64,000 nucleotides of DNA from Polynucleobacter bastaniensis (lineage in GTDB: Bacteria; Pseudomonadota; Gammaproteobacteria; Burkholderiales; Burkholderiaceae): contig NZ_JACVOU010000002.1 of the NCBI RefSeq assembly GCF_018882205.1, positions 62,001 to 126,000 on the forward strand, in the 5' to 3' direction. The translations under genes and the position numbers were made by a program. Below, in pieces: positions 1 through 64,000 of this stretch. Each line of letters begins with the position of its first letter. The first letter of the stretch is position 1. The notes under the pieces are model-generated. The model was not told where the DNA came from. It did no database searches and was given only the letters and a program-made list of their open reading frames with translations.

Positions 1-500
1 GTTTGCACAATGGAATCAGTCAGAACCTTGCTCTTTTGACTCGTTTTCGGGATTTTCAATTCAAAGCGACTGCGCAGTTGTAGGCTGGCTGCCTCTATTG
101 CCGCATCAAACGTACCGATCTCAGCTTCGCGCTTTAAGAGCCCCAGTACTTCAATGACATTCTCTAAATTAGCGGCCTCTACAGCGGTTTTGCCTTTAGC
201 TAGTTCTAAAACCTTGCTGCCATAAAACACGTTGATACAGAGTGCTCCTGAGCTGCTGGTAAACCACCAAGGTTTAATGCGCTTAGGCTTTTCGATGCTT
301 TTGATATTGCCTTCTAGATCTTTGACGTTTTTATAGCGCTTAATCACAAAGTCTTTACCGCTATGTCTTGCTTTTGCTAATTCCAGCTGTTCCCATAACT
401 TGCTAATCAGCTTGTTTCTACGTTGCACTATAGGGGGTTGGTTTTTAGGCCGTTTTGCATCGGTCAATTTAAGGGTATTCAGGCTCTCTAGTGTTGCCAT
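1..500 (-). CDS. Hypothetical protein, truncated at the left window edge
   Basis: An open frame reads leftward from ATG at 500 and runs off the window without a stop, giving at least 166 residues. GGAG lies 7 nt before the ATG. The N-terminal half is basic (RRNKLISKLWEQLELAKARH). A middle stretch containing IKPWWFTSSSG and INVFYGSK suggests a compact beta-rich fold. The C-terminal visible part is helical and charged. No catalytic motif is seen. I do not recognise the family with certainty; it may be one of the small DUFs carried on betaproteobacterial islands. The neighbours are accessory genes. Confidence 0.7.
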   Translation of the reverse strand, partial: MATLESLNTLKLTDAKRPKNQPPIVQRRNKLISKLWEQLELAKARHSGKDFVIKRYKNVKDLEGNIKSIEKPKRIKPWWFTSSSGALCINVFYGSKVLELAKGKTAVEAANLENVIEVLGLLKREAEIGTFDAAIEAASLQLRSRFELKIPKTSQKSKVLTDSIVQ

Positions 501-639
501 CGTGTTCTCCATAAGTTATTAGGACAACACAACAATATGATCAGAAAACCCCTTTGGACAACCGAAAAAAGACCGTTTTTAGGCCTTAGAACACATAAGT
601 ACTTTTTTTACCGATATTTGTGTTCAAGCTAAATAAATT

Positions 640-1090
640 GATAAAAGTAAGGCATAAAGGTTGGCACGCCGAAGGCAATAGTGCTGCGAAACCCGTTCTG
701 ATGTGTGACGGTAAGCAATTCAGATCTCTTACTATCTGGCCTCATCGCACTACCTAGCTGTTATGGCTAGATGCTTTAAACGACGCCCCTGTGTGGCAGT
801 ACCGTTTGCGGTGTTGTATCTGTTGGTAGCGTAGTAATACGTGAATGTAGGCTAAATTTCGAAGAAATTCGTATAGGCTGAAAGTGAGTGGGAAACGCCA
901 TTGAAATAAACCCACATGCCCCTTGCTGCTACTGATACAGCACAAGGCTCGCAGCGTAAAAGGCTCGCATATAAAAGGTGATCGCAAAACCTACCTTATC
1001 TCAAGTAATTGAGTTGTGCGGTATCAGTTAGGAATCCTCAGTAAAAGGACAGTAAAAAGCTATGCCCGTAGCAGGGCATGGCTTATGTTT
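640..1090. ncRNA. Candidate structured RNA region with no coding gene
   Basis: Between the left-edge gene (starts at 500) and the gene at 1304 there are about 800 bases without a convincing ORF. Within 640-1090 there are many short perfect hairpins: CTAGC/GCTAG near 756-772, ACCG-TTTG-CGGT near 800, AATTTC-GAA-GAAATT near 857-871, CCTTG-CTG/CAG-CAAGG near 921-947, and a 9-bp stem at 1059-1082. AAGGCTCGCA occurs twice, at 944-953 and 960-969. It is more G+C-rich than the AT-rich sequence on its right. The pattern fits a structured RNA or its decayed remnant. No known family (RNase P, tmRNA, group II domain V) is recognised. Strand is uncertain. Confidence 0.3.
1059..1082. terminator. Terminator-like hairpin
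   Basis: Nine base pairs (GCTATGCCC / GGGCATGGC, one G-U) close a six-base loop GTAGCA. On the minus strand the stem is followed directly by TTTTT. On the plus strand it is followed only by a weak TTATGTTT tract. It could end transcripts from either side, or be the last stem of the candidate RNA upstream. Confidence 0.45.
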
Positions 1091-1303
1091 CCTAGTAAAA
1101 GATCTTGAAATTCAATAATTCCAATTATCACTATAAAAATTATGATAAAAAGAAGAAAAATGCGATGAGCGCAAGCGAAGAGCTAGTGAGCTTTAGCTCA
1201 CTATTAAGTCAGAAAGTTTATTTAAAAATAGTAGATTTAAAGTAGCCTTAGAAATTACTATATGCATTATTGATTAAAGCTAATATTTATAGATAGGATG
1301 TAT

Positions 1304-1867
1304 ATGAGTGATTATGGTAGAAACTTTATTAATATGTTTGGGAGTCAGAATATTTCTCAGTTGAATAAGGAGGTAAATTTAAGGTTGAGTCAGTTACCTC
1401 TTGACGATGCAATTCCAAATGTTTTTTATGGCCTAGATAGAAGCTCAGATGCTGATATCTTAAAATTAACTGGATCTGATTGGGTAATTCCAGCTAGTAC
1501 TGCTGAGTTTGGTGATGAAGATCAACTATGTTTTAAAAGCTCATGCCTAATTCCTGAAAAGTTAGAAAATCATCTTGTGTGGTTTTATTCAAAGATTGAT
1601 CCACATGTTGTTCTTCGTAACAAATATGACAGCGAATCAGGAAGCTTTATAGGCGTTAGGTATAAAGTTGTTTCCAACGGAAAAATATTTACGGCACATC
1701 GACGAGAGGAAATACATTCTGAGGTGGTATATGACGAGAGTGAATTAGAAGAAGGTCAAATAACTTGGGAAGATTTGTGGGATATTCAAGATAGATTAAA
1801 TCTTGAAGCCTCTAAAGATTTATCCACTCAATTTCCCTATGTTGCCCAATACACCAAACAACTGTAG
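1304..1867 (+). CDS. Hypothetical protein, acidic, unknown function
   Basis: An AT-rich gene of 187 residues. ATG at 1304 is preferred over ATG at 1298 because AGGA at 1295-1298 sits five bases before it. The product is acidic and soluble, with no signal peptide or membrane segment. Its middle (PEKLENHLVWFYSKIDPHVV) and a C-terminal run of acids (YDESELEEGQITWEDLWD) resemble no family I can name. The C-terminal composition recalls small-acid-rich antirestriction or immunity-like proteins, but that is only an impression. Codon use is more AT-rich than the core genes to the right, in keeping with transferred DNA. A terminator hairpin follows at 1990-2017. Confidence 0.65.
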   Translation: MSDYGRNFINMFGSQNISQLNKEVNLRLSQLPLDDAIPNVFYGLDRSSDADILKLTGSDWVIPASTAEFGDEDQLCFKSSCLIPEKLENHLVWFYSKIDPHVVLRNKYDSESGSFIGVRYKVVSNGKIFTAHRREEIHSEVVYDESELEEGQITWEDLWDIQDRLNLEASKDLSTQFPYVAQYTKQL

Positions 1868-1949
1868 ATTTTAAATTACGAGAATTAAATTCAAAGTATC
1901 TAGTTGTGGCTCAAATGCCACGAATCGCCATCAAATTCCATGGTTTTTT

Positions 1950-1983
1950 CACTCAACACAAAATATACATTTGATGTTGAGTG
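1950..1983. repeat. Inverted repeat CACTCAACA / TGTTGAGTG
   Basis: A perfect 9-bp inverted repeat with a 16-base AT-rich spacer lies upstream of the recombinase gene. A near relative (TGTTGACTG / CAGTCAACA, one base different per arm) lies at 3637-3687. The pair brackets the recombinase and the convergent gene. It may be an operator or a recombination site. Confidence 0.45.
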
Positions 1984-1989
1984 CTTGTA

Positions 1990-2017
1990 ACCGTTTGAAA
2001 ATCAAGCGGTAATTTTT
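1990..2017 (+). terminator. Rho-independent terminator
   Basis: ACCGTTTGA and TCAAGCGGT pair over nine positions (one G-U) around an AAA loop and are followed by AATTTTT. It is placed to end the transcript of the gene at 1304-1867. Confidence 0.55.
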
Positions 2018-2135
2018 CAGTCATTTTCACTTGAAAAACCCATCAATCTGAGTGTATTTGTGGCCATTTTTGGTAGGAATATGGCAGTTTTGACTACAAA
2101 ATATAAGTACATAGATGGCAATACAAGGAGAGACC

Positions 2136-2702
2136 ATGGCACAAGCAAAAACATTAAGTGATACAGAATTACAGCGAGCTTTAGATTACGCAGCAAGCAC
2201 CAAAGCAGCAGTGCGTAATCGCGCAATACTGCTGTTAACGCACTGGGCGGGTATGCGTATAGGTGAAGTTGCTAGCGTACGCTACAGCGACGTTTTAAAC
2301 GCTGATAAACAGGTATTAAGTGAGATTCACTTAGCGGCCAATCAAACTAAGGGTTCTAAAAGCAGGGTAGTGCTGTTATCAGAACGGATGCAACAAGAAC
2401 TTGCCATCTATATCGCAGCGCATCCACCAAAAGAGATGAATCGTCCATTGTTTCCCACACAAAGGGCTTATGGATTTACACCTAATACGCTCACCCACGT
2501 GGTTAACGGGCTGTATCGCCAGGCAGGACTTAATGGCGCTACCAGTCATAGCGGTCGCCGTGGCTTTTTGACACGACTCAGTGAGAAGGGTGTTTCAGTA
2601 AGAGTGATGATGCAGTTAGCGGGCCACAGTCAGATGTACACCACGCAGCGCTATATTGATACAAGGCCCGATATTCTGCGCAATGCGGTAGAGCTTATTT
2701 AA
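2136..2702 (+). CDS. Small tyrosine recombinase (integrase catalytic domain only)
   Basis: A 188-residue site-specific recombinase with the full catalytic set. Arg is in HWAGMRIGEV (about residue 43), Lys is likely in the QTKGSKSR hairpin, HSGR carries the His-x-x-Arg box, LAGHS the second His, and YTTQRYI the nucleophilic Tyr near the C-terminus. It lacks the N-terminal arm-binding and SAM-like domains of phage integrases, so its size resembles FimB/FimE-type recombinases. ATG at 2136 is chosen because AGGAG precedes it by about 5 nt; an upstream ATG at 2115 lacks such a site. It overlaps the convergent gene by 8 bases. It probably cuts and joins element ends or inverts a segment; the substrate site is unknown. 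Confidence 0.85.
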   Translation: MAQAKTLSDTELQRALDYAASTKAAVRNRAILLLTHWAGMRIGEVASVRYSDVLNADKQVLSEIHLAANQTKGSKSRVVLLSERMQQELAIYIAAHPPKEMNRPLFPTQRAYGFTPNTLTHVVNGLYRQAGLNGATSHSGRRGFLTRLSEKGVSVRVMMQLAGHSQMYTTQRYIDTRPDILRNAVELI

Positions 2703-3621
2703 GCTGTGCACTACTTGCTAGGATGCGGGCTTTTTCCTGCTTAATCCAGGCGGTTTTGGCAGAGAGAATGTGATTAAATTCTGCAGCATCAAACTTCACT
2801 GAGTGGGGACAGGGCTTTTGGCTGGGGAAGATACCACGGGCTGCATTTTCAGCAATATTGACTGCGATCTTAAATTTTCGTGAAGTCATTTGTTCTAAAG
2901 TACGAAATTCATCGTAGTTAGCAGTAGTTCGCTTACTTTTAAATGCATCAAATTTCTTGCTATAAAGCTTACTAATATTCGCCTCTACACCAATTTTCCA
3001 AAGTGCCCATTCAGGTTTTGCTGACCGTATCCATAAAACACCCATTGCATCAATTACATTTTTAATATGCAGGTCTTTTGTGGCCAATGAAAACATGGGT
3101 TTGGCTTGCGGTGCTGGTGCCTGAATATGATCATCAAGTAACTGCTTAATAGTTTTTAGAACTTTTTGACGTGTGGAGTTAAGCGGTATTGCAAGAATGA
3201 TTGCGCCCGGTTTATGTTGTGCTGGCCAGGTGCTTGCCAAATAGCGGTTAAGGGAGTGCTGCAGTTTTTTGAGGTCTGGCTGTAGGTTATTAGCTATTTT
3301 GTATATCGGGGCGACTGCACTCGGCTCACCGGCGATCCCAAATAACTCCACCCCACGTGCTTGCCACCAGGTTTTAAATAGCGCGGTTTGTACATCGCCA
3401 AACGCATCGTAAATCTGTAAGACTTGCGCAAAATCGCTCGGCATTCGGGCTTTGTCCGCAGCCGTTAATTTCCCCTTGCTTTGCCTAAAGCGCCGTGCCA
3501 ACTCATAGCTTGGACTGAGGGCTAAAAACTCAAACCAAAAACGATAGAGGCGATGCGCCTCTACAAATTTCCCATTCTTTTGTAAATCTGATCTTCGTAG
3601 GGAAAACGGGTTTAGAGCCAT
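2695..3621 (-). CDS. Hypothetical protein, island-associated
   Basis: A basic protein of 308 residues convergent with the recombinase, their 3' ends overlapping by 8 bases. The N-terminus has an aromatic helix (YRFWFEFLALSPSYELARRF) that recalls the FWFL-NP-Y motif of small regulators on integrative elements, but the match is loose. The remainder is helical, Lys-rich and without a catalytic signature, signal peptide or membrane span. DNA binding would fit its charge and its place next to a recombinase, but this is inference. Its upstream region carries the inverted repeat at 3637-3687, so it may be autoregulated. Confidence 0.6.
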   Translation of the reverse strand: MALNPFSLRRSDLQKNGKFVEAHRLYRFWFEFLALSPSYELARRFRQSKGKLTAADKARMPSDFAQVLQIYDAFGDVQTALFKTWWQARGVELFGIAGEPSAVAPIYKIANNLQPDLKKLQHSLNRYLASTWPAQHKPGAIILAIPLNSTRQKVLKTIKQLLDDHIQAPAPQAKPMFSLATKDLHIKNVIDAMGVLWIRSAKPEWALWKIGVEANISKLYSKKFDAFKSKRTTANYDEFRTLEQMTSRKFKIAVNIAENAARGIFPSQKPCPHSVKFDAAEFNHILSAKTAWIKQEKARILASSAQLK

Positions 3622-3636
3622 TTTTTGGTCGATTTA

Positions 3637-3687
3637 TGTTGACTGAATATATTTAAATTATTTCATTCAATTTTAAAACAGTCAACA
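3637..3687. repeat. Inverted repeat TGTTGACTG / CAGTCAACA
   Basis: A perfect 9-bp inverted repeat with a 33-base very AT-rich spacer lies in the divergent gap just upstream of the gene starting at 3621. It resembles the repeat at 1950-1983. An operator for the 2695-3621 product or a recombination site are both possible. Confidence 0.45.
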
Positions 3688-3870
3688 AAAATTTATAGTG
3701 AAGGTATGGCAAAACAACTCATTTTTTGTCATCGCTGCAGCCGCTTTTAAAGCGCTCAAGTGCGTGATAGTTAGCTCATTAAAAATTCAGTCTGTAAACA
3801 GCCCGTGCCATTTCAAAGCGCACAGCTGTCTAAGCCTTATTAATTTTTTAACTTGAACAGGAGAAATACC

Positions 3871-4569
3871 ATGCTTACAAAAAATCCTGCAGTACAACTA
3901 AACGCAGTCAATCACGCAATATCTTTAGATCAATTTAATTACCTTGAAGTCACCCCTAATAACACGCTCTTACGTACTTCTGAATGGCACGCCGGCTTTA
4001 ATAAGCTGCGTCAGCAGTCAGCACCTGATGCAAAACTTGGTTTTTCAAAAGGGACAGCCTTTGTTGAGCCGGAAATACAAGAAGTTACCAAATTAGCTAA
4101 CAAACAAAAATGGATGCAATGTTTTAAAAAAGCCTACAGCGGAGAAATTAAGGATCTGAAAATTAAGTTATACGATCCAGAAATCTCACGTATGTTTGTT
4201 GCTAAGTTAGGTAATAAAGAGATTGGTTTTATACGAATTACAAATTACACAGATAGGTTTGAGGAAGTCTATGACGGTGAGGTTTGGAATATTGCAGAAA
4301 TATATGTCAAGCCTGTATACCGAAGTAAGGGCATTTCATCAAGACTCATTCATTATGTTTCGCGATGCTGCCATGTCAAATCGATTCTGCTAGAACCTGA
4401 GCGCTATGAGGAGAATCAGTATTACTTCAATCGCCAAGGGTTTACTTTTTCTTTAGAGGCTCAAGATGGTCTATTTAGAGTTTATTTAGATCACTTTAAA
4501 AATATTGCCTTACGTCGACTAGCTTTGGCCTCACCACAAGAAATTTTGAATGTTGAGCAAGCAATTTAA
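3871..4569 (+). CDS. GNAT-family N-acetyltransferase
   Basis: A 232-residue protein. The segment YVKPVYRSKGISSRLI near residue 150 is the acetyl-CoA-binding motif A of GNAT enzymes (R-x-x-G-x-x-S variant), followed by a beta strand and EENQYYFNRQGF, the usual C-terminal 'fYe-k-GF' element. The first 80 residues are not part of the GNAT core and have no recognisable domain. ATG at 3871 follows CAGGAG with ideal spacing; an in-frame TTG at 3853 is a weaker candidate. The same leader, CAGGAGAAATAC-ATG, precedes the next gene. Substrate unknown. On an island it could be a toxin-like or protein-modifying acetylase, but no partner antitoxin is seen. Confidence 0.7.
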   Translation: MLTKNPAVQLNAVNHAISLDQFNYLEVTPNNTLLRTSEWHAGFNKLRQQSAPDAKLGFSKGTAFVEPEIQEVTKLANKQKWMQCFKKAYSGEIKDLKIKLYDPEISRMFVAKLGNKEIGFIRITNYTDRFEEVYDGEVWNIAEIYVKPVYRSKGISSRLIHYVSRCCHVKSILLEPERYEENQYYFNRQGFTFSLEAQDGLFRVYLDHFKNIALRRLALASPQEILNVEQAI

Positions 4570-4640
4570 TCAAATCCAGCCGTTTAAAAATAAGCGAGGA
4601 AATGATGAATCCAATTAATATAAAAAGCAGGAGAAATACA

Positions 4641-5150
4641 ATGCCTACATTAGTAAATCAAGTTTCAAGATCTATAAAATCAGCTGTAATAAAACCAAAG
4701 TCTTCTAGACAATATCTTGATGTAAATGTCATCTTGACCTTCGATACGTCTGATGAATTTGGAAATACACAAGAATTCTTTGATTTAAAAATTCCATTAA
4801 GTAAGTATGAAAAAAATGCTGAATCTTTTCTAGATCAGAAATTTTTTAAAAGAGTTATTAAGTATTGCGCTCAACATAGTAGGGATATTGCTGACTTAAT
4901 CAAAATAAGTACCGCCAGCAATTGGAGCTTATTTAAAGAGGTAACGGGTAAGCAGTCGTTATCAGAGCTTGGACATAGCTGTAAGTGGTACTTTGGTAGT
5001 GGCAGATCTGACCTGGATGCATGGGAACAGCACCTAATGAAGACGTATGGTTTTGGAAGTAAGGTCGATATGAGTTGGGTTGATTCATTAACGATGGATT
5101 CGTACTTTCAAAAGTATTGCCAAGATCGTGTCGCAGCACAAATAATCTAG
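4641..5150 (+). CDS. Hypothetical protein
   Basis: A 169-residue protein of unknown function with no signal peptide or membrane segment. ATG at 4641 follows CAGGAGAAATACA, nearly the same leader as the preceding gene. A second possible start at 4602 or 4605 has its own AGGAA. Read in frame, both leaders encode the peptide RRNTM. A beta-rich N-terminal half (YLDVNVILTFDTSD) precedes a Trp-rich C-terminal half. It lies 71 bases after the acetyltransferase and 77 before the ATPase, so the three are probably co-transcribed. Confidence 0.6.
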   Translation: MPTLVNQVSRSIKSAVIKPKSSRQYLDVNVILTFDTSDEFGNTQEFFDLKIPLSKYEKNAESFLDQKFFKRVIKYCAQHSRDIADLIKISTASNWSLFKEVTGKQSLSELGHSCKWYFGSGRSDLDAWEQHLMKTYGFGSKVDMSWVDSLTMDSYFQKYCQDRVAAQII

Positions 5151-5227
5151 CATTTTTTTAATTGAGCAACTTTAGGGTTAATCCATCTAGTTGCCTATCT
5201 TTTATTCCATTTACAAGGAGTACTACC

Positions 5228-6115
5228 ATGAATACAGTTCCAGAAGCAGCCGTGAAGTTTGAGTCTCATTACCCCGTTAGCTCTGCTGTAATGATGATTA
5301 CTAATCCCGCTGTGTCATCCATTCTTCAAGATCCCATCTTTAAGCCAAGCCTTCGTAAGCGTATTGATGAGGTACGTGAATACAACGAAGATGCTCAAGA
5401 GTTTTTACGTGATGTAGTAGCTGGAGCTCATCGTGCAGCTATTATCTATGGCCCTCCAGGAATGGGCAAGACACATGCAGTAGTTGAAGCGCTTAAGTCT
5501 ACTGGTTTGCAGGAGAATAAAGATTATGTTGTAGCGCGCAGTCATGCTACACCGGGCATGCTGTATATACTGCTGCATCTCATGCGCAAGGCAGGTAAGT
5601 ACATCATTCTCGATGATTGCGATGGAATTATTGCCAACGAAACTGGGCTAAATTTACTGAAAGGCGCAACTGACCCTACTTATCGTCAGGTTGGGTGGGC
5701 ATCTACTCAAGAAATTCGCAATCCCCTTACTGGAAAACCGATTCCAAGTCAGTTTGACTTTAATGGTACGGTCATTATTTGTACCAATGTTCGCCTTGCT
5801 TCTGGACGCGGCCGTATTGCCAATCACATGGATGCACTACGTAGTCGATCCGCGCCATTCTCTTTAGCTCTTGATAGTCGTGAAGATCAGTATGCCCAGA
5901 TCTTTCATATGATTGTTGATAAAGATTACTTGAGCACTGATTCTGACACTTTGTTATCTGATGAGCAGAAAATTGAGCTACTGAAGTTTTTATTAGAAAA
6001 CTTGGACATACCTCGTCGACTTGATCTGCGCTTGCCACAGCACATTGCTCGCACCATGAAAGCAAAGCCTAATAATTGGCAGCGTCAAGCTCGCCGCTTC
6101 TTGGAGGCTGCGTAA
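5228..6115 (+). CDS. AAA-type ATPase, P-loop
   Basis: A 295-residue ATPase. Walker A is GPPGMGKTHAV (about residues 76-86), Walker B is YIILDDCDG (about 130), and TVIICTNVRL (about 185) fits sensor 1. The C-terminus holds a helical lid with R-rich DLRLPQHIARTMK. The start at 5228 has AAGGAG six to seven bases upstream; TTG at 5162 in frame is unlikely. Plasmid and phage genomes carry such stand-alone ATPases for DNA remodelling or helicase loading. The family cannot be fixed from sequence alone. The stop overlaps the next start (TAATG), so the two are translationally coupled. Confidence 0.75.
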   Translation: MNTVPEAAVKFESHYPVSSAVMMITNPAVSSILQDPIFKPSLRKRIDEVREYNEDAQEFLRDVVAGAHRAAIIYGPPGMGKTHAVVEALKSTGLQENKDYVVARSHATPGMLYILLHLMRKAGKYIILDDCDGIIANETGLNLLKGATDPTYRQVGWASTQEIRNPLTGKPIPSQFDFNGTVIICTNVRLASGRGRIANHMDALRSRSAPFSLALDSREDQYAQIFHMIVDKDYLSTDSDTLLSDEQKIELLKFLLENLDIPRRLDLRLPQHIARTMKAKPNNWQRQARRFLEAA

Positions 6116-6540
6116 TGAAAAAGTTAATATCACTTGAAGAGATGTTGGTATTAACCCCATACCAATTCTCAAATAAGTTTTTTGTCCGTCAACCTAAAAA
6201 GTTCACTCCCTACAATAAGGGGCTGAAAATGCCCGATAGCATCCGGCAAAAGATTAGTCTTGCGCAAAAGGGTAGGAATTACACTTCATTTGAAGCTAGA
6301 AGTAGGGCTCAAAAAGGTAAGCCAAAAAGTGAGGCACTTCGACTAGCTGTTAGTAAAGCACGCAAAGGAAAGATTGGTTTACTTGGGGACAATGGAAGAG
6401 CTCGATCCGTAGTTTGCCCAGAAGGTATATTTTCAACGATTAAGGAAGGGGCAATAGCAATGGACTGTGATGGCGGCACATTCCGAAATCGCATTAAACG
6501 GGGAGTTGCAGGGTATTCATGGGCAGAAGTATTAACGTGA
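6115..6540 (+). CDS. NUMOD-type DNA-binding protein lacking a nuclease domain
   Basis: A 141-residue basic protein. Around residues 45-95 are repeated K-I-S-x-A-x-K-G segments (RQKISLAQKGR, RAQKGKPKSEALRLAVSKARKGK) like NUMOD3 modules of homing endonucleases. The last 45 residues (PEGIFSTIKEGAIAMD then FRNRIKRGVAGYSW) match the helix-turn-helix that usually ends GIY-YIG or HNH homing enzymes. No GIY-YIG or HNH catalytic domain is present, so it is a DNA-binding remnant or a repurposed regulator. GGAGG precedes the start, which overlaps the ATPase stop by one base. Confidence 0.6.
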   Translation: MKKLISLEEMLVLTPYQFSNKFFVRQPKKFTPYNKGLKMPDSIRQKISLAQKGRNYTSFEARSRAQKGKPKSEALRLAVSKARKGKIGLLGDNGRARSVVCPEGIFSTIKEGAIAMDCDGGTFRNRIKRGVAGYSWAEVLT

Positions 6541-6551
6541 AGAAATTAAGG

Positions 6552-6580
6552 CACCCATCAGTAATGATGGGTGTAATATT
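6552..6580 (+). terminator. Rho-independent terminator-like hairpin
   Basis: CACCCATCA and TGATGGGTG form a perfect 9-bp stem with a GTAA tetraloop 11 bases after the NUMOD gene. The tail TAATATT is only moderately T-rich. It likely ends the 3871-6540 operon. Confidence 0.55.
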
Positions 6581-6637
6581 CCCTGTTAGGTATCTATCTA
6601 GAGCCTGTTAAAAAAACTACAACCATTATTAAGGCCT

Positions 6638-6670
6638 AGGTCGCACGTTCGAATCGTGCTGGGCAGGCCA
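6638..6670 (+). pseudogene. tRNA 3'-end fragment (T arm, acceptor strand, CCA), identity unresolved
   Basis: Bases 6643-6659 form a perfect T arm (GCACG, loop TTCGAAT, CGTGC), preceded by AGGTC and followed by a seven-base acceptor strand, discriminator G and CCA. No 5' half is found upstream. Such a 3' fragment is what an integrated element leaves at its far end. It may mark the right border of the island that contains the recombinase. Confidence 0.6.
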
Positions 6671-6947
6671 AAGGCCTCACTATTTAATATTGTTTCAGGC
6701 TGTTTCATTGGATTAACTATGGTCTGATCATAGATAAGCTTGGTTAGCGTAAGTGTGGCCTTGGGTCTTGCGTGGCGGATGCTGAGAACTATGCGCGACT
6801 CAGTCGAAATTTTTGACCCTGATGATCGGGTGTCGGTTCGACCCGACTATCGAGTGTCCGGTTAAGTGACGGTCAGGCTGGTTCAGATAGGGTGGCTTGC
6901 GGACGTTCAATTTGGGTGATTGGCGGTATTTGGATGATGCAGAAAAC

Positions 6948-7020
6948 GGCCAATAGCGTTCGGTAGAGTAGGGGATTGAAAATCCTTGTGTCGGTGGTTC
7001 GATTCCGCCCCGGGCCACCA
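6948..7020 (+). pseudogene. Degenerate tRNA-Phe (GAA)
   Basis: The 3' half is a perfect tRNA-Phe: anticodon loop TTGAAAA within GGGGA/TCCTT (two G-U pairs), T arm, acceptor strand CCGGGCC and ACCA. The 5' acceptor strand reads GGCCAAT, so only four of seven pairs form, and the D arm is shorter than normal. It is probably a pseudo-tRNA whose 5' part has decayed or been replaced. A functional but unusual tRNA cannot be fully excluded. Confidence 0.7.
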
Positions 7021-7028
7021 AGAATCTC

Positions 7029-7057
7029 AATAGCCCACTTGTTGGGCTATTTTCTTT
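7029..7057 (+). terminator. Rho-independent terminator after the tRNA-Phe copy
   Basis: AATAGCCCA pairs with TGGGCTATT and is followed by TTCTTTT. The hairpin is repeated at 7636-7665 after the second tRNA-Phe 3' copy, so it belongs to the original tRNA-Phe transcription unit. Confidence 0.75.
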
Positions 7058-7090
7058 TGGGGCTTGGCTGGGCTAGATGCCATCCTGTAA

Positions 7091-7543
7091 TCAGCCTCGA
7101 GCAGACTCACGCTTTTCGTGAGCCTTTTCCAAAATGCCTGCCTTACCTAAGCCAAACGGTGGCATATTGGCATAGACATTTTCATAAGTGCCTGGAGCAA
7201 CCGAGTAAGTTTCGTGCCAAATGCCTACTGATCCATCATTACCAACAGATCGATTAAAGTTTTTCCAAGCTGGGAGATGTTCAGCGTCTTTGCTTTTGGC
7301 ATAGGCCATTAATTGATCCATCGAGCGCCAATACTGAACAATGATGATCGTCCTCGAAAACCACATTTCGTGATGAAGAAAACCCAGCTCAGGTTTTGTA
7401 TAAAGCTCTTTTAGCATTTTAGGCATAGCTAAAAACACTGGTAACCATTTATGTATTTTCCACCATTGGTTAAATCGCATTCCAATTAAAAAGACCACAA
7501 ACTCACCATCTAAGTGGGAACACATTCTTTCTTTATTAATCAT
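7091..7543 (-). CDS. DUF4188 family protein (monooxygenase-like)
   Basis: A 150-residue protein that fits DUF4188: VVFLIGMRFNQWWKIHKWLP near the N-terminus, then PKMLKELYTKPELGFL, IIVQYWRSMDQLMAYA, HLPAWKNFNR and GIWHETYSV with NMPPFGLGKAG. The fold is a ferredoxin-like dimer seen in antibiotic-biosynthesis monooxygenases, but no substrate is known. ATG at 7543 has GAGGA upstream; an earlier TTG at 7561 is less likely. The gene is alone between two copies of the tRNA-Phe 3' end and so is the cargo of a unit of only about 600 bp. Confidence 0.8.
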   Translation of the reverse strand: MINKERMCSHLDGEFVVFLIGMRFNQWWKIHKWLPVFLAMPKMLKELYTKPELGFLHHEMWFSRTIIIVQYWRSMDQLMAYAKSKDAEHLPAWKNFNRSVGNDGSVGIWHETYSVAPGTYENVYANMPPFGLGKAGILEKAHEKRESARG

Positions 7544-7600
7544 AGGAAGATTCCTCAACAAGAGGACTTATTATATTTAAAGACTAGACATCCTCGGCCC

Positions 7601-7690
7601 TGGTTCGATTCCGCCCCGGGCCACCAAGAATCTCGATAGCCCACTTGTTGGGCTATTTTCTTTTTAAGGCTTGGTAGGGTTAGGCGCCAT
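7601..7690 (+). repeat. Second copy of the tRNA-Phe 3' end plus its terminator
   Basis: From 7601 the sequence repeats 6995 onward: T-arm 3' part, acceptor strand, CCA, and the downstream terminator hairpin (7636-7665). There is one mismatch in the first 63 or so bases, and looser similarity continues to the shared GCCAT near 7690. No tRNA 5' half precedes it. It looks like an attachment site created by integration at tRNA-Phe. Confidence 0.8.
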
Positions 7691-7716
7691 TAGTCGCGTG
7701 TATCCCAAGCATGAAC

Positions 7717-7788
7717 TGTCCTTTAAAAGGACAAATCAATCGTACATCCCTGCGTCAGTCAATGTCGTTTAAAACGACAAACTTTTTT
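7717..7788. repeat. Two related palindromes, TGTCCTTTAAAAGGACA and TGTCGTTTAAAACGACA
   Basis: The 17-base palindromes lie at 7717-7733 and 7763-7779. They share the frame TGTC-x-TTTAAAA-x-GACA, with compensating changes that keep the pairing. The second is followed by AACTTTTTT and could terminate plus-strand transcription. A similar palindrome lies at 9975-9992 after the third tRNA-Phe copy. Function unknown; an operator or an element-end signal are both possible. Confidence 0.5.
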
Positions 7789-7798
7789 ATGGACCCTC

Positions 7799-7833
7799 TC
7801 AATTATGCGTCGATTTAATAGACGCATAATTGA
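7799..7833 (-). terminator. Long terminator hairpin of the HxlR/reductase operon
   Basis: TCAATTATGCGTC and GACGCATAATTGA form a perfect 13-bp stem around a nine-base loop, 20 bases beyond the stop of the HxlR gene. No strong T tract follows on the minus strand, so termination is likely but not certain. Confidence 0.55.
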
Positions 7834-7852
7834 AGCCTCTAGAGTATGAGAT

Positions 7853-8212
7853 TTAGAGTCGAACTATTTTTGAATGATATTCAGATAGATATTTTCCAGC
7901 CCACTTACCAAGACTTTTGATCACAGGCTCTAATGCCTTACCACTCTTTGTGAGTTTGTAGGCGTTATTTCGTGATGCTAATTCAGGGTGGACTCGCTCG
8001 ATTAGTTTTAGCCGAGTCAAAAGATCAAGTCTTGTCGCTAAGATATTGGTTGAAATTTGCTCAGGGGACTCTAGAAATTGACTATAGGTCAAAGCCTCAT
8101 GAATGATCAGGTCACGAATAATTAATAAAGACCATTTATCACCAATCACATCAAGTGCTGAGCTAATTGGGCAGATTGAGCGCCAATCAATTTTTTCATC
8201 CATCTTTTTCAT
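7853..8212 (-). CDS. HxlR-family winged-helix regulator
   Basis: A 119-residue regulator with the HxlR signature: CPISSALDVIGDKWSLLIIRDL at residues 14-35, Cys14 being the conserved redox-sensitive position, then QISTNILATRLDLLTRLKLIER (recognition helix and wing) and the YKLTKSGKALEPVI tail. It starts one base after the stop of the reductase gene upstream, so the two form one operon. HxlR proteins bind inverted repeats near their own promoter. The two ACTTG-N7-CAAGT sites at 9222-9265 in front of the operon are good candidates. Confidence 0.9.
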   Translation of the reverse strand: MKKMDEKIDWRSICPISSALDVIGDKWSLLIIRDLIIHEALTYSQFLESPEQISTNILATRLDLLTRLKLIERVHPELASRNNAYKLTKSGKALEPVIKSLGKWAGKYLSEYHSKIVRL

Positions 8213-8213
8213 A

Positions 8214-9194
8214 TTAGGTAATAGCTGAGGCCATTTCTTTAAAGGACTGCGACATCGGTGTGGGCTTCCATTCTAAAATTTCAAAAGTCTCACTATTATC
8301 ATACGACGCTTTTTTGCCTATAAACGGGAGCATGCCTTTTACCTGCTTGTCAAAAATACCCATGAACTTTAAAAGAAAAGTTGGCGCCTTTCGAGCGGGA
8401 GCCTTGCTGTAGCCAGCATCCCTTAAAACTTGAGTTACGGTCGACATTTCTATCGGTTCTGCTGTGCAAGCGATGAAACGCTTGCCTGAGGCACCGCTTT
8501 TAGTCATGGCGGCGATATGAAGTTTTGCTACATCCCGAACATCAACCATGCCCATAGCCATATCAGGAATCATTGGCATTTTTCCTGCAATCATGTCTGC
8601 CATCATTGCTACATTTTGAGCCCCATCTTTTGAACCAATTGGGGGGCCAAATACAGCGCCAGGATTAATCACAGCAAGCTCTAGGTTGCTGCCTTTAACT
8701 TCCGCCCATGCCGCACGCTCAGCCAAGGTCTTACTTTTTGCGTATGCACCGATATTCTTATTAGTGTCTGACCAGTCTTGAGGCCCATATTTTCCAGTTT
8801 CTTTTCCAGCAATGATGGCAAAAGTGGAAGATGTTAGAACCAGCCTTTTTACTTCAGCACTTTTAGCCGCTTTAATCACTCGAAGCGTCCCGTCTACTGC
8901 AGGGGCAATGAGCTCATTTTCATTTTGAGGTTCTTTCAAAAAGAAGGGGGATGCAACATGGAGAACATAGGAACAACCCTGCATTGCATCGTCCCAGCCT
9001 TTGTCTGATAAAAGATCGGCTTCAACAAAGGATAAATTATCAGTTTGGGCAACTTTACTGATGGCTTTGCGAGTTGCATCTGCCTTTGCTAGGGAGCGAA
9101 CTGTTCCAACCACTTCATATCCTTCGCGAAGTAGTGCGGCGGCACAATGTTCCCCAATATAACCAGTAATTCCTGTAACTAAAACCTTTTCCAT
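8214..9194 (-). CDS. NAD(P)-dependent epimerase/dehydratase-type reductase
   Basis: A 326-residue extended SDR enzyme, close in style to dihydroflavonol-4-reductase and aldehyde reductases. The nucleotide loop is VTGITGYIGEHCA at residues 6-18, the catalytic Tyr-x-x-x-Lys is YAKSK (about 151-155), and NPGAVFGPP is the downstream substrate-side motif. It probably reduces a carbonyl using NADPH. AAGGAG lies upstream of ATG at 9194. It is the first gene of an operon with the HxlR regulator and is divergent from the DMT transporter, so an aldehyde- or quinone-responsive detoxification module is plausible. Confidence 0.85.
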   Translation of the reverse strand: MEKVLVTGITGYIGEHCAAALLREGYEVVGTVRSLAKADATRKAISKVAQTDNLSFVEADLLSDKGWDDAMQGCSYVLHVASPFFLKEPQNENELIAPAVDGTLRVIKAAKSAEVKRLVLTSSTFAIIAGKETGKYGPQDWSDTNKNIGAYAKSKTLAERAAWAEVKGSNLELAVINPGAVFGPPIGSKDGAQNVAMMADMIAGKMPMIPDMAMGMVDVRDVAKLHIAAMTKSGASGKRFIACTAEPIEMSTVTQVLRDAGYSKAPARKAPTFLLKFMGIFDKQVKGMLPFIGKKASYDNSETFEILEWKPTPMSQSFKEMASAIT

Positions 9195-9221
9195 GAAATG
9201 CTCCTTAGGCGTAGATTAATA

Positions 9222-9265
9222 ACTTGCATTTCACAAGTATACAAATTAACTTGTAAATTGCAAGT
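9222..9265. promoter_or_regulatory. Paired operator candidate, two ACTTG-N7-CAAGT sites
   Basis: Sites at 9222-9238 and 9249-9265 have identical arms and the same 7-base spacer, with centres 27 bp apart. They sit in the divergent gap between the reductase/HxlR operon and the DMT gene. HxlR regulators bind such inverted repeats, so control of both directions by the neighbouring HxlR protein is likely. Confidence 0.65.
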
Positions 9266-9316
9266 TAATGTTATGATCTATTTGAAGGCTAAAACAAAAG
9301 CGAAGGGAATCTAAAG

Positions 9317-9778
9317 ATGGATTATTTGAAGTATGCGTTGTGGGCCCTACTTTCAGGCAGTCTCATTCCAATTTTAGGAATTATTAATGGCAGACTTGGA
9401 AGAACGATGGAGATTACTCTTCATGCGCCAGTGATCGCATCATGTATCTGCTTACTTTTTTGCTTTCTAATTAGTTTGGTATTAACTCAATCCTTACCAG
9501 ATCTGGGTAAAGTTTCAGAAGCAAAGCCCATAGAGTTATTTGGCGGGCTCATTTTGGGTTTTTACTTAATTAGTGCAACGATTATTTCACCTAGAATCGG
9601 CGTTGTTAATTTCATAGTGTTTATTGTTGTGGCTCAAATTTTTATGTCAGTTGTCATTGATCACTTCGGATTATTTGGCGCCACTATTCGGCCAGTTAGC
9701 ATGTTGCGATTACTGGGAGTAGGATTGCTGATAATGGGTGTGGTTATCACGCAATTAGCTAATTCCAAAACAAGTTAG
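9317..9778 (+). CDS. DMT-superfamily small membrane transporter, YdcZ type (DUF606)
   Basis: A 153-residue protein with about five membrane segments. It shows the YdcZ/DUF606 pattern: a first helix with GSLIPILGIINGRLGR, then GGLILGFYLISATIISPRIGVVN and a late DHFGLFG...RPVSMLRLLGVGLLIMGV. The family is part of the drug/metabolite transporter superfamily and probably works as a dimer. GAAGGGAA lies before the ATG at a longer than usual distance. It is divergent from the reductase/HxlR pair and shares its operator region, so it may export the compound that the regulator senses. Confidence 0.8.
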   Translation: MDYLKYALWALLSGSLIPILGIINGRLGRTMEITLHAPVIASCICLLFCFLISLVLTQSLPDLGKVSEAKPIELFGGLILGFYLISATIISPRIGVVNFIVFIVVAQIFMSVVIDHFGLFGATIRPVSMLRLLGVGLLIMGVVITQLANSKTS

Positions 9779-9849
9779 AGTGAGCATTCTCTCAAAATAC
9801 GCTTGAACTTATGGGGCCAATAGAAAATACGGTTCGGCATCCTCAGTCG

Positions 9850-9879
9850 TGGTCGATTCCGCCCCGGGCCACCAAGAAT
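9850..9879 (+). repeat. Third copy of the tRNA-Phe 3' end
   Basis: CGATTCCGCCCCGGGCCACC and the following AAGAAT match the earlier copies exactly from the T loop through CCA, with one T missing before CGATT. The downstream terminator is not preserved here. It separates the HxlR/reductase/DMT block from the BLUF gene. Confidence 0.75.
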
Positions 9880-10118
9880 TCTCCGAGCATTGGACGTGGT
9901 CTATCGAATCTCTATTGCTATTCGCAGGTTGATACCATTTCCTCTGGATATCTCAAATTCTCTTTTACTAGAAATGTTCCTTTTAAAGGACAAGTTATCT
10001 ATAGGGATTTTTATCCTTTCGTTGGTCAATATCAGGGTTTTTCCTATTCAAACTTACAAAAATCAACCTATAAAATGTCCTGTAAATATAGGCGCTATCA
10101 AGTGTCAAAGGGGGTAAG
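9880..10118. other. Gene-free interval before the BLUF gene
   Basis: About 240 bases without a supported gene. It holds one palindrome (TCCTTTTAAAGGA within 9975-9992) related to those at 7717 and 7763. Overlapping short ORFs in two frames have no protein-like composition. No clear -35/-10 pair was recognised. Confidence 0.4.
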
Positions 10119-10538
10119 GTGTTATTAAAAAGATCAAGTCAATTGATCGAGCTTAGCTACGTTAGCAAGGCATCAAGACCAATGAACTTAATGGATTTGG
10201 TCTATTTGTTTGATATTTCGTACAAGTGGAATCAGGATCATCAAATCACCGGCGTGCTATTTTATGAGAATGGGATGTTCTCTCAAATCCTAGAGGGCAC
10301 CGAGGACAATGTGATGGAAGTTTGGGCAAAGATTGAGCAGGACGATCGCCATCATATTTTGCGGAAATTAAACTGCTCACCATCCAATCAAAGACGCTAC
10401 CCTAACTGGGTATTACGGTTTTATCAAGGTAATCTCATTGCCAAATATATGCCCCAACTTGGCAAAGTGCTAGATGGCTTACCCAGTCATGATCATGAGT
10501 TATTAGAAATCATGCGCTCAGTAGAAGAGTCAGCTTAA
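10119..10538 (+). CDS. BLUF-domain blue-light photoreceptor, stand-alone
   Basis: A 139-residue single-domain BLUF protein that should bind FAD. The key residues are visible: Tyr in LSYVSKA (about residue 14), Asn in KWNQDHQITGVLFY, Gln in MFSQILEG and a late Trp in YPNWVLRF. There is no fused EAL, GGDEF or other output domain, so it would act through a partner protein, as PixD/YcgF-like short BLUF proteins do. The start is GTG at 10119 with AAGGGGG four bases upstream. It lies alone between the third and fourth tRNA-Phe fragments. Photolyase genes occur later in the window but are not linked. Confidence 0.85.
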   Translation: MLLKRSSQLIELSYVSKASRPMNLMDLVYLFDISYKWNQDHQITGVLFYENGMFSQILEGTEDNVMEVWAKIEQDDRHHILRKLNCSPSNQRRYPNWVLRFYQGNLIAKYMPQLGKVLDGLPSHDHELLEIMRSVEESA

Positions 10539-10577
10539 CTTTTTTATTGTGCTGTAAGAGTTTTTCGCTATAGGAAA

Positions 10578-10603
10578 TCGATTCTGCCCTAGGTCGCCAA
10601 GAA
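10578..10603 (+). repeat. Fourth, decayed copy of the tRNA-Phe 3' end
   Basis: TCGATTCTGCCCTAGGTCGC followed by CAAGAA aligns with the other copies with five mismatches in 24 positions and no gap. The position after a cargo gene and the shared orientation support a decayed attachment site. Chance similarity is less likely but possible. Confidence 0.5.
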
Positions 10604-10737
10604 ACATCAAAACCACCATCGGGTAGTTCTTTAAGGGTTACTTTAAGTGACGCTTGTGAGATTAGAAAAGTATGCAGGCTATTTTCACACAGTCTACCTA
10701 TTGGCAAGACTAGGTATACCAATCCAAGCTTATAAAT

Positions 10738-11262
10738 TCATTTTTTAACAAGCGGAAAATTTTTAAGGGTTTTATTGAAAAAATAAACTGCAATAAGCAA
10801 TATAAGAACATCAATGGCAATTGGATTAAAGGCTAGGGTGTAGTCTCTCAATCTCTCGCTAATAATCATAATAGGTAACATTATTGCGGGAGGGTGCAAG
10901 CATTCAAGCACCAGCATAAGAAAGAAGCTGATTACAAAGGCAGCAATCATTACCCATTGAGCATAGTCAAATACATATACAAATGCAAAGCCAATGAGTG
11001 AACATAGAAGATAAGACTGAAAAATTACGCTCGCAGAAGTCATTATCTTGTTTGGCATTGTAAATATCATTAAAGCGCTGGCAATGAATGGCGCAAGCAG
11101 CAATAAATTTTCTTTATCTAAGAGATGGTTAACCAGAGATAAAAGGCAGATAGTAGTGGTGACACCTAAGGTAATGATAAATTGCTGCGTAAGAGAAAAT
11201 TCGGAAGGAGGTGGCTTGAGTGCCTCATAAAGCTTATGACACCATGCTTTTAATTTATTCAT
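10738..11262 (-). CDS. HPP-family integral membrane protein
   Basis: A 174-residue protein with four to five membrane helices and the family's name motif in CLHPPAIMLP (about residue 125). It differs from the second HPP protein at 12475-12984, which has HPPAGANP; here the usual Gly-Ala-Asn is replaced by Ile-Met-Leu. HPP proteins in cyanobacteria and plastids have been linked to nitrite transport. The nearby nitrate locus makes a similar role possible, but the altered motif weakens this. No good ribosome site is seen before the ATG at 11262. It stands alone, 125 bases from the nitroreductase gene. Confidence 0.75.
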   Translation of the reverse strand: MNKLKAWCHKLYEALKPPPSEFSLTQQFIITLGVTTTICLLSLVNHLLDKENLLLLAPFIASALMIFTMPNKIMTSASVIFQSYLLCSLIGFAFVYVFDYAQWVMIAAFVISFFLMLVLECLHPPAIMLPIMIISERLRDYTLAFNPIAIDVLILLIAVYFFNKTLKNFPLVKK

Positions 11263-11387
11263 TAATCTATAAAGTAATTATTTAATAGTAGATAGTCACT
11301 AATTTGAGCGATTTAATTTAGTTTTCGCATGGCGAAATTTGTAAAAGAATTCATTTTTTGACATGTATATTAACTAGGCTATTCTAT

Positions 11388-11981
11388 TTAGAATGTAGAT
11401 GTATAAGAGCTGACATCTGGCCTAATTTTATTGGGCTTATGGGTGGAGATGGTTCCGATAGTGATGAAACATAAGGGCTGCTCTTTATCCTTGAATAAAA
11501 ATAACTCTCTCATTTTTTGGCTATAAAGAGCTTTGCCGCTCGAAAGTCCAGATCCAAATCCTAAAGCATTAGCCATTAATAAAATATTCTGGATTGCACA
11601 TCCCGCAGAAATAATTTTTTCTTGTTCGGGAATTTCATCTTGCTCATTGTTAAGATTAACGGTTGCCAATAAAAGGAGGGGACCCCGAAATGCTTTTTGT
11701 TTGGCCTCCTCAACCTGAGCTAGCGTTGCAGTGGGATCTCTTTCAATGAGAGCATTTGCAAACAAGTCACCCAATAGATTGCGACTTTTAGGAGTAACTT
11801 CATAAAAGTGCCAGGGAGTTATTTTTCCATGATCGGGAGCTGCTCCTGCCGCATTAAGAATTTCTAATTTCTGGGATAGGTTGGGGCCGGGCGCAATAAG
11901 TCTTTTGGGTGAAACATGTTGACGGCTATGTATTAGCGCATTAGCAAGGCCACCAAGCGAATCTAAATTGCTAGAAGCCAA
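11388..11981 (-). CDS. Nitroreductase family protein
   Basis: A 197-residue flavoprotein of the YdjA-like nitroreductase group. [16 protein letters not shown] and the following [16 protein letters not shown] are the FMN-binding N-terminal motifs. [20 protein letters not shown] is the helix and loop that contacts the flavin. It would reduce nitro groups, quinones or similar substrates with NAD(P)H. The only start that keeps the N-terminal motif is TTG at 11981, which overlaps the end of the DUF1348 gene by 11 bases, so translation is probably coupled to it. Confidence 0.85.
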
Positions 11982-12438
11982 AATGACTCAATCCTGGGTG
12001 ATCATCGGGTCTTCTACCAAGAGGCCAAAAGAATTTCCGGTCTGATTCTTTAATGGGTAAATCATTGATGCTGGCAAAGCGCCTCATCATGAAACCGTTT
12101 TCATTGAATTCCCAATTCTCATTACCAAAGCTGCGGCTCCAGTTGCCAGAATCATCATGGCACTCATACGCGAAGCGAACTGCAATGCGGTTATCAGTAA
12201 ACGCCCATAATTCTTTAATCAATCGGTAATCAAGCTCTTTTGCCCATTTACGATGGAGAAACTCTTTTACTTGTTCTCGACCCTTGGGAAATTCAGCTCG
12301 ATTTCTCCAAATGGTGTCTTCGGTGTAGACCAAAGAGACTTTTTCAGGATCTCGTGTATTCCAAGCATCCTCAGCCATCCGAATCTTCTGAATAGCAGTT
12401 TCATTATTAAAAGGGGGTAATGGTGCTTTTTGTTCCAT
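11971..12438 (-). CDS. DUF1348 / NTF2-like small protein
   Basis: A 155-residue protein with the DUF1348 pattern: [63 protein letters not shown] and a conserved late [10 protein letters not shown]. The fold is the NTF2-like cone that holds small hydrophobic ligands. No enzyme activity is established. It is upstream of and overlaps the nitroreductase gene, so the pair is probably one transcript. Confidence 0.85.
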
Positions 12439-12474
12439 GGCTCTCTCTATTCAATTTTAAATATTTGATCCTAA

Positions 12475-12984
12475 CTACCCCCAAACGCTCCAATCTTTTG
12501 ATTGCGGGGAAGGCTCATTCCATTTCACTGGGTAATGCAGCGCTTTACCAGGCGTTAAACGACTCCAGATAGCAGCTACTACTGCAAGAATCGTAACGCT
12601 TACCAAAACAACTACTATTAGATGGCTAAAGCCAGCATGCGCCTGAATCATAATCAGTGGATTAGCTCCAGCTGGAGGATGTACCGTTCGGGTCAATAAT
12701 AGGATGCATAAAGTAATTACTTCTGCAAGCAAGTAAACCCACAATGCATCGTCAAAAAGTTGATAGCAAATTACTCCAATGAGAGCGCTGATTGCGTGAC
12801 CACCAAACAAAGCTCGTGGTTGTGCCGCAGGAGTACCGGTTAAGCCAAATAAAAATATCGTTGAACCGCCTAGGGAAGCAAGTAGTAATGGCGTTGTTGG
12901 TGGTTTAGTAGCCAGCAGGGCCAAGCCAAGCGCAACGATTGCTCCCAATGAAATCCATACCAAACGTTTAACAATTCTGATCAT
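12475..12984 (-). CDS. HPP-family membrane protein, putative nitrite transporter
   Basis: A 169-residue protein with five predicted membrane helices and a perfect family motif, TVHPPAGANP, near residue 105. It is the last gene of the nitrate operon, with its start three bases after the ybiB stop. HPP proteins have been shown in cyanobacteria and chloroplasts to carry nitrite. This position supports moving nitrite or nitrate across the inner membrane, which matters because no ABC permease is seen in this locus. The exact ion is an inference. Confidence 0.8.
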   Translation of the reverse strand: MIRIVKRLVWISLGAIVALGLALLATKPPTTPLLLASLGGSTIFLFGLTGTPAAQPRALFGGHAISALIGVICYQLFDDALWVYLLAEVITLCILLLTRTVHPPAGANPLIMIQAHAGFSHLIVVVLVSVTILAVVAAIWSRLTPGKALHYPVKWNEPSPQSKDWSVWG

Positions 12985-12987
12985 GAC

Positions 12988-13896
12988 TTAGTGTAATCCA
13001 GCCATAGTCGATATTTGGTTAGCTTGTCTTAGGATTGAGTTCGGACATCCGACTTGTCCAGAAAGAATTTGCTGGGTAATAGACGCTGTTGATATGGCAT
13101 CAATTTCTCTAAATGGAGTGGGATCCTCGAATCGCTCTTCTGGGCTGGTAAGTTCATTTCCATTAGGAAATAAAAAATGCATTTCAGGTAATCGTTGCAG
13201 GGAAGCAGTTGGTTCACCCTCGCTTCCTCTCATCAAAATTGAATTGACTGAACGTAGTTGAAAAAACTCCCGTAATTTTTCTGGGTATTCTGGATGGGTG
13301 TAGTTAGAGACTTGCCAAGGGTTCTGCAGCGTTGGATTTATGAGTTTTGCAAGGACATGACCAGTATTGCGTAAGCCTATTCTCTCTCTGACATCCAATA
13401 ATTTTTGAAGTGCTGGGGAAATGACTTTGAGAGGGCAAAAGATTGGCTTATTGGAGGTTAGGAGGGTACCAAATTCCTCCTTAGTGTTTAGAATTGGCCA
13501 GCCAAGCGATTTAAAAATTTCATGGCTCGTTACCCTAGTTTGATCTTTTTCTATTCCCTGAATAAGAACAGTAAAACCATAACTAGAAAGCATGCTAGCA
13601 AGAAGCGGCGTGAGATTTGCTTGCTTTCTAGCCCCGTTATAGCTTGGTAAGACTATAGCTGGACGTGAGCCTAGGTTGAGTAAATTTAGATGTGGTTGTA
13701 GAGCATCCATAAAGCCCATGAGCTCAGATACGGATTCACCCTTGATGCGCATAGCAATACAAAAAGCACCTAACTCAAGATCGCTTACGTTGCCCTCTAG
13801 AATTTGAGCAAATACTTCTTTTGCTTGATGACGATCAAGATCGCCAGCGCCTTTACTACCTCGGCCGATGACCTTTAGGAATGATGTGATGCTCAT
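12988..13896 (-). CDS. ybiB: DNA-binding protein YbiB (TrpD2 family)
   Basis: A 302-residue member of the TrpD2 family, related to anthranilate phosphoribosyltransferase but known from E. coli YbiB to bind nucleic acid. The N-terminal helical domain has EVFAQILEGNVSDLELGAFCIAMRIKGES, the glycosyltransferase-3 family helix. The phosphoribosyl loop is degenerate (LPSYNGARKQANLTPLLA), consistent with loss of the enzyme role. It starts eight bases after the nasA stop, within the nitrate operon. This setting is common in betaproteobacteria; its role in nitrogen use is unclear. Confidence 0.8.
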   Translation of the reverse strand: MSITSFLKVIGRGSKGAGDLDRHQAKEVFAQILEGNVSDLELGAFCIAMRIKGESVSELMGFMDALQPHLNLLNLGSRPAIVLPSYNGARKQANLTPLLASMLSSYGFTVLIQGIEKDQTRVTSHEIFKSLGWPILNTKEEFGTLLTSNKPIFCPLKVISPALQKLLDVRERIGLRNTGHVLAKLINPTLQNPWQVSNYTHPEYPEKLREFFQLRSVNSILMRGSEGEPTASLQRLPEMHFLFPNGNELTSPEERFEDPTPFREIDAISTASITQQILSGQVGCPNSILRQANQISTMAGLH

Positions 13897-13903
13897 TACA
13901 AGA

Positions 13904-16747
13904 TTATGCAGCTACTTCTACTTGCTTGAGAAAGTTCGCAATAATTTGCTTGACTTCGGGTTTGCAAGAGCCACAATTCGTTCCACATTGAGTTTCAGAT
14001 TGAAGCGAGTTCATAGCTTGATCGGGGGAGGTTCCTGCTGGCATTTTGCTTAAGCATTGCGTCATTGTGTCTGCAGAGACATTAAAGCAGTTACAAATTG
14101 CTTTACCCTTAGGCTTTATTTCCACAGGAGGTTTGCTGACGGGCATCAATAGAGATCGACCGAGCATTTTTGCATCCAAGCCGCTTTCTAGGTACTCTCT
14201 TAGCCAGTTAGTACTAGCTAGACTATCTACGGAACCAGTGAGCATTGCAGATAAAACTTTCTCTTGAGCACGTACGAGCCGCACTATGCCTCTGCGCTTA
14301 TCGCTATAGCGCATTACCGGCTCACCAGATCCCTCATCCAATTTAAATTTTTGCATCACTTGCTTCAAGGCTTGTGCGGCAAGAGATTCAGATTCTTCAA
14401 GAGGATCATCGTGGTGGGCGGCTTTGAATGAAACTCCAATAAGGTCGCCATCTTGCTCTCTGCCAAATAAGACGCATTGGGCTGAGTCAAAGTGAGGCAA
14501 GATACTGCGCAAACTGTTCTGAACAGAAAAGACTTCCTCTTTCGGGAATAGGCCGAAGGCAACGAGTTGCCATGGAAGATTTGCTGGCAAGATCTTCACA
14601 GCTGCATGCTTTAACTCTGGCTGACCTGATACAGGGTCAATCATGTTACAGGTTAGTCCGTTGACTCCGCGGCCTGGTGTTTTACCAGCAGCGCCTGAAA
14701 TAAACTCAGAACCCCAGTGCATCGCAATAAAGGCTTGCGAGGAGGCAATATCATCCGAAACTTTAATTGGAAAGATTTCGCTACCTCTGCGACTAGTAAC
14801 ATGAACTAAATCACCATTTTCTAGATTCATTCTGCCAGCATCTTTAGGCGACATCTCCACACAAGGCTCGGGTGAGTGCCCATAGAGTGTTCCAATCGTG
14901 CCGGTTCTACTCATACCGTGCCATTGATCTCGCAGGCGTCCAGTATTTAATGCAAATGGATATCGTGCATCCACTGATTCTGCGGTTGCCTTATAAGGTG
15001 CAGCGATAAAGTGTGCTTTCTGATCTTTAGTGGGGAAGACACCATTTTCATAAAGTCGCTTTTTGCCAAAGTAAGATCCTTTTGGCATTGGCCATTGCTG
15101 TGGTCCACGCTCTTCGAGAATTTGATAGCTCAGACCAGTGATATCCAGATCACGACCGGTCGTACTCTCACGATGCTCATTCCAAATATCTTCCGGACCA
15201 TCATAGGTAAAGAGGGTAGAAATTCCTTCTTTTCTATTGCCTGGTAATAGTGCCTCTAGAGCTCGCCCAACCTCTAGAGCAATCTGCCAATCATGTTTTG
15301 CAGACTGAAAGGGATTAATGGCGGGATTGACTTTAGAGATGCGACGCTCTGAATTAGTGACTGTTCCTACCTTCTCTGCCCAGGTAGTAGCGGGTAACAA
15401 AACATCTGCATACAGGGTCGTTGCTGTATGTGCATATGCCTCCTGAACAACAACAAATTCTGCATTGCTCAATCCCTCATGAACAGCATTGAGATCGGGC
15501 ATGGATTGTGCGGGGTTTGTGCAGACGATCCAAATAGCCTTAAGCTTTTCAGTGCGCAATGCTTCAAACATAGGAATAGCGCTAAGACCTGGTTTTTCAG
15601 GAACGGAGTGGACGCCCCACAAGTTAGCGACTTCAGCGCGATGCTCTGGATTAGCAAGATCACGATGGGCAGATAGCAAATTAGCTAAGCCGCCAACCTC
15701 TCGGCCACCCATTGCATTAGGTTGCCCAGTTAAAGAGAATGGACCTGCACCAGCTTTACCAATCTGACCGGTGGCCAAATGTAGATTTACTAAAGAAGCA
15801 TTCTTGGCGGCACCTGACGCTGATTGATTTAATCCTTGGCAGTACATGGATAGCGTTGCAGGAGAGGTCGCAAACCATTGCGCTGCTTGGAATAAGTCTT
15901 TTTCCTTAATGCCGCATATCTGGCTCACTGCTTTCGGCGTGAAGTCCCTTACTAGATTACGTAGAGCATCAAAATCTTCCGTGTATGAGTAGATATAAGA
16001 CTCATCAATCCAGTTCTCCCAAAGCATGATGTAAAGCATGCCGTGGTAGAGGGCGACATCAGTACCAGGCTGTATCTGTAGGTAAAGATCAGCTTCTTTA
16101 GCGGTATCTGTTTTTCTGGGGTCAACAACAATGACTTTGAGATCTGGATTATTTTTACGGGCATCCTCAAGGCGTCTATACAAAATAGGATGGGCAAAAG
16201 CGGTATTTGATCCTGTTATAAAAATGGTCGATGCTAAATCAATGTCTTCATAGCAGCAAGGCGGAGCATCCATCCCCAAGGTTTGCTTGTAGCCAGCTAC
16301 CGCGCTAGACATACATAGGCGTGAATTAGTATCAATATTGTTCGAACCAATTAAGCCCTTCATTAACTTATTAAAGATGTAGTAGTCTTCTGTTAGTAAT
16401 TGACCAGAGACATAAATGCCTACAGACTCTGGACCATGTTCTTTAATGATGTCGGCAAATTTTTGGGCAACTGTTTGTATTGCTTCGGGCCAAGAAATAT
16501 CTATCGGGTCTTCGCCTCTTGTTTTGCGAATAGCGGGTGAGCCCAACCGCGCTTGCATTTGAAGGCTTGGGTTTGCGGTGAGATGGAGGGTGGAGCCTTT
16601 ACTACAGAGTCTACCAAAGTTTGCGGGGTGGTCAGGGTCACCACGAACCCCGGTTACTTCTAGTTTTCCATTGCTATTGGGTGTAGTTTCAATAATGACG
16701 CCACAGCCAACACCACAATAGCAACAGGTGCTTTTAACTTCAGCCAT
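13904..16747 (-). CDS. nasA: Assimilatory nitrate reductase catalytic subunit
   Basis: A 947-residue molybdopterin enzyme that reduces nitrate to nitrite in the cytoplasm. The N-terminal CCYCGVGCGV (residues 8-17) with Cys near 48 (RLCSKGST) binds a 4Fe-4S cluster. The body is the Mo-bis-MGD domain, ending with the dinucleotide-binding region (YPFALNTGRLRDQWHGMSRT). The last 65 residues hold a BFD-like 2Fe-2S domain (ICNCFNVS ... CGTNCGSC), typical of NasA and absent from NapA. There is no Tat signal. The start overlaps the nirD stop by eight bases. Confidence 0.95.
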   Translation of the reverse strand: MAEVKSTCCYCGVGCGVIIETTPNSNGKLEVTGVRGDPDHPANFGRLCSKGSTLHLTANPSLQMQARLGSPAIRKTRGEDPIDISWPEAIQTVAQKFADIIKEHGPESVGIYVSGQLLTEDYYIFNKLMKGLIGSNNIDTNSRLCMSSAVAGYKQTLGMDAPPCCYEDIDLASTIFITGSNTAFAHPILYRRLEDARKNNPDLKVIVVDPRKTDTAKEADLYLQIQPGTDVALYHGMLYIMLWENWIDESYIYSYTEDFDALRNLVRDFTPKAVSQICGIKEKDLFQAAQWFATSPATLSMYCQGLNQSASGAAKNASLVNLHLATGQIGKAGAGPFSLTGQPNAMGGREVGGLANLLSAHRDLANPEHRAEVANLWGVHSVPEKPGLSAIPMFEALRTEKLKAIWIVCTNPAQSMPDLNAVHEGLSNAEFVVVQEAYAHTATTLYADVLLPATTWAEKVGTVTNSERRISKVNPAINPFQSAKHDWQIALEVGRALEALLPGNRKEGISTLFTYDGPEDIWNEHRESTTGRDLDITGLSYQILEERGPQQWPMPKGSYFGKKRLYENGVFPTKDQKAHFIAAPYKATAESVDARYPFALNTGRLRDQWHGMSRTGTIGTLYGHSPEPCVEMSPKDAGRMNLENGDLVHVTSRRGSEIFPIKVSDDIASSQAFIAMHWGSEFISGAAGKTPGRGVNGLTCNMIDPVSGQPELKHAAVKILPANLPWQLVAFGLFPKEEVFSVQNSLRSILPHFDSAQCVLFGREQDGDLIGVSFKAAHHDDPLEESESLAAQALKQVMQKFKLDEGSGEPVMRYSDKRRGIVRLVRAQEKVLSAMLTGSVDSLASTNWLREYLESGLDAKMLGRSLLMPVSKPPVEIKPKGKAICNCFNVSADTMTQCLSKMPAGTSPDQAMNSLQSETQCGTNCGSCKPEVKQIIANFLKQVEVAA

Positions 16748-17090
16748 GAGTAGCTAATAATTCCTCGCGGCTTAACCAAACTACACTAGACTCTACTTTG
16801 ACTGCAAAGGATTTGGCACAGCCCTCATCCGGAGCAACGGCGCAGCCAGTAGAAAGATCTATATTCCAAGAGTGCAGTGGACAGGTTACAGATTTACCGT
16901 GGACAATCCCCTGTGAGAGAGGGCCACCCTTATGTGGGCACTTATCTAATACGGCAAATACTTCATCTTCTGAATTTCTAAAAATAGCAATTTGTCCAGC
17001 TGGTGCTTGGATAACCCGAGATCCCAGAACAGGAATCTCATCAACCGTTGTGATTTTCTGCCACTGATCAAGTTGGGCGGTACTAGACAT
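16740..17090 (-). CDS. nirD: Nitrite reductase small subunit, Rieske-type
   Basis: A 116-residue Rieske-fold protein that partners NirB. The cluster motif is CPHKGGPLSQG (Cys-x-His) and CPLHSWNIDL (Cys-x-x-His). Many NirD proteins lack these residues, so retention is notable and suggests a functional 2Fe-2S cluster. ATG at 17090 is chosen because GAGG precedes it and it overlaps the nirB stop by eight bases; longer in-frame starts would run into nirB. It also overlaps nasA, so the three are tightly coupled. Confidence 0.9.
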   Translation of the reverse strand: MSSTAQLDQWQKITTVDEIPVLGSRVIQAPAGQIAIFRNSEDEVFAVLDKCPHKGGPLSQGIVHGKSVTCPLHSWNIDLSTGCAVAPDEGCAKSFAVKVESSVVWLSREELLATHG

Positions 17091-19533
17091 TTCCAACCTC
17101 GACAATCGGAATAGTTTTGAATTGACGAATATCCACCCCGGCTCTTTCGAAATCCTTCCAGGGGTCTGGAGCATCCTTCAAGTCAAAGAGCAGTCGTTCG
17201 TAAAGGGCTTTGCGGCTTTCAGAATCCTCAACAATTTTTTGCTTGATGTATTCCATGCCAACTCGAGCAAGGTAATGGACGGTACGATCAAGATACCAGG
17301 CTTCTTCACGATATAGCTGTAAGAATGCACCTGAGTACTCTCGCACTTCTTCATCTGTTTTGACTTTGCAGAGGAATTCAGCAACTTCAGTTTTAATACC
17401 GCCATTTCCGCCAATATAAAGCTCCCAGCCAGATTCAACGCCGATGATGCCAACGTCTTTAATGCCGGCTTCAGCACAGTTTCTAGGGCAACCTGAAACC
17501 GCAAGTTTGACTTTATGAGGGGCATACATACCAAAGAGCATACGTTCTAGCTCTACACCCATTTTCATAGAAGACTGGGTACCAAAGCGACAATGCTCAT
17601 CACCAACGCAGGTCTTTACTGTTCGAATCGATTTACCGTAGGCATGACCTGAGGGCATATCCAACTCCTTCCAGACTGCTGGAAGATCATCCTTCTTGAT
17701 ACCAAGTAAGTCGATACGTTGACCACCGGTGACTTTAACTGTAGGAACTTGGTATTTTTCGGCAACGTCAGCGATGCGGCGTAATTCTGCCGGCGTCGTC
17801 AATCCACCAAACATCCTTGGTATTACTGAGTAGGTGCCGTCTTTTTGAATATTGGCATGAGCACGTTCATTAATAAAGCGAGACTGTGGATCATCTTTTG
17901 CTTCATGTGGCCAAGTAGAAATCAGATAGTAGTTCAGGGCAGGGCGACAAGTCGCGCAACCATTAGGCGTTCTCCAGCTTAGTTCAGCACGAACTTGTTC
18001 TTGAGAAATTAAGTGGCCTGAGCGTATAGCTTGACGGATTTCATCATGGGAAAGATCAGAGCATCCGCAGATAGATTTCTTTCTGGGGGTAGCTGAGTAA
18101 TCTGTACCCAGAACATTCATTAGTACTTGCTCAACAAGACCCGTACATGAACCACAGGAGCTACTCGCCTTAGTGCACTTCTTTACTTCATCTAATGTAA
18201 AGAGACCTTGTTCCCGAATAGCCTTAACAATAGTTCCCTTGGTAACCCCATTGCATCCACAGATTTCATCTGCATCCGTCATGCCAGCAGCTTTATTGTG
18301 ACCTTGATGGCCTACATCGCCAATATTGGATTCACCAAACATCAATGTATCACGAATTTCAGCAACACTTTGTGCGTCACGCATCAGTTTGAAATACCAA
18401 GTGCTATCTGCGGTATCGCCAAACATACAAGCGCCAATCAAACGGTCATCTTTCAGAACTAATTTTTTATATACGCCACCAATAGGGTCGGCTAGGGTAA
18501 TCTCCTCGGTACCTTCACCACCCATAAAGTTCCCAGCAGAGAAGAGATCAACACCAGTTACTTTTAGTTTTGTTGAGGTTACAGAGCCTTCATAACGACC
18601 GATGCCGTATTCAGCTAGATGATTGGCACAAACTTTAGCTTGCTCAAATAAGGGGGCAACTAAACCATAGGCTGTGCCGCGGTGACTTGCGCATTCTCCA
18701 ACAGCATAGACTCTTGGATCAAAAGTCTGCATCGTGTCATTTACGACGATGCCGCGTTGACAATGGAGTCCTGCCGATTCAGCTAAAGCGGTATTAGGTT
18801 TAATGCCTGCTGCCATAACAACTAAATCAGCAGGTATTTCTAGGCCGCCTTTAAAGCGAATAGAGCCTACGCGATCACCAGCAGCATTAGGGCTGATTGC
18901 TTCAGTAGAGGTCTTGAGTAAAAACTTGAGACCTTTTTCTTCCAGGGATTTTTGTAGCAAGTCGGCCGCTGTTTTATCTAACTGCCTTTCCATCAGCCAG
19001 TCTGCAAGATGGACCACGGTCACACTCATGCCTCTGAGAGCTAGACCATTTGCTGCCTCTAGACCAAGTAGGCCGCCACCAATAACAACTGCATTTTTGT
19101 AGCGGGTGGCTACATCAATCATCTCATTGGTGTCTTTGATATCGCGGTAGGCAATAACACCAGGCAAATCATTTCCCGGTACAGGAAGAATGAAAGGGAG
19201 TGAACCGGTAGCTAAAAGCAATCGGTCATATTTTTCAACTGTGCCATCATCGGCAGTAACCGTTCGCTCCTTACGATCGATCTTTGTAATGGTTTTACTG
19301 AGATGAAGATGAATACCATTGCTCTTGTACCAATCTAGGTCATTTAAAACAATTTGCTCAAGAGTCTGTTCCCCGGCTAATACTGGAGAAAGCAGAATGC
19401 GGTTGTAATTGGGATGCGGTTCGGCACCAAAGATAGTGATGTCATAAAGCTCTGGATCGAGCTTTAATAATTCTTCGATGGTCCGAACACCGGCCATCCC
19501 ATTACCAATCATGACAAGTTTTTGTTTTTTCAT
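17083..19533 (-). CDS. nirB: NADH-dependent assimilatory nitrite reductase large subunit
   Basis: An 816-residue enzyme that reduces nitrite to ammonium with NADH. Residues 1 to about 300 form the FAD/NADH domain (MIGNGMAGVRTIEEL; VVIGGGLLGLEAANGLA). Two BFD-like 2Fe-2S domains follow (CGCNGVTKG ... CGSC near 425-470, CGCSDLS ... CATC near 490-540). The C-terminal siroheme domain has TCVGDEHCRFGT and SGCPRNCAEA, whose four Cys hold the 4Fe-4S/siroheme centre. The siroheme is made by cobA and a CbiX chelatase encoded in the divergent arm. The start overlaps the nrtA stop by four bases. Confidence 0.95.
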   Translation of the reverse strand: MKKQKLVMIGNGMAGVRTIEELLKLDPELYDITIFGAEPHPNYNRILLSPVLAGEQTLEQIVLNDLDWYKSNGIHLHLSKTITKIDRKERTVTADDGTVEKYDRLLLATGSLPFILPVPGNDLPGVIAYRDIKDTNEMIDVATRYKNAVVIGGGLLGLEAANGLALRGMSVTVVHLADWLMERQLDKTAADLLQKSLEEKGLKFLLKTSTEAISPNAAGDRVGSIRFKGGLEIPADLVVMAAGIKPNTALAESAGLHCQRGIVVNDTMQTFDPRVYAVGECASHRGTAYGLVAPLFEQAKVCANHLAEYGIGRYEGSVTSTKLKVTGVDLFSAGNFMGGEGTEEITLADPIGGVYKKLVLKDDRLIGACMFGDTADSTWYFKLMRDAQSVAEIRDTLMFGESNIGDVGHQGHNKAAGMTDADEICGCNGVTKGTIVKAIREQGLFTLDEVKKCTKASSSCGSCTGLVEQVLMNVLGTDYSATPRKKSICGCSDLSHDEIRQAIRSGHLISQEQVRAELSWRTPNGCATCRPALNYYLISTWPHEAKDDPQSRFINERAHANIQKDGTYSVIPRMFGGLTTPAELRRIADVAEKYQVPTVKVTGGQRIDLLGIKKDDLPAVWKELDMPSGHAYGKSIRTVKTCVGDEHCRFGTQSSMKMGVELERMLFGMYAPHKVKLAVSGCPRNCAEAGIKDVGIIGVESGWELYIGGNGGIKTEVAEFLCKVKTDEEVREYSGAFLQLYREEAWYLDRTVHYLARVGMEYIKQKIVEDSESRKALYERLLFDLKDAPDPWKDFERAGVDIRQFKTIPIVEVGNV

Positions 19534-20825
19534 GCTTTGATCTTGAAGCTATCTGCATAGGCTGCTGGGTTAGAGCCATTCCATACGACCCCATCAAATA
19601 GTTTGCTCGAACGCATATCACTTTTAGGTAATGGTGTTTTTGAGGCTGTAGCAGCATCTTTATAGATGGCGATATTGTTCACTTTTTTGGCGACCGCTAA
19701 ATAATCAGGATGCTCTTTCAAAAGGCCCCAGCGCTTATGTTGAGTCATAAACCACATACCATCAGATAAGTAAGGGAAGGTTGCTAAACCATCGTTATAA
19801 AACTTCATAGCATGAGGGTCATCCCAAGTTTTGCCAATACCGTTGTTATAGCGACCTAGCATGCGATCCTGAATGACGTTGATGTCAGTATTAACAAAAG
19901 ATGGTGCAGACACTACTTCAGCAGTTTTATGTTTATTACTTGTGGATGAGTCAATATATTTTCCGGCTTCTAGAATAGCTGCTGTAACCGCTCGACAGGT
20001 GTTTGGAAATTTCTTAGCAAAATCAGAAGTTGTGCCTAAGGCTTTTTCTGGATGATCTTGCCAAATGGCTTGAGTAGTGATTGCTGTAAAGCCAACGTCA
20101 TCAAAGATTGCACGGGCATTCCAGGGTTCACCTACACAATAGCCATCCATATTACCGCTACGCATATTGGCTACCATTTGTGGAGGTGGAACAGTGATGA
20201 TCTTAGCGTCTTTGAATGGGTTAATGCCGTAGTTTGCAAGCCAGTAATAGAGCCACATAGCATGCGTTCCAGTTGGGAAAGTTTGCGCAAAAGTGTAATC
20301 ACGCTTTTCTTTATCCATCAGTGACTTTAGACTGGCGCCATCTGTCACTCCTTTTTTATTGAGCGCTTTAGACAAGGTTATTGCCTGTCCGTTATTATTG
20401 AGCGACATCAGTAGAGACATATCTTTTTGTTGGCCGCCGATACCCATTTGCAGTCCGTACATCAAGCCATACAAAATATGAGAAATATCGTTCTCACCGT
20501 TGACAAGCTTGTCACGAATGGCAGCCCATGATGCCTCTTTGGTTGGGATAATCTTGACGCCATATTTTTTATCCAGACCAAGATGGTTTGCCATAATCAC
20601 TGATGAGCAGTCAGTTAGGGCAATAAAACTGACCTTTACATCAGTTTTTTCTGGAGCATCAGAGCCTGCAGCCCATGCGCCAGCTTTAACTAGGGGATCT
20701 ATTAAGGATAGGATGCTGGCAGATCCAATGCCTTGAATGAGTTTGCGTCGCGCAGGGTTGGTATCCGAAGTTGTTGAAATAACAGTTTCTGGTGTTATCA
20801 GTCTAGCTTTAATGTTTTTTTTCAT
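19530..20825 (-). CDS. NrtA/CmpA-type nitrate-binding protein
   Basis: A 431-residue periplasmic binding protein. The N-terminus has a twin-arginine signal (ARRKLIQGIGSASILSLIDP, about residues 25-44), so it is exported folded. The body has family features: KVSFIALTDCSSVIMA, HILYGLMYGLQMGIGG and DGYCVGEPWNA, the last part of the nitrate pocket in NrtA. It is the first gene of the minus-strand operon. The usual permease (NrtB/NasE) does not follow; nirB does. The ATPase lies in the divergent arm. Binding nitrate is likely; bicarbonate or cyanate are alternatives in this family. Confidence 0.88.
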   Translation of the reverse strand: MKKNIKARLITPETVISTTSDTNPARRKLIQGIGSASILSLIDPLVKAGAWAAGSDAPEKTDVKVSFIALTDCSSVIMANHLGLDKKYGVKIIPTKEASWAAIRDKLVNGENDISHILYGLMYGLQMGIGGQQKDMSLLMSLNNNGQAITLSKALNKKGVTDGASLKSLMDKEKRDYTFAQTFPTGTHAMWLYYWLANYGINPFKDAKIITVPPPQMVANMRSGNMDGYCVGEPWNARAIFDDVGFTAITTQAIWQDHPEKALGTTSDFAKKFPNTCRAVTAAILEAGKYIDSSTSNKHKTAEVVSAPSFVNTDINVIQDRMLGRYNNGIGKTWDDPHAMKFYNDGLATFPYLSDGMWFMTQHKRWGLLKEHPDYLAVAKKVNNIAIYKDAATASKTPLPKSDMRSSKLFDGVVWNGSNPAAYADSFKIKA

Positions 20826-20896
20826 GCTGGGCTCCTTTGGTCGATAACTAACAATAAGGAATTTTGATTTCTGGGAATTTTCTGAATGCTCTGAAA

Positions 20897-20933
20897 TGGT
20901 GCACCAAAATAATGCATGAACCCTTTTGGTTCA
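20897..20933. promoter_or_regulatory. NtrC-like site and inverted repeat in the nitrate divergent promoter
   Basis: TGCACCAAAATAATGCA at 20900-20916 matches the NtrC consensus TGCACC-A-N3-TGGTGCA at 12 of 14 fixed positions. It overlaps the palindrome TGGTGCACCA at 20897. A separate perfect inverted repeat TGAACC-N5-GGTTCA follows at 20917-20933. Both lie between the divergent nrtA and cobA starts, so they could control both arms of the locus. No convincing sigma-54 promoter was found. Confidence 0.5.
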
Positions 20934-20975
20934 TTCATAAGTTTTAGAGGGATTCCCGACTGTTAAAAATGATGC

Positions 20976-21779
20976 ATGGAACAAATTTCACCATCAAGAG
21001 TTAAAGCCCTTAAATTAGATGGGCTTGTGCCCGGCGTTTACCTCATTGGTGCTGGGCCTGGAGCTGCCGACCTCATTACTGTTCGCGGCTCGAGAATTTT
21101 GGCTCAGGCAGACATCGTTTTCTATGACGCACTCATTGATCTTTCTATGTTGGATTGGTGTTCTAGCACTAAATTGGTGCAAGTTGGTAAAAGATGTGGG
21201 TCACATTCAAGCTCTCAGCACTTTATTAACAAGCAATTGGTGGACGCTGCTAGCAAGTATTCAGTTGTGGTGCGCCTCAAGGGCGGGGACCCACTGATTT
21301 TTGGTCGCGCACAGGAGGAAATTGACGCTCTTGAAAAGGCAAATGTACGCTATGAAATTGTTCCAGGAATTACTACCGCTTTGGCAGCTTCAGCAGAATT
21401 AAAGCAGCCTCCAACTACCAGGGAGTTAAGTCGAACCCTAACGTTGACTACTTTGCCTGGTCGTTGCGCACATGAAGATCATAAAACGGCAATCTACTAC
21501 ATGGCACGCGACCAGTTATCTGAGGTTGCCGCAAACTTGATTGCTCAAGGCTATTCAGTAGATACCGCTGTATGCTTGATGGAGTCAGTCAGCCTTCCAA
21601 CCCAGCGCAGCTTTGGCTGCACCTTAGATGAATTGCGCTTTGGTGATGTACATCATCATTTTTTAGATAAGCAACCTGTTGTGGTGATGGTCGGAGAAGT
21701 TTATAGAAAAAAACTTCAGACGCTCACCCCGTTAATTGAGTCACAAAATCCTTTAAATTTATTGCAATTAGCATCTTAA
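20976..21779 (+). CDS. cobA: Uroporphyrinogen-III C-methyltransferase (siroheme branch)
   Basis: A 267-residue SAM-dependent enzyme that methylates uroporphyrinogen III to precorrin-2. The motifs are VYLIGAGPGAADLITVRG (residues 21-38) and VVRLKGGDPLIFGRAQEE (about 103-120), with PGITTALAASAEL in between as the SAM-side loop. It lacks the dehydrogenase/chelatase half of CysG. Those steps must come from elsewhere, with the CbiX-like protein at 23354 the probable chelatase. Siroheme is needed by NirB, encoded on the opposite arm. Confidence 0.93.
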   Translation: MEQISPSRVKALKLDGLVPGVYLIGAGPGAADLITVRGSRILAQADIVFYDALIDLSMLDWCSSTKLVQVGKRCGSHSSSQHFINKQLVDAASKYSVVVRLKGGDPLIFGRAQEEIDALEKANVRYEIVPGITTALAASAELKQPPTTRELSRTLTLTTLPGRCAHEDHKTAIYYMARDQLSEVAANLIAQGYSVDTAVCLMESVSLPTQRSFGCTLDELRFGDVHHHFLDKQPVVVMVGEVYRKKLQTLTPLIESQNPLNLLQLAS

Positions 21780-21799
21780 TTGTTTGATAGGAGCTACAA

Positions 21800-21853
21800 A
21801 TGAATTCATACCTCCTATTTCATACTCTGCGCCATCTTTTGTGTGATGACTAA
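21800..21853 (+). CDS. Possible 17-residue leader ORF before the ATPase
   Basis: AGGAG precedes ATG at 21800 by about 6 bases. The frame encodes MNSYLLFHTLRHLLCDD and stops at 21853, overlapping the start of the ATPase gene (ATG 21846), which lacks a good ribosome site of its own. It could drive coupled translation. It could also be the start of a lost gene, perhaps the missing permease. The size allows no homology judgement. Confidence 0.3.
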   Translation: MNSYLLFHTLRHLLCDD

Positions 21854-22706
21854 AAATACTTTTCTCAAAGTCTCAAACCTTGGTAAGTCATATAAAGCTG
21901 ACGCACCGCCAGTATTTGAGGGTATCGATTTTGAAATTGAGCGCGGAGAGTTTGTTTGCATCATCGGCCATTCAGGCTGTGGCAAAACTACTATCCTGAA
22001 TGTATTAGCAGGTCTTGAAGAGGCAACTACTGGCGATTCAATCATGCTTGGAAAGCGCATTCAAGGCCCTGGTTTAGAGCGTGGCGTTGTTTTCCAAGGG
22101 CACGCATTAATGCCTTGGATGACAGCTCTTCAAAACGTTGCTTTCGCTGTCAAGTCAAAGTATCCCGACTGGTCAAAAGTACAAATCACTGAGCACTCTA
22201 AAAAATATCTAGAGATGGTAGGTTTGGTCAACGCTGAAAATAAGAAGCCTTCAGAATTATCTGGTGGCATGAAGCAGAGGGTAGGTATTGCACGAGCATT
22301 TGCTATTGAGCCAAAAATGCTTTTGTTAGATGAGCCATTTGGCGCATTAGATGCTCTCACACGTGGAGTGATTCAGGATGAGCTGCTCAAAATTTGTAGC
22401 AAAACTAAGCAAACTGTCTTCATGATTACGCATGATGTAGATGAGGCAATCCTGCTCTCAGACAAAATCATGTTGATGAGTAATGGTCCGAATGCTCGTA
22501 TTGCAGAAATCGTAATCAATACCTTACCCAAAGGAAGAAAGCGAGCTAATTTACATCATGACCCAATGTATTACCCCATGCGAAATCACCTAGTTGATTT
22601 TTTAGTCAATCGCTCAAAGGATTTACAGATAAAAGGTGCTCAGGGTAAATTAGATGGTTATAAGCCGCTTATCATATTGCCAGGTATAGATACACCTGTT
22701 ACGTAA
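21846..22706 (+). CDS. ABC transporter ATPase, NrtD/NasD-like
   Basis: A 286-residue ATPase of the nitrate/sulfonate/taurine group. Walker A is GHSGCGKTTIL (about 43-53), the signature is LSGGMKQRVGIARAF, and Walker B is MLLLDEPFGALDALT. The C-terminal tail (about 230-286, with HHDPMYYPMRNHLVDFL) resembles NrtD. ATG at 21846 is preferred to GTG at 21843. No permease gene lies beside it; the next gene is a PAS protein. Either the permease is elsewhere in the genome or the ABC system is incomplete. Confidence 0.88.
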   Translation: MTKNTFLKVSNLGKSYKADAPPVFEGIDFEIERGEFVCIIGHSGCGKTTILNVLAGLEEATTGDSIMLGKRIQGPGLERGVVFQGHALMPWMTALQNVAFAVKSKYPDWSKVQITEHSKKYLEMVGLVNAENKKPSELSGGMKQRVGIARAFAIEPKMLLLDEPFGALDALTRGVIQDELLKICSKTKQTVFMITHDVDEAILLSDKIMLMSNGPNARIAEIVINTLPKGRKRANLHHDPMYYPMRNHLVDFLVNRSKDLQIKGAQGKLDGYKPLIILPGIDTPVT

Positions 22707-22792
22707 TAATTTAATAGAAAAATTTGACTGATAAGAAAATGGCCTAGTTGCAAATTATTTCTTACAAGAACTGAAGAACGAGGAGTTTAGTC

Positions 22793-22825
22793 ATGGCATT
22801 ATTAGTGCTATCGAGCTCTCAATAA
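22793..22825 (+). CDS. Possible 10-residue ORF with a strong ribosome site
   Basis: GAGGAG precedes ATG at 22793, which reads MALLVLSSSQ and stops. It lies in the 214-base gap after the ATPase gene. It may be the stub of a deleted gene or a leader peptide for the PAS gene. Too short for certainty. Confidence 0.2.
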   Translation: MALLVLSSSQ

Positions 22826-22920
22826 ATGTACAGACTGAGTCTTATCTAAAAAGTGATTGTGTTGAGGTAGTTTTTCTTGCGTTATTCTTAGATGTAAGTC
22901 ACTTAACCAGGAAATAACTA

Positions 22921-23352
22921 ATGCTGATTCCCATCGATTTTAAAGCGCTCATAAGTCACATTGGTGAAGCAGTGATTATTTCTGATCGAGATGAAAATAT
23001 CTTGTTCTGGAATGCATCTGCTGAGCGTATTTTTGGCTATACCCCAAATGAGGCCCTTGGAAAAACACTCAGCATTATTACTCCTGAGCGTTTTAGGGAG
23101 CGCCATTCTAAGGGCTACTTTCATACGATGGAGACTGGTAAAACGAAGTATGGCAATACTTTGCTACGAGTTCCAGCAATTCATAAGGATGGCAGATCTG
23201 TTTCAATTGCTTTTTCAGTCACGATGATTTTTGATAATCAGAATCAGCCTATTGCTATTGCAGCGATCATACGAGATGAAACAGAGCGATTTCAAGAAGA
23301 GCGTAAGCTCAAAGAAAAATTAGCAACTCTTGAGAAAAGCAATCAGGTTTGA
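22921..23352 (+). CDS. Single PAS-domain protein
   Basis: A 143-residue protein made of one PAS domain, with a short C-terminal coiled coil (RFQEERKLKEKLATLEKSNQ). ILFWNASAERIFGYTPNEALGK is the typical PAS core and IAAIIRDETERF the PAC end. No kinase or other output domain is fused. A ligand or redox sensor that dimerises and talks to a partner is likely. It sits between the ATPase and the CbiX gene in the nitrate arm and is one base from the latter, so it may sense nitrate status. That is inference. Confidence 0.8.
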   Translation: MLIPIDFKALISHIGEAVIISDRDENILFWNASAERIFGYTPNEALGKTLSIITPERFRERHSKGYFHTMETGKTKYGNTLLRVPAIHKDGRSVSIAFSVTMIFDNQNQPIAIAAIIRDETERFQEERKLKEKLATLEKSNQV

Positions 23353-23353
23353 T

Positions 23354-23719
23354 ATGAAAGCTATCATTTTTTTCGGGCATGGTGCACGTGATTTACGTTG
23401 GCGCGAGCCTTTTGATCGTCTTGCTGCCTTGTGGCAAGTGCAGAATCCTAATACTCCTGTAGAGCTCGCTTTCTTAGAGTTGATGCAGCCTTCTTTATCT
23501 GGTGCTATTCAAAAAATTGTTGCACAAGGTATTAAAGACATTACTGTTATCCCAGTATTTTTTGGACAAGGGAGCCACTTGCGTAATGACTTCCCTAGAA
23601 TTTTGGAAGAATGTCGGATTGAGTTTTCAGATATTTCTCTAAATGCGACACCTGCAGTAGGGGAGAATCTGCTTGTTCTCCAGGCGATAATTAACTACAG
23701 CGAAAATTCATTACGTTAA
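23354..23719 (+). CDS. cbiX: CbiX/SirB-type sirohydrochlorin chelatase
   Basis: A 121-residue short chelatase that probably inserts iron into sirohydrochlorin, the last siroheme step. KAIIFFGHGARDLRWREPFDRL at the N-terminus carries the metal-binding His9 and family motif, and FGQGSHLRNDFP carries the second His. At this length it is a CbiX-short form that works as a dimer. Start ATG 23354 is one base after the PAS stop. It completes the cobA-NirB link in this locus. Confidence 0.85.
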   Translation: MKAIIFFGHGARDLRWREPFDRLAALWQVQNPNTPVELAFLELMQPSLSGAIQKIVAQGIKDITVIPVFFGQGSHLRNDFPRILEECRIEFSDISLNATPAVGENLLVLQAIINYSENSLR

Positions 23720-23734
23720 TACACGGGCAGCGTA

Positions 23735-23882
23735 AGCGTTACTTAAAGTAACGCTCATTCACCAAAAAATTCTTTGGAGCAACGAAGTGTTAGATGGTTG
23801 CTCCAAAAATCATGTGGTTTTGAAAACCAAAGAGAGGGCGAGTATTTGTTGTGATCTAGTTAATCTAGTCACACAAATACTC
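23735..23882. other. Cluster of four perfect hairpins
   Basis: Four stems lie within about 150 bases. AGCGTTACT/AGTAACGCT is at 23735-23755; an 11-bp stem (TTTGGAGCAAC / GTTGCTCCAAA) at 23773-23807; TGGTTTT-G-AAAACCA at 23815-23829; and a long stem at 23840-23882 with 18 pairs, two bulged T and a TTAAT loop. None has a proper T tail, so simple termination does not explain them all. A structured RNA or the end signals of a mobile element are possible. Confidence 0.55.
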
Positions 23883-23945
23883 ACACACCGATAATGAGAC
23901 GCTGTAACCTCTTGAAATCCTAGTGGTTTTCTTTGGATGTCTGCT

Positions 23946-23990
23946 CTCATAATCCTTTGGTCCCAGGTTCAAGTCCTGGTGGGCCCACCA
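23946..23990 (+). pseudogene. tRNA-Met 3' fragment (anticodon loop to CCA)
   Basis: Sequence from the anticodon loop CTCATAA through TCCTT, variable loop, T arm (CCAGG-TTCAAGT-CCTGG), TGGGCCC, A and CCA matches elongator tRNA-Met. The 5' half is absent: the bases before the loop (CTGCT) do not pair with TCCTT. It is followed by a tRNA-style terminator. This is what is expected at the far border of an element integrated into tRNA-Met. Confidence 0.75.
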
Positions 23991-23997
23991 GAAAAGC

Positions 23998-24034
23998 AAA
24001 CCCTCATCAGCAATGGTGGGGGTTTTGTTTTTTT
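23998..24034 (+). terminator. Rho-independent terminator after the tRNA-Met fragment
   Basis: AAACCCTCATCA and TGGTGGGGGTTT form 12 pairs (two G-U) around GCAA, followed by TGTTTTTTT. It probably also limits read-through toward the convergent DsbA-family gene. Confidence 0.75.
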
Positions 24035-24689
24035 ATTCCTTTTGAAGGATTTGCTCAAATGCATTTACGAATGACTCAGGAGCTTGGGCTCCTTGCAAGA
24101 GGTATTCCCCATTAAGAATGATGGATGGGACTGAGCTGATACCAGCGCCTGTGTAAGTTGCTTCCTCTTCTCGCACTTCGTTTGTAAACTCTTTGCCATT
24201 GAGTATCTCTTGGGCTCTATCTTTATCAAGTCCAGAACGTAGTACTGCATCTATTAAATTTTCTTGCTTATCTAAATTCACTGCGAGGCAAAAGTAAGTA
24301 TTGAGTAATTCTTTTTTGAGCTTAGCCTGTTTTTGTAGGTCATATTCTTTGCTAGCCCAATATAAAAGACGATGAGCATCAAAGGTGTTGTAAACCCTTT
24401 TCCGACCTTCTGGATGAAACTCAAAGCCTGCCTCTAGCGCCTTGGCCCGAATATTTGCTTGGTTGGCTTGGACCTGTTCTACAGTTAAACCATATTTTTC
24501 GGTGAGATGCTCAATGGCATCCTGGCCACCCAAGGGCATCTTAGGGTTGAGCTCAAAGGGTCGAAAATGAACCTCAAAATTTGCTTTGTCACTTAATTGG
24601 GCAATTGCCTGATTGAGATTGCCTAAGCCTACGGCACACCAAGGGCAAGCAACATCGGATACAAAATCAATTTTGATTGTTGGCTTCAT
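24033..24689 (-). CDS. DsbA-family oxidoreductase, FrnE type
   Basis: A 218-residue thioredoxin-fold protein without a signal peptide, so cytoplasmic. The active site is CPWC at residues 15-18, followed by a helical insertion and the C-terminal ISSVPSIILNGEYLLQGAQ, which carries the cis-Pro. The FrnE group is linked with disulfide and polyketide chemistry; the substrate is unknown. It stands alone, convergent with the tRNA-Met terminator. Confidence 0.9.
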   Translation of the reverse strand: MKPTIKIDFVSDVACPWCAVGLGNLNQAIAQLSDKANFEVHFRPFELNPKMPLGGQDAIEHLTEKYGLTVEQVQANQANIRAKALEAGFEFHPEGRKRVYNTFDAHRLLYWASKEYDLQKQAKLKKELLNTYFCLAVNLDKQENLIDAVLRSGLDKDRAQEILNGKEFTNEVREEEATYTGAGISSVPSIILNGEYLLQGAQAPESFVNAFEQILQKE

Positions 24690-24888
24690 GCGCTTTATTC
24701 TACAGAAGCCAAGTTATTGCGATTGAAATATTCACTTTTGACTGTGGTGCTAGAGTTGCCCCCTAGTGGCCTCACTTGTAACATTAATGCTGACTTAAGG
24801 GTTGGCTTTTTTGTATTACATTAAATTAAAAGCCCACACAAATCAGCTTAGTATTACTGTAGATCAAATCAATATACGAATGGTACTT

Positions 24889-25788
24889 ATGTCATCAGAT
24901 GCATTATTTCCTGGCTTTCAGGCGCGTGTTTTTGAAGTCAATGGGATTCAAATTGCTGGCCATGTAGGTGGGACTGGCTCACCGCTATTGCTCCTGCATG
25001 GACATCCCCAAACCCATGCCATTTGGCATAAGGTTGCGCCAGAGCTCATGAAAAAGCACACATTAGTCATGACGGACCTGCGGGGTTACGGGGACTCTTC
25101 TAAACCAGAGGGTACAAGTGACCATAGTAATTATTCAAAGAGGGTGATGGCGCAGGATCAGGTGGAAGTCATGCAGCAGCTTGGATTTAATCGTTTTGGT
25201 GTGCTGGCGCATGATCGCGGTGCGCGAGTCGCACATCGTTTAGCGATGGATCATGCCGCCTCAGTTGGAAGCTTGATCATGCTCGATATTGCGCCTACTC
25301 TCTCTATGTATGAAAAAACCAATGATGCGTTTGCAAAAGCCTATTGGCATTGGTTCTTTTTAATACAGCCTTCGCCTCTGCCAGAGCGGCTCATTGAAGC
25401 GGATCCTGCGGCTTATATTCGAGATTTAATGGGTAGGCGTCATGCCGGACTAAAACCCTTTGACCCTAGAGCTTTGGCCGAATACATGCGCTGCATTGCC
25501 TTGCCTGGAGCAGCACATGGGATGTGTGAGGATTACCGTGCTGCAGCTGGAATTGATCTAATTCACGATCGTGAGGATATTGCAGCTGGCAGGAAGTTGG
25601 AGATGCCAACAATGGTGCTTTGGGGTGCAGACGGAGTGGTTGATAAATGCTTCAAGCCCCTCCAAGAGTGGCAGGCAATATGTCAAAGTGTGGTTGGTGA
25701 GACCTTGCCTTGCGGGCACTATCTTCCAGAGGAGGCACCAGAGATTTTGCTGGAAAAAGTCACAACATTTTTAAATCGAGATAGTTGA
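24889..25788 (+). CDS. Haloacetate (fluoroacetate) dehalogenase-like hydrolase
   Basis: A 299-residue alpha/beta hydrolase. Counting from ATG 24889, it keeps the whole fluoroacetate dehalogenase active site: nucleophile Asp109 with Arg110 and Arg113 (HDRGAR), acid Asp133, the fluoride pocket His154-Trp155 (YWHW) and Tyr216, and general base His277 (CGHYLP). It should therefore cleave C-F or C-Cl bonds of small haloacids. Homologues acting on other esters exist. In-frame starts further upstream (24802, 24880) are possible but lengthen the N-terminus beyond the family norm. Its stop overlaps the leuC-like start by one base, so it joins the operon that follows. Confidence 0.85.
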   Translation: MSSDALFPGFQARVFEVNGIQIAGHVGGTGSPLLLLHGHPQTHAIWHKVAPELMKKHTLVMTDLRGYGDSSKPEGTSDHSNYSKRVMAQDQVEVMQQLGFNRFGVLAHDRGARVAHRLAMDHAASVGSLIMLDIAPTLSMYEKTNDAFAKAYWHWFFLIQPSPLPERLIEADPAAYIRDLMGRRHAGLKPFDPRALAEYMRCIALPGAAHGMCEDYRAAAGIDLIHDREDIAAGRKLEMPTMVLWGADGVVDKCFKPLQEWQAICQSVVGETLPCGHYLPEEAPEILLEKVTTFLNRDS

Positions 25789-27209
25789 TGAGTACTAGAA
25801 CTCTGTATCAAAAATTAGTGGATTCTCATACGGTATTGAAGTTAGATGAGGAGAACGTGCTGCTCTTCTGCGATTTACATCTGATGAATGAATACACTAG
25901 TCCACAAGCATTTTCAGGTCTGGATGAAAAAGATCGTGAAGTGCTTATGCCGGGGCAGAATATCGCTGTTGTGAGCCATATCATTCCTACCCATCATGAA
26001 ATGCCTAGAAAGATTGCTGATCCAGCCTCTTCATTGCAGGCCCTCAACCTGAAGAAAAATTGTGTGAAGCACAATATTCCTTTATTTGATACCAATCATC
26101 CATTACAAGGTATTGAGCATGTCGTATCGCCAGAGCATGGCATGGTGCGTCCAGGTATGGTGATCATTTGTGGTGATAGTCACACCACTACCTACGGAGC
26201 CTTAGGAGCCTTAGGTTTTGGTATTGGCACATCCGAAGTTGAGCATGTTCTAGCTACCCAAACTTTGGTATATCGCTTAGCTAAAAATATGCATATCAAG
26301 ATCAATGGCACATTGCCAGTTGGCACCACCTCTAAAGACATGATATTGAACATCATTAGTCAGATTGGTGCTAAGGGTGCAATTGGCTACGTAGTGGAGT
26401 TCAGTGGATCCGCACTAATAGATTTGAGTACAGAGGCGCGCTTTACTTTATGCAATATGGCAGTGGAGGCAGGTGCCCGAGGAGCTTTAATTGCACCAGA
26501 TAAAACAGCCATTGATTACGTATTAGCAAGATGCCCTGATATTACTGGTGAGATTAAAGACCGTGCATTAGTGCATTGGGCAAGTTTATATTCAGACGCA
26601 GATGCACAGTTTGAAAAAGCATATGAATTCGATGCAAGCGATATGGCGCCCTTTGTCACTTGGGGAACTAGCCCAGATCAAGCGATTGCTATTAACGCCG
26701 CTATTCCAACAAAGGATTCCATTCAAGATCCAATTGATAAATTGAGTCTTGAACAAGCATTGAGATATACCAAGCTATCTGATGGTCAAGCACTAGAGGG
26801 CACACCAATTGACCACGTCTTTATAGGCTCTTGCACCAATGGGCGTATCGAGGACTTACGGAACGTGCTTACCGCAATCGGTGATCGAAAAGTAGCCCCC
26901 GGTGTTCGAGCGATGGTGGTGCCTGGCTCTGGCGCTGTCAAAGCTCAAGCGGAACAAGAGGGAATTGCCGATAAGCTTATTGCCGCTGGTTTTGAATGGC
27001 GTAAGCCTGGTTGCTCTATGTGTCTTGCCATGAATGATGATGTTTTAACTTCTGGCACACGCTGCGCCTCCACAACTAATCGTAACTTTGAAGGTCGTCA
27101 AGGTAGAGGTGCAATTACCCACTTGATGAGTCCTGCGATGGCAGCTGCTGCCGCAGTTACGGGCAAGATTACGGATGTACGTAAGTTACAAGGAGCTGCA
27201 AATGCATAA
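25788..27209 (+). CDS. leuC: Isopropylmalate dehydratase large subunit (LeuC-type)
   Basis: A 473-residue aconitase-family protein holding a 4Fe-4S cluster. VIICGDSHTTTYGALGALG, IGSCTNGRIEDLR and KPGCSMCLAMN supply the cluster Cys and substrate contacts. With the small subunit it interconverts 2- and 3-hydroxy acids through an alkene. In leucine synthesis this is 2- to 3-isopropylmalate. Here the neighbours are a CoA-transferase and a lyase rather than leuB, so citraconate/citramalate is an alternative substrate. Confidence 0.9.
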   Translation: MSTRTLYQKLVDSHTVLKLDEENVLLFCDLHLMNEYTSPQAFSGLDEKDREVLMPGQNIAVVSHIIPTHHEMPRKIADPASSLQALNLKKNCVKHNIPLFDTNHPLQGIEHVVSPEHGMVRPGMVIICGDSHTTTYGALGALGFGIGTSEVEHVLATQTLVYRLAKNMHIKINGTLPVGTTSKDMILNIISQIGAKGAIGYVVEFSGSALIDLSTEARFTLCNMAVEAGARGALIAPDKTAIDYVLARCPDITGEIKDRALVHWASLYSDADAQFEKAYEFDASDMAPFVTWGTSPDQAIAINAAIPTKDSIQDPIDKLSLEQALRYTKLSDGQALEGTPIDHVFIGSCTNGRIEDLRNVLTAIGDRKVAPGVRAMVVPGSGAVKAQAEQEGIADKLIAAGFEWRKPGCSMCLAMNDDVLTSGTRCASTTNRNFEGRQGRGAITHLMSPAMAAAAAVTGKITDVRKLQGAANA

Positions 27210-27843
27210 GCTATCTAAAATTCATGGGCACGCCGCCGCCTTGCATATTGCTAATTTTGATACTGATCAGGTGATGCCAAAGCAGTTTTTGCGTGGTATC
27301 GATAAGTCTGGCTTAGCACAGGGCTTATTTTATGATCTGCGTTTTGATGAGCATGGAGAGCCAAAGCAAAACTTCTTTTTAAACCAGCCTGCTTATGCAA
27401 AAACGGATGTTTTGATCGCAGGCTCAAACTATGGCTGTGGCTCTAGTCGTGAACATGCTGTTTGGGGGATGCAGCAGTTTGGATTTAAAGCGGTCATTGC
27501 CTCTAGCTTTGCGGAGATTTTCTACTCCAATGCAATGGGTAACGGCTTATTGTTGGTTGTTCTACCTGAAAAACAAGTGCAAGCCTTAATGAAAGAGGCT
27601 GATGATAAGGGTGTACCAATAAGCCTAGATATTGATATTGAGAACCTAAAGGTTCGCACTACCCATCATGAGTTCACATTTGTCATGTCAGCAAGGCATC
27701 GCCGTATGTTCTTGGAAGGTTTGGATGTGATTGGCCTTACCTTAAAGCACAAAAAAGAAATTGATGCCTTTGCCCAAGAGCACTGGAATGAGCAACCCTG
27801 GGTAAAGGATGTTGCAAGAAAAACTATGGATAGATTAAATTGA
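27202..27843 (+). CDS. leuD: Isopropylmalate dehydratase small subunit (LeuD-type)
   Basis: A 213-residue swivel-domain partner of the preceding gene. NFDTDQVMPKQFLRGID and GSNYGCGSSREHAVWGMQQFG are the family motifs, the second making the substrate-binding loop. ATG at 27202 has GGAG and overlaps the large-subunit stop by eight bases, so the subunits are made together. Confidence 0.9.
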   Translation: MHKLSKIHGHAAALHIANFDTDQVMPKQFLRGIDKSGLAQGLFYDLRFDEHGEPKQNFFLNQPAYAKTDVLIAGSNYGCGSSREHAVWGMQQFGFKAVIASSFAEIFYSNAMGNGLLLVVLPEKQVQALMKEADDKGVPISLDIDIENLKVRTTHHEFTFVMSARHRRMFLEGLDVIGLTLKHKKEIDAFAQEHWNEQPWVKDVARKTMDRLN

Positions 27844-27910
27844 GTTTACTCAGCGTCAGATTCAATTGCTTGCTATGCTTTATATCATTTGAAATATCTG
27901 AATGTAATAA

Positions 27911-28564
27911 ATGAATATCAACTCTGATTACAGCAAGAGAGTCGTGATTAATCATCATGATTTACCTTGGGTTCCTAGCCCTGAGGCGGGTATTGAGAGA
28001 CGCATGCTGGATCGTGTTGGCGATGAAATTGCAAAGGCAAGCTCGATCGTTCGTTATTTACCTAATGCTCATTTTCCAACGCACACTCATGAATTTGGTG
28101 AGGAGATATTAGTGCTTGATGGGGTATTGAGCGATGAAACTGGAGACTATCCGGCTGGCACCTACATCATGAATCCCCCTGGATCCTCTCATGCCCCTTA
28201 TAGTCAAATGGGTTGCACTCTTTTTGTGAAACTACGACATCTTGGAGTTGAGCAGGTGGAGCGAGAGCTCGTTGATACAAAATCAGCGCCTTGGCATCAA
28301 GGGATGGTTCCTGGTCTTCATGTAATGCCTCTCATGCGGCAGGGCAATGGCTCCACTTTGGTTCGATGGGCTCCCCAAACCTATTTCAACCCACATAAGC
28401 ACTATGGTGGTGAAGAAATCTTTGTGGTGGATGGTGTATTTGAGGATGAGCATGGGCGCTATCCGGCTGGCTCATGGATCAGAAGCCCTCATCTAAGCTT
28501 CCATCAGCCTTTCAGTAAAGAAGGATGCACTATATTTGTTAAGACTGGGCATTTATTAGATTAA
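27911..28564 (+). CDS. Double-cupin protein, ChrR-like
   Basis: A 217-residue protein with two cupin repeats. The first has FPTHTHEFGEEILVLDGVLSD then PPGSSHAP; the second has HKHYGGEEIFVVDGVFED then SPHLSFHQP. Each repeat offers His/Glu ligands for a metal. ChrR cupins serve as anti-sigma output modules or oxygenases; here no sigma-binding domain is attached. It follows the dehydratase pair by 67 bases and is probably co-transcribed. Substrate unknown. Confidence 0.8.
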   Translation: MNINSDYSKRVVINHHDLPWVPSPEAGIERRMLDRVGDEIAKASSIVRYLPNAHFPTHTHEFGEEILVLDGVLSDETGDYPAGTYIMNPPGSSHAPYSQMGCTLFVKLRHLGVEQVERELVDTKSAPWHQGMVPGLHVMPLMRQGNGSTLVRWAPQTYFNPHKHYGGEEIFVVDGVFEDEHGRYPAGSWIRSPHLSFHQPFSKEGCTIFVKTGHLLD

Positions 28565-28584
28565 TTGTATTTACGGGATTTTTT

Positions 28585-29886
28585 ATGAAAAATGTATTTA
28601 AGGTATTTTTATCAGCCCTATTTTTTATTGGTTTAACTCCCTTGTGCGTTCAAGCGGCTCCACCACTTCCGCCTTTTTATGAAGCTGTCACAAAAATGAG
28701 CCCCGCAGGAAAATTAGGGCAAATCGTAAAGCAAGAGAAAATTAAAACATCAGTGAAGGGCGCGCAAGCATGGAGAATTGCTTACATTTCATCTGATGTA
28801 GCTGAGCGCAAGACTATTACTACGGGGGTCATTATTGCTCCTCTGGGAGCTGCCCCAAAAGAAGGAAGACCTATTTTGGCCTGGGCGCACGGCACCACAG
28901 GCTCGGCTCAAAATTGTGGCCCATCCCAGGTTGTTGATCCAACCTCGCCTTTGAATGAATATTTCTTGGCGGATGGCAACTCTTGGACCGACTACGGCAT
29001 TCCGAATGTTGAGCAATTCATTAAGGAAGGTTATGTGATTGTTGCCACAGATTATCAAGGGCTAGGCGGCGGCGGTAAACATCAATATGCGATTGCGGGG
29101 ACCAATGGCAGAGATGTTATTAATTCTGTAAGAGCAGCAAGCTCAATGAAAGAGCCTGGCGCTGGTAAGAAGGCGATTGCTTATGGTTGGTCACAGGGTG
29201 GCGGAGCAATTCTGGCAGCTGCAAGTTTGCTTGATTACCAAGCCCTTCAAGGCACTGCCGCAGACAATCTTCAATATCTTGGGTTTGTTGGCTTGGCACC
29301 AGATGATCAAGCAGCTATGCTCCGTAACCCACCGACTGATGAGCTTGGCGCGAATAAGTTGATGAATGAATTTACTCAGGCCAATGTCCCGAATGTATTT
29401 TTATTCGCTCACTATGTGATGGGTCTTTGGGGTGCTCAAGCCGCATACCCACATCTCAAGTTGACAGATATCCTGACTGATGAGGGCGCACAGTTTGTGG
29501 ATAAATTAGCTAGCAATAAGTGCGTCCATGTAATGGCGGATTCTTTTAATTACGCCTATGGAGACAAGTACAAGTCTTTGTTGAAGCCTCAGGCTAGCAA
29601 CTCCTTAGCCTGGGTAAAAGCCTTAATTGATGGCAGTGTGCAGCCAGTTAAGCCTGTTGTACCAGTTGTTATTTACTGGGGCACTAAAGACACTGCAGTT
29701 CCCCCAATTGAGCATGAGCTGTATCAAAAGCAGATGTGCGCTATGGGTGCAAACATACAGAGAGTCCAGTTGCCAGGAGAGCAAACCCACTTTAGCACTC
29801 CCGGTGTCTCAGCTCCTATGTATCTGACTTGGATTAAAGATCGTATTGCTGGAAAGCAATTAGCTAATGGATGTCCAGCAAATTAG
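28585..29886 (+). CDS. Secreted lipase-like alpha/beta hydrolase
   Basis: A 433-residue protein with a Sec signal peptide (MKNVFKVFLSALFFIG ... CVQA, cut after about residue 24). The nucleophile elbow is YGWSQGGGAI, the oxyanion region is LAWAHGTTGSAQNC, and the late His is EQTHFSTPG. This matches the secretory lipase (LIP) family. The enzyme would release acids or alcohols from esters outside the inner membrane, which could feed the pathway encoded around it. Confidence 0.82.
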   Translation: MKNVFKVFLSALFFIGLTPLCVQAAPPLPPFYEAVTKMSPAGKLGQIVKQEKIKTSVKGAQAWRIAYISSDVAERKTITTGVIIAPLGAAPKEGRPILAWAHGTTGSAQNCGPSQVVDPTSPLNEYFLADGNSWTDYGIPNVEQFIKEGYVIVATDYQGLGGGGKHQYAIAGTNGRDVINSVRAASSMKEPGAGKKAIAYGWSQGGGAILAAASLLDYQALQGTAADNLQYLGFVGLAPDDQAAMLRNPPTDELGANKLMNEFTQANVPNVFLFAHYVMGLWGAQAAYPHLKLTDILTDEGAQFVDKLASNKCVHVMADSFNYAYGDKYKSLLKPQASNSLAWVKALIDGSVQPVKPVVPVVIYWGTKDTAVPPIEHELYQKQMCAMGANIQRVQLPGEQTHFSTPGVSAPMYLTWIKDRIAGKQLANGCPAN

Positions 29887-29968
29887 AGCGGCGTTAACTT
29901 CCAAGATGCTGAACTCTATTTATTAAAATAACACTATAAGATAGAGAATCATTTTTTTAAAGATAAAT

Positions 29969-31162
29969 ATGGAGCCATTAGCTAAATTAAAAGTAATTGA
30001 AATGGGCCAGTTAATCGCTGGACCATTTGCCGCTAAAACGCTGGGAGATTTTGGTGCTGATGTCATCAAGATTGAGCCGCCAAAAGTTGGTGATGCTCTA
30101 CGTAAATGGCGTTTGCTCAAAGAGGGTACCTCAGTCTGGTGGCAGGTTCAGTCGCGCAATAAACGCTCTCTATCATTGGATTTAAAGCAGGCAGAAGCTC
30201 AAGAAATTGTTCGCACCCTAGTCAAAGAAGCAGACGTGCTGATCGAAAATTTTCGACCAGGCACTCTAGAAGGTTGGGGGCTGGATCCAGAGAAATTACT
30301 TGAGCTCAATCCTAAGCTGATTGTGTTGAGAATTAGTGGTTATGGCCAAACTGGACCTTATCGAGATAAGCCAGGATTTGGTGTGGTTGCCGAGGCAATG
30401 GGTGGCTTGCGACATTTAACTGCGGAACCTGGACGGGTGCCTGTTCGCGTTGGTATTAGCATTGGTGATACCTTGGCATCATTACATGGTGTGATCGGAA
30501 TCTTATTAGCGCTTCAAGAGCGTCACCAGAGTGGCAAAGGCCAAATCATTGACATTGCTTTATATGAGGCGGTCTTCAATTGTATGGAAAGCTTGGTGCC
30601 TGAATACAGTGCTTTTGGAGAGGTGCGGCAAGCTGGTGGAAGTGCCTTGCCTGGCATTGCCCCAAGCAACGCCTATCTTTGTGCTGACGGCGGCTATGTG
30701 TTGGTTGCTGGTAACGGCGATAGCATCTTTAAGCGCCTGATGAATCTGATTGGTCGAGCAGATTTAGCAAATGATCCAACACTTGAAAATAATGACGGTA
30801 GGGTAGCGCGGGTTGCGCAATTGGATGAAGTGATTGGTGATTGGGCCCAAACAATGACGACTGACCAAGCTCTAGATCTGCTCAATACGGTGGCCGTTCC
30901 TGCGGGGAAAATATATACCGTCGCTGATATCGTCAGCGACCCCCATTACAAAGCCCGTGGCAATATCGAGAGTATTCAGATGCATGATGGGACTAAATTA
31001 GAGGTTCCAAGCGTGCTACCGAAGCTTTCGCGTACCCCAGGATCAATTAAAACTCTAGCTCCAGATATTGGAGAAAATACCGATGAAATTTTACAAAGTA
31101 TTGGTTTAACAGAGGCTCAGGTAGCATCCTTAAAAGAGCGCGGTATTGCCTTTACTAAATAA
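29969..31162 (+). CDS. Class III CoA-transferase (CaiB/BaiF)
   Basis: A 397-residue enzyme that moves CoA between carboxylic acids. KVIEMGQLIAGPFAAKTLGDFGADVIKIE is the N-terminal Rossmann part, and GQIIDIALYEAVFNCME holds the catalytic Asp. The family includes succinyl-CoA:citramalate, mesaconate and formyl-CoA transferases. It lies 29 bases before an HMG-CoA-lyase-type gene. A transferase plus lyase pair of this kind typically activates and then splits a branched dicarboxylate. Confidence 0.9.
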   Translation: MEPLAKLKVIEMGQLIAGPFAAKTLGDFGADVIKIEPPKVGDALRKWRLLKEGTSVWWQVQSRNKRSLSLDLKQAEAQEIVRTLVKEADVLIENFRPGTLEGWGLDPEKLLELNPKLIVLRISGYGQTGPYRDKPGFGVVAEAMGGLRHLTAEPGRVPVRVGISIGDTLASLHGVIGILLALQERHQSGKGQIIDIALYEAVFNCMESLVPEYSAFGEVRQAGGSALPGIAPSNAYLCADGGYVLVAGNGDSIFKRLMNLIGRADLANDPTLENNDGRVARVAQLDEVIGDWAQTMTTDQALDLLNTVAVPAGKIYTVADIVSDPHYKARGNIESIQMHDGTKLEVPSVLPKLSRTPGSIKTLAPDIGENTDEILQSIGLTEAQVASLKERGIAFTK

Positions 31163-31191
31163 TCAACCACTTAAGCAAACGAACTAATCTT

Positions 31192-32118
31192 ATGACTAGA
31201 ATTTATTTCAATGATGTTGTTACTAGGGATGGATTTCAGATTGAGCCCAATTTCATTCCTACGGATGACAAGGTTAAGTTGGTAGATGCACTAAGCCAAT
31301 GTGGATTTGCCAAGATTGAAGTGACCTCATTTACCTCGCCTAAAGCGATTCCAATGCTGCGCGATGCAGAAGAGGTTATGGGCAAAATTAAGCGTGTACC
31401 CGGTGTTGAATACACAGTCCTAGTTCCCAATCTACGTGGTGCCGAGCGTGCTTTTGAATCTCGCGCAGATGAATTTAATCTGGTCATGTCGACTTCTGAA
31501 ACCCATAACTTAGCTAATTTGCGAATGGGCCGAGAAAAAAGCTTTGCTGGATTGACTGAAGTGATCCGGTATGTAGATGGCAGAACTCCCATCAATGTTT
31601 CGCTTTCAACTGCTTTTGGTTGCCCCATGGAGGGCGATGTACCGCAAAGCGTAGTAGAAGGTTTTGTTCAACGATTTGCAGACCTAGGTGTACGTGGCGT
31701 CACTATTTGCGACACCACTGGAATGGCACATCCTGCTCAGGTTGCAAAAATGGCAGAGGATTTGCAAAAACAGTTTGGCAACTTGCAGTTAACCTTTCAT
31801 TTTCACAATACCCGTGGAATGGGCTTGGCAAATGTGCTTGCTGCAGTGCAGTCCGGCATCACTCGGTTTGATGGTTCCTTAGGTGGATTGGGAGGTTGTC
31901 CTTATGCACCAGGAGCTAGCGGCAATATCTCCAGTGAAGACGCTATTCATATGCTCGATGCCATGGGATACGATACGGGTATCAATATCCCTAAACTAAT
32001 AAGTCTGGCTCGTGAGCTTCCCTTGATTGTTGGACATCCTGTGCCGGGACAAGTTGCCAAGGCTGGTAGTAGCTGCACTTTACATCCAGCCCCAGCTTAT
32101 GTAGAAGATTTACATTAA
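31192..32118 (+). CDS. HMG-CoA lyase family enzyme
   Basis: A 308-residue TIM-barrel lyase. VTRDGFQIEPNFIPTDDKV starts the barrel; TFHFHNTRGMGLANVLAA provides the metal-binding His-x-His; and LGGCPYAPGASGNISSED is the flexible loop with the catalytic Cys. It splits 3-hydroxy-3-methyl acyl-CoA compounds. HMG-CoA, citramalyl-CoA and related thioesters are possible substrates. It pairs with the upstream CoA-transferase. Confidence 0.88.
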   Translation: MTRIYFNDVVTRDGFQIEPNFIPTDDKVKLVDALSQCGFAKIEVTSFTSPKAIPMLRDAEEVMGKIKRVPGVEYTVLVPNLRGAERAFESRADEFNLVMSTSETHNLANLRMGREKSFAGLTEVIRYVDGRTPINVSLSTAFGCPMEGDVPQSVVEGFVQRFADLGVRGVTICDTTGMAHPAQVAKMAEDLQKQFGNLQLTFHFHNTRGMGLANVLAAVQSGITRFDGSLGGLGGCPYAPGASGNISSEDAIHMLDAMGYDTGINIPKLISLARELPLIVGHPVPGQVAKAGSSCTLHPAPAYVEDLH

Positions 32119-32147
32119 TTGATTTACTTAAATTGAAAGTTAGTTCA

Positions 32148-33131
32148 ATGCATATCTATTCTTCCTGGATCAAATATTTGGCCTTGATTTTGTTAAGTCA
32201 AGCAGCTGTTTCTAGTTACGGCCAGGATTCTGGTAAGTATCCGAATCGTCCGATTACATTTATTGCCTCTTCTGCTCCAGGTGGTACGACAGATTTCACG
32301 GCCAGAGTGCTGGCTTTACCTCTTGGGACTGCTTTTGGCCAAACGATTGTGGTTGAAAACAAAGCGGGAGCATCTGGTGCGATTGCTGCTGCTGTTAAGA
32401 AGGCCGATCCTGACGGCTACACTTTATTAGTTCAGTATTCTGGCTATCACGTGATTACCCCATTGGTTAGCAAAAATCCATTGCCATGGGAGCTCAAAGA
32501 TTTTAAGCCTGTAGCAAATGTGATCTCAGCACCACAAATTGTGGTGGTGCGTGCAGACCTGCCATTTAAGACGATGAATGAGTTAATCGCCTATGCAAAA
32601 GCTAATCCTGGAAAGTTGAATTATGCATCCTCAGGCAATGGCTCCTTGCAGCATGTTACTGGTGCGATGTTAGAGCAGCAGGCCGGCATCAAAATGACTC
32701 ATATTCCTTACAAAGGTACCGGGCCAGCATTAGCTGATTTATTGGGTGGCCAGGTTGATTTGACATTTGGAACGCCTCCGCCATTTATTCCTCACATTCA
32801 AACTGGTAAGCTACGTGCATTAGCAACAACTGGCAAGAAGCGTTTGCAGAGTTTGCCTGATGTTCCTACAGCTGTTGAAGCAGGATTACCAAAACTAGAT
32901 GCGACATCATGGTTCGCAGTTTTTGCCCCAATCAATACGCCCGCATCTATTGTGAATCAACTGACAACTGAAATCGCTAAGGTAATGGCTGAGCCGGCAT
33001 TCAAACAAAAAGCATTGGAGATGGGTGCTGAGGCTGTTTATATGAACCCCAAGCAGTTAGATGAGTTTATTAAGACTGAAAATATCAGATGGACTTCGGT
33101 GGTTAAGACCGCCAGAATTGAAGCTGATTGA
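32148..33131 (+). CDS. TctC/Bug-family solute-binding protein
   Basis: A 327-residue periplasmic receptor of the tripartite tricarboxylate family with a Sec signal (SWIKYLALILLSQAAVSSYG). The family patterns are YPNRPITFIASSAPGGTTDFTAR, VVENKAGASGAIAAAVKKADPDGYT and MTHIPYKGTGPALADLLGGQVDL. ATG at 32148 is preferred to the in-frame TTG at 32133. No TctA/TctB membrane genes are nearby, which is normal for Bug proteins. It probably captures the acid used by the operon. Confidence 0.9.
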   Translation: MHIYSSWIKYLALILLSQAAVSSYGQDSGKYPNRPITFIASSAPGGTTDFTARVLALPLGTAFGQTIVVENKAGASGAIAAAVKKADPDGYTLLVQYSGYHVITPLVSKNPLPWELKDFKPVANVISAPQIVVVRADLPFKTMNELIAYAKANPGKLNYASSGNGSLQHVTGAMLEQQAGIKMTHIPYKGTGPALADLLGGQVDLTFGTPPPFIPHIQTGKLRALATTGKKRLQSLPDVPTAVEAGLPKLDATSWFAVFAPINTPASIVNQLTTEIAKVMAEPAFKQKALEMGAEAVYMNPKQLDEFIKTENIRWTSVVKTARIEAD

Positions 33132-33145
33132 TAGGCTTGAATTAG

Positions 33146-33538
33146 ATGATCGATCATTTAGACCACCTCGTATTAACTACTGCCAATGAGAGTGCATGCG
33201 TGGACTTTTATACCCGAGTTTTAGGAATGAAATTAGAGAGCTTTATTGGTGGAACGCCACCAGTTGAACGCAAGGCATTTAAGTTTGGCAATCAGAAGAT
33301 TAATTTACACATCAAGGGCAAGGAATTTGAGCCTAAGGCAGATATTCCGACGCCAGGTTCATTGGATTTATGTTTTATTGCTGATAGATCTCTAGTGCAA
33401 GTAATTGAAAAGCTGAATCAAGAAGGTTGGCCCATTATTGAGGGGCCAATCATCCGGACTGGTGCTACCTCAAAGATTAACTCGGTATATGTGCGCGACC
33501 CCGATCAAAATCTCATTGAAATCAGTGAACTTATTTGA
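33146..33538 (+). CDS. VOC-superfamily (glyoxalase-like) protein
   Basis: A 130-residue vicinal oxygen chelate protein: DHLDHLVLTTANESACVDFYTRVLGMKLE at the N-terminus (metal His), INLHIKGKEF in the middle (second ligand), and VYVRDPDQNLIEISEL at the end (Glu ligand). The family covers glyoxalase I, extradiol dioxygenases and epimerases. It sits in the catabolic operon, so methylmalonyl-CoA-epimerase-like or ring-cleavage roles are possible. The substrate cannot be named. Confidence 0.85.
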   Translation: MIDHLDHLVLTTANESACVDFYTRVLGMKLESFIGGTPPVERKAFKFGNQKINLHIKGKEFEPKADIPTPGSLDLCFIADRSLVQVIEKLNQEGWPIIEGPIIRTGATSKINSVYVRDPDQNLIEISELI

Positions 33539-33548
33539 GCCTTCTAAT

Positions 33549-33833
33549 ATGACTAAAGAGCAATTTCTGAGCATGCTAGTTTTGGAGGGATTTCCGGAGC
33601 CAACCCTTGTAGAGCGAGAGGCGGACGGATTTCTGGATGATCATACGCATCCCTTCGAGGTCAAGGCCTTAGTGGTTTCTGGGCAAATTGACTTAGTGGT
33701 TGATGGCGTGAGAACAGTATATGTTTCTGGGGATGTGTTTCACCTGTCAGCAAATCAAGTTCATACTGAGCGCTATGGAAGTAATGGCGTTCAATACTTG
33801 GCAAGTAGGAAAGATGGATCTGAAGATAATTGA
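33549..33833 (+). CDS. Small cupin protein
   Basis: A 94-residue single cupin barrel. DDHTHPFEVKALVVSGQIDLVVDG and GDVFHLSANQVHTERYG carry the His, Glu and His metal ligands. Start at 33549; a longer in-frame ORF overlaps the VOC gene and is unlikely. Probably the last gene of the catabolic operon. Function unknown. Confidence 0.8.
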   Translation: MTKEQFLSMLVLEGFPEPTLVEREADGFLDDHTHPFEVKALVVSGQIDLVVDGVRTVYVSGDVFHLSANQVHTERYGSNGVQYLASRKDGSEDN

Positions 33834-33903
33834 TCGTTATCGAGCGTTGATTGTCTAGACCTCTAAGTGGCCCACCGGCATATAGTTTTTCTATGAGGGT
33901 CAT

Positions 33904-34806
33904 TCAACCGTATTGCTGTTGAAACTGAAGTGCAGTTTGGATGGTCTGAAAATGAATGTCCACAGTTGACTGAATTTCTTTGCCATATCCGCCCGCCATG
34001 CTAAAGGCAATTGGAATTTGGCGATCTAAGCCATACTGAAAAACAGCCTCATCTCGCTGCCGTATTCCCTCTTGAGTCAGGCTGAGTTTGCCTAAGCGAT
34101 CCCCCTCGTGGGGATCAGCTCCAGCTAAGTAAATAATGCAGTTGGGCTTAAAGCGCGTATCTACTATTTCTAGGCTTTGATGAAGCGTTTCTAAATAGGC
34201 AGCGTCTCCTGTTTCGTCTGGTAGACCAACATCAAGATCGCTACGCTCTTTGGTAAAGGGGAAGTTATTTTCCCCGTGGATTGAGAGGGTAAAGATAGAG
34301 GAATCATTTTCTAGGATAGAGGCTGTGCCATTGCCTTGATGAACGTCCAGATCAATGATTGCAATCTTCAGGTGTGGATTAATTTCTTTCTGGAGTGATC
34401 GAGCGGCAATAGCAGAGTCATTAAAGACGCAGAAACCGCTCCCTTTATCGCGGTAAGCATGATGCGTACCGCCGGCGAGATTGGCTGCTAGGCCCTCATT
34501 AAGTGCCGCCTTCGCAGCGGCAAGGGTGGCACCAGCAGAGCGACGTGAGCGCTCCACCATGAGCTCACTCCAAGGAAAGCCAATCTCTTGCTGCTCTTGA
34601 GGGCTCAAATTACCTGAGAGGATTTTGATGAGATAGCTAGGATCATGTGCATACAGAATCTGAGTATCAGAGATGGCGGGAGCCTCTACTAGCTCTAGCC
34701 CTATTAGCTTGCTCACTAAATCACGAAGCCGGCTGTACTTTTCCATCGGAAAGCGGTGTCCCGGCGGAAGTGGTAAAACATAGTGGTCGGTATAAAAGGC
34801 TTTCAA
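33904..34806 (-). CDS. Histone-deacetylase-family amidohydrolase
   Basis: A 300-residue zinc deacetylase-like protein. GTHHAYRDKGSGFCVFNDSAIAA and IAIIDLDVHQGNGTA hold the His-His-Asp set and metal ligands; LAGADPHEGDRLG supplies the later Asp. Bacterial members act on acetylated polyamines, amino sugars or acetoin-related targets. It is convergent with the small cupin gene and divergent from DUF2256, so it is its own unit. Confidence 0.88.
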   Translation of the reverse strand: MKAFYTDHYVLPLPPGHRFPMEKYSRLRDLVSKLIGLELVEAPAISDTQILYAHDPSYLIKILSGNLSPQEQQEIGFPWSELMVERSRRSAGATLAAAKAALNEGLAANLAGGTHHAYRDKGSGFCVFNDSAIAARSLQKEINPHLKIAIIDLDVHQGNGTASILENDSSIFTLSIHGENNFPFTKERSDLDVGLPDETGDAAYLETLHQSLEIVDTRFKPNCIIYLAGADPHEGDRLGKLSLTQEGIRQRDEAVFQYGLDRQIPIAFSMAGGYGKEIQSTVDIHFQTIQTALQFQQQYG

Positions 34807-34873
34807 TGCGATCTAGTCTTTTTCTTGGTTCTTGAATGTGTTGAATAGTCTATTCGTTTTCGAATAGGTAAGT

Positions 34874-35071
34874 ATGGCTCGAGCTGAAAAATTGGGTTTT
34901 AAAGGAAACAAATCATTTCTGCCTAGTAAGACTTGTGTGGTCTGCGGCAAAGAAATGACTTGGCGTAAGTCCTGGGCTAAAAACTGGGATGAGGTGAAGT
35001 ACTGCTCTGATGCTTGCCGCTCTAAAAAAACTACAAACACCGCAGCCAGCACTAGTGGAAAGAATAAGTGA
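34874..35071 (+). CDS. DUF2256 small zinc-finger-like protein
   Basis: A 65-residue basic protein with four Cys in two pairs (KTCVVCGKEM and KYCSDACRSKK), fitting a zinc ribbon. DUF2256 proteins are usually encoded next to cryptochrome/photolyase genes. The stop overlaps the GTG start of the cry-DASH gene by four bases, so they are translationally coupled. Confidence 0.88.
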   Translation: MARAEKLGFKGNKSFLPSKTCVVCGKEMTWRKSWAKNWDEVKYCSDACRSKKTTNTAASTSGKNK

Positions 35072-36324
35072 CAGTCATCGTCTATTGGTTTCGAAATGAT
35101 TTGCGTTTGGCAGATAATCCTGCCTTTACTCAAGCATGCTTAAAAGCTGACAAGCTCTTGCCGGTTTATGTGCACGATTCAAAAGAGCAGGAGAAGGTTT
35201 ATGGCTTTGAGCGACAGGGATCGTATCGGCAGACTTTTTTAAGGGCATCCTTAGATGATTTAAAGGCTCAGCTTCAAGCTCAAGGTTCAGATCTATTGGA
35301 GCTATCCGGCAAGTCAGTAGAAGTATTACCGCAGCTAGTGAAAGATACTGCTGCAACAGCAATCTATTGCGAGCAAATCGAAGCTCCTGAAGAAATTGAA
35401 CAAGTCCGAATAATGCAAGAACAGGGTGTTGATGTTGAAGAGTTTTGGCAATCGAGTATGTTGGATCCACAAGACTTTCCATTCGCCTTGGAAAAAATGC
35501 CCGATGTATTTACGGCATTTCGTCGTGAAGTAGAGCGGGCACAACTCAAGTTCGCTCAGCCCATCAATGCGCCTCAGCAGATTCCGATGTTGCCGGCAGC
35601 CTTAGCTCAGAGCTCAGCATCCTCCTGTAGTTCTCAATCTGAGGGCCATCCTTTCTTTTTAGGAGGCGCTACTGCCGCACAAGCACACCTCAGTCAATAT
35701 CTAGAGCGACGCCTTCCTGATAGTTATAAGGAGACTCGGAATCAACTTATTGGTAGAGATTACTCCAGCAAGTTTTCAGCATGGTTGGCTTTGGGTTGTA
35801 TTTCAGCAAGAGATATCGCAGCGCAAATCAATGAGTATGAAAACCACTTTGGCGCCAATGATGGGACCTATTGGCTTTGGTTTGAATTACTTTGGCGTGA
35901 CTACTTCCGTTTTATTCATTTCAAGTATGGTCAGAAGTTGTATCGCGCCAGTGGTTTAACTGAGGTACCCGTAAAACCATCTTATGTACCCAGCTTTGAA
36001 CAATGGCGCACGGGCACCACGGGCACTGCTTTAGTTGATGCAGGTATGCGCGAGTTGCAGCAGAGTGGTTATCTCTCGAACCGTATGCGCCAGATTGTGG
36101 CTAGTTATTGGATATACGATATGAAAGGTGATTGGCGTGCAGGCGCAGCGTGGTTTGAGTCTCAGCTAATTGATTATGACGTCTATAGCAATCAAGGAAA
36201 TTGGCTTTATATTGCCGGGCGCGGAACGGATCCTAGGGGTGGTAGACCTTTTAATGTAGCCAAGCAAACTCAAGACCATGATCCAAAAGAAATCTACCGC
36301 AAACTTTGGCTCTCACCCCAATAG
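35068..36324 (+). CDS. DASH-type cryptochrome/photolyase
   Basis: A 418-residue FAD protein that repairs pyrimidine dimers, in the DASH group mainly in single-stranded DNA. IVYWFRNDLRLADNPAF begins the antenna domain; the C-terminal FAD domain has LWRDYFRFIHFKYG, RMRQIVASYWIYDM and YSNQGNWLYIAGRGTDPRGG, the last diagnostic of cry-DASH. Start is GTG at 35068, coupled to DUF2256. The next gene is convergent. Confidence 0.92.
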   Translation: MTVIVYWFRNDLRLADNPAFTQACLKADKLLPVYVHDSKEQEKVYGFERQGSYRQTFLRASLDDLKAQLQAQGSDLLELSGKSVEVLPQLVKDTAATAIYCEQIEAPEEIEQVRIMQEQGVDVEEFWQSSMLDPQDFPFALEKMPDVFTAFRREVERAQLKFAQPINAPQQIPMLPAALAQSSASSCSSQSEGHPFFLGGATAAQAHLSQYLERRLPDSYKETRNQLIGRDYSSKFSAWLALGCISARDIAAQINEYENHFGANDGTYWLWFELLWRDYFRFIHFKYGQKLYRASGLTEVPVKPSYVPSFEQWRTGTTGTALVDAGMRELQQSGYLSNRMRQIVASYWIYDMKGDWRAGAAWFESQLIDYDVYSNQGNWLYIAGRGTDPRGGRPFNVAKQTQDHDPKEIYRKLWLSPQ

Positions 36325-36328
36325 GGTT

Positions 36329-36709
36329 TTATAACTGCTCTACTGCCGCATATTGTTCTAGTACCTCTAGCGAGACTTTCTCTAAAGCTTTGATGTGCGT
36401 GCTCTCTAACTTAATCCTAGGTGCACAGTTGGCTTCTAAAGCCTCAATCCAGCGGTTCAAACAAAGGCACCACTGATCTCCAGCAATCAGTCCTGGGAAC
36501 TGATATTCAGGACGTGGGGTAATGAGATCGTTGCCACGTTTGAGGCTAAATTGCAGAAAGTCATTGCTCACAATCGCGCAGACTAAGTGACTACCAAGAT
36601 CTTGTTCATTGGTTTTGCAGCAACCATCTCTAAAAAATCCAGTGAGCGGTTCAAATGAGCAGGCAACCAGGGGTTGACCTAAAACATTGAGGGGTAGTTC
36701 AGTAGACAT
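36329..36709 (-). CDS. DUF2237 family protein
   Basis: A 126-residue protein with NVLGQPLVACSFEPLTGFFRDGCC, LGSHLVCAIVSNDFLQFSLKRGNDL and PGDQWCLC-like GLIAGDQWCLCLNRW, matching DUF2237. The Cys residues suggest metal or redox chemistry, but no function is known. It is convergent with the cry-DASH gene, five bases from its stop. Confidence 0.85.
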   Translation of the reverse strand: MSTELPLNVLGQPLVACSFEPLTGFFRDGCCKTNEQDLGSHLVCAIVSNDFLQFSLKRGNDLITPRPEYQFPGLIAGDQWCLCLNRWIEALEANCAPRIKLESTHIKALEKVSLEVLEQYAAVEQL

Positions 36710-36765
36710 GAATGTTCTTTAAGTGGTGATGTATTGACGAGTGATGGATTGATTGATGCATCAAG

Positions 36766-37347
36766 CTACGGGCTAGGGTAGAGCTTATGGGACAAAGCTT
36801 GACCAGATGAATTTACTTTTACCAAAACCATATCCCCTGAATTAACAACCTTGCCGGTAAAGGATTGGATATTGACATGGTGGGTCACCATGATGATTGG
36901 CGCTTTAGGATATTTGATACGCTCATCCTGAATTAGCTTGGCTAAATCATCAGTTTGTTTTTTGGCCTGACTCATATCGTCGAAAAAAGAACCCAATGCT
37001 GCCTCTTTGGTAACGGCACCCTTATTCAGAAGAATTGCCGTATCAAAGCAACGACACCAAGGACTGCTATAGACCTGCGCTTTGCTAATGCCCTGCTTGG
37101 CTAGCCACTCGCCAGTCAGCTGAGCCTGGCGCTTGCCTGCTTCACCCAGATTGCGTTGGGTGGAACACTGATTTAATTGATAGCCTCTAGGGTCTCCATA
37201 CCCTGGTGCATCGGCATGCCGCATGAGTAAGACGTGCTGACCATCTTGCATTGCGCTGGCCAACTCGGTTTGGGCGAGAGCGCTACCTTGAGCTCCAATG
37301 AGGGTCGCTATTACAGCAAGTAATGGGGGTAAAAGTTTGATCATCAT
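36766..37347 (-). CDS. Exported histidine phosphatase family protein
   Basis: A 193-residue protein with a signal peptide (IKLLPPLLAVIATLIGAQG, cut before QTE). The catalytic motif is LLMRHADAPGYG, where RHA replaces the usual RHG. VYSSPWCRCFDTA carries the second Arg pocket and MVTHHVNIQSF the late His. A periplasmic phosphoesterase of the phosphoglycerate-mutase fold. Its start lies eight bases after the SDR stop, so the two are co-transcribed. Confidence 0.85.
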   Translation of the reverse strand: MMIKLLPPLLAVIATLIGAQGSALAQTELASAMQDGQHVLLMRHADAPGYGDPRGYQLNQCSTQRNLGEAGKRQAQLTGEWLAKQGISKAQVYSSPWCRCFDTAILLNKGAVTKEAALGSFFDDMSQAKKQTDDLAKLIQDERIKYPKAPIIMVTHHVNIQSFTGKVVNSGDMVLVKVNSSGQALSHKLYPSP

Positions 37348-37354
37348 GATTGGG

Positions 37355-38050
37355 TTACCAAGGTAACTTTTCTCCGGAGTAACTCAGGAAACTACCTGAA
37401 TCAGTTTTTTGAAGTGAGAGCAATACCGTAAGCATATCGCTTGCCGCATCTAAAGCAGGTCTACCTATCTGCTCGCCCTTAAAGGGCTTAGATAAACGGG
37501 AGTTTACTGTTCCCGGATGCAGGGCCACTAAGGCCGTATTGGGTTTGGTTCTGGCAAATTCAATGGAGGCTGTTTTGATCAGCATATTCAGGGCCGCCTT
37601 AGAAGCGCGATAGCTAAACCAGCCCCCCAAACGATTGTCCTCAATGCTACCTACTTTAGCGGAGAGGGTTGCCATTACGGATCCCGCTGGGTCGAGTAAT
37701 TTGGAGAAATGCTTGATTGTTAGTCCAGGGCCAATGGCATTGGTCTGCATCAATATCTGTAACTGTTCGGCGTTGAGATCATCCAATTTCTTTTCAGGCA
37801 TCCAGTGCTCAGAATGTAGTACACCAATCGTATTGATGATGAGCTGAAAAGGACCCCTCTGAATAAGACTTGCAGCAGCAGCTTCAATCGTAGCGAGATC
37901 TTGGTAATTGATTGGCTGCGCCGAGTTGCGATTTAGGCCGCAAACAAGCTCACAATTAGGGGAGGCTTCTAATAACTCCATAAATGCCGCTCCAATGCTT
38001 CCAGAGGATCCAATAATCAAAGCACGAAAGGGTTGCGGAACTAGTGGCAT
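37355..38050 (-). CDS. Short-chain dehydrogenase/reductase, C-factor-like
   Basis: A 231-residue SDR. ALIIGSSGSIGAAFMELLE gives the NAD(P) loop, NTIGVLHSE is the NNAG-like element and SYRASKAALNML contains the catalytic Tyr-x-x-x-Lys. It resembles the CsgA/C-factor subgroup. Substrate unknown. Confidence 0.87.
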   Translation of the reverse strand: MPLVPQPFRALIIGSSGSIGAAFMELLEASPNCELVCGLNRNSAQPINYQDLATIEAAAASLIQRGPFQLIINTIGVLHSEHWMPEKKLDDLNAEQLQILMQTNAIGPGLTIKHFSKLLDPAGSVMATLSAKVGSIEDNRLGGWFSYRASKAALNMLIKTASIEFARTKPNTALVALHPGTVNSRLSKPFKGEQIGRPALDAASDMLTVLLSLQKTDSGSFLSYSGEKLPW

Positions 38051-38121
38051 AAATAAAGAGGCTCAAGTGTCGGGTGAAAGCGGGCTCAGCTAGTTTATTG
38101 AATAAGTCTTAAACTTGCTTG

Positions 38122-38391
38122 ATGGGAACCAAGATAACTCAAGCACTCTCTGCTGCTGATCTCTCGCGCGTGATCGAGATGGCATGGGAAGATCGCACGC
38201 CATTTGATGCGATTGAGCAACATTTTGGACTATCCGAGCCACAAGTGATTGCGCTGATGCGCAAAGAGCTCAAGAGGGGCTCATTTAATCTATGGCGTCA
38301 GCGGGTAACTGGTAGGGCAACCAAGCATGTCGCCTTAAGAAGCAAGTTGGTAACCCGCGCCTATTGCTCGATGCAATACAAGCAGAAGTAA
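38122..38391 (+). CDS. TIGR03643 family protein
   Basis: An 89-residue basic protein. SRVIEMAWEDRTPFDAIEQHFGLSEPQVI and LMRKELKRGSFNLWRQRVTGR match TIGR03643 (DUF2805), a helix-turn-helix-like small protein usually found near photolyase genes. ATG 38122 is chosen over the TTG just before it. It heads a run of genes up to the FeS photolyase. Confidence 0.85.
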   Translation: MGTKITQALSAADLSRVIEMAWEDRTPFDAIEQHFGLSEPQVIALMRKELKRGSFNLWRQRVTGRATKHVALRSKLVTRAYCSMQYKQK

Positions 38392-38396
38392 CAGCC

Positions 38397-38792
38397 ATGA
38401 AGAAACTCACTATGTTCTACGATGGCCTTTGTCCTCTTTGTCAGGCGGAGATTTTGTTTTTGTCTGACCGCAATCAAGCAGGTTTACTCAGCTTTGTAGA
38501 TGTCAACTCAAATCGTTACAACGCTGATGAGCTTGGCATATCTTGCCAACAGGCCTTAGATTCAATGTACGCTCAGTATGACGATGGTGAACTGATTAAT
38601 GGTGTGGAGGTTTTCTCGGCCGCCTATGCGAGAGCGAATTTACCGAAGTTAGCTTGGTTGTTTTCTCGACCAAGCCTGCGCCCTACGTTGACCTGGGCTT
38701 ACCGTTTTTTTGCCAAGAACCGACATGCTATTTCAAGTCTATTTGGACCATCCGCTTTATGGTTGGTGAATGTAACTCGTAAACATAAATAA
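38397..38792 (+). CDS. DCC-family thiol-disulfide oxidoreductase (DUF393)
   Basis: A 131-residue protein with the DCC signature MFYDGLCPLCQAEI at residues 5-18 (Cys-x-x-Cys) and a late IS-LFGPSALW membrane-associated helix. The start at 38397 lies five bases after the preceding stop; an earlier in-frame ATG overlaps that gene. Role in the light/repair cluster unknown. Confidence 0.87.
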   Translation: MKKLTMFYDGLCPLCQAEILFLSDRNQAGLLSFVDVNSNRYNADELGISCQQALDSMYAQYDDGELINGVEVFSAAYARANLPKLAWLFSRPSLRPTLTWAYRFFAKNRHAISSLFGPSALWLVNVTRKHK

Positions 38793-38799
38793 AGGGGCG

Positions 38800-39357
38800 A
38801 TGATGAAAATAATTCTACAAACTAGTACCGCCCTATGGCTGTCTTTAGCCCTGCTGAGTAGTACTGTATCGGCTAAGGGCTTGGCACATATTGAGGGCGT
38901 CATTAATCAAGTGCAGCCTCAGGGTACTGGCCGCCTGAACTTTTGGGGTTTTCATGTTTATGACGCGACTCTGTATCGCCCTGCGGGCAAGGATTCTGCC
39001 GAATTTGCCTTGGATATTAAATATCAAAAATCATTTTCTGGGGCGACCATCGCAAGCCGTACTGCTGATGAAATGAAGCAGATTGGTGTGCCTGAAGCGC
39101 AGTCCGCTATTTGGGGAAAAGAGCTTGCTGCAGTTTTGCCCAATATAGAGCCCGGACAAACGCTCACTGGAGTCTACTCACCAAAACAAGGCACTACTTT
39201 TTTTTATGACGGTAAGAAAATTGCTCAATTTCCGGGGGCAGATTTTTCAAAGGCATTCTTTGGGATTTGGCTTGATTCCAAAACGAGCGTACCTAAGCTG
39301 AGATCTGAATTATTGGGCAACGGATGCCCACCCCCACTAATCACTGGAGCCTGTTAA
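38800..39357 (+). CDS. Exported chalcone-isomerase-like protein
   Basis: A 185-residue protein with a signal peptide (ILQTSTALWLSLALLSSTVSA) and the chalcone isomerase-like fold (LNFWGFHVYDATLYRP; FFGIWLDSKTSVPKLRSELLG). Bacterial members bind fatty-acid-like ligands and lack the plant active site. GGGG lies just before the start. The stop overlaps the next start by one base. Confidence 0.85.
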   Translation: MMKIILQTSTALWLSLALLSSTVSAKGLAHIEGVINQVQPQGTGRLNFWGFHVYDATLYRPAGKDSAEFALDIKYQKSFSGATIASRTADEMKQIGVPEAQSAIWGKELAAVLPNIEPGQTLTGVYSPKQGTTFFYDGKKIAQFPGADFSKAFFGIWLDSKTSVPKLRSELLGNGCPPPLITGAC

Positions 39358-39911
39358 TGTCTAAAACCTATTTCGTTAAAAAGTATCTAGCAATTTGTTT
39401 GATTGTATTTGGCCTATCAGGTTGCTCCTCACCCTCAGTCAATCAATACGCACAAGAAACACCCAAGCTTGATCTAAGTGAGTACTTCAACGGCACGATT
39501 GATGCGTATGGCATCTTTACCGATCGTAATGGTGAAGTTAAAAAACGCTTTACTGTTTTATTGGTTGCTAAGTGGTCAGTTGTGAATGGTAAAAAGACGG
39601 GTATTTTGGATGAGAGCTTTGAGTACTCCGATGGTACAAAGCAAAAGCGCATTTGGACTTTGGTTGAAACAGCTCCAGGCAAATACATAGGTACTGCAGA
39701 TGATGTCATTGGCGAGGCTTTAGGAGAATCCGCTGGTAATGCATTGAACTGGGCTTACACCTTGGCGCTGCCCGTGGATAACTCCATCTACCATGTGCAA
39801 TTTAATGACTGGATGTACTTAGTCACACCTAAGGTAATGATTAATAAGGCGCAAATGAGCAAATTTGGTATTAATCTGGGTGAAGTGACTCTCAGTTTTT
39901 ATAAGCGCTAA
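39357..39911 (+). CDS. DUF3833 family lipoprotein
   Basis: A 184-residue lipoprotein. The lipobox is GLSGCSS, with the lipidated Cys near residue 23. The rest is a lipocalin-like beta barrel, with FNGTIDAYGIFTDRNGEVKKRF and LALPVDNSIYHVQFNDWMYLV typical of DUF3833. GGAG precedes ATG 39357. It follows the chalcone-isomerase-like gene as is usual in this cluster type. Confidence 0.87.
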   Translation: MSKTYFVKKYLAICLIVFGLSGCSSPSVNQYAQETPKLDLSEYFNGTIDAYGIFTDRNGEVKKRFTVLLVAKWSVVNGKKTGILDESFEYSDGTKQKRIWTLVETAPGKYIGTADDVIGEALGESAGNALNWAYTLALPVDNSIYHVQFNDWMYLVTPKVMINKAQMSKFGINLGEVTLSFYKR

Positions 39912-39951
39912 CTCCTCTCCTAATATTGAGCATCTCTTTGAAAGATTTGAA

Positions 39952-41478
39952 TTGAAAAAGCTTGTTCTCATTCTGGGTGACCAACTTGATATCGATAGCC
40001 CGATATTAAAAAACCTGAATCCCAAGACTGAGCAAGTCGTCATGATTGAGTCTATCGATGAGGCTCAGTATGTTTGGTCGCATAAGGCCAAAATCGTTTT
40101 GTTCTTATCGGCGATGCGGCATTTTGCTGGGCAACTGGAAGAGCAGGGTGTACCGCTGATCTACATTCAGCAGTCTCCAAAGTCAATTGGCGATACGCTA
40201 CGAGAGTTGATTTCCAAGAAAAAATTTACACACTTGCTATGTCTTGAGCCGGGAGAGTATCGACTCAAGTGCGAAATAGAGAATTTGACAACTGAATTAA
40301 GCATCGAATTAGAAATGCAAGAAGATCCCCATTTCTATTGCTCACGCCATGAGTTTGAGAATTGGGTTGCTGGCAAGAAAGAATTGCGTTTGGAGTATTT
40401 CTACCGACTGATGCGTAAGACTCACAATATCTTGGTTGATAAAGAGGGTAATCCGGAAGGTGGTCAGTGGAATTTCGATCGAGACAATCGCAAGCCGTTT
40501 CCGAAAAAAGGACCAGGCTTAATTCCGCCGCCGGAGTTATTTGAGCCCGATGACATTACTCAAGAAGTCATTGCGCTGGTTGAGAAAAATTTCCCCGAAC
40601 ATCCTGGATCTTTGGAACACTTTCAGTGGCCAGTCACACGCGCACAAGCTTTGCAGGCACTTAAAGGCTTTGTGGAGCATCGCTTAGTGACTTTTGGTAT
40701 TCATGAAGATGCGATGTGGACGGATACACCTTTTGGTTGGCACTCCTTACTCTCCAGCTCGATGAACTTAAAGCTGCTCAATCCTAGAGAGGTGATTGCT
40801 GCTGTCCTCAAGGCATGGAAGAAAGACGATTTAGATCTTGCTACTGTAGAGGGATTTATTCGTCAAATCCTAGGTTGGCGAGAATTCGTACGAGGCATGT
40901 ACTACCTTGATATGCCTCAAATGGCTTTAGATAATTTTTATGATCATCAAAATGCATTGCCTTCCTGGTATTGGACTGGCAACACCAAGATGAAGTGTAT
41001 GCAGCAGGCGATAGGCCAAACGTTGGAGTATGGATATGCCCACCATATTCAACGCTTGATGGTGACTGGCAACTTTGCATTGCTCGCAGAAATCTTGCCA
41101 AAAGAGGTTTGTGATTGGTATTTGGCCGTCTATATTGATGCGATTGAGTGGGTGGAGTTGCCCAATACAGCGGGCATGGCCTTATTTGCCAGTGGCGGCC
41201 GCTTTACTAGCAAACCTTACATTGCCAGTGGCGCCTATATTAAGAGAATGAGTAACTATTGCGGCTCCTGCCAATACAAGCCTGATATTCGATTTGGGGA
41301 GGGCGCCTGCCCGATGACTACCCTCTATTGGAACTTCCTCATTAAGCATCGCACCCAATTTGAGGCAAGCCCGCGTACTCGGCTGATGACTGCCAACCTA
41401 TCCCGTATTAGCGATACCGATCAGCAGGCAATCATGCTCCATGCCAAAGGCCTTTTAGGGGATTTAAACTCCCTGTAA
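39952..41478 (+). CDS. FeS-type bacterial cryptochrome/(6-4) photolyase
   Basis: A 508-residue member of the FeS-BCP/PhrB family, which repairs (6-4) photoproducts using FAD. The N-terminal antenna domain begins KLVLILGDQLDIDSP. Four Cys for a 4Fe-4S cluster are visible (TKMKCMQQA, NYCGSCQYKP, EGACPMTT). GWREFVRGMYYLDMP and HHIQRLMVTGNFALLA belong to the FAD domain. The only start that keeps the first strand is TTG at 39952, with a weak ribosome site, so expression may be low or coupled. Confidence 0.9.
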   Translation: MKKLVLILGDQLDIDSPILKNLNPKTEQVVMIESIDEAQYVWSHKAKIVLFLSAMRHFAGQLEEQGVPLIYIQQSPKSIGDTLRELISKKKFTHLLCLEPGEYRLKCEIENLTTELSIELEMQEDPHFYCSRHEFENWVAGKKELRLEYFYRLMRKTHNILVDKEGNPEGGQWNFDRDNRKPFPKKGPGLIPPPELFEPDDITQEVIALVEKNFPEHPGSLEHFQWPVTRAQALQALKGFVEHRLVTFGIHEDAMWTDTPFGWHSLLSSSMNLKLLNPREVIAAVLKAWKKDDLDLATVEGFIRQILGWREFVRGMYYLDMPQMALDNFYDHQNALPSWYWTGNTKMKCMQQAIGQTLEYGYAHHIQRLMVTGNFALLAEILPKEVCDWYLAVYIDAIEWVELPNTAGMALFASGGRFTSKPYIASGAYIKRMSNYCGSCQYKPDIRFGEGACPMTTLYWNFLIKHRTQFEASPRTRLMTANLSRISDTDQQAIMLHAKGLLGDLNSL

Positions 41479-41565
41479 GAGTCTTGCCCTATTTATAGCT
41501 GGAAAAAACGCATTTTGTGAATTTGTGTCACACTTTAACCATATAAATCAGCAGGTTAAAAAGTT

Positions 41566-42018
41566 ATGAGAATTGAAGATACTGATCCAGCGCGACACGC
41601 TGGCATTGAATATCCCATGGAAGTGGGTGCGCCTGTATTTGCACCGATTAAGGTCTTGGAAGAAAAAGACAAGGCAGTCAATGTCGCACGCCAGAACGCA
41701 AAGCTTGAGTACGATCGCATCATGGAGCAAGCTGAAGTATTAATGAAGCAGGCGCGGTCTCTTCAGGCTCGTTTGGATGCCACAGAAATGGTTCATAGTG
41801 CCAAATTTAGTTTTAATCCCCTCCATGGAAAAACCTACCATCTCTACTTTGATAGCCGCATTGGCACAAATGTATTGATTCAGAATGGACCTGATCAATG
41901 GAGTTGCGGTATTCCGGATGCCTGGACTTATTCGATGGCTGTCAAAAAGCTTGGGGATAGTACCTGGGCTATCGTTGAGGAGGAAGAGACTGTCTCTTCC
42001 TCTGTTGCAGTAAGATAA
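41566..42018 (+). CDS. DUF2452 family protein
   Basis: A 150-residue protein with KFSFNPLHGKTYHLYFDS, the DUF2452 core, preceded by a helical coiled segment (YDRIMEQAEVLMKQARSLQARLDA). Cytoplasmic, no enzyme motif. It stands alone between the photolyase and the quinone reductase. Confidence 0.8.
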   Translation: MRIEDTDPARHAGIEYPMEVGAPVFAPIKVLEEKDKAVNVARQNAKLEYDRIMEQAEVLMKQARSLQARLDATEMVHSAKFSFNPLHGKTYHLYFDSRIGTNVLIQNGPDQWSCGIPDAWTYSMAVKKLGDSTWAIVEEEETVSSSVAVR

Positions 42019-42046
42019 TTTTTTTATAAAAATAATAAGGTGACTT

Positions 42047-43027
42047 GTGACAACTGCTCGAATTGTTAGTCTTTCAGAACTCGGCAACGCCGATGTGATT
42101 CAATTAATCGATAAAGAGCTTCCAGCTCCAGGTAAAGGCGAAGTGCAACTTCGTCAAACTGCTATTGGTTTTAACTTTATTGATGTGTACCAGCGCTCTG
42201 GTTATTATCCTTTGGAATTACCAACTGGCTTGGGTCATGAGGCAGTGGGTGTGGTTGAGGCGCTTGGTGAAGGTGTTACTCGATTCAAGCTAGGCGATCG
42301 TGTGGCCTACATGAATGCTGGTATTGGTGCTTATGCCAGTGCGCGCAATGTTGCAGTCGATAAGTTGGTTTCAGTGCCAGACAATGTATCTGATGAAACT
42401 GCTGCTGCTGTGTTTTTCAAGGCCATGACTGCCCAATATTTAGTTCAAAAAACCTATAAGGTGAAATCTGGGGATGTCGTCTTAGTTCATGCTGCCGCCG
42501 GCGGTGTTGGTCAAATTCTATCGGGATGGGCAAAATCTTTGGGTGCCTTTGTAGTGGGTACCGTAGGATCTGAAGCCAAGTTTGCTGCAGCAAAAGAAGC
42601 AGGCTGTGATGCTGTAGTGGACTACTCAAAACCCAATTGGGTCGAAGAGTTTATGAAGGCAACAGGCGGTCGTAAAGCGAATGTGGTTTATGACTCGGTT
42701 GCCAAGACTACTTTCTTGGGATCACTTGATTGTGCCGCACCATTTGGCATGGTGGCTTTATTTGGCGCCGCCTCTGGACCTGCTCCTGAGATTCAGCCAG
42801 AGATTCTGAATAAGAAAGGTTGCCTCTTCTTAACTAGACCCTCCGTATTCCCGCACAACGCCACTCCCGAGTTGCTACAAGAAAATGCTCGCGCAGTATT
42901 TGATGCGATTGCACAAGGTCGTGTGAAAGTGCAGATTGGCGCCAAGTTTAAGCTCGAGCAGGCTGTTGAAGCTCATAAAGCTGCAGAAGGCAGAAAAGTT
43001 TCGGGCGCGATCGTCATTACCCCGTAA
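42047..43027 (+). CDS. NADPH:quinone reductase, zinc-independent MDR family
   Basis: A 326-residue QOR enzyme. GLGHEAVGVVEALGEGV is the MDR structural loop without zinc Cys, and VLVHAAAGGVGQILSGWAKSLGA is the NADPH-binding Rossmann turn. The start is GTG at 42047 with AAGGTG upstream. It reduces quinones one electron at a time. A strong terminator follows. Confidence 0.92.
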   Translation: MTTARIVSLSELGNADVIQLIDKELPAPGKGEVQLRQTAIGFNFIDVYQRSGYYPLELPTGLGHEAVGVVEALGEGVTRFKLGDRVAYMNAGIGAYASARNVAVDKLVSVPDNVSDETAAAVFFKAMTAQYLVQKTYKVKSGDVVLVHAAAGGVGQILSGWAKSLGAFVVGTVGSEAKFAAAKEAGCDAVVDYSKPNWVEEFMKATGGRKANVVYDSVAKTTFLGSLDCAAPFGMVALFGAASGPAPEIQPEILNKKGCLFLTRPSVFPHNATPELLQENARAVFDAIAQGRVKVQIGAKFKLEQAVEAHKAAEGRKVSGAIVITP

Positions 43028-43047
43028 ACGAAATGCTGAGTTATGAG

Positions 43048-43072
43048 AACCCCGCTACGGCGGGGTTTTTTA
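43048..43072 (+). terminator. Strong rho-independent terminator
   Basis: AACCCCGC and GCGGGGTT form an 8-bp stem with a TACG tetraloop, followed by TTTT and ATT. It ends the quinone reductase transcript. Confidence 0.9.
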
Positions 43073-43191
43073 TTGGAGACATGCAATATCTATAAATTGA
43101 TGCAGTGCCATATAAACTCCGTTTCAAAAACTCAATTCCACTTTCTCCGCTATAGTTTGACTAGATAAGTCATAAAAACTTGGAGGCAGTA

Positions 43192-44049
43192 ATGCGTAAA
43201 TATATTTTGTCGGACTCTTTTTTAGCTGGGATTGCTGCTGCATTCTTACTGGCTTCCCCAGTATCTGCCCAAGCTCAAGCGCCTGGTAAATCTAGTGCAC
43301 AGCCCGTAACAGAAGTTCTGTGGTTAGGACAGGCTGGATTTCGTATTAAAAGTCCTGGTGGCAAGGCCATCTTGATCGACCCATGGATTACTGGCGGTCC
43401 TAAAACCCCCGCCATTTATAAGAACGATTTAAATGCTATCGGCCCAATTGATTTGTTATTGGTGACGCATGCCCACGTCGACCATATTGGCGATGCACCC
43501 GCGCTTGCAAAAATGAATAACACTAAGTTATACGGACCTGCAGATATGGTGACCCCATTAATTACTCTGGGAGTATTGCCAGCTGATCTTGGTTATCGCT
43601 TTAACAAAACTGGTCGTGTCACACCATTACCTGGCATTAAGGTGACGGCAGTGAAGGCTGAGCACTCCTCCTTGCTGGTATGGAAGAATCCGGCAACTGA
43701 AAAGATGGAGTCGCACGCAGCGGGTGAAGCGATGGCCTACATCATTGAGCTTGAGAATGGCTTCAAAATTTGGCACATGGGTGATACAGGACTTTTTGGT
43801 GATATGAAATTTATTGGCGAACATTACAAGCCAGATTTAGTCATGATCCCTATTGGTGGTAATTTCACTATGGCACCAGATGATGCTGCTTATGCCTTAC
43901 GTACCTGGGTAAAACCAAAAATGGTGATACCAATGCATTACAACTCCAATCCATTGACTAAGGGTACCTTGGCTGAATTTCAAGAGGCCATGAAGGGCAG
44001 TGCAATTAAGATCATTCCCATGACTGAAGGGCAGACAGTTCAGTTCTAA
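43192..44049 (+). CDS. Exported metal-dependent hydrolase, MBL fold
   Basis: A 285-residue metallo-beta-lactamase-fold protein of the UPF0173 type with a signal peptide (ending SPVSAQAQA). LLVTHAHVDHIGDAP is the His-x-His-x-Asp-His metal motif, HMGDTGLFGDMKFI gives the Asp bridge and PMHYNSNP the late His. ATG at 43192 follows GGAGG; the upstream in-frame ATG at 43180 lacks one. Substrate unknown. Confidence 0.87.
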   Translation: MRKYILSDSFLAGIAAAFLLASPVSAQAQAPGKSSAQPVTEVLWLGQAGFRIKSPGGKAILIDPWITGGPKTPAIYKNDLNAIGPIDLLLVTHAHVDHIGDAPALAKMNNTKLYGPADMVTPLITLGVLPADLGYRFNKTGRVTPLPGIKVTAVKAEHSSLLVWKNPATEKMESHAAGEAMAYIIELENGFKIWHMGDTGLFGDMKFIGEHYKPDLVMIPIGGNFTMAPDDAAYALRTWVKPKMVIPMHYNSNPLTKGTLAEFQEAMKGSAIKIIPMTEGQTVQF

Positions 44050-44080
44050 TTAATAGAATGCACTGTTCAATAGGATTTTT

Positions 44081-44815
44081 ATGAATTCTGTTTCACCTGA
44101 AGTCAGGATGCAACTCGCGCCTAATGGCGTTCTATCTGCTGCGGTGTATTTAGGTAACTTCTTATTGGTTACCGGTCGGTCGTCTTCTGGCGAGCCTACT
44201 GGGATTGCGCCTGATATCTGCCGAGCGATTGCAAAAAGTTTAGGTGTCGAAATAAGCTTGCTGGGCTTCAACACGCAAGACGAGGTCGTCGAGGCCGCGG
44301 TCAGCGGCAGATGTGGCATCTCCTTATTAGGCTCTGACCCCGCGCGCGCTCAGAAGGTCACTTTTACTCCTGCTTATGTCGAGCTAGAGGCTTGCTATTT
44401 GGTTCCCGCTAACTCCCTTATTACTGAGTTGTCACAGGTAGATCAGCCAGGAGTGAGGATTGCATCTTTTTACAAAAGTGCATACGACCTGTGGCTGCAG
44501 CGTAATCTCAAGCATGCCAGCTTAGTACATGCTGATAGTGTGAAAGCCAGTAATGAATTGTTTGTCAGTCAGAAATTAGATGCTTTGGCAGGCTTGAAGA
44601 CTGGCCTAGTTGCTGCTGCTCAAGATATTCCTGGCTCCAGAATTCTGGATGGCCAATTTACTGGAATACAGCAGGCGATTGCCACACAAAAAACTCACCT
44701 AGAGTCGATTGAGTTTTTGAATGCTTGTGTAGAAGAATTCATTAGATCTGGTTTGGTGGCTGATCTCATTCGTCAATATCAGGTGCAAGGCCTATCAGTT
44801 GCACCACTTCCTTAA
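44081..44815 (+). CDS. Family 3 solute-binding-like protein without signal peptide
   Basis: A 244-residue protein with the amino-acid receptor fold: GEPTGIAPDICRAIAKSLGVEISLLGF and GRCGISLLGSDPARAQKVTFTPAY. No signal peptide or lipobox is present at the start, so it would be cytoplasmic or poorly exported. That is odd for a receptor. It sits between a metallo-hydrolase and a TctC receptor and may be a ligand sensor rather than a transporter part. Confidence 0.8.
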   Translation: MNSVSPEVRMQLAPNGVLSAAVYLGNFLLVTGRSSSGEPTGIAPDICRAIAKSLGVEISLLGFNTQDEVVEAAVSGRCGISLLGSDPARAQKVTFTPAYVELEACYLVPANSLITELSQVDQPGVRIASFYKSAYDLWLQRNLKHASLVHADSVKASNELFVSQKLDALAGLKTGLVAAAQDIPGSRILDGQFTGIQQAIATQKTHLESIEFLNACVEEFIRSGLVADLIRQYQVQGLSVAPLP

Positions 44816-44834
44816 ATATCTTCAGAAAAATAAT

Positions 44835-45803
44835 ATGCAAAATTTTTTCCTGGCTCTCATTTTGGGCTCAAGTTTATTTACTCAAGCTGCGATTGCTCAA
44901 GTAGCTACTTATCCAAATCATCAAATTAAAATCATCTCTCCATTTGCTACCGGTGGTATCGCTGATGGGTTTTCACGAATCATTGCCCAGGGATTAAGCG
45001 AGGCTTTTGGGCAGCCAGTGATAGTAGAAAACAAAACGGGTGGTGGAGGTAATATCGGGGCTGATTTTGTGGCTAAATCACCGCCAGATGGCTACACCTT
45101 GATCATGGGTAGTATTGGTACTCATGCAGTAAATCCTTACCTAGTGAAGAGCATGCCCTATGACCCCTTCAAGGATTTTGTGCCAGTAGCTTTTGTGCTC
45201 GATGCCGAAGGTTTGTTGGCGGTGAATCCTAGCGTCCCGGTAAAAAATGTCAGTGAGCTCATTAGCTACATCAAAGCTAACCCAGGAAAAGTATCTTACG
45301 GGTCGGGTGGTATCGGTACCGCTAGTCATTTGGCGGGAGAGCTTTTTATTCTCACCGCAAAGGTGGATATGACCCACATTCCTTACAAAGGAAATGCATT
45401 GGCGATTACGGATTTGATTGGCGGCCAAACTCAATTAATGTTCGCCACGATGCCTACCATTCTGCCTTATGTAAAGAGCGATAAATTACGTGGCCTAGCG
45501 GTAACAGGCGCCACTAGAGATCCTTCAATGCCAGATTTGCCGAGTATGAGTGAGACGCTACCTGGATTCGATGTCAAAAATTGGATTGGCTTATTTGCCC
45601 CTGCGGGCACTCCTCCTGTAATTGTGAAGAAGCTCAATGCGGAAGTGGGAAAAATTATGCAACAGCCAGCCGTGCAGAAAAAGCTGGAGTCAGAAGGGGC
45701 AAAGTATTACGCTATGTCACCCGAAGCTTTTGGAGCGTTTCAGAAGAAGGAATCAGTCCGCTGGGGCAAGATTATTAAAAGTGCTGGTATTAAGCCTGAA
45801 TAG
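44835..45803 (+). CDS. TctC/Bug-family solute-binding protein
   Basis: A 322-residue periplasmic receptor with a signal peptide (NFFLALILGSSLFTQAAIAQ). YPNHQIKIISPFATGGIADGFSR, VENKTGGGGNIGADFVAKSPPDGYT and MTHIPYKGNALAITDLIGGQ are Bug motifs. ATG 44835 is chosen because the signal peptide begins there; an upstream in-frame start overlaps the previous gene. Ligand unknown. Confidence 0.9.
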   Translation: MQNFFLALILGSSLFTQAAIAQVATYPNHQIKIISPFATGGIADGFSRIIAQGLSEAFGQPVIVENKTGGGGNIGADFVAKSPPDGYTLIMGSIGTHAVNPYLVKSMPYDPFKDFVPVAFVLDAEGLLAVNPSVPVKNVSELISYIKANPGKVSYGSGGIGTASHLAGELFILTAKVDMTHIPYKGNALAITDLIGGQTQLMFATMPTILPYVKSDKLRGLAVTGATRDPSMPDLPSMSETLPGFDVKNWIGLFAPAGTPPVIVKKLNAEVGKIMQQPAVQKKLESEGAKYYAMSPEAFGAFQKKESVRWGKIIKSAGIKPE

Positions 45804-45967
45804 CATCCTGATTCAAGTGAGGGGCGCTTCCCCTCATTCCGCATATAATTGTCTAAGCGCTTGAATTAAAAGAAATTTATTCTTTAAACCCTGTTTTAGG
45901 TAGTTTGACAGCCCCAAGTGGGTCTTAGACAATGCCTGAGGTGGTTTGATTCAAGCCATTGCTTCCA

Positions 45968-46615
45968 ATGACAACGACCATTTCCTCCTTCCCAGCATCT
46001 GTAAGCGCAGCCCTCGAGGCTCGGGAAATTACTTGTGTGCGCGGTGATAGGGAACTTTTCTCAGGCCTTAATCTTCAGTTATTTGCTGGGCATTGCCTCC
46101 ATGTTCGCGGCGAAAATGGCGTTGGTAAAACAAGCCTCTTGCGCTTACTCACCGGTTTGGCTTCTCCTGAGTCTGGAGAGGTGCTTTGGTGTGGTCATCC
46201 CATTAAAGAACAGGCATCGGAGTATCACAGCAAACTATTATTTTTGGGTCACCGCGATGCACTAAAAGAAGACCTCAGTGCGATTGAAAATTTGAGTATG
46301 TATGCGGCGATCGATGGCATTGCGCTCTCTGAGCAAGATGCGTTTGCTAGCTTATGGCGATTTGGCCTGAAGGGGCGCGAAGATTTGCCTGTCAATTATT
46401 TATCAGCCGGACAGAAGAAACGTGTTTTGATGGCGCGCATGCTAACGCGACGGGCGCAGGTTTGGATTTTGGATGAACCCTTTAACGCCTTAGACAGCCA
46501 TGCCGTGGGGGAGTTACAAGATCTGATCGTTGAGCATCTTCAGGGCAATGGCTTGGTCGTACTGACAAGTCATCAGCCCTTGGCTATTCCCGGTCTACGA
46601 GTATTGGATCTATGA
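45968..46615 (+). CDS. ccmA: Heme exporter ATP-binding protein CcmA
   Basis: A 215-residue ABC ATPase, first gene of the nine-gene cytochrome c maturation operon (system I). Walker A is GENGVGKTSLL, the signature YLSAGQKKR and Walker B VWILDEPFNAL. It powers release of holo-CcmE from CcmC. ATG 45968 is preferred over an in-frame TTG nine bases before. A possible -10 (TATAAT at about 45844) lies upstream. Confidence 0.93.
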   Translation: MTTTISSFPASVSAALEAREITCVRGDRELFSGLNLQLFAGHCLHVRGENGVGKTSLLRLLTGLASPESGEVLWCGHPIKEQASEYHSKLLFLGHRDALKEDLSAIENLSMYAAIDGIALSEQDAFASLWRFGLKGREDLPVNYLSAGQKKRVLMARMLTRRAQVWILDEPFNALDSHAVGELQDLIVEHLQGNGLVVLTSHQPLAIPGLRVLDL

Positions 46616-47277
46616 ACGCTTTTATCGCCATCGTCCATCGCGATCTGTTGCTAGTAATGCGTCGCAAGAGCGAGGTCCTTACTGCCTTGTTCTTCTTTGT
46701 CATTGTGACGAGCTTATTTCCATTGGGAATTGGTGCTGATACTGCCTTGCTAAGAAAGATTGCACCTGGCGTGATTTGGGTTGCGGCTTTACTCTCAACC
46801 TTGCTGGGTTTGCAGCGGATGTTTGCAGCGGATTACGCAGACGGCACCCTAGAGCAACTGGTCTTGTCCCCGAATTCATTTACCGCCTTAGTCTTTGGCA
46901 AGATCGTCGCCCATTGGCTGGTGTGTGGACTGCCCTTAGTTTTATTAGCGCCGGTGATCGGCATTCAGTTTGACTTAGATGCCCAGTCTTTAAAGGTGCT
47001 GATGGCAGCCTTATTGCTCGGAACACCTGTTTTATCATTGCTGGGCTCAGTTGGGGCGGCCCTCACTCTTGGGGTAAGGGGTGGTAGCGTATTGATGAGT
47101 TTGTTGATCTTGCCGCTCTATATTCCGGTGTTAATTTTTGGGGCAGGTGCCGTATACGCTAGCAGTGTAGGGCTCGAAATCACGGGGTATTTTTCACTGT
47201 TAGGCGCTTTATTGATTTTGGCATTAGCATTTGTACCTTGGGTCAGTGCGAGCGCTGTAAAGATTGCTATCGAATGA
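46612..47277 (+). CDS. ccmB: Heme exporter membrane protein CcmB
   Basis: A 221-residue protein with six membrane helices. AIVHRDLLLVMRRKSEVLTALFFFVIVTSLFPLGIG opens it as in CcmB, and ADYADGTLEQLVL is a family landmark. It works with CcmA as the ABC half-transporter. The start overlaps the ccmA stop by four bases. Confidence 0.93.
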   Translation: MNAFIAIVHRDLLLVMRRKSEVLTALFFFVIVTSLFPLGIGADTALLRKIAPGVIWVAALLSTLLGLQRMFAADYADGTLEQLVLSPNSFTALVFGKIVAHWLVCGLPLVLLAPVIGIQFDLDAQSLKVLMAALLLGTPVLSLLGSVGAALTLGVRGGSVLMSLLILPLYIPVLIFGAGAVYASSVGLEITGYFSLLGALLILALAFVPWVSASAVKIAIE

Positions 47278-48044
47278 GTAATGTAAATAATTTATCTTCT
47301 GGTCAAGTGACAAACTGGTTCAAATTCTCGAGTCCGAGTGCTTTTTATCCGCTGGCTGGAAAAATGATTCCTTGGTTTTGGGCGCTCACCATTATTTTTG
47401 GAGTTGCCGGCTTGTGGGTGAGTTTCTTTGTGGCGCCAGTCGATGCAGTGCAAGGTCAGGGATACCGCATTATTTTTGTTCACGTACCCGTATCTTGGAT
47501 GTCCATGTTCATCTATGTGGTGATGGCTGCATGGGCGGGATTAGGTCTGATATTTAATACTCGCCTATCAGCCATGATGGCTCAAGCCCTAGCTCCGATT
47601 GGAGCCTGGATGGCTTTCTTATCTCTGTGGACTGGTGCATTTTGGGGTAAGCCGATGTGGGGTGCTTGGTGGGTATGGGATGCACGCTTAACTTCGGAAT
47701 TAATCCTACTTTTCTTGTATCTCGGTTTTATCGCCCTGCAGGCCTCTATTGATAATGTCCGCCGTGCCGATAAAGCAGGCGCTATCCTGGCCTTGGTAGG
47801 CGTGGTGAATGTGCCTATTATTTATTTTTCAGTGAAATGGTGGAATACCTTGCATCAAGGCGCTTCTGTTTCGCTCACTAAAGCACCAGCCATGGCCCAG
47901 ACCATGCTTTGGGGGATGTTGTTAATGGCTTTATGCTTATGGATGTACTCAATTGCAGTAGGGTTAATGCGTGTGCGTGCCATCATTTTGGAGCGTGAGG
48001 CTCATACTGATTGGGTTAGGCAATTAAATGAGGTGAAGCAGTAA
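47274..48044 (+). CDS. ccmC: Heme-handling protein CcmC
   Basis: A 256-residue six-helix protein that loads heme on CcmE. IIFVHVPVSWMSMFIYV carries the first periplasmic His, and GKPMWGAWWVWDARLTSELILLFLY is the WWD domain, with the second His in WWNTLHQGASVSL. ATG 47274 overlaps the ccmB stop (ATGA). Confidence 0.93.
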   Translation: MSNVNNLSSGQVTNWFKFSSPSAFYPLAGKMIPWFWALTIIFGVAGLWVSFFVAPVDAVQGQGYRIIFVHVPVSWMSMFIYVVMAAWAGLGLIFNTRLSAMMAQALAPIGAWMAFLSLWTGAFWGKPMWGAWWVWDARLTSELILLFLYLGFIALQASIDNVRRADKAGAILALVGVVNVPIIYFSVKWWNTLHQGASVSLTKAPAMAQTMLWGMLLMALCLWMYSIAVGLMRVRAIILEREAHTDWVRQLNEVKQ

Positions 48045-48232
48045 TGTGGAATAGTTCGGCTGAATTTTTTGCCATGGGTGGTTATGCCCTCTATGTATGG
48101 TGCAGCTTTGGTGCCTGTGCTCTGGTGTTCTTATTAGAACCCCTGGCTATTCGCGCGCGCCACAAGACCATCGTACGCAGACTGCAACGTGAAGTGTTAG
48201 CGGAGCAGTTTGATCAAAAGGGCGGCAAGTGA
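48044..48232 (+). CDS. ccmD: Heme exporter protein CcmD
   Basis: A 62-residue single-span protein. [29 protein letters not shown] is the helix, followed by a basic cytoplasmic tail. It stabilises the CcmABC-CcmE complex. It starts on the last base of the ccmC stop. Confidence 0.88.
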
Positions 48233-48660
48233 AACCAAGACACAAGCGAGCTGCCATTATTATTGGTGCACTGATTGCCATTAGCATCGCAGCAGTATTA
48301 ATTTTGAATGCCCTCAACAGCAATATTGCGCTGTATGTCACCCCGAGTGAGGTGGCTGCTGGTAAGTCGCCAGCGGGTCAAGTTTTCCGTATTGGTGGCA
48401 TGGTCAAGGATGGATCGGTTAAGCGAGACGGTTTAACGGTGAACTTTGTGATTACCGATATGGTGAAAGATATTCCGGTGGCCTACACTGGCATTCTTCC
48501 GGATTTGTTTAAAGAGGGTAAGGGCGCAGTCATTCAAGGTCGCCTTGATCCAAGTGGAAAATTCGTTGCGAGTGAAGTATTGGCTAAGCATGATGAGAAC
48601 TATATGCCTCCAGAGGCAAAGCATGCTTTAGAGCAGGCTCAAAAAAATGGAAATAAATAA
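48229..48660 (+). CDS. ccmE: Heme chaperone CcmE
   Basis: A 143-residue membrane-anchored OB-fold protein that carries heme covalently. One N-terminal helix (residues 8-30) is followed by the periplasmic barrel. [12 protein letters not shown] contains the heme-binding His121 and Tyr125. Start is GTG, coupled to ccmD. Confidence 0.93.
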
Positions 48661-50579
48661 TGATTCCTGAATTTGGGCATTACGCACTCATACTGGCCTT
48701 ATGTATTGCCATCATTCAGGGGACGCTTCCATTGGTCGGTGCACATCAAAGTCGCCGCGAATGGATTATGTTAGCAAGGCCGGCTGCACAAACTGTTTTC
48801 CTATTGCTTGGTATTGCATTTGTAATTTTGGCCTGGAGCTTTTACTCAAATGATTTTTCTGTTCTTTATGTAGCAGAGCACTCCAATTCACAAATGCCCG
48901 TCATTTATCGCTTAGGTGCGGTATGGGGTGGTCACGAAGGCTCCTTATTGCTCTGGGTTTTCTTACTATCGACCTGGACATTTTTAGTAGCCCTGCTTTC
49001 GAAAGCGCTAGATGAATTTATGGTGGCGCGTGTGATTGGTGTATTGGGCTTGGTGACTACCGGGCTACTGTTATTTGTGATCGCCACCTCCAATCCTTTT
49101 GAGAGACTGCTGCCAGCCGCTCAGGATGGACGATCTCTTAATCCACTCCTGCAAGATCCAGGCTTAGTGTTTCATCCGCCAATGTTGTACATGGGATATG
49201 TGGGTTTCTCAGTAGCATTTGCCTTCGCGATTGCCTCTTTGTTATCTGGACGTTTAGATGCTGCTTGGGCACGCTGGTCGCGTCCCTGGACAACGGCTGC
49301 TTGGGTATTTCTCACGCTTGGTATTGCGCTGGGTTCTTGGTGGGCTTATTACGAACTCGGTTGGGGTGGCTGGTGGTTCTGGGATCCCGTGGAGAACGCA
49401 TCATTCATCCCTTGGCTGGTTGGTACGGCCTTGCTCCATTCGCTTGCGGTCACCGAAAAGCGCGGGGGCTTTAAGAGTTGGACAGTATTGTTAGCAATTA
49501 CCGCTTTCTCACTATCGCTTTTGGGAACCTTCTTGGTTCGCTCTGGAGTGCTAACTTCAGTGCATGCATTCGCAACTGACCCTACACGTGGTGTCTTTAT
49601 TTTGATTTTCTTGGTGCTGGTGGTGGGTTCTTCTTTAACGCTTTACGCTTGGCGGGCTCCCAAAAGCACTCTTGGCGGTAAGTTCAGCTTAACATCGCGT
49701 GAAACCTTTATCTTGCTTGGCAACGTTTTCTTGGTGGTGTCTGCTGCATCGGTACTCTTGGGCACTCTTTATCCTTTATTGATTGATGCTCTGCATTTAG
49801 GCAAGATCTCAGTAGGGCCTCCATATTTCAATAGCGTTTTCGTGCCCATCATGATTCCTTTGTTGGTGCTGATGGGAATTGGGCCTTGGACAAGTTGGAA
49901 GAACTCCAATCTCTTCGATGTGATCAAGCGCTTATGGATTGCAGCCCTAGTCGCAGTGATTGCGGCAGCCTTAATTCCGTTTGCGATGGGTGAATTTACT
50001 TGGCTCAGTAGCCTTGGTTTCTTATTGGCTTTCTGGGTGATTACTTCTGGCGTACTACAAATTATTCGCCAAGCAAAAGCAGGCAAGCCAACGCGTTCAT
50101 TTATTGGTATGCAGGTAGCGCATTTGGGGATCGCAGTCTTTACGATTGGCGTCACCATGGTCGGAGCCTATCAAGAGGAAAAAGATGTGCGTATGCTTGC
50201 CGGTGAAAGCGTTAGTGTCGGCGGCTATGACATTCAGCTTCAGGGTGTAAGACCTGTTCCTGGTCCGAACTATAAAGCGATGCAAGGTACTTTCTTATTG
50301 ACTCGTAATGGGAATCTGGAAGCGACGATGTACCCAGAAAAGCGTAATTATTTTTCATCGACGATGCCTATGACTGAGGCGGCGATTGATGCGAGTCTTA
50401 CTAGAGATATTTATGTTTCATTGGGCGAAGAACTGGACGATAAAGCCTGGGCAGTCCGAGTGTATTACAAGCCTTTTGTTGACTGGATTTGGGGCGGTTG
50501 TGTATTGATGGCTCTAGGTGGTTTGCTGGCGATGTCCGATAAGCGCTATCGCATGAAGTTGAAGAAGGCAGCAGCATGA
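48660..50579 (+). CDS. ccmF: Heme lyase subunit CcmF
   Basis: A 639-residue polytopic protein with about fifteen helices that attaches heme to apocytochrome c. GGHEGSLLLWVFLLSTW and LGWGGWWFWDPVENASFIPW (the WWD domain) are present, with conserved His in PGLVFHPPMLYMGY and TALLHSLAVTEKRGGF. It overlaps ccmE and ccmG. Confidence 0.95.
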   Translation: MIPEFGHYALILALCIAIIQGTLPLVGAHQSRREWIMLARPAAQTVFLLLGIAFVILAWSFYSNDFSVLYVAEHSNSQMPVIYRLGAVWGGHEGSLLLWVFLLSTWTFLVALLSKALDEFMVARVIGVLGLVTTGLLLFVIATSNPFERLLPAAQDGRSLNPLLQDPGLVFHPPMLYMGYVGFSVAFAFAIASLLSGRLDAAWARWSRPWTTAAWVFLTLGIALGSWWAYYELGWGGWWFWDPVENASFIPWLVGTALLHSLAVTEKRGGFKSWTVLLAITAFSLSLLGTFLVRSGVLTSVHAFATDPTRGVFILIFLVLVVGSSLTLYAWRAPKSTLGGKFSLTSRETFILLGNVFLVVSAASVLLGTLYPLLIDALHLGKISVGPPYFNSVFVPIMIPLLVLMGIGPWTSWKNSNLFDVIKRLWIAALVAVIAAALIPFAMGEFTWLSSLGFLLAFWVITSGVLQIIRQAKAGKPTRSFIGMQVAHLGIAVFTIGVTMVGAYQEEKDVRMLAGESVSVGGYDIQLQGVRPVPGPNYKAMQGTFLLTRNGNLEATMYPEKRNYFSSTMPMTEAAIDASLTRDIYVSLGEELDDKAWAVRVYYKPFVDWIWGGCVLMALGGLLAMSDKRYRMKLKKAAA

Positions 50580-51100
50580 AAGCCAAGTTTTTAATCCCAC
50601 TGATTTTGTTTGTCATTTTGGTTGGATTTTTAGCGGTAGGTTTAAATCGTGACCCACAGGAAATACCTTCCCCACTAATTGGTAAGCAGGCACCCGCCTT
50701 TGAATTGCCTCAGCTGGCAGATCCTCAAAAAATCTTTTCACCAGAGAGTATGAAAGGCAAGCCTTGGATATTGAATGTCTGGGCTTCTTGGTGTGTTGCT
50801 TGCCGTGAGGAGCACCCCGTTCTGGTTGAGCTGGGTAAATTGCAAGTGGCGCCAATTATTGGATTGGATTACAAAGATAAGCGTGACGACGCGATGGCCA
50901 TGCTTGCTCGTCAAGGTAATCCGTACCTATTGTCCGCTTTTGATGCCAAGGGCCGAGTGGGCATTGATTATGGTGTCTATGGCGTTCCAGAAACCTACGT
51001 GATTGACAAGACAGGCGTTATTCGGTTTAAGCATATTGGACCGATCACGATGGAATTACTTCGTAAGAAGATCATTCCTTTGTTAGATGAGCTCAAATGA
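50576..51100 (+). CDS. ccmG: Thiol:disulfide protein CcmG (DsbE)
   Basis: A 174-residue periplasmic thioredoxin-like protein with an N-terminal anchor (LIPLILFVILVGFLAVGL). The active site is WASWCVACREEHP, with Cys-x-x-Cys and the cis-Pro at YGVPETYVIDKTG. It reduces apocytochrome thiols for heme attachment. The second active-site residue pair is Val-Ala rather than the usual Pro-Thr or Glu-Pro. Confidence 0.92.
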   Translation: MKAKFLIPLILFVILVGFLAVGLNRDPQEIPSPLIGKQAPAFELPQLADPQKIFSPESMKGKPWILNVWASWCVACREEHPVLVELGKLQVAPIIGLDYKDKRDDAMAMLARQGNPYLLSAFDAKGRVGIDYGVYGVPETYVIDKTGVIRFKHIGPITMELLRKKIIPLLDELK

Positions 51101-51588
51101 TGCCCCGAAAGACGCTTCAATCACTCTTGCTCACTTTTGCCCTACTGTGTTCTATCAGTGTGTCTGCTAAGGATGCGGCACCTTTGGCTGATAACCCAGT
51201 AATAGAGCAACGTCTGATTGTGATTTCAGAAGAAATGCGCTGCCTAGTTTGTCAGAATGAATCCCTTGCAGGCTCACGCTCTGATTTGGCAAACGATTTA
51301 CGCCGAGAAATTCGTATCTTGATTACTGAGGGTAAGACGGATGAGCAAATTCGGAATTTCATGGTCGAGCGTTATGGCGATTTCGTCCTATATCGTCCGC
51401 CCGTGAAGCCAATCACCTGGCTCCTATGGATAGGCCCTTTTGTAATCTTACTCGCAGGAATTATTGGCTTGATCGTATACCTGCGTCGCAGAAATCAGGC
51501 TATGCCCAGTACCACGCTAACTGAGGCAGATAATCGTCGCATTGATGCACTCCTTCAGGATGCCAAGTCCAGTTCAATAGAAAAATAA
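51097..51588 (+). CDS. ccmH: Cytochrome c maturation protein CcmH (short form)
   Basis: A 163-residue protein with a signal peptide, a periplasmic three-helix domain and one C-terminal membrane span (WLLWIGPFVILLAGIIGLIVYL). MRCLVCQNESLAGSRSDLA carries the reactive Cys pair. It matches the N-terminal half of E. coli CcmH; the TPR half is the separate ccmI gene. Confidence 0.92.
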   Translation: MMPRKTLQSLLLTFALLCSISVSAKDAAPLADNPVIEQRLIVISEEMRCLVCQNESLAGSRSDLANDLRREIRILITEGKTDEQIRNFMVERYGDFVLYRPPVKPITWLLWIGPFVILLAGIIGLIVYLRRRNQAMPSTTLTEADNRRIDALLQDAKSSSIEK

Positions 51589-51589
51589 C

Positions 51590-52786
51590 ATGACTAGTTT
51601 TGTAATCTCCGCTCTTCTTTTGTTGATCCTAGTCTTGGTGCTGTTATTGCGCCCATTATTTTTTCCTGCAAAAGAATCCTCAACCTCGCGCCGTCAGATG
51701 AATGCGGCCATCTATCGGGAAGAGCTTGATAAGCTCGAGGCTGATCGCTTGGCGGGTACAGTAGATAGCCATAACTATGAGCAGACTCATGCAGAAATGC
51801 GTCAGCGGCTTTTTCAGGATACGGATGAAGCCGATGATCATGCGGTACTAGGCTCTCCTAAGAAAACCATTATTGGGATTTGTCTTTTTGTGGCAATACT
51901 CTCAGCGGGTTTCTATTTCTATCTTGGTGATGCTGCTCAGATTGCCCAGAAGAGTCCTGAGAAACCGATGACTCAAGAGTCAGTTGAAAAGATGGTTGAA
52001 GAGTTTGCGGCCAAGATGAATAAAGAACCCGACAATCTCAAAGGCTGGGCCATGCTGGCGCGCTCCTATCGGATTTTAGGTCGCAATGCTGAGGCTGCAA
52101 ATGCCTACGCTCGTGCAGGCTCATTTGTTGACTCAGACCCACAATTATTGGCTGACTATGCCGATGTATTGGCAGCCAATGCGAATGGTAATTTTGCTGG
52201 TAAGCCACAGCAACTCATTAATAAGGCATTAGCCCAAGATCCAAATAATTTATTAGCCCTTTGGCTTTCTGGAACTGCCGCTTTTAATGCGCAGAACTAT
52301 AAAGCCGCAGTGCAGTCTTGGGAGAAGTTATCAAAGCAATTGCCCACCGACTCCGATGAGGCGCGTGCAATCGCAGCCTCTATTGCAGAGGCACGTAGCA
52401 AGGGCGGTCTTGCACCGGCTAGTAAGCCAGTAATCAGTAATCAAAGCGCAGGCGTGACTGGACAAGTAGAGATTGCGCCAGAGCTGAAGTCTAAAATTAC
52501 TGCAGGCGATTTTTTGATGGTGATTGCCCGTAAGCCAGGCGAGCGTATGCCAGTGGCGGTTCTCAAAACCCTGGTTACTGCATTCCCAATCAGCTTTGTT
52601 TTGAATGATGCTTTGTCAATGAGTCCCAATGCATTGATTTCTCAAATGCCTGAAGTGTCAGTTGAAGTGCGCATCTCCAAAACAGGAATGGCAATGCCAG
52701 AATCTGGCGATTTGATATCTGCACCGCAAACGATCAAGGTGGGCACTACAAATGCCCGCCTCATCATTGGGCAGATTAGGCCTTAA
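51590..52786 (+). CDS. ccmI: Cytochrome c maturation protein CcmI (TPR)
   Basis: A 398-residue protein with two N-terminal membrane spans (residues 3-22 and about 95-115), then TPR repeats around 140-260 (KGWAMLARSYRILGRNAEAANAYARAG; LWLSGTAAFNAQNYKAAVQSWEK) and a C-terminal beta domain. It presents apocytochrome to the heme lyase. Last gene of the operon, one base after ccmH. Confidence 0.92.
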   Translation: MTSFVISALLLLILVLVLLLRPLFFPAKESSTSRRQMNAAIYREELDKLEADRLAGTVDSHNYEQTHAEMRQRLFQDTDEADDHAVLGSPKKTIIGICLFVAILSAGFYFYLGDAAQIAQKSPEKPMTQESVEKMVEEFAAKMNKEPDNLKGWAMLARSYRILGRNAEAANAYARAGSFVDSDPQLLADYADVLAANANGNFAGKPQQLINKALAQDPNNLLALWLSGTAAFNAQNYKAAVQSWEKLSKQLPTDSDEARAIAASIAEARSKGGLAPASKPVISNQSAGVTGQVEIAPELKSKITAGDFLMVIARKPGERMPVAVLKTLVTAFPISFVLNDALSMSPNALISQMPEVSVEVRISKTGMAMPESGDLISAPQTIKVGTTNARLIIGQIRP

Positions 52787-53548
52787 TTAGCCTCGACCAA
52801 CAAATGGCATATTACTTGCCATGATAGTCATCGACAGAATATTGCTTTCTAATGGCAGTTGAGCCATCTGCAGGACGGCTTGCCCAACATGATCAACGTC
52901 CATGAGTGGCTCAACCTTTTTTGAGCCATCTGGCTGCAAAATGCCTGCAGCCATAGGGATAGTCATTTCAGTACCAGCATTACCTATATCGATCTGACCA
53001 CAGGTAATATTAAATTGACGACCATCTAATGCAATAGATTTAGTCAATCCAGTCATGGCATGTTTAGTGGCGGTGTATGGGGCAGACATCGGCCGGGGCG
53101 CATGCGCAGAGATCGAGCCATTATTAATAATTCGGCCACCCTGCGGCGACTGAGCCTTCATCATGCGGATAGCCTCTTGAGCGCATAGGAAAGCGCCGCA
53201 GAGATTGGCATTAACTACATTCATCCACTGTTCGTAGCTCAGCTCTTCCATGGGAATTGCTGGCGCTCCCATGCCGGCATTATTAAAGAGTACGTCAATC
53301 CGTCCAAACTGTTTTTGGATTTCTGCAAATAATTTCTTTACTTGCTCTGGTTTACCGACGTCACAGCTAACTGCGAGACAGTTTTGGCTGTTCCCACCAA
53401 TGTCGTGAATGGCTACATTCAGCTTCTCTAGATTTCGACCGGTCAGAGCAACCTTAAATCCACCTCCCAAGAGTGCTTTTGCTGCGGCCTTCCCGATACC
53501 CGTTCCAGCGCCTGTGACCAGGGCTACTTTGTTGGCGGGTGAATTCAT
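52787..53548 (-). CDS. Short-chain dehydrogenase/reductase
   Basis: A 253-residue classical [21 protein letters not shown] is the cofactor loop, [11 protein letters not shown] the NNAG motif and [14 protein letters not shown] the catalytic Tyr-x-x-x-Lys. Convergent with ccmI, with no gap between the stops. Substrate unknown. Confidence 0.9.
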
Positions 53549-53638
53549 GATTGTCCTAATGGTTCTTTAAAACCCCCATCTTATCCTGAAATAATCGAAT
53601 CAATTCATTCCACTCTAGATCCTTAGGCTAGGGGCATA

Positions 53639-54964
53639 ATGACAAAAACAAGCGGAATTTTTATGAACTTTATACGCAAAAATATCTATAACCCTATTGC
53701 AGTTGGCATAGCCTTTTTGGGTCTAGTGGCCTTGCTGTTTGCCACGCTCTGGGTGCTCGTACCACCTCCACCGAGATCGATTGAATTGGCTACTGGTTTC
53801 CCAACCGGCCTGTACCAGCAGTTTGGTGAAAAGCTCCAAAGTGAGCTTGCCCAGGAGGGTATTTCGCTTAAGCTAAGAACCACTGGTGGAACAAGTGATA
53901 ACTTGGCGCTACTAAAGGATCCACACTCTGGCGTTGACTTTGCCATGGTTCAGGGTGGCGTAGCAGACTTGTCCAAGTACCCTGATTTTATTTCTATCGC
54001 TGGCGTGTTTTATGAGCCGGTATGGGTTTGGTATAGAGGGTCTAGTTTTCCAAGTGAATCGGGGCAATTGGGTTTATTGAGTCAGTTAAAAGGTAAACGA
54101 GTATCCATCGGCAATGAAGGTAGTGGCACGCTATCCCTGACCTCTCAGTTACTTGCGGCAAGTGGATTGAGTCTGAGCGATCTTCGTGCTGAAAAATTAA
54201 AACCACTGGATGCATTAGAGAAGTTTAAAAAAGGGGAGCTAGATGCTGTATTTTTAGTAAGTGCTGCAGAGGCTCCTGTAGTCAAAAAATTTTACGAAAC
54301 TCCCGGCATTCGCTTAATGAACTTTGAGCAGGCTGAAGCTTACGTTCACTTATTCCCTTTTCTCTCAAAAGTAACAGTGCCACGCGGCGTCGTTAGTATT
54401 GCCTATGATCTTCCGCGTCAAGATATTCAGGTACTTGCTGCAACAGCTACCTTGGTGGGTAAGAATGACATTAGTCCTGCTTTGGTAACACTGTTGCTGA
54501 GCTCTACCTACGATATTTTAAAAACGTATTCCTACATACAAAAGCCGGGAGAGTTTCCATCGGGAACTGGGCTTGATTTTCCTTTGCATGTTGATGCTGA
54601 AATCTATCTAAAGGATGGCCCATCTTTCCTGCATCGCTACCTCCCTTTCTGGACGGCAGTATGGATTGGACGCTTCGCTAAAATTGTGATTCCGCTTCTA
54701 GTGATTCTAGTTCCCTTATTTACCTATATTCCTGCAGCTAAAAGCTTACTCTTACGATTGAAGTTATCCCAGGTATATGAGGAACTTAAGGGGGTAGAAA
54801 GAAATGCATCTAATCCAGATTTAAAAGAAAAGAACCTCAAGGATTTGGAAAATATTGAGCGCAGGATTAGCAATATTAAAATTTCCATGCTAGATGCAAA
54901 AGAGTTGTATGACTTAAAAGGTCACGTGGGGGAAGTGCGCAGCCGTTTGAACCTGTATTCCTAA
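53639..54964 (+). CDS. TAXI-family binding protein with membrane anchors
   Basis: A 441-residue TAXI-type receptor. One helix (about 18-40) anchors the N-terminus. The receptor body has ELATGFPTGLYQQFGEKL, DFAMVQGGVAD and RVSIGNEGSGTLSLTSQLL. A second helix (about 345-365) leads to a C-terminal coiled coil (DLKEKNLKDLENIERRISN). Typical TAXI receptors are freely periplasmic; this one is tethered at both ends. No TRAP membrane genes are nearby, so it may sense rather than transport. Start could also be ATG 53663. Confidence 0.85.
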   Translation: MTKTSGIFMNFIRKNIYNPIAVGIAFLGLVALLFATLWVLVPPPPRSIELATGFPTGLYQQFGEKLQSELAQEGISLKLRTTGGTSDNLALLKDPHSGVDFAMVQGGVADLSKYPDFISIAGVFYEPVWVWYRGSSFPSESGQLGLLSQLKGKRVSIGNEGSGTLSLTSQLLAASGLSLSDLRAEKLKPLDALEKFKKGELDAVFLVSAAEAPVVKKFYETPGIRLMNFEQAEAYVHLFPFLSKVTVPRGVVSIAYDLPRQDIQVLAATATLVGKNDISPALVTLLLSSTYDILKTYSYIQKPGEFPSGTGLDFPLHVDAEIYLKDGPSFLHRYLPFWTAVWIGRFAKIVIPLLVILVPLFTYIPAAKSLLLRLKLSQVYEELKGVERNASNPDLKEKNLKDLENIERRISNIKISMLDAKELYDLKGHVGEVRSRLNLYS

Positions 54965-54993
54965 ATGGATTGGTATGCGCCTAAAATAAACCC

Positions 54994-55749
54994 ATGACTC
55001 TTTCCAACCTTTTACCCCCACTAACGCCCGCTAAGGATTTAGTTCAATCTTTACGAGATAATGGTTTTGCAGTTGTCTCTGCTCAGGATGTAGCGCAAAT
55101 TGCCCATGTGGGTCTTGATCAGCTTCGGAATCTCACTCACTTCTGGGAAGGCTTGCCCAGAGATCCCTACCTTAAGGATGGTGGACGGTATCGCTTTCGC
55201 CGCCATTCAAGCTTTGAGATCAAGGGAGCAACTTTGGCTAGCGTGCCGCATCGTGCCCACTGGCAGTCTGTCAATTACAACGCCCTGCATGGCGGTATCG
55301 AGCGTTGGTTTGAGCCTTCTCAAACTGAGCTCACTAGCAATCCTGCTTGGCATGCTCTTTTGTTGGGGCTGACTCATATTCTGGATGGCGTTAAGCAGGT
55401 AAACACTTGGTTTATAGAAGCTCACCAATTTCGGATTGATACGACGGATGGTATTGGGCGACCAACACCTGAGGGAGCGCATCGTGATGGCGTTGATTTT
55501 GTAGCTGTCTTTTTAATCAATCGAGTCGATGTCAAGGGTGGCGAGACCCGAATTTTTAGTGCAACCGGCTCTACTGGTTTGCGATTTACCCTCTCTGAGC
55601 CTTGGTCTTTATTGCTGATGAATGATGAAAGAATGATTCATGAATCTACCCCCATTCAGCCCTTAGGGCAGTACGGCCATAGAGATACATTGGTACTCAC
55701 TTTCCGCTCGAATGGCTTTCAGGATTCTCCAAGCAGTAGTCAGCAGTAA
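54994..55749 (+). CDS. 2-oxoglutarate/Fe(II) dioxygenase family protein
   Basis: A 251-residue protein with the 2OG-Fe_Oxy_2 pattern: EAHQFRIDTTDG, PEGAHRDGVDFVAVFLINR (His-x-Asp metal ligands) and MIHESTPIQPLG (late His), ending RDTLVLTFRS with the 2OG-binding Arg. It may hydroxylate a free amino acid, as related enzymes do. It lies upstream of an MFS gene by six bases and may share its transcript. Confidence 0.83.
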   Translation: MTLSNLLPPLTPAKDLVQSLRDNGFAVVSAQDVAQIAHVGLDQLRNLTHFWEGLPRDPYLKDGGRYRFRRHSSFEIKGATLASVPHRAHWQSVNYNALHGGIERWFEPSQTELTSNPAWHALLLGLTHILDGVKQVNTWFIEAHQFRIDTTDGIGRPTPEGAHRDGVDFVAVFLINRVDVKGGETRIFSATGSTGLRFTLSEPWSLLLMNDERMIHESTPIQPLGQYGHRDTLVLTFRSNGFQDSPSSSQQ

Positions 55750-55755
55750 GTTCTG

Positions 55756-57000
55756 ATGCGATTAAAGCCTGCTAGTTACACACCCCTGATGCTGATGGCG
55801 CAAACTTGTGCGCTATTGGGTTTTGCCTGTTACGCGGTGGTGTTAACGACATTACAAGATGAATGGCATCTGAGTAATTTGCAGTCTGGCCTCATTGCTA
55901 GCGCCTTCTTCTTTGGCTATATGCTGATGGTCCCATTAGCAACCGCTCTCACCGATCGCGTTGATGCAAAAAAAGTCTATCTCGTAGGCGGTCTTTCAGC
56001 GACCTGTGGATTACTTGGTATGGGCCTCTTTGCCTATAACTTCTGGACCGCCTTAATATTTATGGCGCTCAATGGCATCGGTTTAGCGGGTACGTATATG
56101 CCTGGCTTAAAAATTCTGTCAGATCGTATTAAAACCGGCGAGCTGACCCGCCATATTGCTTTCTATACTGCATTCTTTGGTATTGGCACTGGCTTCTCTT
56201 ATCTGTGCTCTGGTTGGATCTTAAATAGCTTAGGCTGGCGCTATGTTTTTGGAATCATCGCCCTAGGTCCACTCACTGCTTTGTTGATTGTGCTTTTATT
56301 TATTCCAGCACTCGCCCATGAAAAGTGGCACGGTCCAATACGCATTCGCTTACACGATATTTTTCCGGTGGATAAGTGGCGCTTAGTCTTGCAAGATAAA
56401 ACAGCCTCAGGATTTATCTTTGGCTATACCGCCCACTCCATCGAATTATTTGCTTGCCGTAGCTGGATCGTGGCCTTTTTTGGTTTCTGTGCCATTGTGA
56501 CAGGCGACCCCTTTCTATTAACTGCAACTACTCTTGCGGGTGTGATTAATTTCTTTGGCGTTCCTGCATCCATTATTGGAAACGAGATTGCCTTGAGAAT
56601 GGGGCGCCAAAAATGGATTTTCTTTGTCATGCTATCTAGCGCAGTATTTGGAGTGGCGCTCGCCTGGTCAACAGGACAATCTTGGTGGTTGATTATTACT
56701 TTGGCAGTAGGGCATACGATTTTTATCATGGCCGATTCTTCCACCTTAACTGCAGGCTTAGTCATTAGCGCGAAAGAAAATATTAAAGGCGCTGCCATGG
56801 GGCTCCACTCCCTGATGGGCTTTGGAGGCGGGTTATTGGGGCCAGCTATTTTTGGTTTTGTGCTGGATTTAACTGGCTCACGTACTTCACAAATATCTTG
56901 GGTCTGGGCCTATGCTGCGGTAGTAATCTGGGGTGTACTGTTTGTTTTGTATGAGCGCCGCAATGGATGGGTTAGTGGATCTATCACCCGCCAGTCATGA
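55756..57000 (+). CDS. MFS transporter
   Basis: A 414-residue protein with twelve predicted helices. The loop 2-3 motif is present as PLATALTDRVDAKKVYLVGG. The family resembles cyanate/sugar-type uptake carriers (CynX/NimT style). It is downstream of the 2OG-Fe dioxygenase and upstream of ccoI. Substrate unknown; it might move the dioxygenase product or substrate. Confidence 0.87.
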   Translation: MRLKPASYTPLMLMAQTCALLGFACYAVVLTTLQDEWHLSNLQSGLIASAFFFGYMLMVPLATALTDRVDAKKVYLVGGLSATCGLLGMGLFAYNFWTALIFMALNGIGLAGTYMPGLKILSDRIKTGELTRHIAFYTAFFGIGTGFSYLCSGWILNSLGWRYVFGIIALGPLTALLIVLLFIPALAHEKWHGPIRIRLHDIFPVDKWRLVLQDKTASGFIFGYTAHSIELFACRSWIVAFFGFCAIVTGDPFLLTATTLAGVINFFGVPASIIGNEIALRMGRQKWIFFVMLSSAVFGVALAWSTGQSWWLIITLAVGHTIFIMADSSTLTAGLVISAKENIKGAAMGLHSLMGFGGGLLGPAIFGFVLDLTGSRTSQISWVWAYAAVVIWGVLFVLYERRNGWVSGSITRQS

Positions 57001-57007
57001 TTCATTC

Positions 57008-59446
57008 ATGAACTCTAGCCTGCCAAGCAATAGCTGTTATCACTGTGGCAGCTTTATTCTTCCGAATGATTCTTACGAGCTTGAGCTTGCCGGCATCAAT
57101 AGAAAATTCTGTTGCGCTGGTTGCATAGCCATTGCGCAAACAATTCATGGTGAAGGCCTAGAGGTGTTCTATGCACGGCGTGCACAGTCAAGCGATAAGC
57201 CTGCAGCCTACCTTGCCTCAAGTGAAATTCCTGACAGTCTGGCTCCCTACGACGATCCTTCTTTGCTCGGTAGATATACTCGGCCGAGTAGTGATGAAGC
57301 TTATTTAGAGACCACTCTACGATTGGAGAAGATTCGGTGCGCTGCTTGTGTGTGGTTATGTGAGCAACACTTGCGACGTATCCCTGGTGTCAAGGATGTA
57401 CAGATTAATTATGTCAGTCAAAAGGTCAAGGTGGAGTTTTCCCCTGAGAAAACTAGTCTTGCTCGCTTACTCTTTGAGATAGAGCGCATTGGTTACGAGG
57501 CGTGGCCTTTTGAGCCCTCACTCTCTATTGAAAAGTCTAAAAAAGAACGTCGTCAATTACTTACTAGACTGGGGGTTGCATTGCTGGGCATGATGCAAGT
57601 CATGATGTATGCCTGGCCATCGTATGTGGGCGATAGTGATATTACGGTGGAGTATGACCTGCTATTGGGCTGGACTAGCTGGGCGCTCACGGTTCCAGTA
57701 ATGACTTATTCAGCAGGCCCCATTTTCCGAGCAGCTTGGCGGAGCATTGCTTCATTTCGGCAAACGCATATATTGGGTATGGATGTGCCGATTGCTTTAG
57801 CACTAGCTCTAGCATTTAGTGCAGGAACTGTAAATCTTGTCACAGGTTCGGGTCAAGGTTATTTTGATTCCATCACTATGTTTGTCGCCTTTATTTTGGC
57901 GGCACGCTACGTAGAATTATTGGCACGACAAGATGCGCAGGGTGGAGCAGAGGCCCTAGCAAAACAATTGCCAGCTACGTGTGAGAGAGTGCCAAACTAT
58001 CCCACGTCTTTGCAAGTTGAAATTGTCCCGGTAGTGAACTGCAATCCTGGCGAAGTGATTTGCATTCCTCCAGGTGATGTGGTTCCAGCTGACGGTATTG
58101 TGATTGAGTATGAGAGCTCTTTAGATGAGTCACTGCTGACCGGTGAATCCAAGCCGATTGATAAGAGGATTGGTGATCGGGTGTATGCAGGTACGCACAA
58201 TATTCTCAATCCGATATTGATCAAAATTGATGCTGTAGGCCAGTCTACTCGTATTGCAGGTATCGCCTCATTACTAGATCAAGCATTGCAAGCCAAGCCT
58301 GTCATGGTGAGTCTCGCAGAAAAGTGGGCTGGATATTTTGTAGGCTTTTTGTTGATAGTTGCTTTTTTATCATCAGCAATCTGGTACTACGTCGACCCTA
58401 GTAGGGCTTGGACTGTTTTGGTCTCAGTACTGGTCGCTAGTTGCCCTTGCGCTCTATCTCTTGCCGTACCAACAGCGATGGCTGCAGCTCAAGGGGCTGT
58501 AACAAAGCTAGGTCTCTTGATTGTGCGTGGCCATGTACTAGAAGGTTTGGTCAAAGCGACGGACTTGGTGCTAGATAAGACTGGTACTCTCACTATGGGT
58601 CAACCAGAATTAAAAGAAGTCCTAGTTGCTCGCTCGGAGTTTTCCAGAGCAGATGTATTGAGAATTGCTGCGTCCATGGAGATGGGTCAAAAACATCCCC
58701 TTGCGCTATCACTGTTGCGTGCCGCAGAAGCTGACAATCTTTTGCTAAGTCCTTTGCCTGAGGCGATTATTAATCAATTGGGCAAAGGCTTGAGCTCAGG
58801 TATTTATCGCCTAGGTAGTGCTGCATGGGTGGGTGCTCAGCAGATTGCGCAAGAGGGTCAGTATGGACAAGTGCATCTAGCGGATAACAAAGGCTTGATT
58901 GCGAGCTTTCTGTTTTTAGATACTCCAAGAGCGGGACTGGAGAAGTTGTTAGCTGCAGCGCGGTCTCGCAAGATAGCAGTCCATTTGGTTTCAGGAGATG
59001 ATGAAGTAACGGTGGCATGGTGGGCCAACCATGTTGGTATCAATCAGTTCAAAGCTGCTTGCTCTCCAGAAGATAAGTACCGCTATATTGAGAGCCTGCA
59101 AAATCAGGGTCGTGTTGTTTGGGCCATTGGTGATGGGATTAACGACGCCCCTTTATTGGCGCGGGCTGATATTTCGATTGCGGTCGGAGCGGGTGCGCCC
59201 CTCGCTACAGCTGGTGCAGACGCGATTTTGACCGCAAGTTCTTTAGCTCCATTAGCCAAATCGCTCTTACTGGCTGATAAAGCGCAGCGAGTTATTAAAG
59301 AAAACTTGATTTGGGCGCTAGTCTATAACTTGCTAGCTATCCCCGCAGCAATGATGGGTTGGGTCAACCCTTGGGTTGCCGGCATTGGCATGTCCTTATC
59401 CTCCCTAGCGGTCACATTAAATGCCTGGCGCCTCAGAAAGGCCTAG
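57008..59446 (+). CDS. ccoI: Copper-transporting P-type ATPase for cbb3 oxidase (CcoI)
   Basis: An 812-residue CPx ATPase. The N-terminal CYHCGS ... FCCAGC is the extra Cys-rich domain, and IRCAACVWLCEQHL the HMA copper site. CPCALSLA is the membrane Cys-Pro-Cys motif, DKTGTLTMG the phosphorylation site and GDGINDAPLL the hinge. It supplies copper for CcoN. ATG at 57008 is preferred, though its ribosome site is weak and longer starts overlap the MFS gene. Confidence 0.9.
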   Translation: MNSSLPSNSCYHCGSFILPNDSYELELAGINRKFCCAGCIAIAQTIHGEGLEVFYARRAQSSDKPAAYLASSEIPDSLAPYDDPSLLGRYTRPSSDEAYLETTLRLEKIRCAACVWLCEQHLRRIPGVKDVQINYVSQKVKVEFSPEKTSLARLLFEIERIGYEAWPFEPSLSIEKSKKERRQLLTRLGVALLGMMQVMMYAWPSYVGDSDITVEYDLLLGWTSWALTVPVMTYSAGPIFRAAWRSIASFRQTHILGMDVPIALALALAFSAGTVNLVTGSGQGYFDSITMFVAFILAARYVELLARQDAQGGAEALAKQLPATCERVPNYPTSLQVEIVPVVNCNPGEVICIPPGDVVPADGIVIEYESSLDESLLTGESKPIDKRIGDRVYAGTHNILNPILIKIDAVGQSTRIAGIASLLDQALQAKPVMVSLAEKWAGYFVGFLLIVAFLSSAIWYYVDPSRAWTVLVSVLVASCPCALSLAVPTAMAAAQGAVTKLGLLIVRGHVLEGLVKATDLVLDKTGTLTMGQPELKEVLVARSEFSRADVLRIAASMEMGQKHPLALSLLRAAEADNLLLSPLPEAIINQLGKGLSSGIYRLGSAAWVGAQQIAQEGQYGQVHLADNKGLIASFLFLDTPRAGLEKLLAAARSRKIAVHLVSGDDEVTVAWWANHVGINQFKAACSPEDKYRYIESLQNQGRVVWAIGDGINDAPLLARADISIAVGAGAPLATAGADAILTASSLAPLAKSLLLADKAQRVIKENLIWALVYNLLAIPAAMMGWVNPWVAGIGMSLSSLAVTLNAWRLRKA

Positions 59447-59455
59447 ACTAGAGAG

Positions 59456-59635
59456 ATGGAAAGCCTTTTTCTACTAATCCCCATTTCCTTGCTTTTAATC
59501 GGACTCCTAGCTTGGATTTTCTTTTGGTCTGTGAGAGCAGGTCAATTTGATGATCTAGAGGGTCCAGGGGAGGCGATTTTGATGGATGACGATACGCCTC
59601 AATCTAAAAATAGGAGTGATGGCTATAAAAAATAA
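59456..59635 (+). CDS. ccoS: cbb3 oxidase assembly protein CcoS
   Basis: A 59-residue single-span protein: MESLFLLIPISLLLIGLLAW followed by FFWSVRAGQFDDLEGPG, the CcoS signature. It starts nine bases after the ccoI stop. It is needed for cofactor insertion into the oxidase. Confidence 0.9.
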   Translation: MESLFLLIPISLLLIGLLAWIFFWSVRAGQFDDLEGPGEAILMDDDTPQSKNRSDGYKK

Positions 59636-59710
59636 CTCTATTTTTTTAAGTGGCTAGGAAATACAAGCAACTCATTCGAGTTGCAATTAACGTAAATGCA
59701 CGCATCCTTT

Positions 59711-59724
59711 TTGATATAGATCAA
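59711..59724. promoter_or_regulatory. FNR/ANR box upstream of ccoN
   Basis: TTGATATAGATCAA is a perfect match to the FNR consensus TTGAT-N4-ATCAA. It lies 82 bases before the ccoN start, with no other gene between. It should switch on the oxidase operon at low oxygen. Confidence 0.9.
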
Positions 59725-59805
59725 AACGACCTATTCGGCTTACTTTGATAATGAATCCAGTCTATTTGGATTATGTCGCTGCTAGGTCACAAAAAAGGAG
59801 AAACC

Positions 59806-61248
59806 ATGGGACTTACCGTGGGGAGCAATCAAGATACCTTCAATTACAAGGTTATAAGCCAATTTGCCATCGTTACGGTACTTTGGGGAATTGTGGGTAT
59901 GCTCGTAGGAGTGGTCCTCGCTGCACAGCTGATTTGGCCTGACATCACTTTTAATATTCCCTGGTTAAGTTACGGTCGCTTACGTCCATTGCATACTAAC
60001 GCAGTCATTTTTGCATTCGGTGGGTCGGCTTTATTTGCGACGTCTTATTACATCGTGCAGCGCACATGCCAGGCAAGACTCTTTTGCGACAAACTAGCGG
60101 CCTTTACCTTCTGGGGTTGGCAGGCTGTCATTGTGTTGGCAGCAGTAACTTTGCCGTTGGGCATTTCAACTTCTAAAGAGTATGCAGAGCTAGAGTGGCC
60201 AATTGATATCCTGATCACCTTGGTTTGGGTTGCCTATGCTGTGGTGTTTTTTAGCACCATCATGAAACGCAAAACAAAGCATATTTATGTTTCTAATTGG
60301 TTCTTTGGCGCGTATATCCTGACTATTGCCATTCTGCATATTTTTAATAATTTAGAAATACCAGCAAGCATGTGGAAATCCTATTCCGCATATGCTGGTG
60401 TGCAAGATGCGATGGTGCAGTGGTGGTATGGCCACAATGCAGTTGGCTTCTTCTTAACGACCAGCTTCTTAGGCATGATGTATTACTTCATTCCTAAGCA
60501 AGCAGAGCGCCCAATCTATTCATATCGCTTATCTATCGTCCACTTTTGGGCTTTGAACTTTACCTACATGTGGGCAGGTCCCCATCATCTACAGCACACC
60601 TCCTTGCCTGACTGGACTCAGTCGCTTGGTACTGTGTTCTCCATTATTTTATTGGCTCCATCATGGGGCGGCATGATTAACGGCATCATGACTTTATCTG
60701 GTGCTTGGTTTAAATTGCGCACCGATCCCATCTTAAAATTCTTGGTAGTGGCACTGTCTTTCTACGGTATGTCTACGTTTGAGGGTTCAATGATGTCTAT
60801 CAAGACTGTAAATAGCTTGTCGCATTACACCGACTGGACTATTGGCCACGTTCATTCAGGTGCTCTTGGGTGGGTTGCCATGATTACGATTGGCTCTCTG
60901 TACTACCTCATCCCCCGTTTAGTTGGGCAGAAAGATATGTATAGCACCCGCTTGATTGAGGTACATTTCTGGATCGCTACGATCGGTGTCGTGCTGTATA
61001 TCGCTGCGATGTGGATTGCTGGAGTAATGCAAGGCTTGATGTGGAGAGCGTTTGAACCAGACGGTACATTGACTTATAGCTTTGTTGAGTCTGTAAAAGC
61101 CACATATCCATTTTATGTGATTCGTTTATTAGGTGGCCTCTGTTACTTAAGCGGCATGTTCTTAATGGCATATAACGTTTACAAGACAGTGATTGGTAAA
61201 ACATTTGTCAATCCCCCCATTCCGCAAACATCTGCAGCTGCTCACTAA
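59806..61248 (+). CDS. ccoN: cbb3-type cytochrome c oxidase subunit I
   Basis: A 480-residue catalytic subunit with twelve helices and the heme b, heme b3 and CuB ligands. The first heme His is in [36 protein letters not shown] and [16 protein letters not shown] carry CuB and heme His, and [12 protein letters not shown] the late pair. AAGGAG precedes ATG 59806. Confidence 0.95.
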
Positions 61249-61259
61249 GGGGAAGAAAA

Positions 61260-61910
61260 ATGTCTAGCGAAAATAAATTCTTTTCCCACGGAACGCTTGA
61301 GAAAAATGTTGGCTGGTTAATTGTTGCCACCATTATTGTGGTGTCGATTGCTGGTTTAGTTCAAATCGTCCCTCTATTTTTTCAGCACACTACAACTGAA
61401 CCGAGCCCTGGTGTAGTGCCATACACCGCATTACGTTTAGCTGGCCGCGATATCTACCAGCGCGAAGGTTGCGTTGGCTGTCACTCGCAGCAGATCCGTA
61501 CATTGCGCTCAGAGGTAGAGCGTTACGGCCCTTACTCTTTGGCTGGTGAATCCGTATTCGATCGCCCATTCTTGTGGGGTAGCAAGCGCACAGGCCCTGA
61601 CTTAGCTCGGGTTGGCGCTCGTTACTCAGATGATTGGCATCGTATTCACTTGCGTAATCCGCGTGATGTAGTGCCTGAATCCAATATGCCGGGATATCCT
61701 TGGTTACAGAAGAGTGCTGCCGACGCTTCCTCAATTCAATCTCATATGGTGGCAATGCGTCGTTTGGGCGTTCCTTACACCGATGAAATGATTACAGAAG
61801 CACCTAAGGAGTTAGAAGGCAAGACTGAAGAGGATGCCTTGATTGCCTACCTACAAGGTTTGGGCATCAATCGTCGCTACATCATGGTCGATGAAGTTGT
61901 TGCGAAATAA
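61260..61910 (+). CDS. ccoO: cbb3-type cytochrome c oxidase subunit II
   Basis: A 216-residue membrane-anchored monoheme cytochrome c. One N-terminal helix, then [15 protein letters not shown] (Cys-x-x-Cys-His) and a distal Met ligand in [10 protein letters not shown]. It passes electrons from CcoP to CcoN. It depends on the ccm system for heme. Confidence 0.95.
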
Positions 61911-61915
61911 GTCAA

Positions 61916-62083
61916 ATGGAACAGATCACAGCTTATCTCTCCGCTTTTTCAACCGTCATTGGACTCGCCTTTTTTATAGGGATTGTTTGGTGGGCTTGGT
62001 CTCCAGGTAGAAAGTCTGCCAATAAAGAATCAGCCGAACTTCCATTTGATCTCCCAGATGAATTTAGTAAGGATAAATCATGA
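61916..62083 (+). CDS. ccoQ: cbb3 oxidase subunit CcoQ
   Basis: A 55-residue single-span protein (ITAYLSAFSTVIGLAFFIGI then VWWAWSPGRKS) with an acidic tail. It starts five bases after the ccoO stop, and its stop overlaps the ccoP start. It stabilises the complex. Confidence 0.88.
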   Translation: MEQITAYLSAFSTVIGLAFFIGIVWWAWSPGRKSANKESAELPFDLPDEFSKDKS

Positions 62084-63003
62084 GTGACTTTTTTAATAGC
62101 GCTTGGAGTAATTACATCGCGCTAGTTTCATTGGTCGGTATTGTTTGGTGTATCTGGCTTCTGGCTTCACAGCGTAAGGCCAAGGTAATCCATACAGCAG
62201 ATGGTGCAGTAGCAGATACAGGTCATGTTTGGGATGGCGATTTGCGTGAACTCAATAATCCATTGCCACGCTGGTGGGCTTGGATGTTCCTACTGTCTTG
62301 CATCTTTGCCTTGGTCTACCTAGTTTTATTTCCAGGCTTGGGCGCATTTCCAGGGGTGGTTGGCTACACCACGGACGGCGCTTTAATGAGCTCTATGACA
62401 GAAGCAAATGATGAGTTAAAGCCTGTATACGCTAAATATGTAAAGATGGATATTGAGGAAGTTGCCGCAGATCCCAAGGCGCGTCAAATGGGCCAACGTT
62501 TGTTCTTAAACTCCTGTGCTCAGTGCCATGGTTCAGATGCGGGCGGCTCTAAAGGCTTTCCAAATTTAACCGATGGTGACTGGCTCTATGGCGGATCTCC
62601 TGAAAATATTAAGACTACCCTCATTAACGGGCGTAATGGAGTGATGCCTGCATATGGACATCTCGAATCTGTACAGATTGTGGATTTAGCTAACTACGTT
62701 CGCAGTTTGTCTGGCTTACCTGCTGATGATGCAAAAGTCGCTCGTGGCGCAGAATTATTTAAAGCCAATTGCGTGGCTTGTCATGGTGTGGAGGGTAAAG
62801 GCAACATTGCCATGGGAGCGCCTAACCTGACTGATAAGACTTGGCTTTATGGTGGATCAGAAGCAACTATTGTAGAGACTCTGACTAAAGGCCGCATGGC
62901 TATGATGCCGTCTCAAGATAAAGTGTTGAGCCCTGAAAAAATTCATCTTCTAACGGCTTATGTTTGGGGTTTGTCTAACAACAAGACAGCTGCAGCCAAG
63001 TAA
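62080..63003 (+). CDS. ccoP: cbb3-type cytochrome c oxidase subunit III (diheme)
   Basis: A 307-residue protein with two N-terminal helices and two cytochrome c domains. The heme motifs are NSCAQCHGSDAGG (about residue 147) and ANCVACHGVEGKG (about 230), with Met ligands in NGVMPAYGH and MAMMPSQDK. It accepts electrons from the cytochrome pool. Confidence 0.95.
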   Translation: MSDFFNSAWSNYIALVSLVGIVWCIWLLASQRKAKVIHTADGAVADTGHVWDGDLRELNNPLPRWWAWMFLLSCIFALVYLVLFPGLGAFPGVVGYTTDGALMSSMTEANDELKPVYAKYVKMDIEEVAADPKARQMGQRLFLNSCAQCHGSDAGGSKGFPNLTDGDWLYGGSPENIKTTLINGRNGVMPAYGHLESVQIVDLANYVRSLSGLPADDAKVARGAELFKANCVACHGVEGKGNIAMGAPNLTDKTWLYGGSEATIVETLTKGRMAMMPSQDKVLSPEKIHLLTAYVWGLSNNKTAAAK

Positions 63004-63006
63004 TCA

Positions 63007-64000
63007 GTGTCAAATCATTCGCCGGCAGGCAAGCCTATTCCTATAGATGTGATTGAGGAATCTCTTTATGAGATCCGGCGAAAGATATATCCACGATCTG
63101 TTAGTGGCTTATTTGCTCGCTGGCGCCTCATCTTAGTAATTGCAACGCAATTATTGTTTTATGGCCTTCCTTGGATTACTTGGAATGATCGTCAAGCAGT
63201 ACTCTTCGATCTAATTCAGCGTAAGTTTTATATCTTTGGTCTCGTACTATGGCCGCAGGATGTAATTTATCTGACGCTCCTGTTAATTCTCTCTGCATTA
63301 GCCCTCTTTTTATTTACCGCTATTGCGGGTAGATTATTTTGTGGCTACGCTTGTCCCCAAACTGTCTATACCGAAATTTTTATGTGGATCGAGCGTAAAG
63401 TTGAGGGTGATCGTTTTGCTCGGATTCGCTTAGATGGTCAAGAGTGGCCTTGGAATATTCATAAGTGGCGTCTCAAGATTACTAAGCATTTCCTGTGGCT
63501 CCTAATTGCTTTTTGGACCGGGTTTACTTTTATTGGTTATTTCACCCCAATTGAAACGCTCAGCGCTGCAATCCTACATTTTTCCTTGGGCCCATGGCAA
63601 ACCTTTTGGTTATGTTTCTACAGCTTTGCAACTTGGGGTAATGCGGGTTTCATGCGCGAGCAAGTCTGTAAATATATGTGCCCTTATGCACGCTTTCAAA
63701 GTGTGATGGTAGATAAAGATACTTTCTTGGTTACCTACGATAAGGTACGTGGCGAGCCACGCGGGAGTCGTAACAAGTCAGCCGATCTTGCAACTCTCGG
63801 TCTTGGCGATTGCGTAGATTGCAGTATTTGTGTGCAAGTTTGCCCAACTGGCATTGATATTCGTGATGGTCTGCAATATATGTGTATTGGATGTGGCGCC
63901 TGTATTGATGCTTGCGATCAAGTAATGGAAAAGGTGGATTATCCAAAGGGTTTGATTCGCTATACAACTGAGCGTGCCATTGAAGAAAAAGAAACCAATC
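63007..64000 (+). CDS. ccoG: cbb3 oxidase accessory protein CcoG, cut by the right edge
   Basis: At least 331 residues are visible, running past the window. The start is GTG at 63007, three bases after the ccoP stop. Membrane helices surround the 4Fe-4S motif FCGYACPQTVY. Two ferredoxin-type motifs follow (CVDCSICVQVCPTG; CIGCGACIDACDQ). The family reduces copper for the cbb3 oxidase. The C-terminal part is missing only because the window ends. Confidence 0.93.
   Translation, partial: MSNHSPAGKPIPIDVIEESLYEIRRKIYPRSVSGLFARWRLILVIATQLLFYGLPWITWNDRQAVLFDLIQRKFYIFGLVLWPQDVIYLTLLLILSALALFLFTAIAGRLFCGYACPQTVYTEIFMWIERKVEGDRFARIRLDGQEWPWNIHKWRLKITKHFLWLLIAFWTGFTFIGYFTPIETLSAAILHFSLGPWQTFWLCFYSFATWGNAGFMREQVCKYMCPYARFQSVMVDKDTFLVTYDKVRGEPRGSRNKSADLATLGLGDCVDCSICVQVCPTGIDIRDGLQYMCIGCGACIDACDQVMEKVDYPKGLIRYTTERAIEEKETN

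Follow-up and report, generated by a model that had tools for sequence, protein, structure and literature searches.

Integrase-less gene cassettes with a shared far-end arm in arrays at tRNA-Phe of Polynucleobacter

In the window, the whole 64,000-nt stretch of Polynucleobacter bastaniensis DNA analyzed here, copies of the 3' end of tRNA-Phe separate three small blocks of genes. How did such units come to stand in a row, and what could move them? A reading made from the sequence alone had proposed a cassette array built on a tRNA attachment site rather than on an integron. The 26-nt core TTCGATTCCGCCCCGGGCCACCAAGA occurs at exactly four sites when up to 8 mismatches are allowed on both strands of the whole window (Table 1). 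In 12 random windows made with a Markov-1 model, the best matches differed from the core at 7 to 10 positions, so that copies 1 to 3 lie far beyond chance, whereas copy 4, with 6 mismatches, is weaker. Three strong copies and one decayed copy thus delimit three units, as proposed. The description of all copies as tRNA-Phe 3' ends holds for the repeated core, but copy 1 comprises more: from position 6948 it is a degenerate, nearly whole tRNA-Phe that differs at 14 of 80 positions from the intact gene plus flank in an ungapped alignment. ARAGORN called no tRNA in the window, this pseudogene included, and Rfam at gathering score found no RNA family there. Core plus terminator are 98% alike over 64 nt between copies 1 and 2, confirming that these copies have a terminator in common; the right flank of copy 3 is unlike that of both. 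Inspected by eye, the terminator of copy 4 is a decayed form of a usual one, AAACATCAAAACCACCATCGGG, and this copy has no recognizable arm.

Table 1. Features of the window discussed in the text
Feature	Position	Strand	Remark
Small tyrosine recombinase, 188 aa, neighboring element	2115..2702	+	Pfam, homology search
tRNA-Arg(TCT) 3' fragment	6630..6670	+	
tRNA-Phe pseudogene, head of the window array	6948..7020	+	degenerate 5' part, anticodon arm to CCA intact
Core copy 1	6998..7023	+	0 mismatches
Terminator-like flank	7024..7058	+	common to copy 2 and the intact tRNA-Phe on contig C1
Unit 1: Monooxy_af470-like protein (PF13826)	7091..7561	-	Pfam, 1.8e-47
Type-a (short) arm AAGACTAGACATCCTCGGCCCTGG, right end of unit 1	7580..7603	+	sequence; arm consensus
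Core copy 2	7604..7629	+	0 mismatches; terminator then runs to 7664
Unit 2: HxlR regulator	7853..8212	-	Pfam
Unit 2: NAD-dependent epimerase/dehydratase	8214..9194	-	Pfam
Unit 2: DMT_YdcZ exporter	9317..9778	+	Pfam
Type-a arm, right end of unit 2	9828..9851	+	sequence
Core copy 3	9852..9877	+	1 mismatch
Unit 3: BLUF photoreceptor	10119..10538	+	Pfam
Decayed core copy 4 and remnant terminator	10577..10636	+	6 mismatches
tRNA-Met(CAT) 3' half	23944..23990	+	

Pfam agrees with the cargo first assigned to the units, namely DUF4188 (which we take to be the older name of PF13826), a reductase with an HxlR regulator and a DMT exporter, and BLUF. The ORFs of the three units show no integrase, in line with the sequence-only reading. 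The genome's intact tRNA-Phe gene is on a different contig (C1), at the head of another array, with seven units, and this is the main array of the genome. The window array starts at the pseudogene and so has no adjoining intact tRNA. It is best explained as a secondary, aging stretch or side branch of the tRNA-Phe cassette array system, and the tRNA-Met(CAT) 3' half likely marks the distal boundary of the island containing this array.

Comparison across the genus used tool-drawn samples of 61 and 121 genomes, one per species, each including the window's own genome; one genome scan counted 83 stretches and listed 80. Of the 61 genomes, own genome included, 53 have two or more copies of the core when 22 nt are compared with up to 2 mismatches, and a reversed control pattern had no match in any of the 61. 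We fetched 33 stretches, five of which have one core and lack units, and obtained 122 units of median length 1.25 kb. These counts describe the fetched arrays rather than the genus, because the arrays were picked for contiguity and many copies; five cores counted in genome G050 lie outside the fetched stretches. The number of units per fetched array ranges from 0 to 12, content and order differ, and other genomes carry different cargo between the same repeats, as the sequence-only reading had anticipated. Copies and cargo are not conserved in all relatives: the cargo of unit 1 and that of unit 2 are each found in 1 of 121 genomes, the window's own. In four other genomes, homologs of the BLUF protein at 55-58% are flanked by core copies or follow directly after them. 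Duplication of a tRNA-Phe fragment in tandem long ago, with the cargo passed down by inheritance, would fit the recurrence of some far-end cassettes at the far end of arrays of several species (G000.7 and G012.12; G014.5, G024.5, and G031.9). It is nevertheless very improbable in view of the single occurrence of the unit 1 and unit 2 cargo and the varied content and order of arrays.

The 122 units have a common plan. The tRNA-proximal end consists of the last 23 nt of tRNA-Phe followed by AGA and usually by a transcription terminator; then comes the cargo, and most units finish in an arm of 24 nt that the tRNA lacks. The arrays are thus tandem rows of short cassettes in which every cassette has a single site, always at the same end, and their cargo varies at one set position in the chromosome; in those at an intact tRNA-Phe, direct repeats of the tRNA 3' end terminate cassettes beside the intact gene. 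Two classes of units can be told apart by their differing ends. The 20 type-b (long repeat) units repeat tRNA nt 32-76 and include autonomous elements with an integrase of about 425 aa beside the tRNA. The 102 type-a (short arm) units, with a median of 1.1 kb and a range of 0.29-9.5 kb, are defined by exclusion, as neither intact tRNA nor type b, and so include decayed ends. ORFs run in both orientations, 185 of the 255 ORFs of at least 100 aa in the same direction as the tRNA.

The arm logo was built from 108 sites. With recognition set above the random 99th percentile, an arm profile trained on 79 units recognized 19 of 23 held-out units with cargo unlike that of any other unit in the set; it failed on the remaining four. 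It also recognized 19 of 23 sites in ten Alcaligenaceae-type records, where 1 of the 24 positions was fixed by the search pattern; these records include L092, L107, and L120, grouped by tRNA flank and not by title, and we take Zwartia and Sheuella to be Alcaligenaceae. The intact tRNA-Phe scores -9 against a median of 13. Judged from these sequences, units with unrelated cargo have a conserved arm in common, which has a sharp end and is not part of the tRNA. A conserved arm hairpin (AGGAT..ATCCT) was considered and rejected: by eye, many of the arms listed read AGAGT..ATCCT and do not pair, and a folded-strand model was therefore dropped. The arm bears on the idea that natural transformation and homologous recombination between arrays, with tail and terminator as homology, suffice without a site-specific enzyme today. 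Terminator families common to cassettes provide homology of up to 50-70 nt, and no dedicated common recombinase was apparent in 12 genomes beyond two universal ones, presumably XerC/XerD. For one Polynucleobacter species, frequent recombination is described, with an r/m of 7.4 (PMC5644125). Such exchange needs no arm, yet the arm is found, sharp-ended and of non-tRNA sequence, on unrelated cargo; homologous exchange would account for later shuffling but not for the origin of the ends, and we regard this explanation as rather improbable.

Several observations bear on movement. Clustering placed 70 of the 122 units in 20 clusters. Homologous cassettes have similar upstream flanks (0.797 versus a background of 0.683, p=7e-7), whereas their downstream flanks are near background (0.661, p=0.29), in a test on 48 non-independent pairs from 15 hand-picked clusters. 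Copying of terminators from a neighbor at insertion was rejected, adjacent flanks scoring 0.711 and non-adjacent ones 0.712. As an identity baseline we took ntrX, which 17 genomes have in the upstream flank that was fetched, because elements also insert in the tRNA upstream flanks. A 2.5-kb type-b cassette is 98.4-98.8% identical between species with ntrX at 72.6-76.8%; the best type-a contrast is 96.9% versus 78.9%, and some cassette pairs are near the chromosomal value (78.1% versus 79.0%). Cores tend to be more decayed the farther they lie from the tRNA (p=5e-5 when permuted within arrays; 108 sites, 19 informative arrays), although the pooled rank correlation between decay and position is weak (rho 0.19, p=0.049). 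No gene common to the far ends could be established: 13 tails fall into one tblastx cluster, but Dps, the first candidate, was found in three of them. The sequences themselves show how a unit is built and that cargo of unrelated kinds carries the same arm. They also show that the upstream flank is linked to the cargo, that copies decay with growing distance from the tRNA, and that cassettes have passed laterally between species.

Which enzyme could act on these units? The suggestion that the recombinase at 2136 moves them is not favored. This small tyrosine recombinase appears to belong to a neighboring element with a 448-aa putative integrase directly upstream of the window. It has no match at E 1e-10 in 28 of the 61 genomes, several of them drafts, and 23 of these 28 have at least two core copies. 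Two HMMs derived from 12 recombinases of the genus, which would miss an unrelated recombinase, matched 0 of 102 type-a units and 4 of 20 type-b units, one of the latter (G049) being an HMM seed. A recombinase motif search flagged no known integrase either and is not counted as evidence. Genome G036 has a type-a unit with a perfect core and no match to PF00239, to the 425-aa integrase, or to the small recombinase. Both it and G050 have two PF00589 matches, not assigned to the IntI or Xer type. Even G036 may have a further resident recombinase, because PF00589 at 1e-4 missed the 448-aa putative integrase of the window genome. Nor do the Pfam and PHROGs scans of the cargo exclude a recombinase, as they list the best 25 of 111 and of 47 families. 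No intact helper element with type-a ends was found in the loci examined. Type-b units without a recombinase share tRNA nt 32-76 with the integrase-bearing unit 1 of G049; type-b arms could not be connected with the integrase present in G014.3 and G026.2: the ends of the stretches that bear it lie inside the units and are not tRNA-Phe-like.

Other carriers and roles were also considered. IMG/VR gave no match to the exact type-a pattern or to one exact type-b arm, and four candidate viral stretches held no confirmed relative of the 425-aa integrase; within these exact patterns and close relatives, viral carriers have no support. Defense islands were rejected as well: five PADLOC families matched one member each among 112 cargo representatives (the longest ORF per unit from the 122 units, leaving out six units without an ORF of at least 90 aa, one ORF spanning two loci, and three from integrase-bearing units).

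It is conceivable, if unlikely, that the units are worn-down integrative elements, each once equipped with its own integrase and inserted successively at tRNA-Phe. Autonomous integrase elements do occur at this gene (G049 unit 1, G020, and a decayed one in G014 unit 4), and one L092 unit with type-a ends retains the N-terminal part of a related integrase. Against this, no recombinase was detected in the 102 type-a units although many of their cores are perfect, and type-a ends are unlike type-b ends. The same short integrase-less cassettes also recur at high identity in several species, so that they seem to move in reduced form.

We consider it probable, at roughly two in three, that the units are non-autonomous cassettes inserted at tRNA-Phe by a recombinase acting in trans. 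Each cassette would be a non-autonomous integrative unit made of the tRNA tail, AGA, and terminator, one to a few cargo genes, and the 24-nt arm at the far end. In a circular form, which we infer, the arm would lie directly before the tRNA tail and create an attP-like site. A site-specific recombinase supplied in trans would join this circle to the 3' end of tRNA-Phe, probably with a crossover within the shared 26 nt. The tRNA would thereby be rebuilt with the tail and terminator of the incoming cassette, and older cassettes would be displaced away from it.

Among known systems, integrons work in a similar way, with ordered small cassettes, one shared site each, anchorage at one end, and mobilization in trans if the integrase is absent (PMC11389934). 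They differ in that the Polynucleobacter site combines a tRNA 3' end with the arm and the cargo lies in both orientations. We also searched positions -70 to +40 around 108 type-a sites for both attC-type boxes (consensus RYYYAAC and GTTRRRY) and found the pair at none, which bears out the distinction from an integron drawn by the sequence-only reading.

Additive flexible genomic islands with a tRNA as cassette target are described in Alteromonas (PMC4119200) and Ca. Actinomarinales (PMC7771536), and the Methylophilaceae fGI-2 at tRNA-Lys has units from 330 bp (PMC10872708). In these accounts, the tRNA target, the tRNA direct repeats that end cassettes, the variable cargo, and the small units are the same, whereas the descriptions consulted mention no shared non-tRNA arm or cassette-borne terminator. 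The Polynucleobacter arrays, moreover, reach 12 units, and the same arm occurs in records of another family. Tycheposons, described as transposons of 4-200 kb with a tyrosine recombinase in the Methylophilaceae ones (PMC10872708), are, as characterized in Prochlorococcus, likewise tRNA-targeted cargo elements of streamlined aquatic bacteria with tyrosine recombinases around. By contrast, type-a units span 0.3-9.5 kb with no detected recombinase in any of 102; their median falls below the 4-kb minimum of tycheposons, which a few units reach. Within the genus itself, integrative elements in G049, G018, G027, and G002 occupy the same tRNA gene and encode a tyrosine integrase of about 400-425 aa and a small recombinase. 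Their repeats comprise tRNA nt 32-76 or nt 1-38/39, which implies a crossover at the anticodon loop, whereas type-a repeats begin at the T loop.

Islands of cassettes at tRNA genes are thus already known; what is new here is the arm together with the cassette-borne terminator. More tentatively, the arrays may represent a distinct integron-like system on tRNA genes, in which a dedicated or visiting recombinase would read the arm by the T loop of tRNA-Phe and load integrase-less cassettes, each with a new tail and terminator, in freshwater Burkholderiales of two families. Parallel versions with their own arms may exist at tRNA-Arg(TCT) and possibly at tRNA-Met(CAT).

Adaptive genes are exchanged among streamlined freshwater bacteria, and the means by which genes lacking mobility functions travel is a wider question. 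With defined units, an end signal, and a polar record of insertion, the missing recombinase can be sought directly. The arrays would be another natural way, next to that of integrons, of loading cassettes at a fixed site while leaving an essential gene unharmed.

A 26-nt core, the 3'-terminal 23 nt of tRNA-Phe followed by AGA, occurs four times in the window (C2:62001-126000); no fifth site appeared when up to 8 mismatches were allowed over all 64 kb. This confirms the four tRNA-Phe 3' copies described in the sequence-only reading. Best matches in 12 Markov-1 random windows had 7 to 10 mismatches. The first copy forms the 3' terminus of an almost full-length but degenerate tRNA-Phe, and no intact tRNA was called in the window. 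The units were also said to lack an integrase, and none was detected in the three. Because an intact tRNA-Phe followed within 15 kb by seven more core copies, delimiting seven units, lies on contig C1 of this genome (2.14 Mb, six contigs), the window array is a secondary one. Sites headed by a pseudogene, as in the window, were also found in three other genomes of the genus, G031, G010 and G040; those of G010 and G040 are one locus (94.7% identity over 5.3 kb), and apart from this pair the flanks show no likeness beyond about 120 nt.

Locations of the features discussed (window positions unless a contig or a fetched stretch, L, is named)
Feature	Location	Description
Small tyrosine recombinase	2115..2702 (+)	
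tRNA-Arg(TCT) 3' copy	6630-6670	
tRNA-Phe pseudogene	start 6948	
Core copy 1	6998	near perfect
Unit 1	copies 1-2	PF13826 protein (Pfam)
Core copy 2	7604	near perfect
Palindromes	about 7718-7780, 9975-9991	by eye
Unit 2	copies 2-3	HxlR/epimerase/YdcZ set (Pfam)
Core copy 3	9852	near perfect
Unit 3	copies 3-4	BLUF protein (Pfam)
Core copy 4	10577	6 mismatches, terminator still recognisable
467-nt stretch	11972-12438	
Its counterpart at the C2 end	L013:9921-10387	
448-aa putative integrase	C2:58544	
Array unit	C1	DUF6268 protein
Array unit	C1	two genes
Array unit	C1	7.5 kb
Array unit	C1	BrnT/BrnA toxin-antitoxin pair, 645 bp
Array unit	C1	lipid A acyltransferase-like protein
Array unit	C1	histidine kinase
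Array unit	C1	CBS protein
tRNA-Arg(TCT) 3' copies	C2 end; C4 start; C6:3957	
Group I intron match	L011:7325-7542	RF00028, 51.1 bits (cut-off 50)
Type-a-ended unit with integrase remnant	L092:3215-5038	

The core is present in 58 of 61 sampled genomes of the genus, this one included, and in at least two copies in 53; a reversed core pattern found nothing in the same 61. Among 33 stretches fetched for their contiguity and copy number, 28 held at least one unit and 25 an intact tRNA-Phe, and together they yielded 122 units with a median length of 1.25 kb, the shortest being 294 bp and the longest 13.4 kb. Judged by ntrX, found upstream within the fetched flank in 17 genomes, the tRNA-Phe locus looks alike across species.

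Unit right ends fall into two types. In type b (22 sites, including window copy 1 and other pseudogene heads), tRNA-Phe is repeated from about nt 32. The remaining 108 sites, type a by exclusion, have a consensus with a 24-nt arm, roughly TAGRRTNRRNCATCCTCGGCCCTGG, immediately 5' of the core, and conservation weakens farther out. This arm is neither tRNA sequence nor cargo. We trained an arm profile on 79 units and set its threshold at the 99th percentile of random positions. Scores passed this threshold in 19 of 23 units whose cargo resembles no other unit. They also passed it at 19 of 23 sites from a set of ten Alcaligenaceae-type records, in which the search pattern had already dictated one of the 24 positions; tRNA-Phe itself scored far below. 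At the left end, a flank that usually contains a terminator travels with the cargo. Homologous cassettes were similar in the upstream flank (0.797 versus 0.683) but not raised downstream (0.661), in a comparison of 48 non-independent pairs from 15 clusters that we picked. A unit thus consists of core, terminator, cargo and arm, a layout that would be expected if recombination takes place within the core. Of 255 ORFs of at least 100 aa, 185 run in the direction of the tRNA. By eye, and uncounted, we also observed short palindromes of the types TGTCGTTTAAAACGACA and GTCCTTTTAAAAGGAC near cassette ends in the window and in several arrays.

Twenty nucleotide clusters cover 70 of the 122 units, and clustered units often occupy different positions with different neighbours. 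A type-b OprB-porin cassette is 98.4-98.8% identical among G016, G018 and G049, genomes in which ntrX identity is 72.6-76.8%, and a type-a BrnTA cassette shared by G004 and G014 is 96.9% identical against 78.9% for ntrX. The remaining pairs are less striking; since some lie near the chromosomal value (78.1% versus 79.0%), many exchanges are old. Core decay grows with distance from the tRNA (p=5e-5 by permutation within arrays; the pooled correlation is weak, rho 0.19, p=0.049). At the thresholds applied, none of the other 120 genomes had a relative of window unit 1 or 2. BLUF is frequent in the genus (96 of 121 genomes). Within 1.5-kb flanks of its 14 best matches outside the window, the gene lies between two cores in two (G038, G008), starts about 170 nt past a core in two (G034, G039) and has a more distant core of 3-7 mismatches in four; six have no core.

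An exact scan of GTDB species genomes for the type-a pattern counted 83 stretches. Among the 80 listed, the record titles name Polynucleobacter, Zwartia, Sheuella, Alcaligenaceae, Burkholderiaceae, Burkholderiales and unclassified beta-proteobacterial MAGs, as well as MAGs labelled Chitinophaga, Ferrovum and Bordetella, which we suspect of being mis-binned or mislabelled. Zwartia and Sheuella cassettes share about 67-79% nucleotide identity with those of Polynucleobacter, a level that does not indicate recent exchange across families.

The sequence-only reading suggested that a recombinase like the small one in the window, at 2136, might move the units. In that protein Pfam detects just a weak integrase N-terminal domain, which falls below threshold; the protein is apparently the small partner in the element that has the 448-aa putative integrase. 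Two profiles built from recombinases of the genus matched none of 102 type-a units and four of 20 type-b units; one of these four had served as a seed. Relatives of a 425-aa integrase occur in 36 of the 61 genomes and small partner recombinases in 33. Integrase elements downstream of tRNA-Phe repeat nt 32-76 (G049, G020) and those upstream repeat nt 1-38/39 (G018, G027, G002); because these repeats overlap in the anticodon loop, it is the likely crossover of 425-aa-type integrases. In three stretches (L050, L051, L052), the element on the 5' side supplies a new 5' half, and the old half (nt 1-38/39) stands at its far end. Type-a repeats start only at the T loop, which implies a specificity other than that of 425-aa-type integrases. 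G036 holds a type-a unit whose core is perfect, but its only two PF00589 matches are likely XerC and XerD; neither a PF00239 match nor relatives of the 425-aa integrase and the small recombinase were detected there. The same recombinase counts apply to G050, which has five cores. In these genomes, either the enzyme is a visitor, or the arrays have stopped gaining cassettes, or a host Xer protein does the work. A divergent enzyme could also escape detection, as the PF00589 search missed the 448-aa putative integrase of the window's own genome. In L092, a unit bounded by type-a ends retains an integrase remnant, and loss of this kind could be a route by which a cassette arises. The remnant is the N-terminal part of a tyrosine integrase; the same unit carries a gene pair that by eye resembles a toxin-antitoxin, and its source is a MAG doubtfully labelled Bordetella parapertussis.

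Other tRNAs are repeated in the same genome. The tRNA-Arg(TCT) 3' end has 13 matches, counting the intact gene on C6, and at least seven share an arm around GCCATTGAAATATATAGACTTTTGAACAGCCACGAATTC, unlike that of tRNA-Phe; they form a putative second tRNA-based array, scattered over contig ends. Two 467-nt stretches, one in the window and one near the tRNA-Arg(TCT) copies at the C2 end, are 81% identical. Also present are tRNA-Met(CAT) 3' halves, one directly preceded by a group I intron match roughly 4.5 kb upstream of the window and lying downstream of an rpoD-like gene. Such an intron would explain why ARAGORN misses this tRNA-Met(CAT), which may be a functional, intron-bearing tRNA. By eye, a stem in the 3' part of the intron match varies between genomes with its pairing kept.

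A literature search combining Polynucleobacter with tRNA-Phe found no report, and a paper on a Polynucleobacter island (PMC5244307) may already mention the locus. Additive islands that target tRNA genes and combine tRNA repeats with small cassettes have been described in Alteromonas (PMC4119200), Actinomarinales (PMC7771536) and Methylophilaceae (PMC10872708). As far as excerpts of those descriptions go, three things set the Polynucleobacter system apart as new: its arm, a terminator that the cassette brings along, and its occurrence in 53 of 61 sampled genomes.
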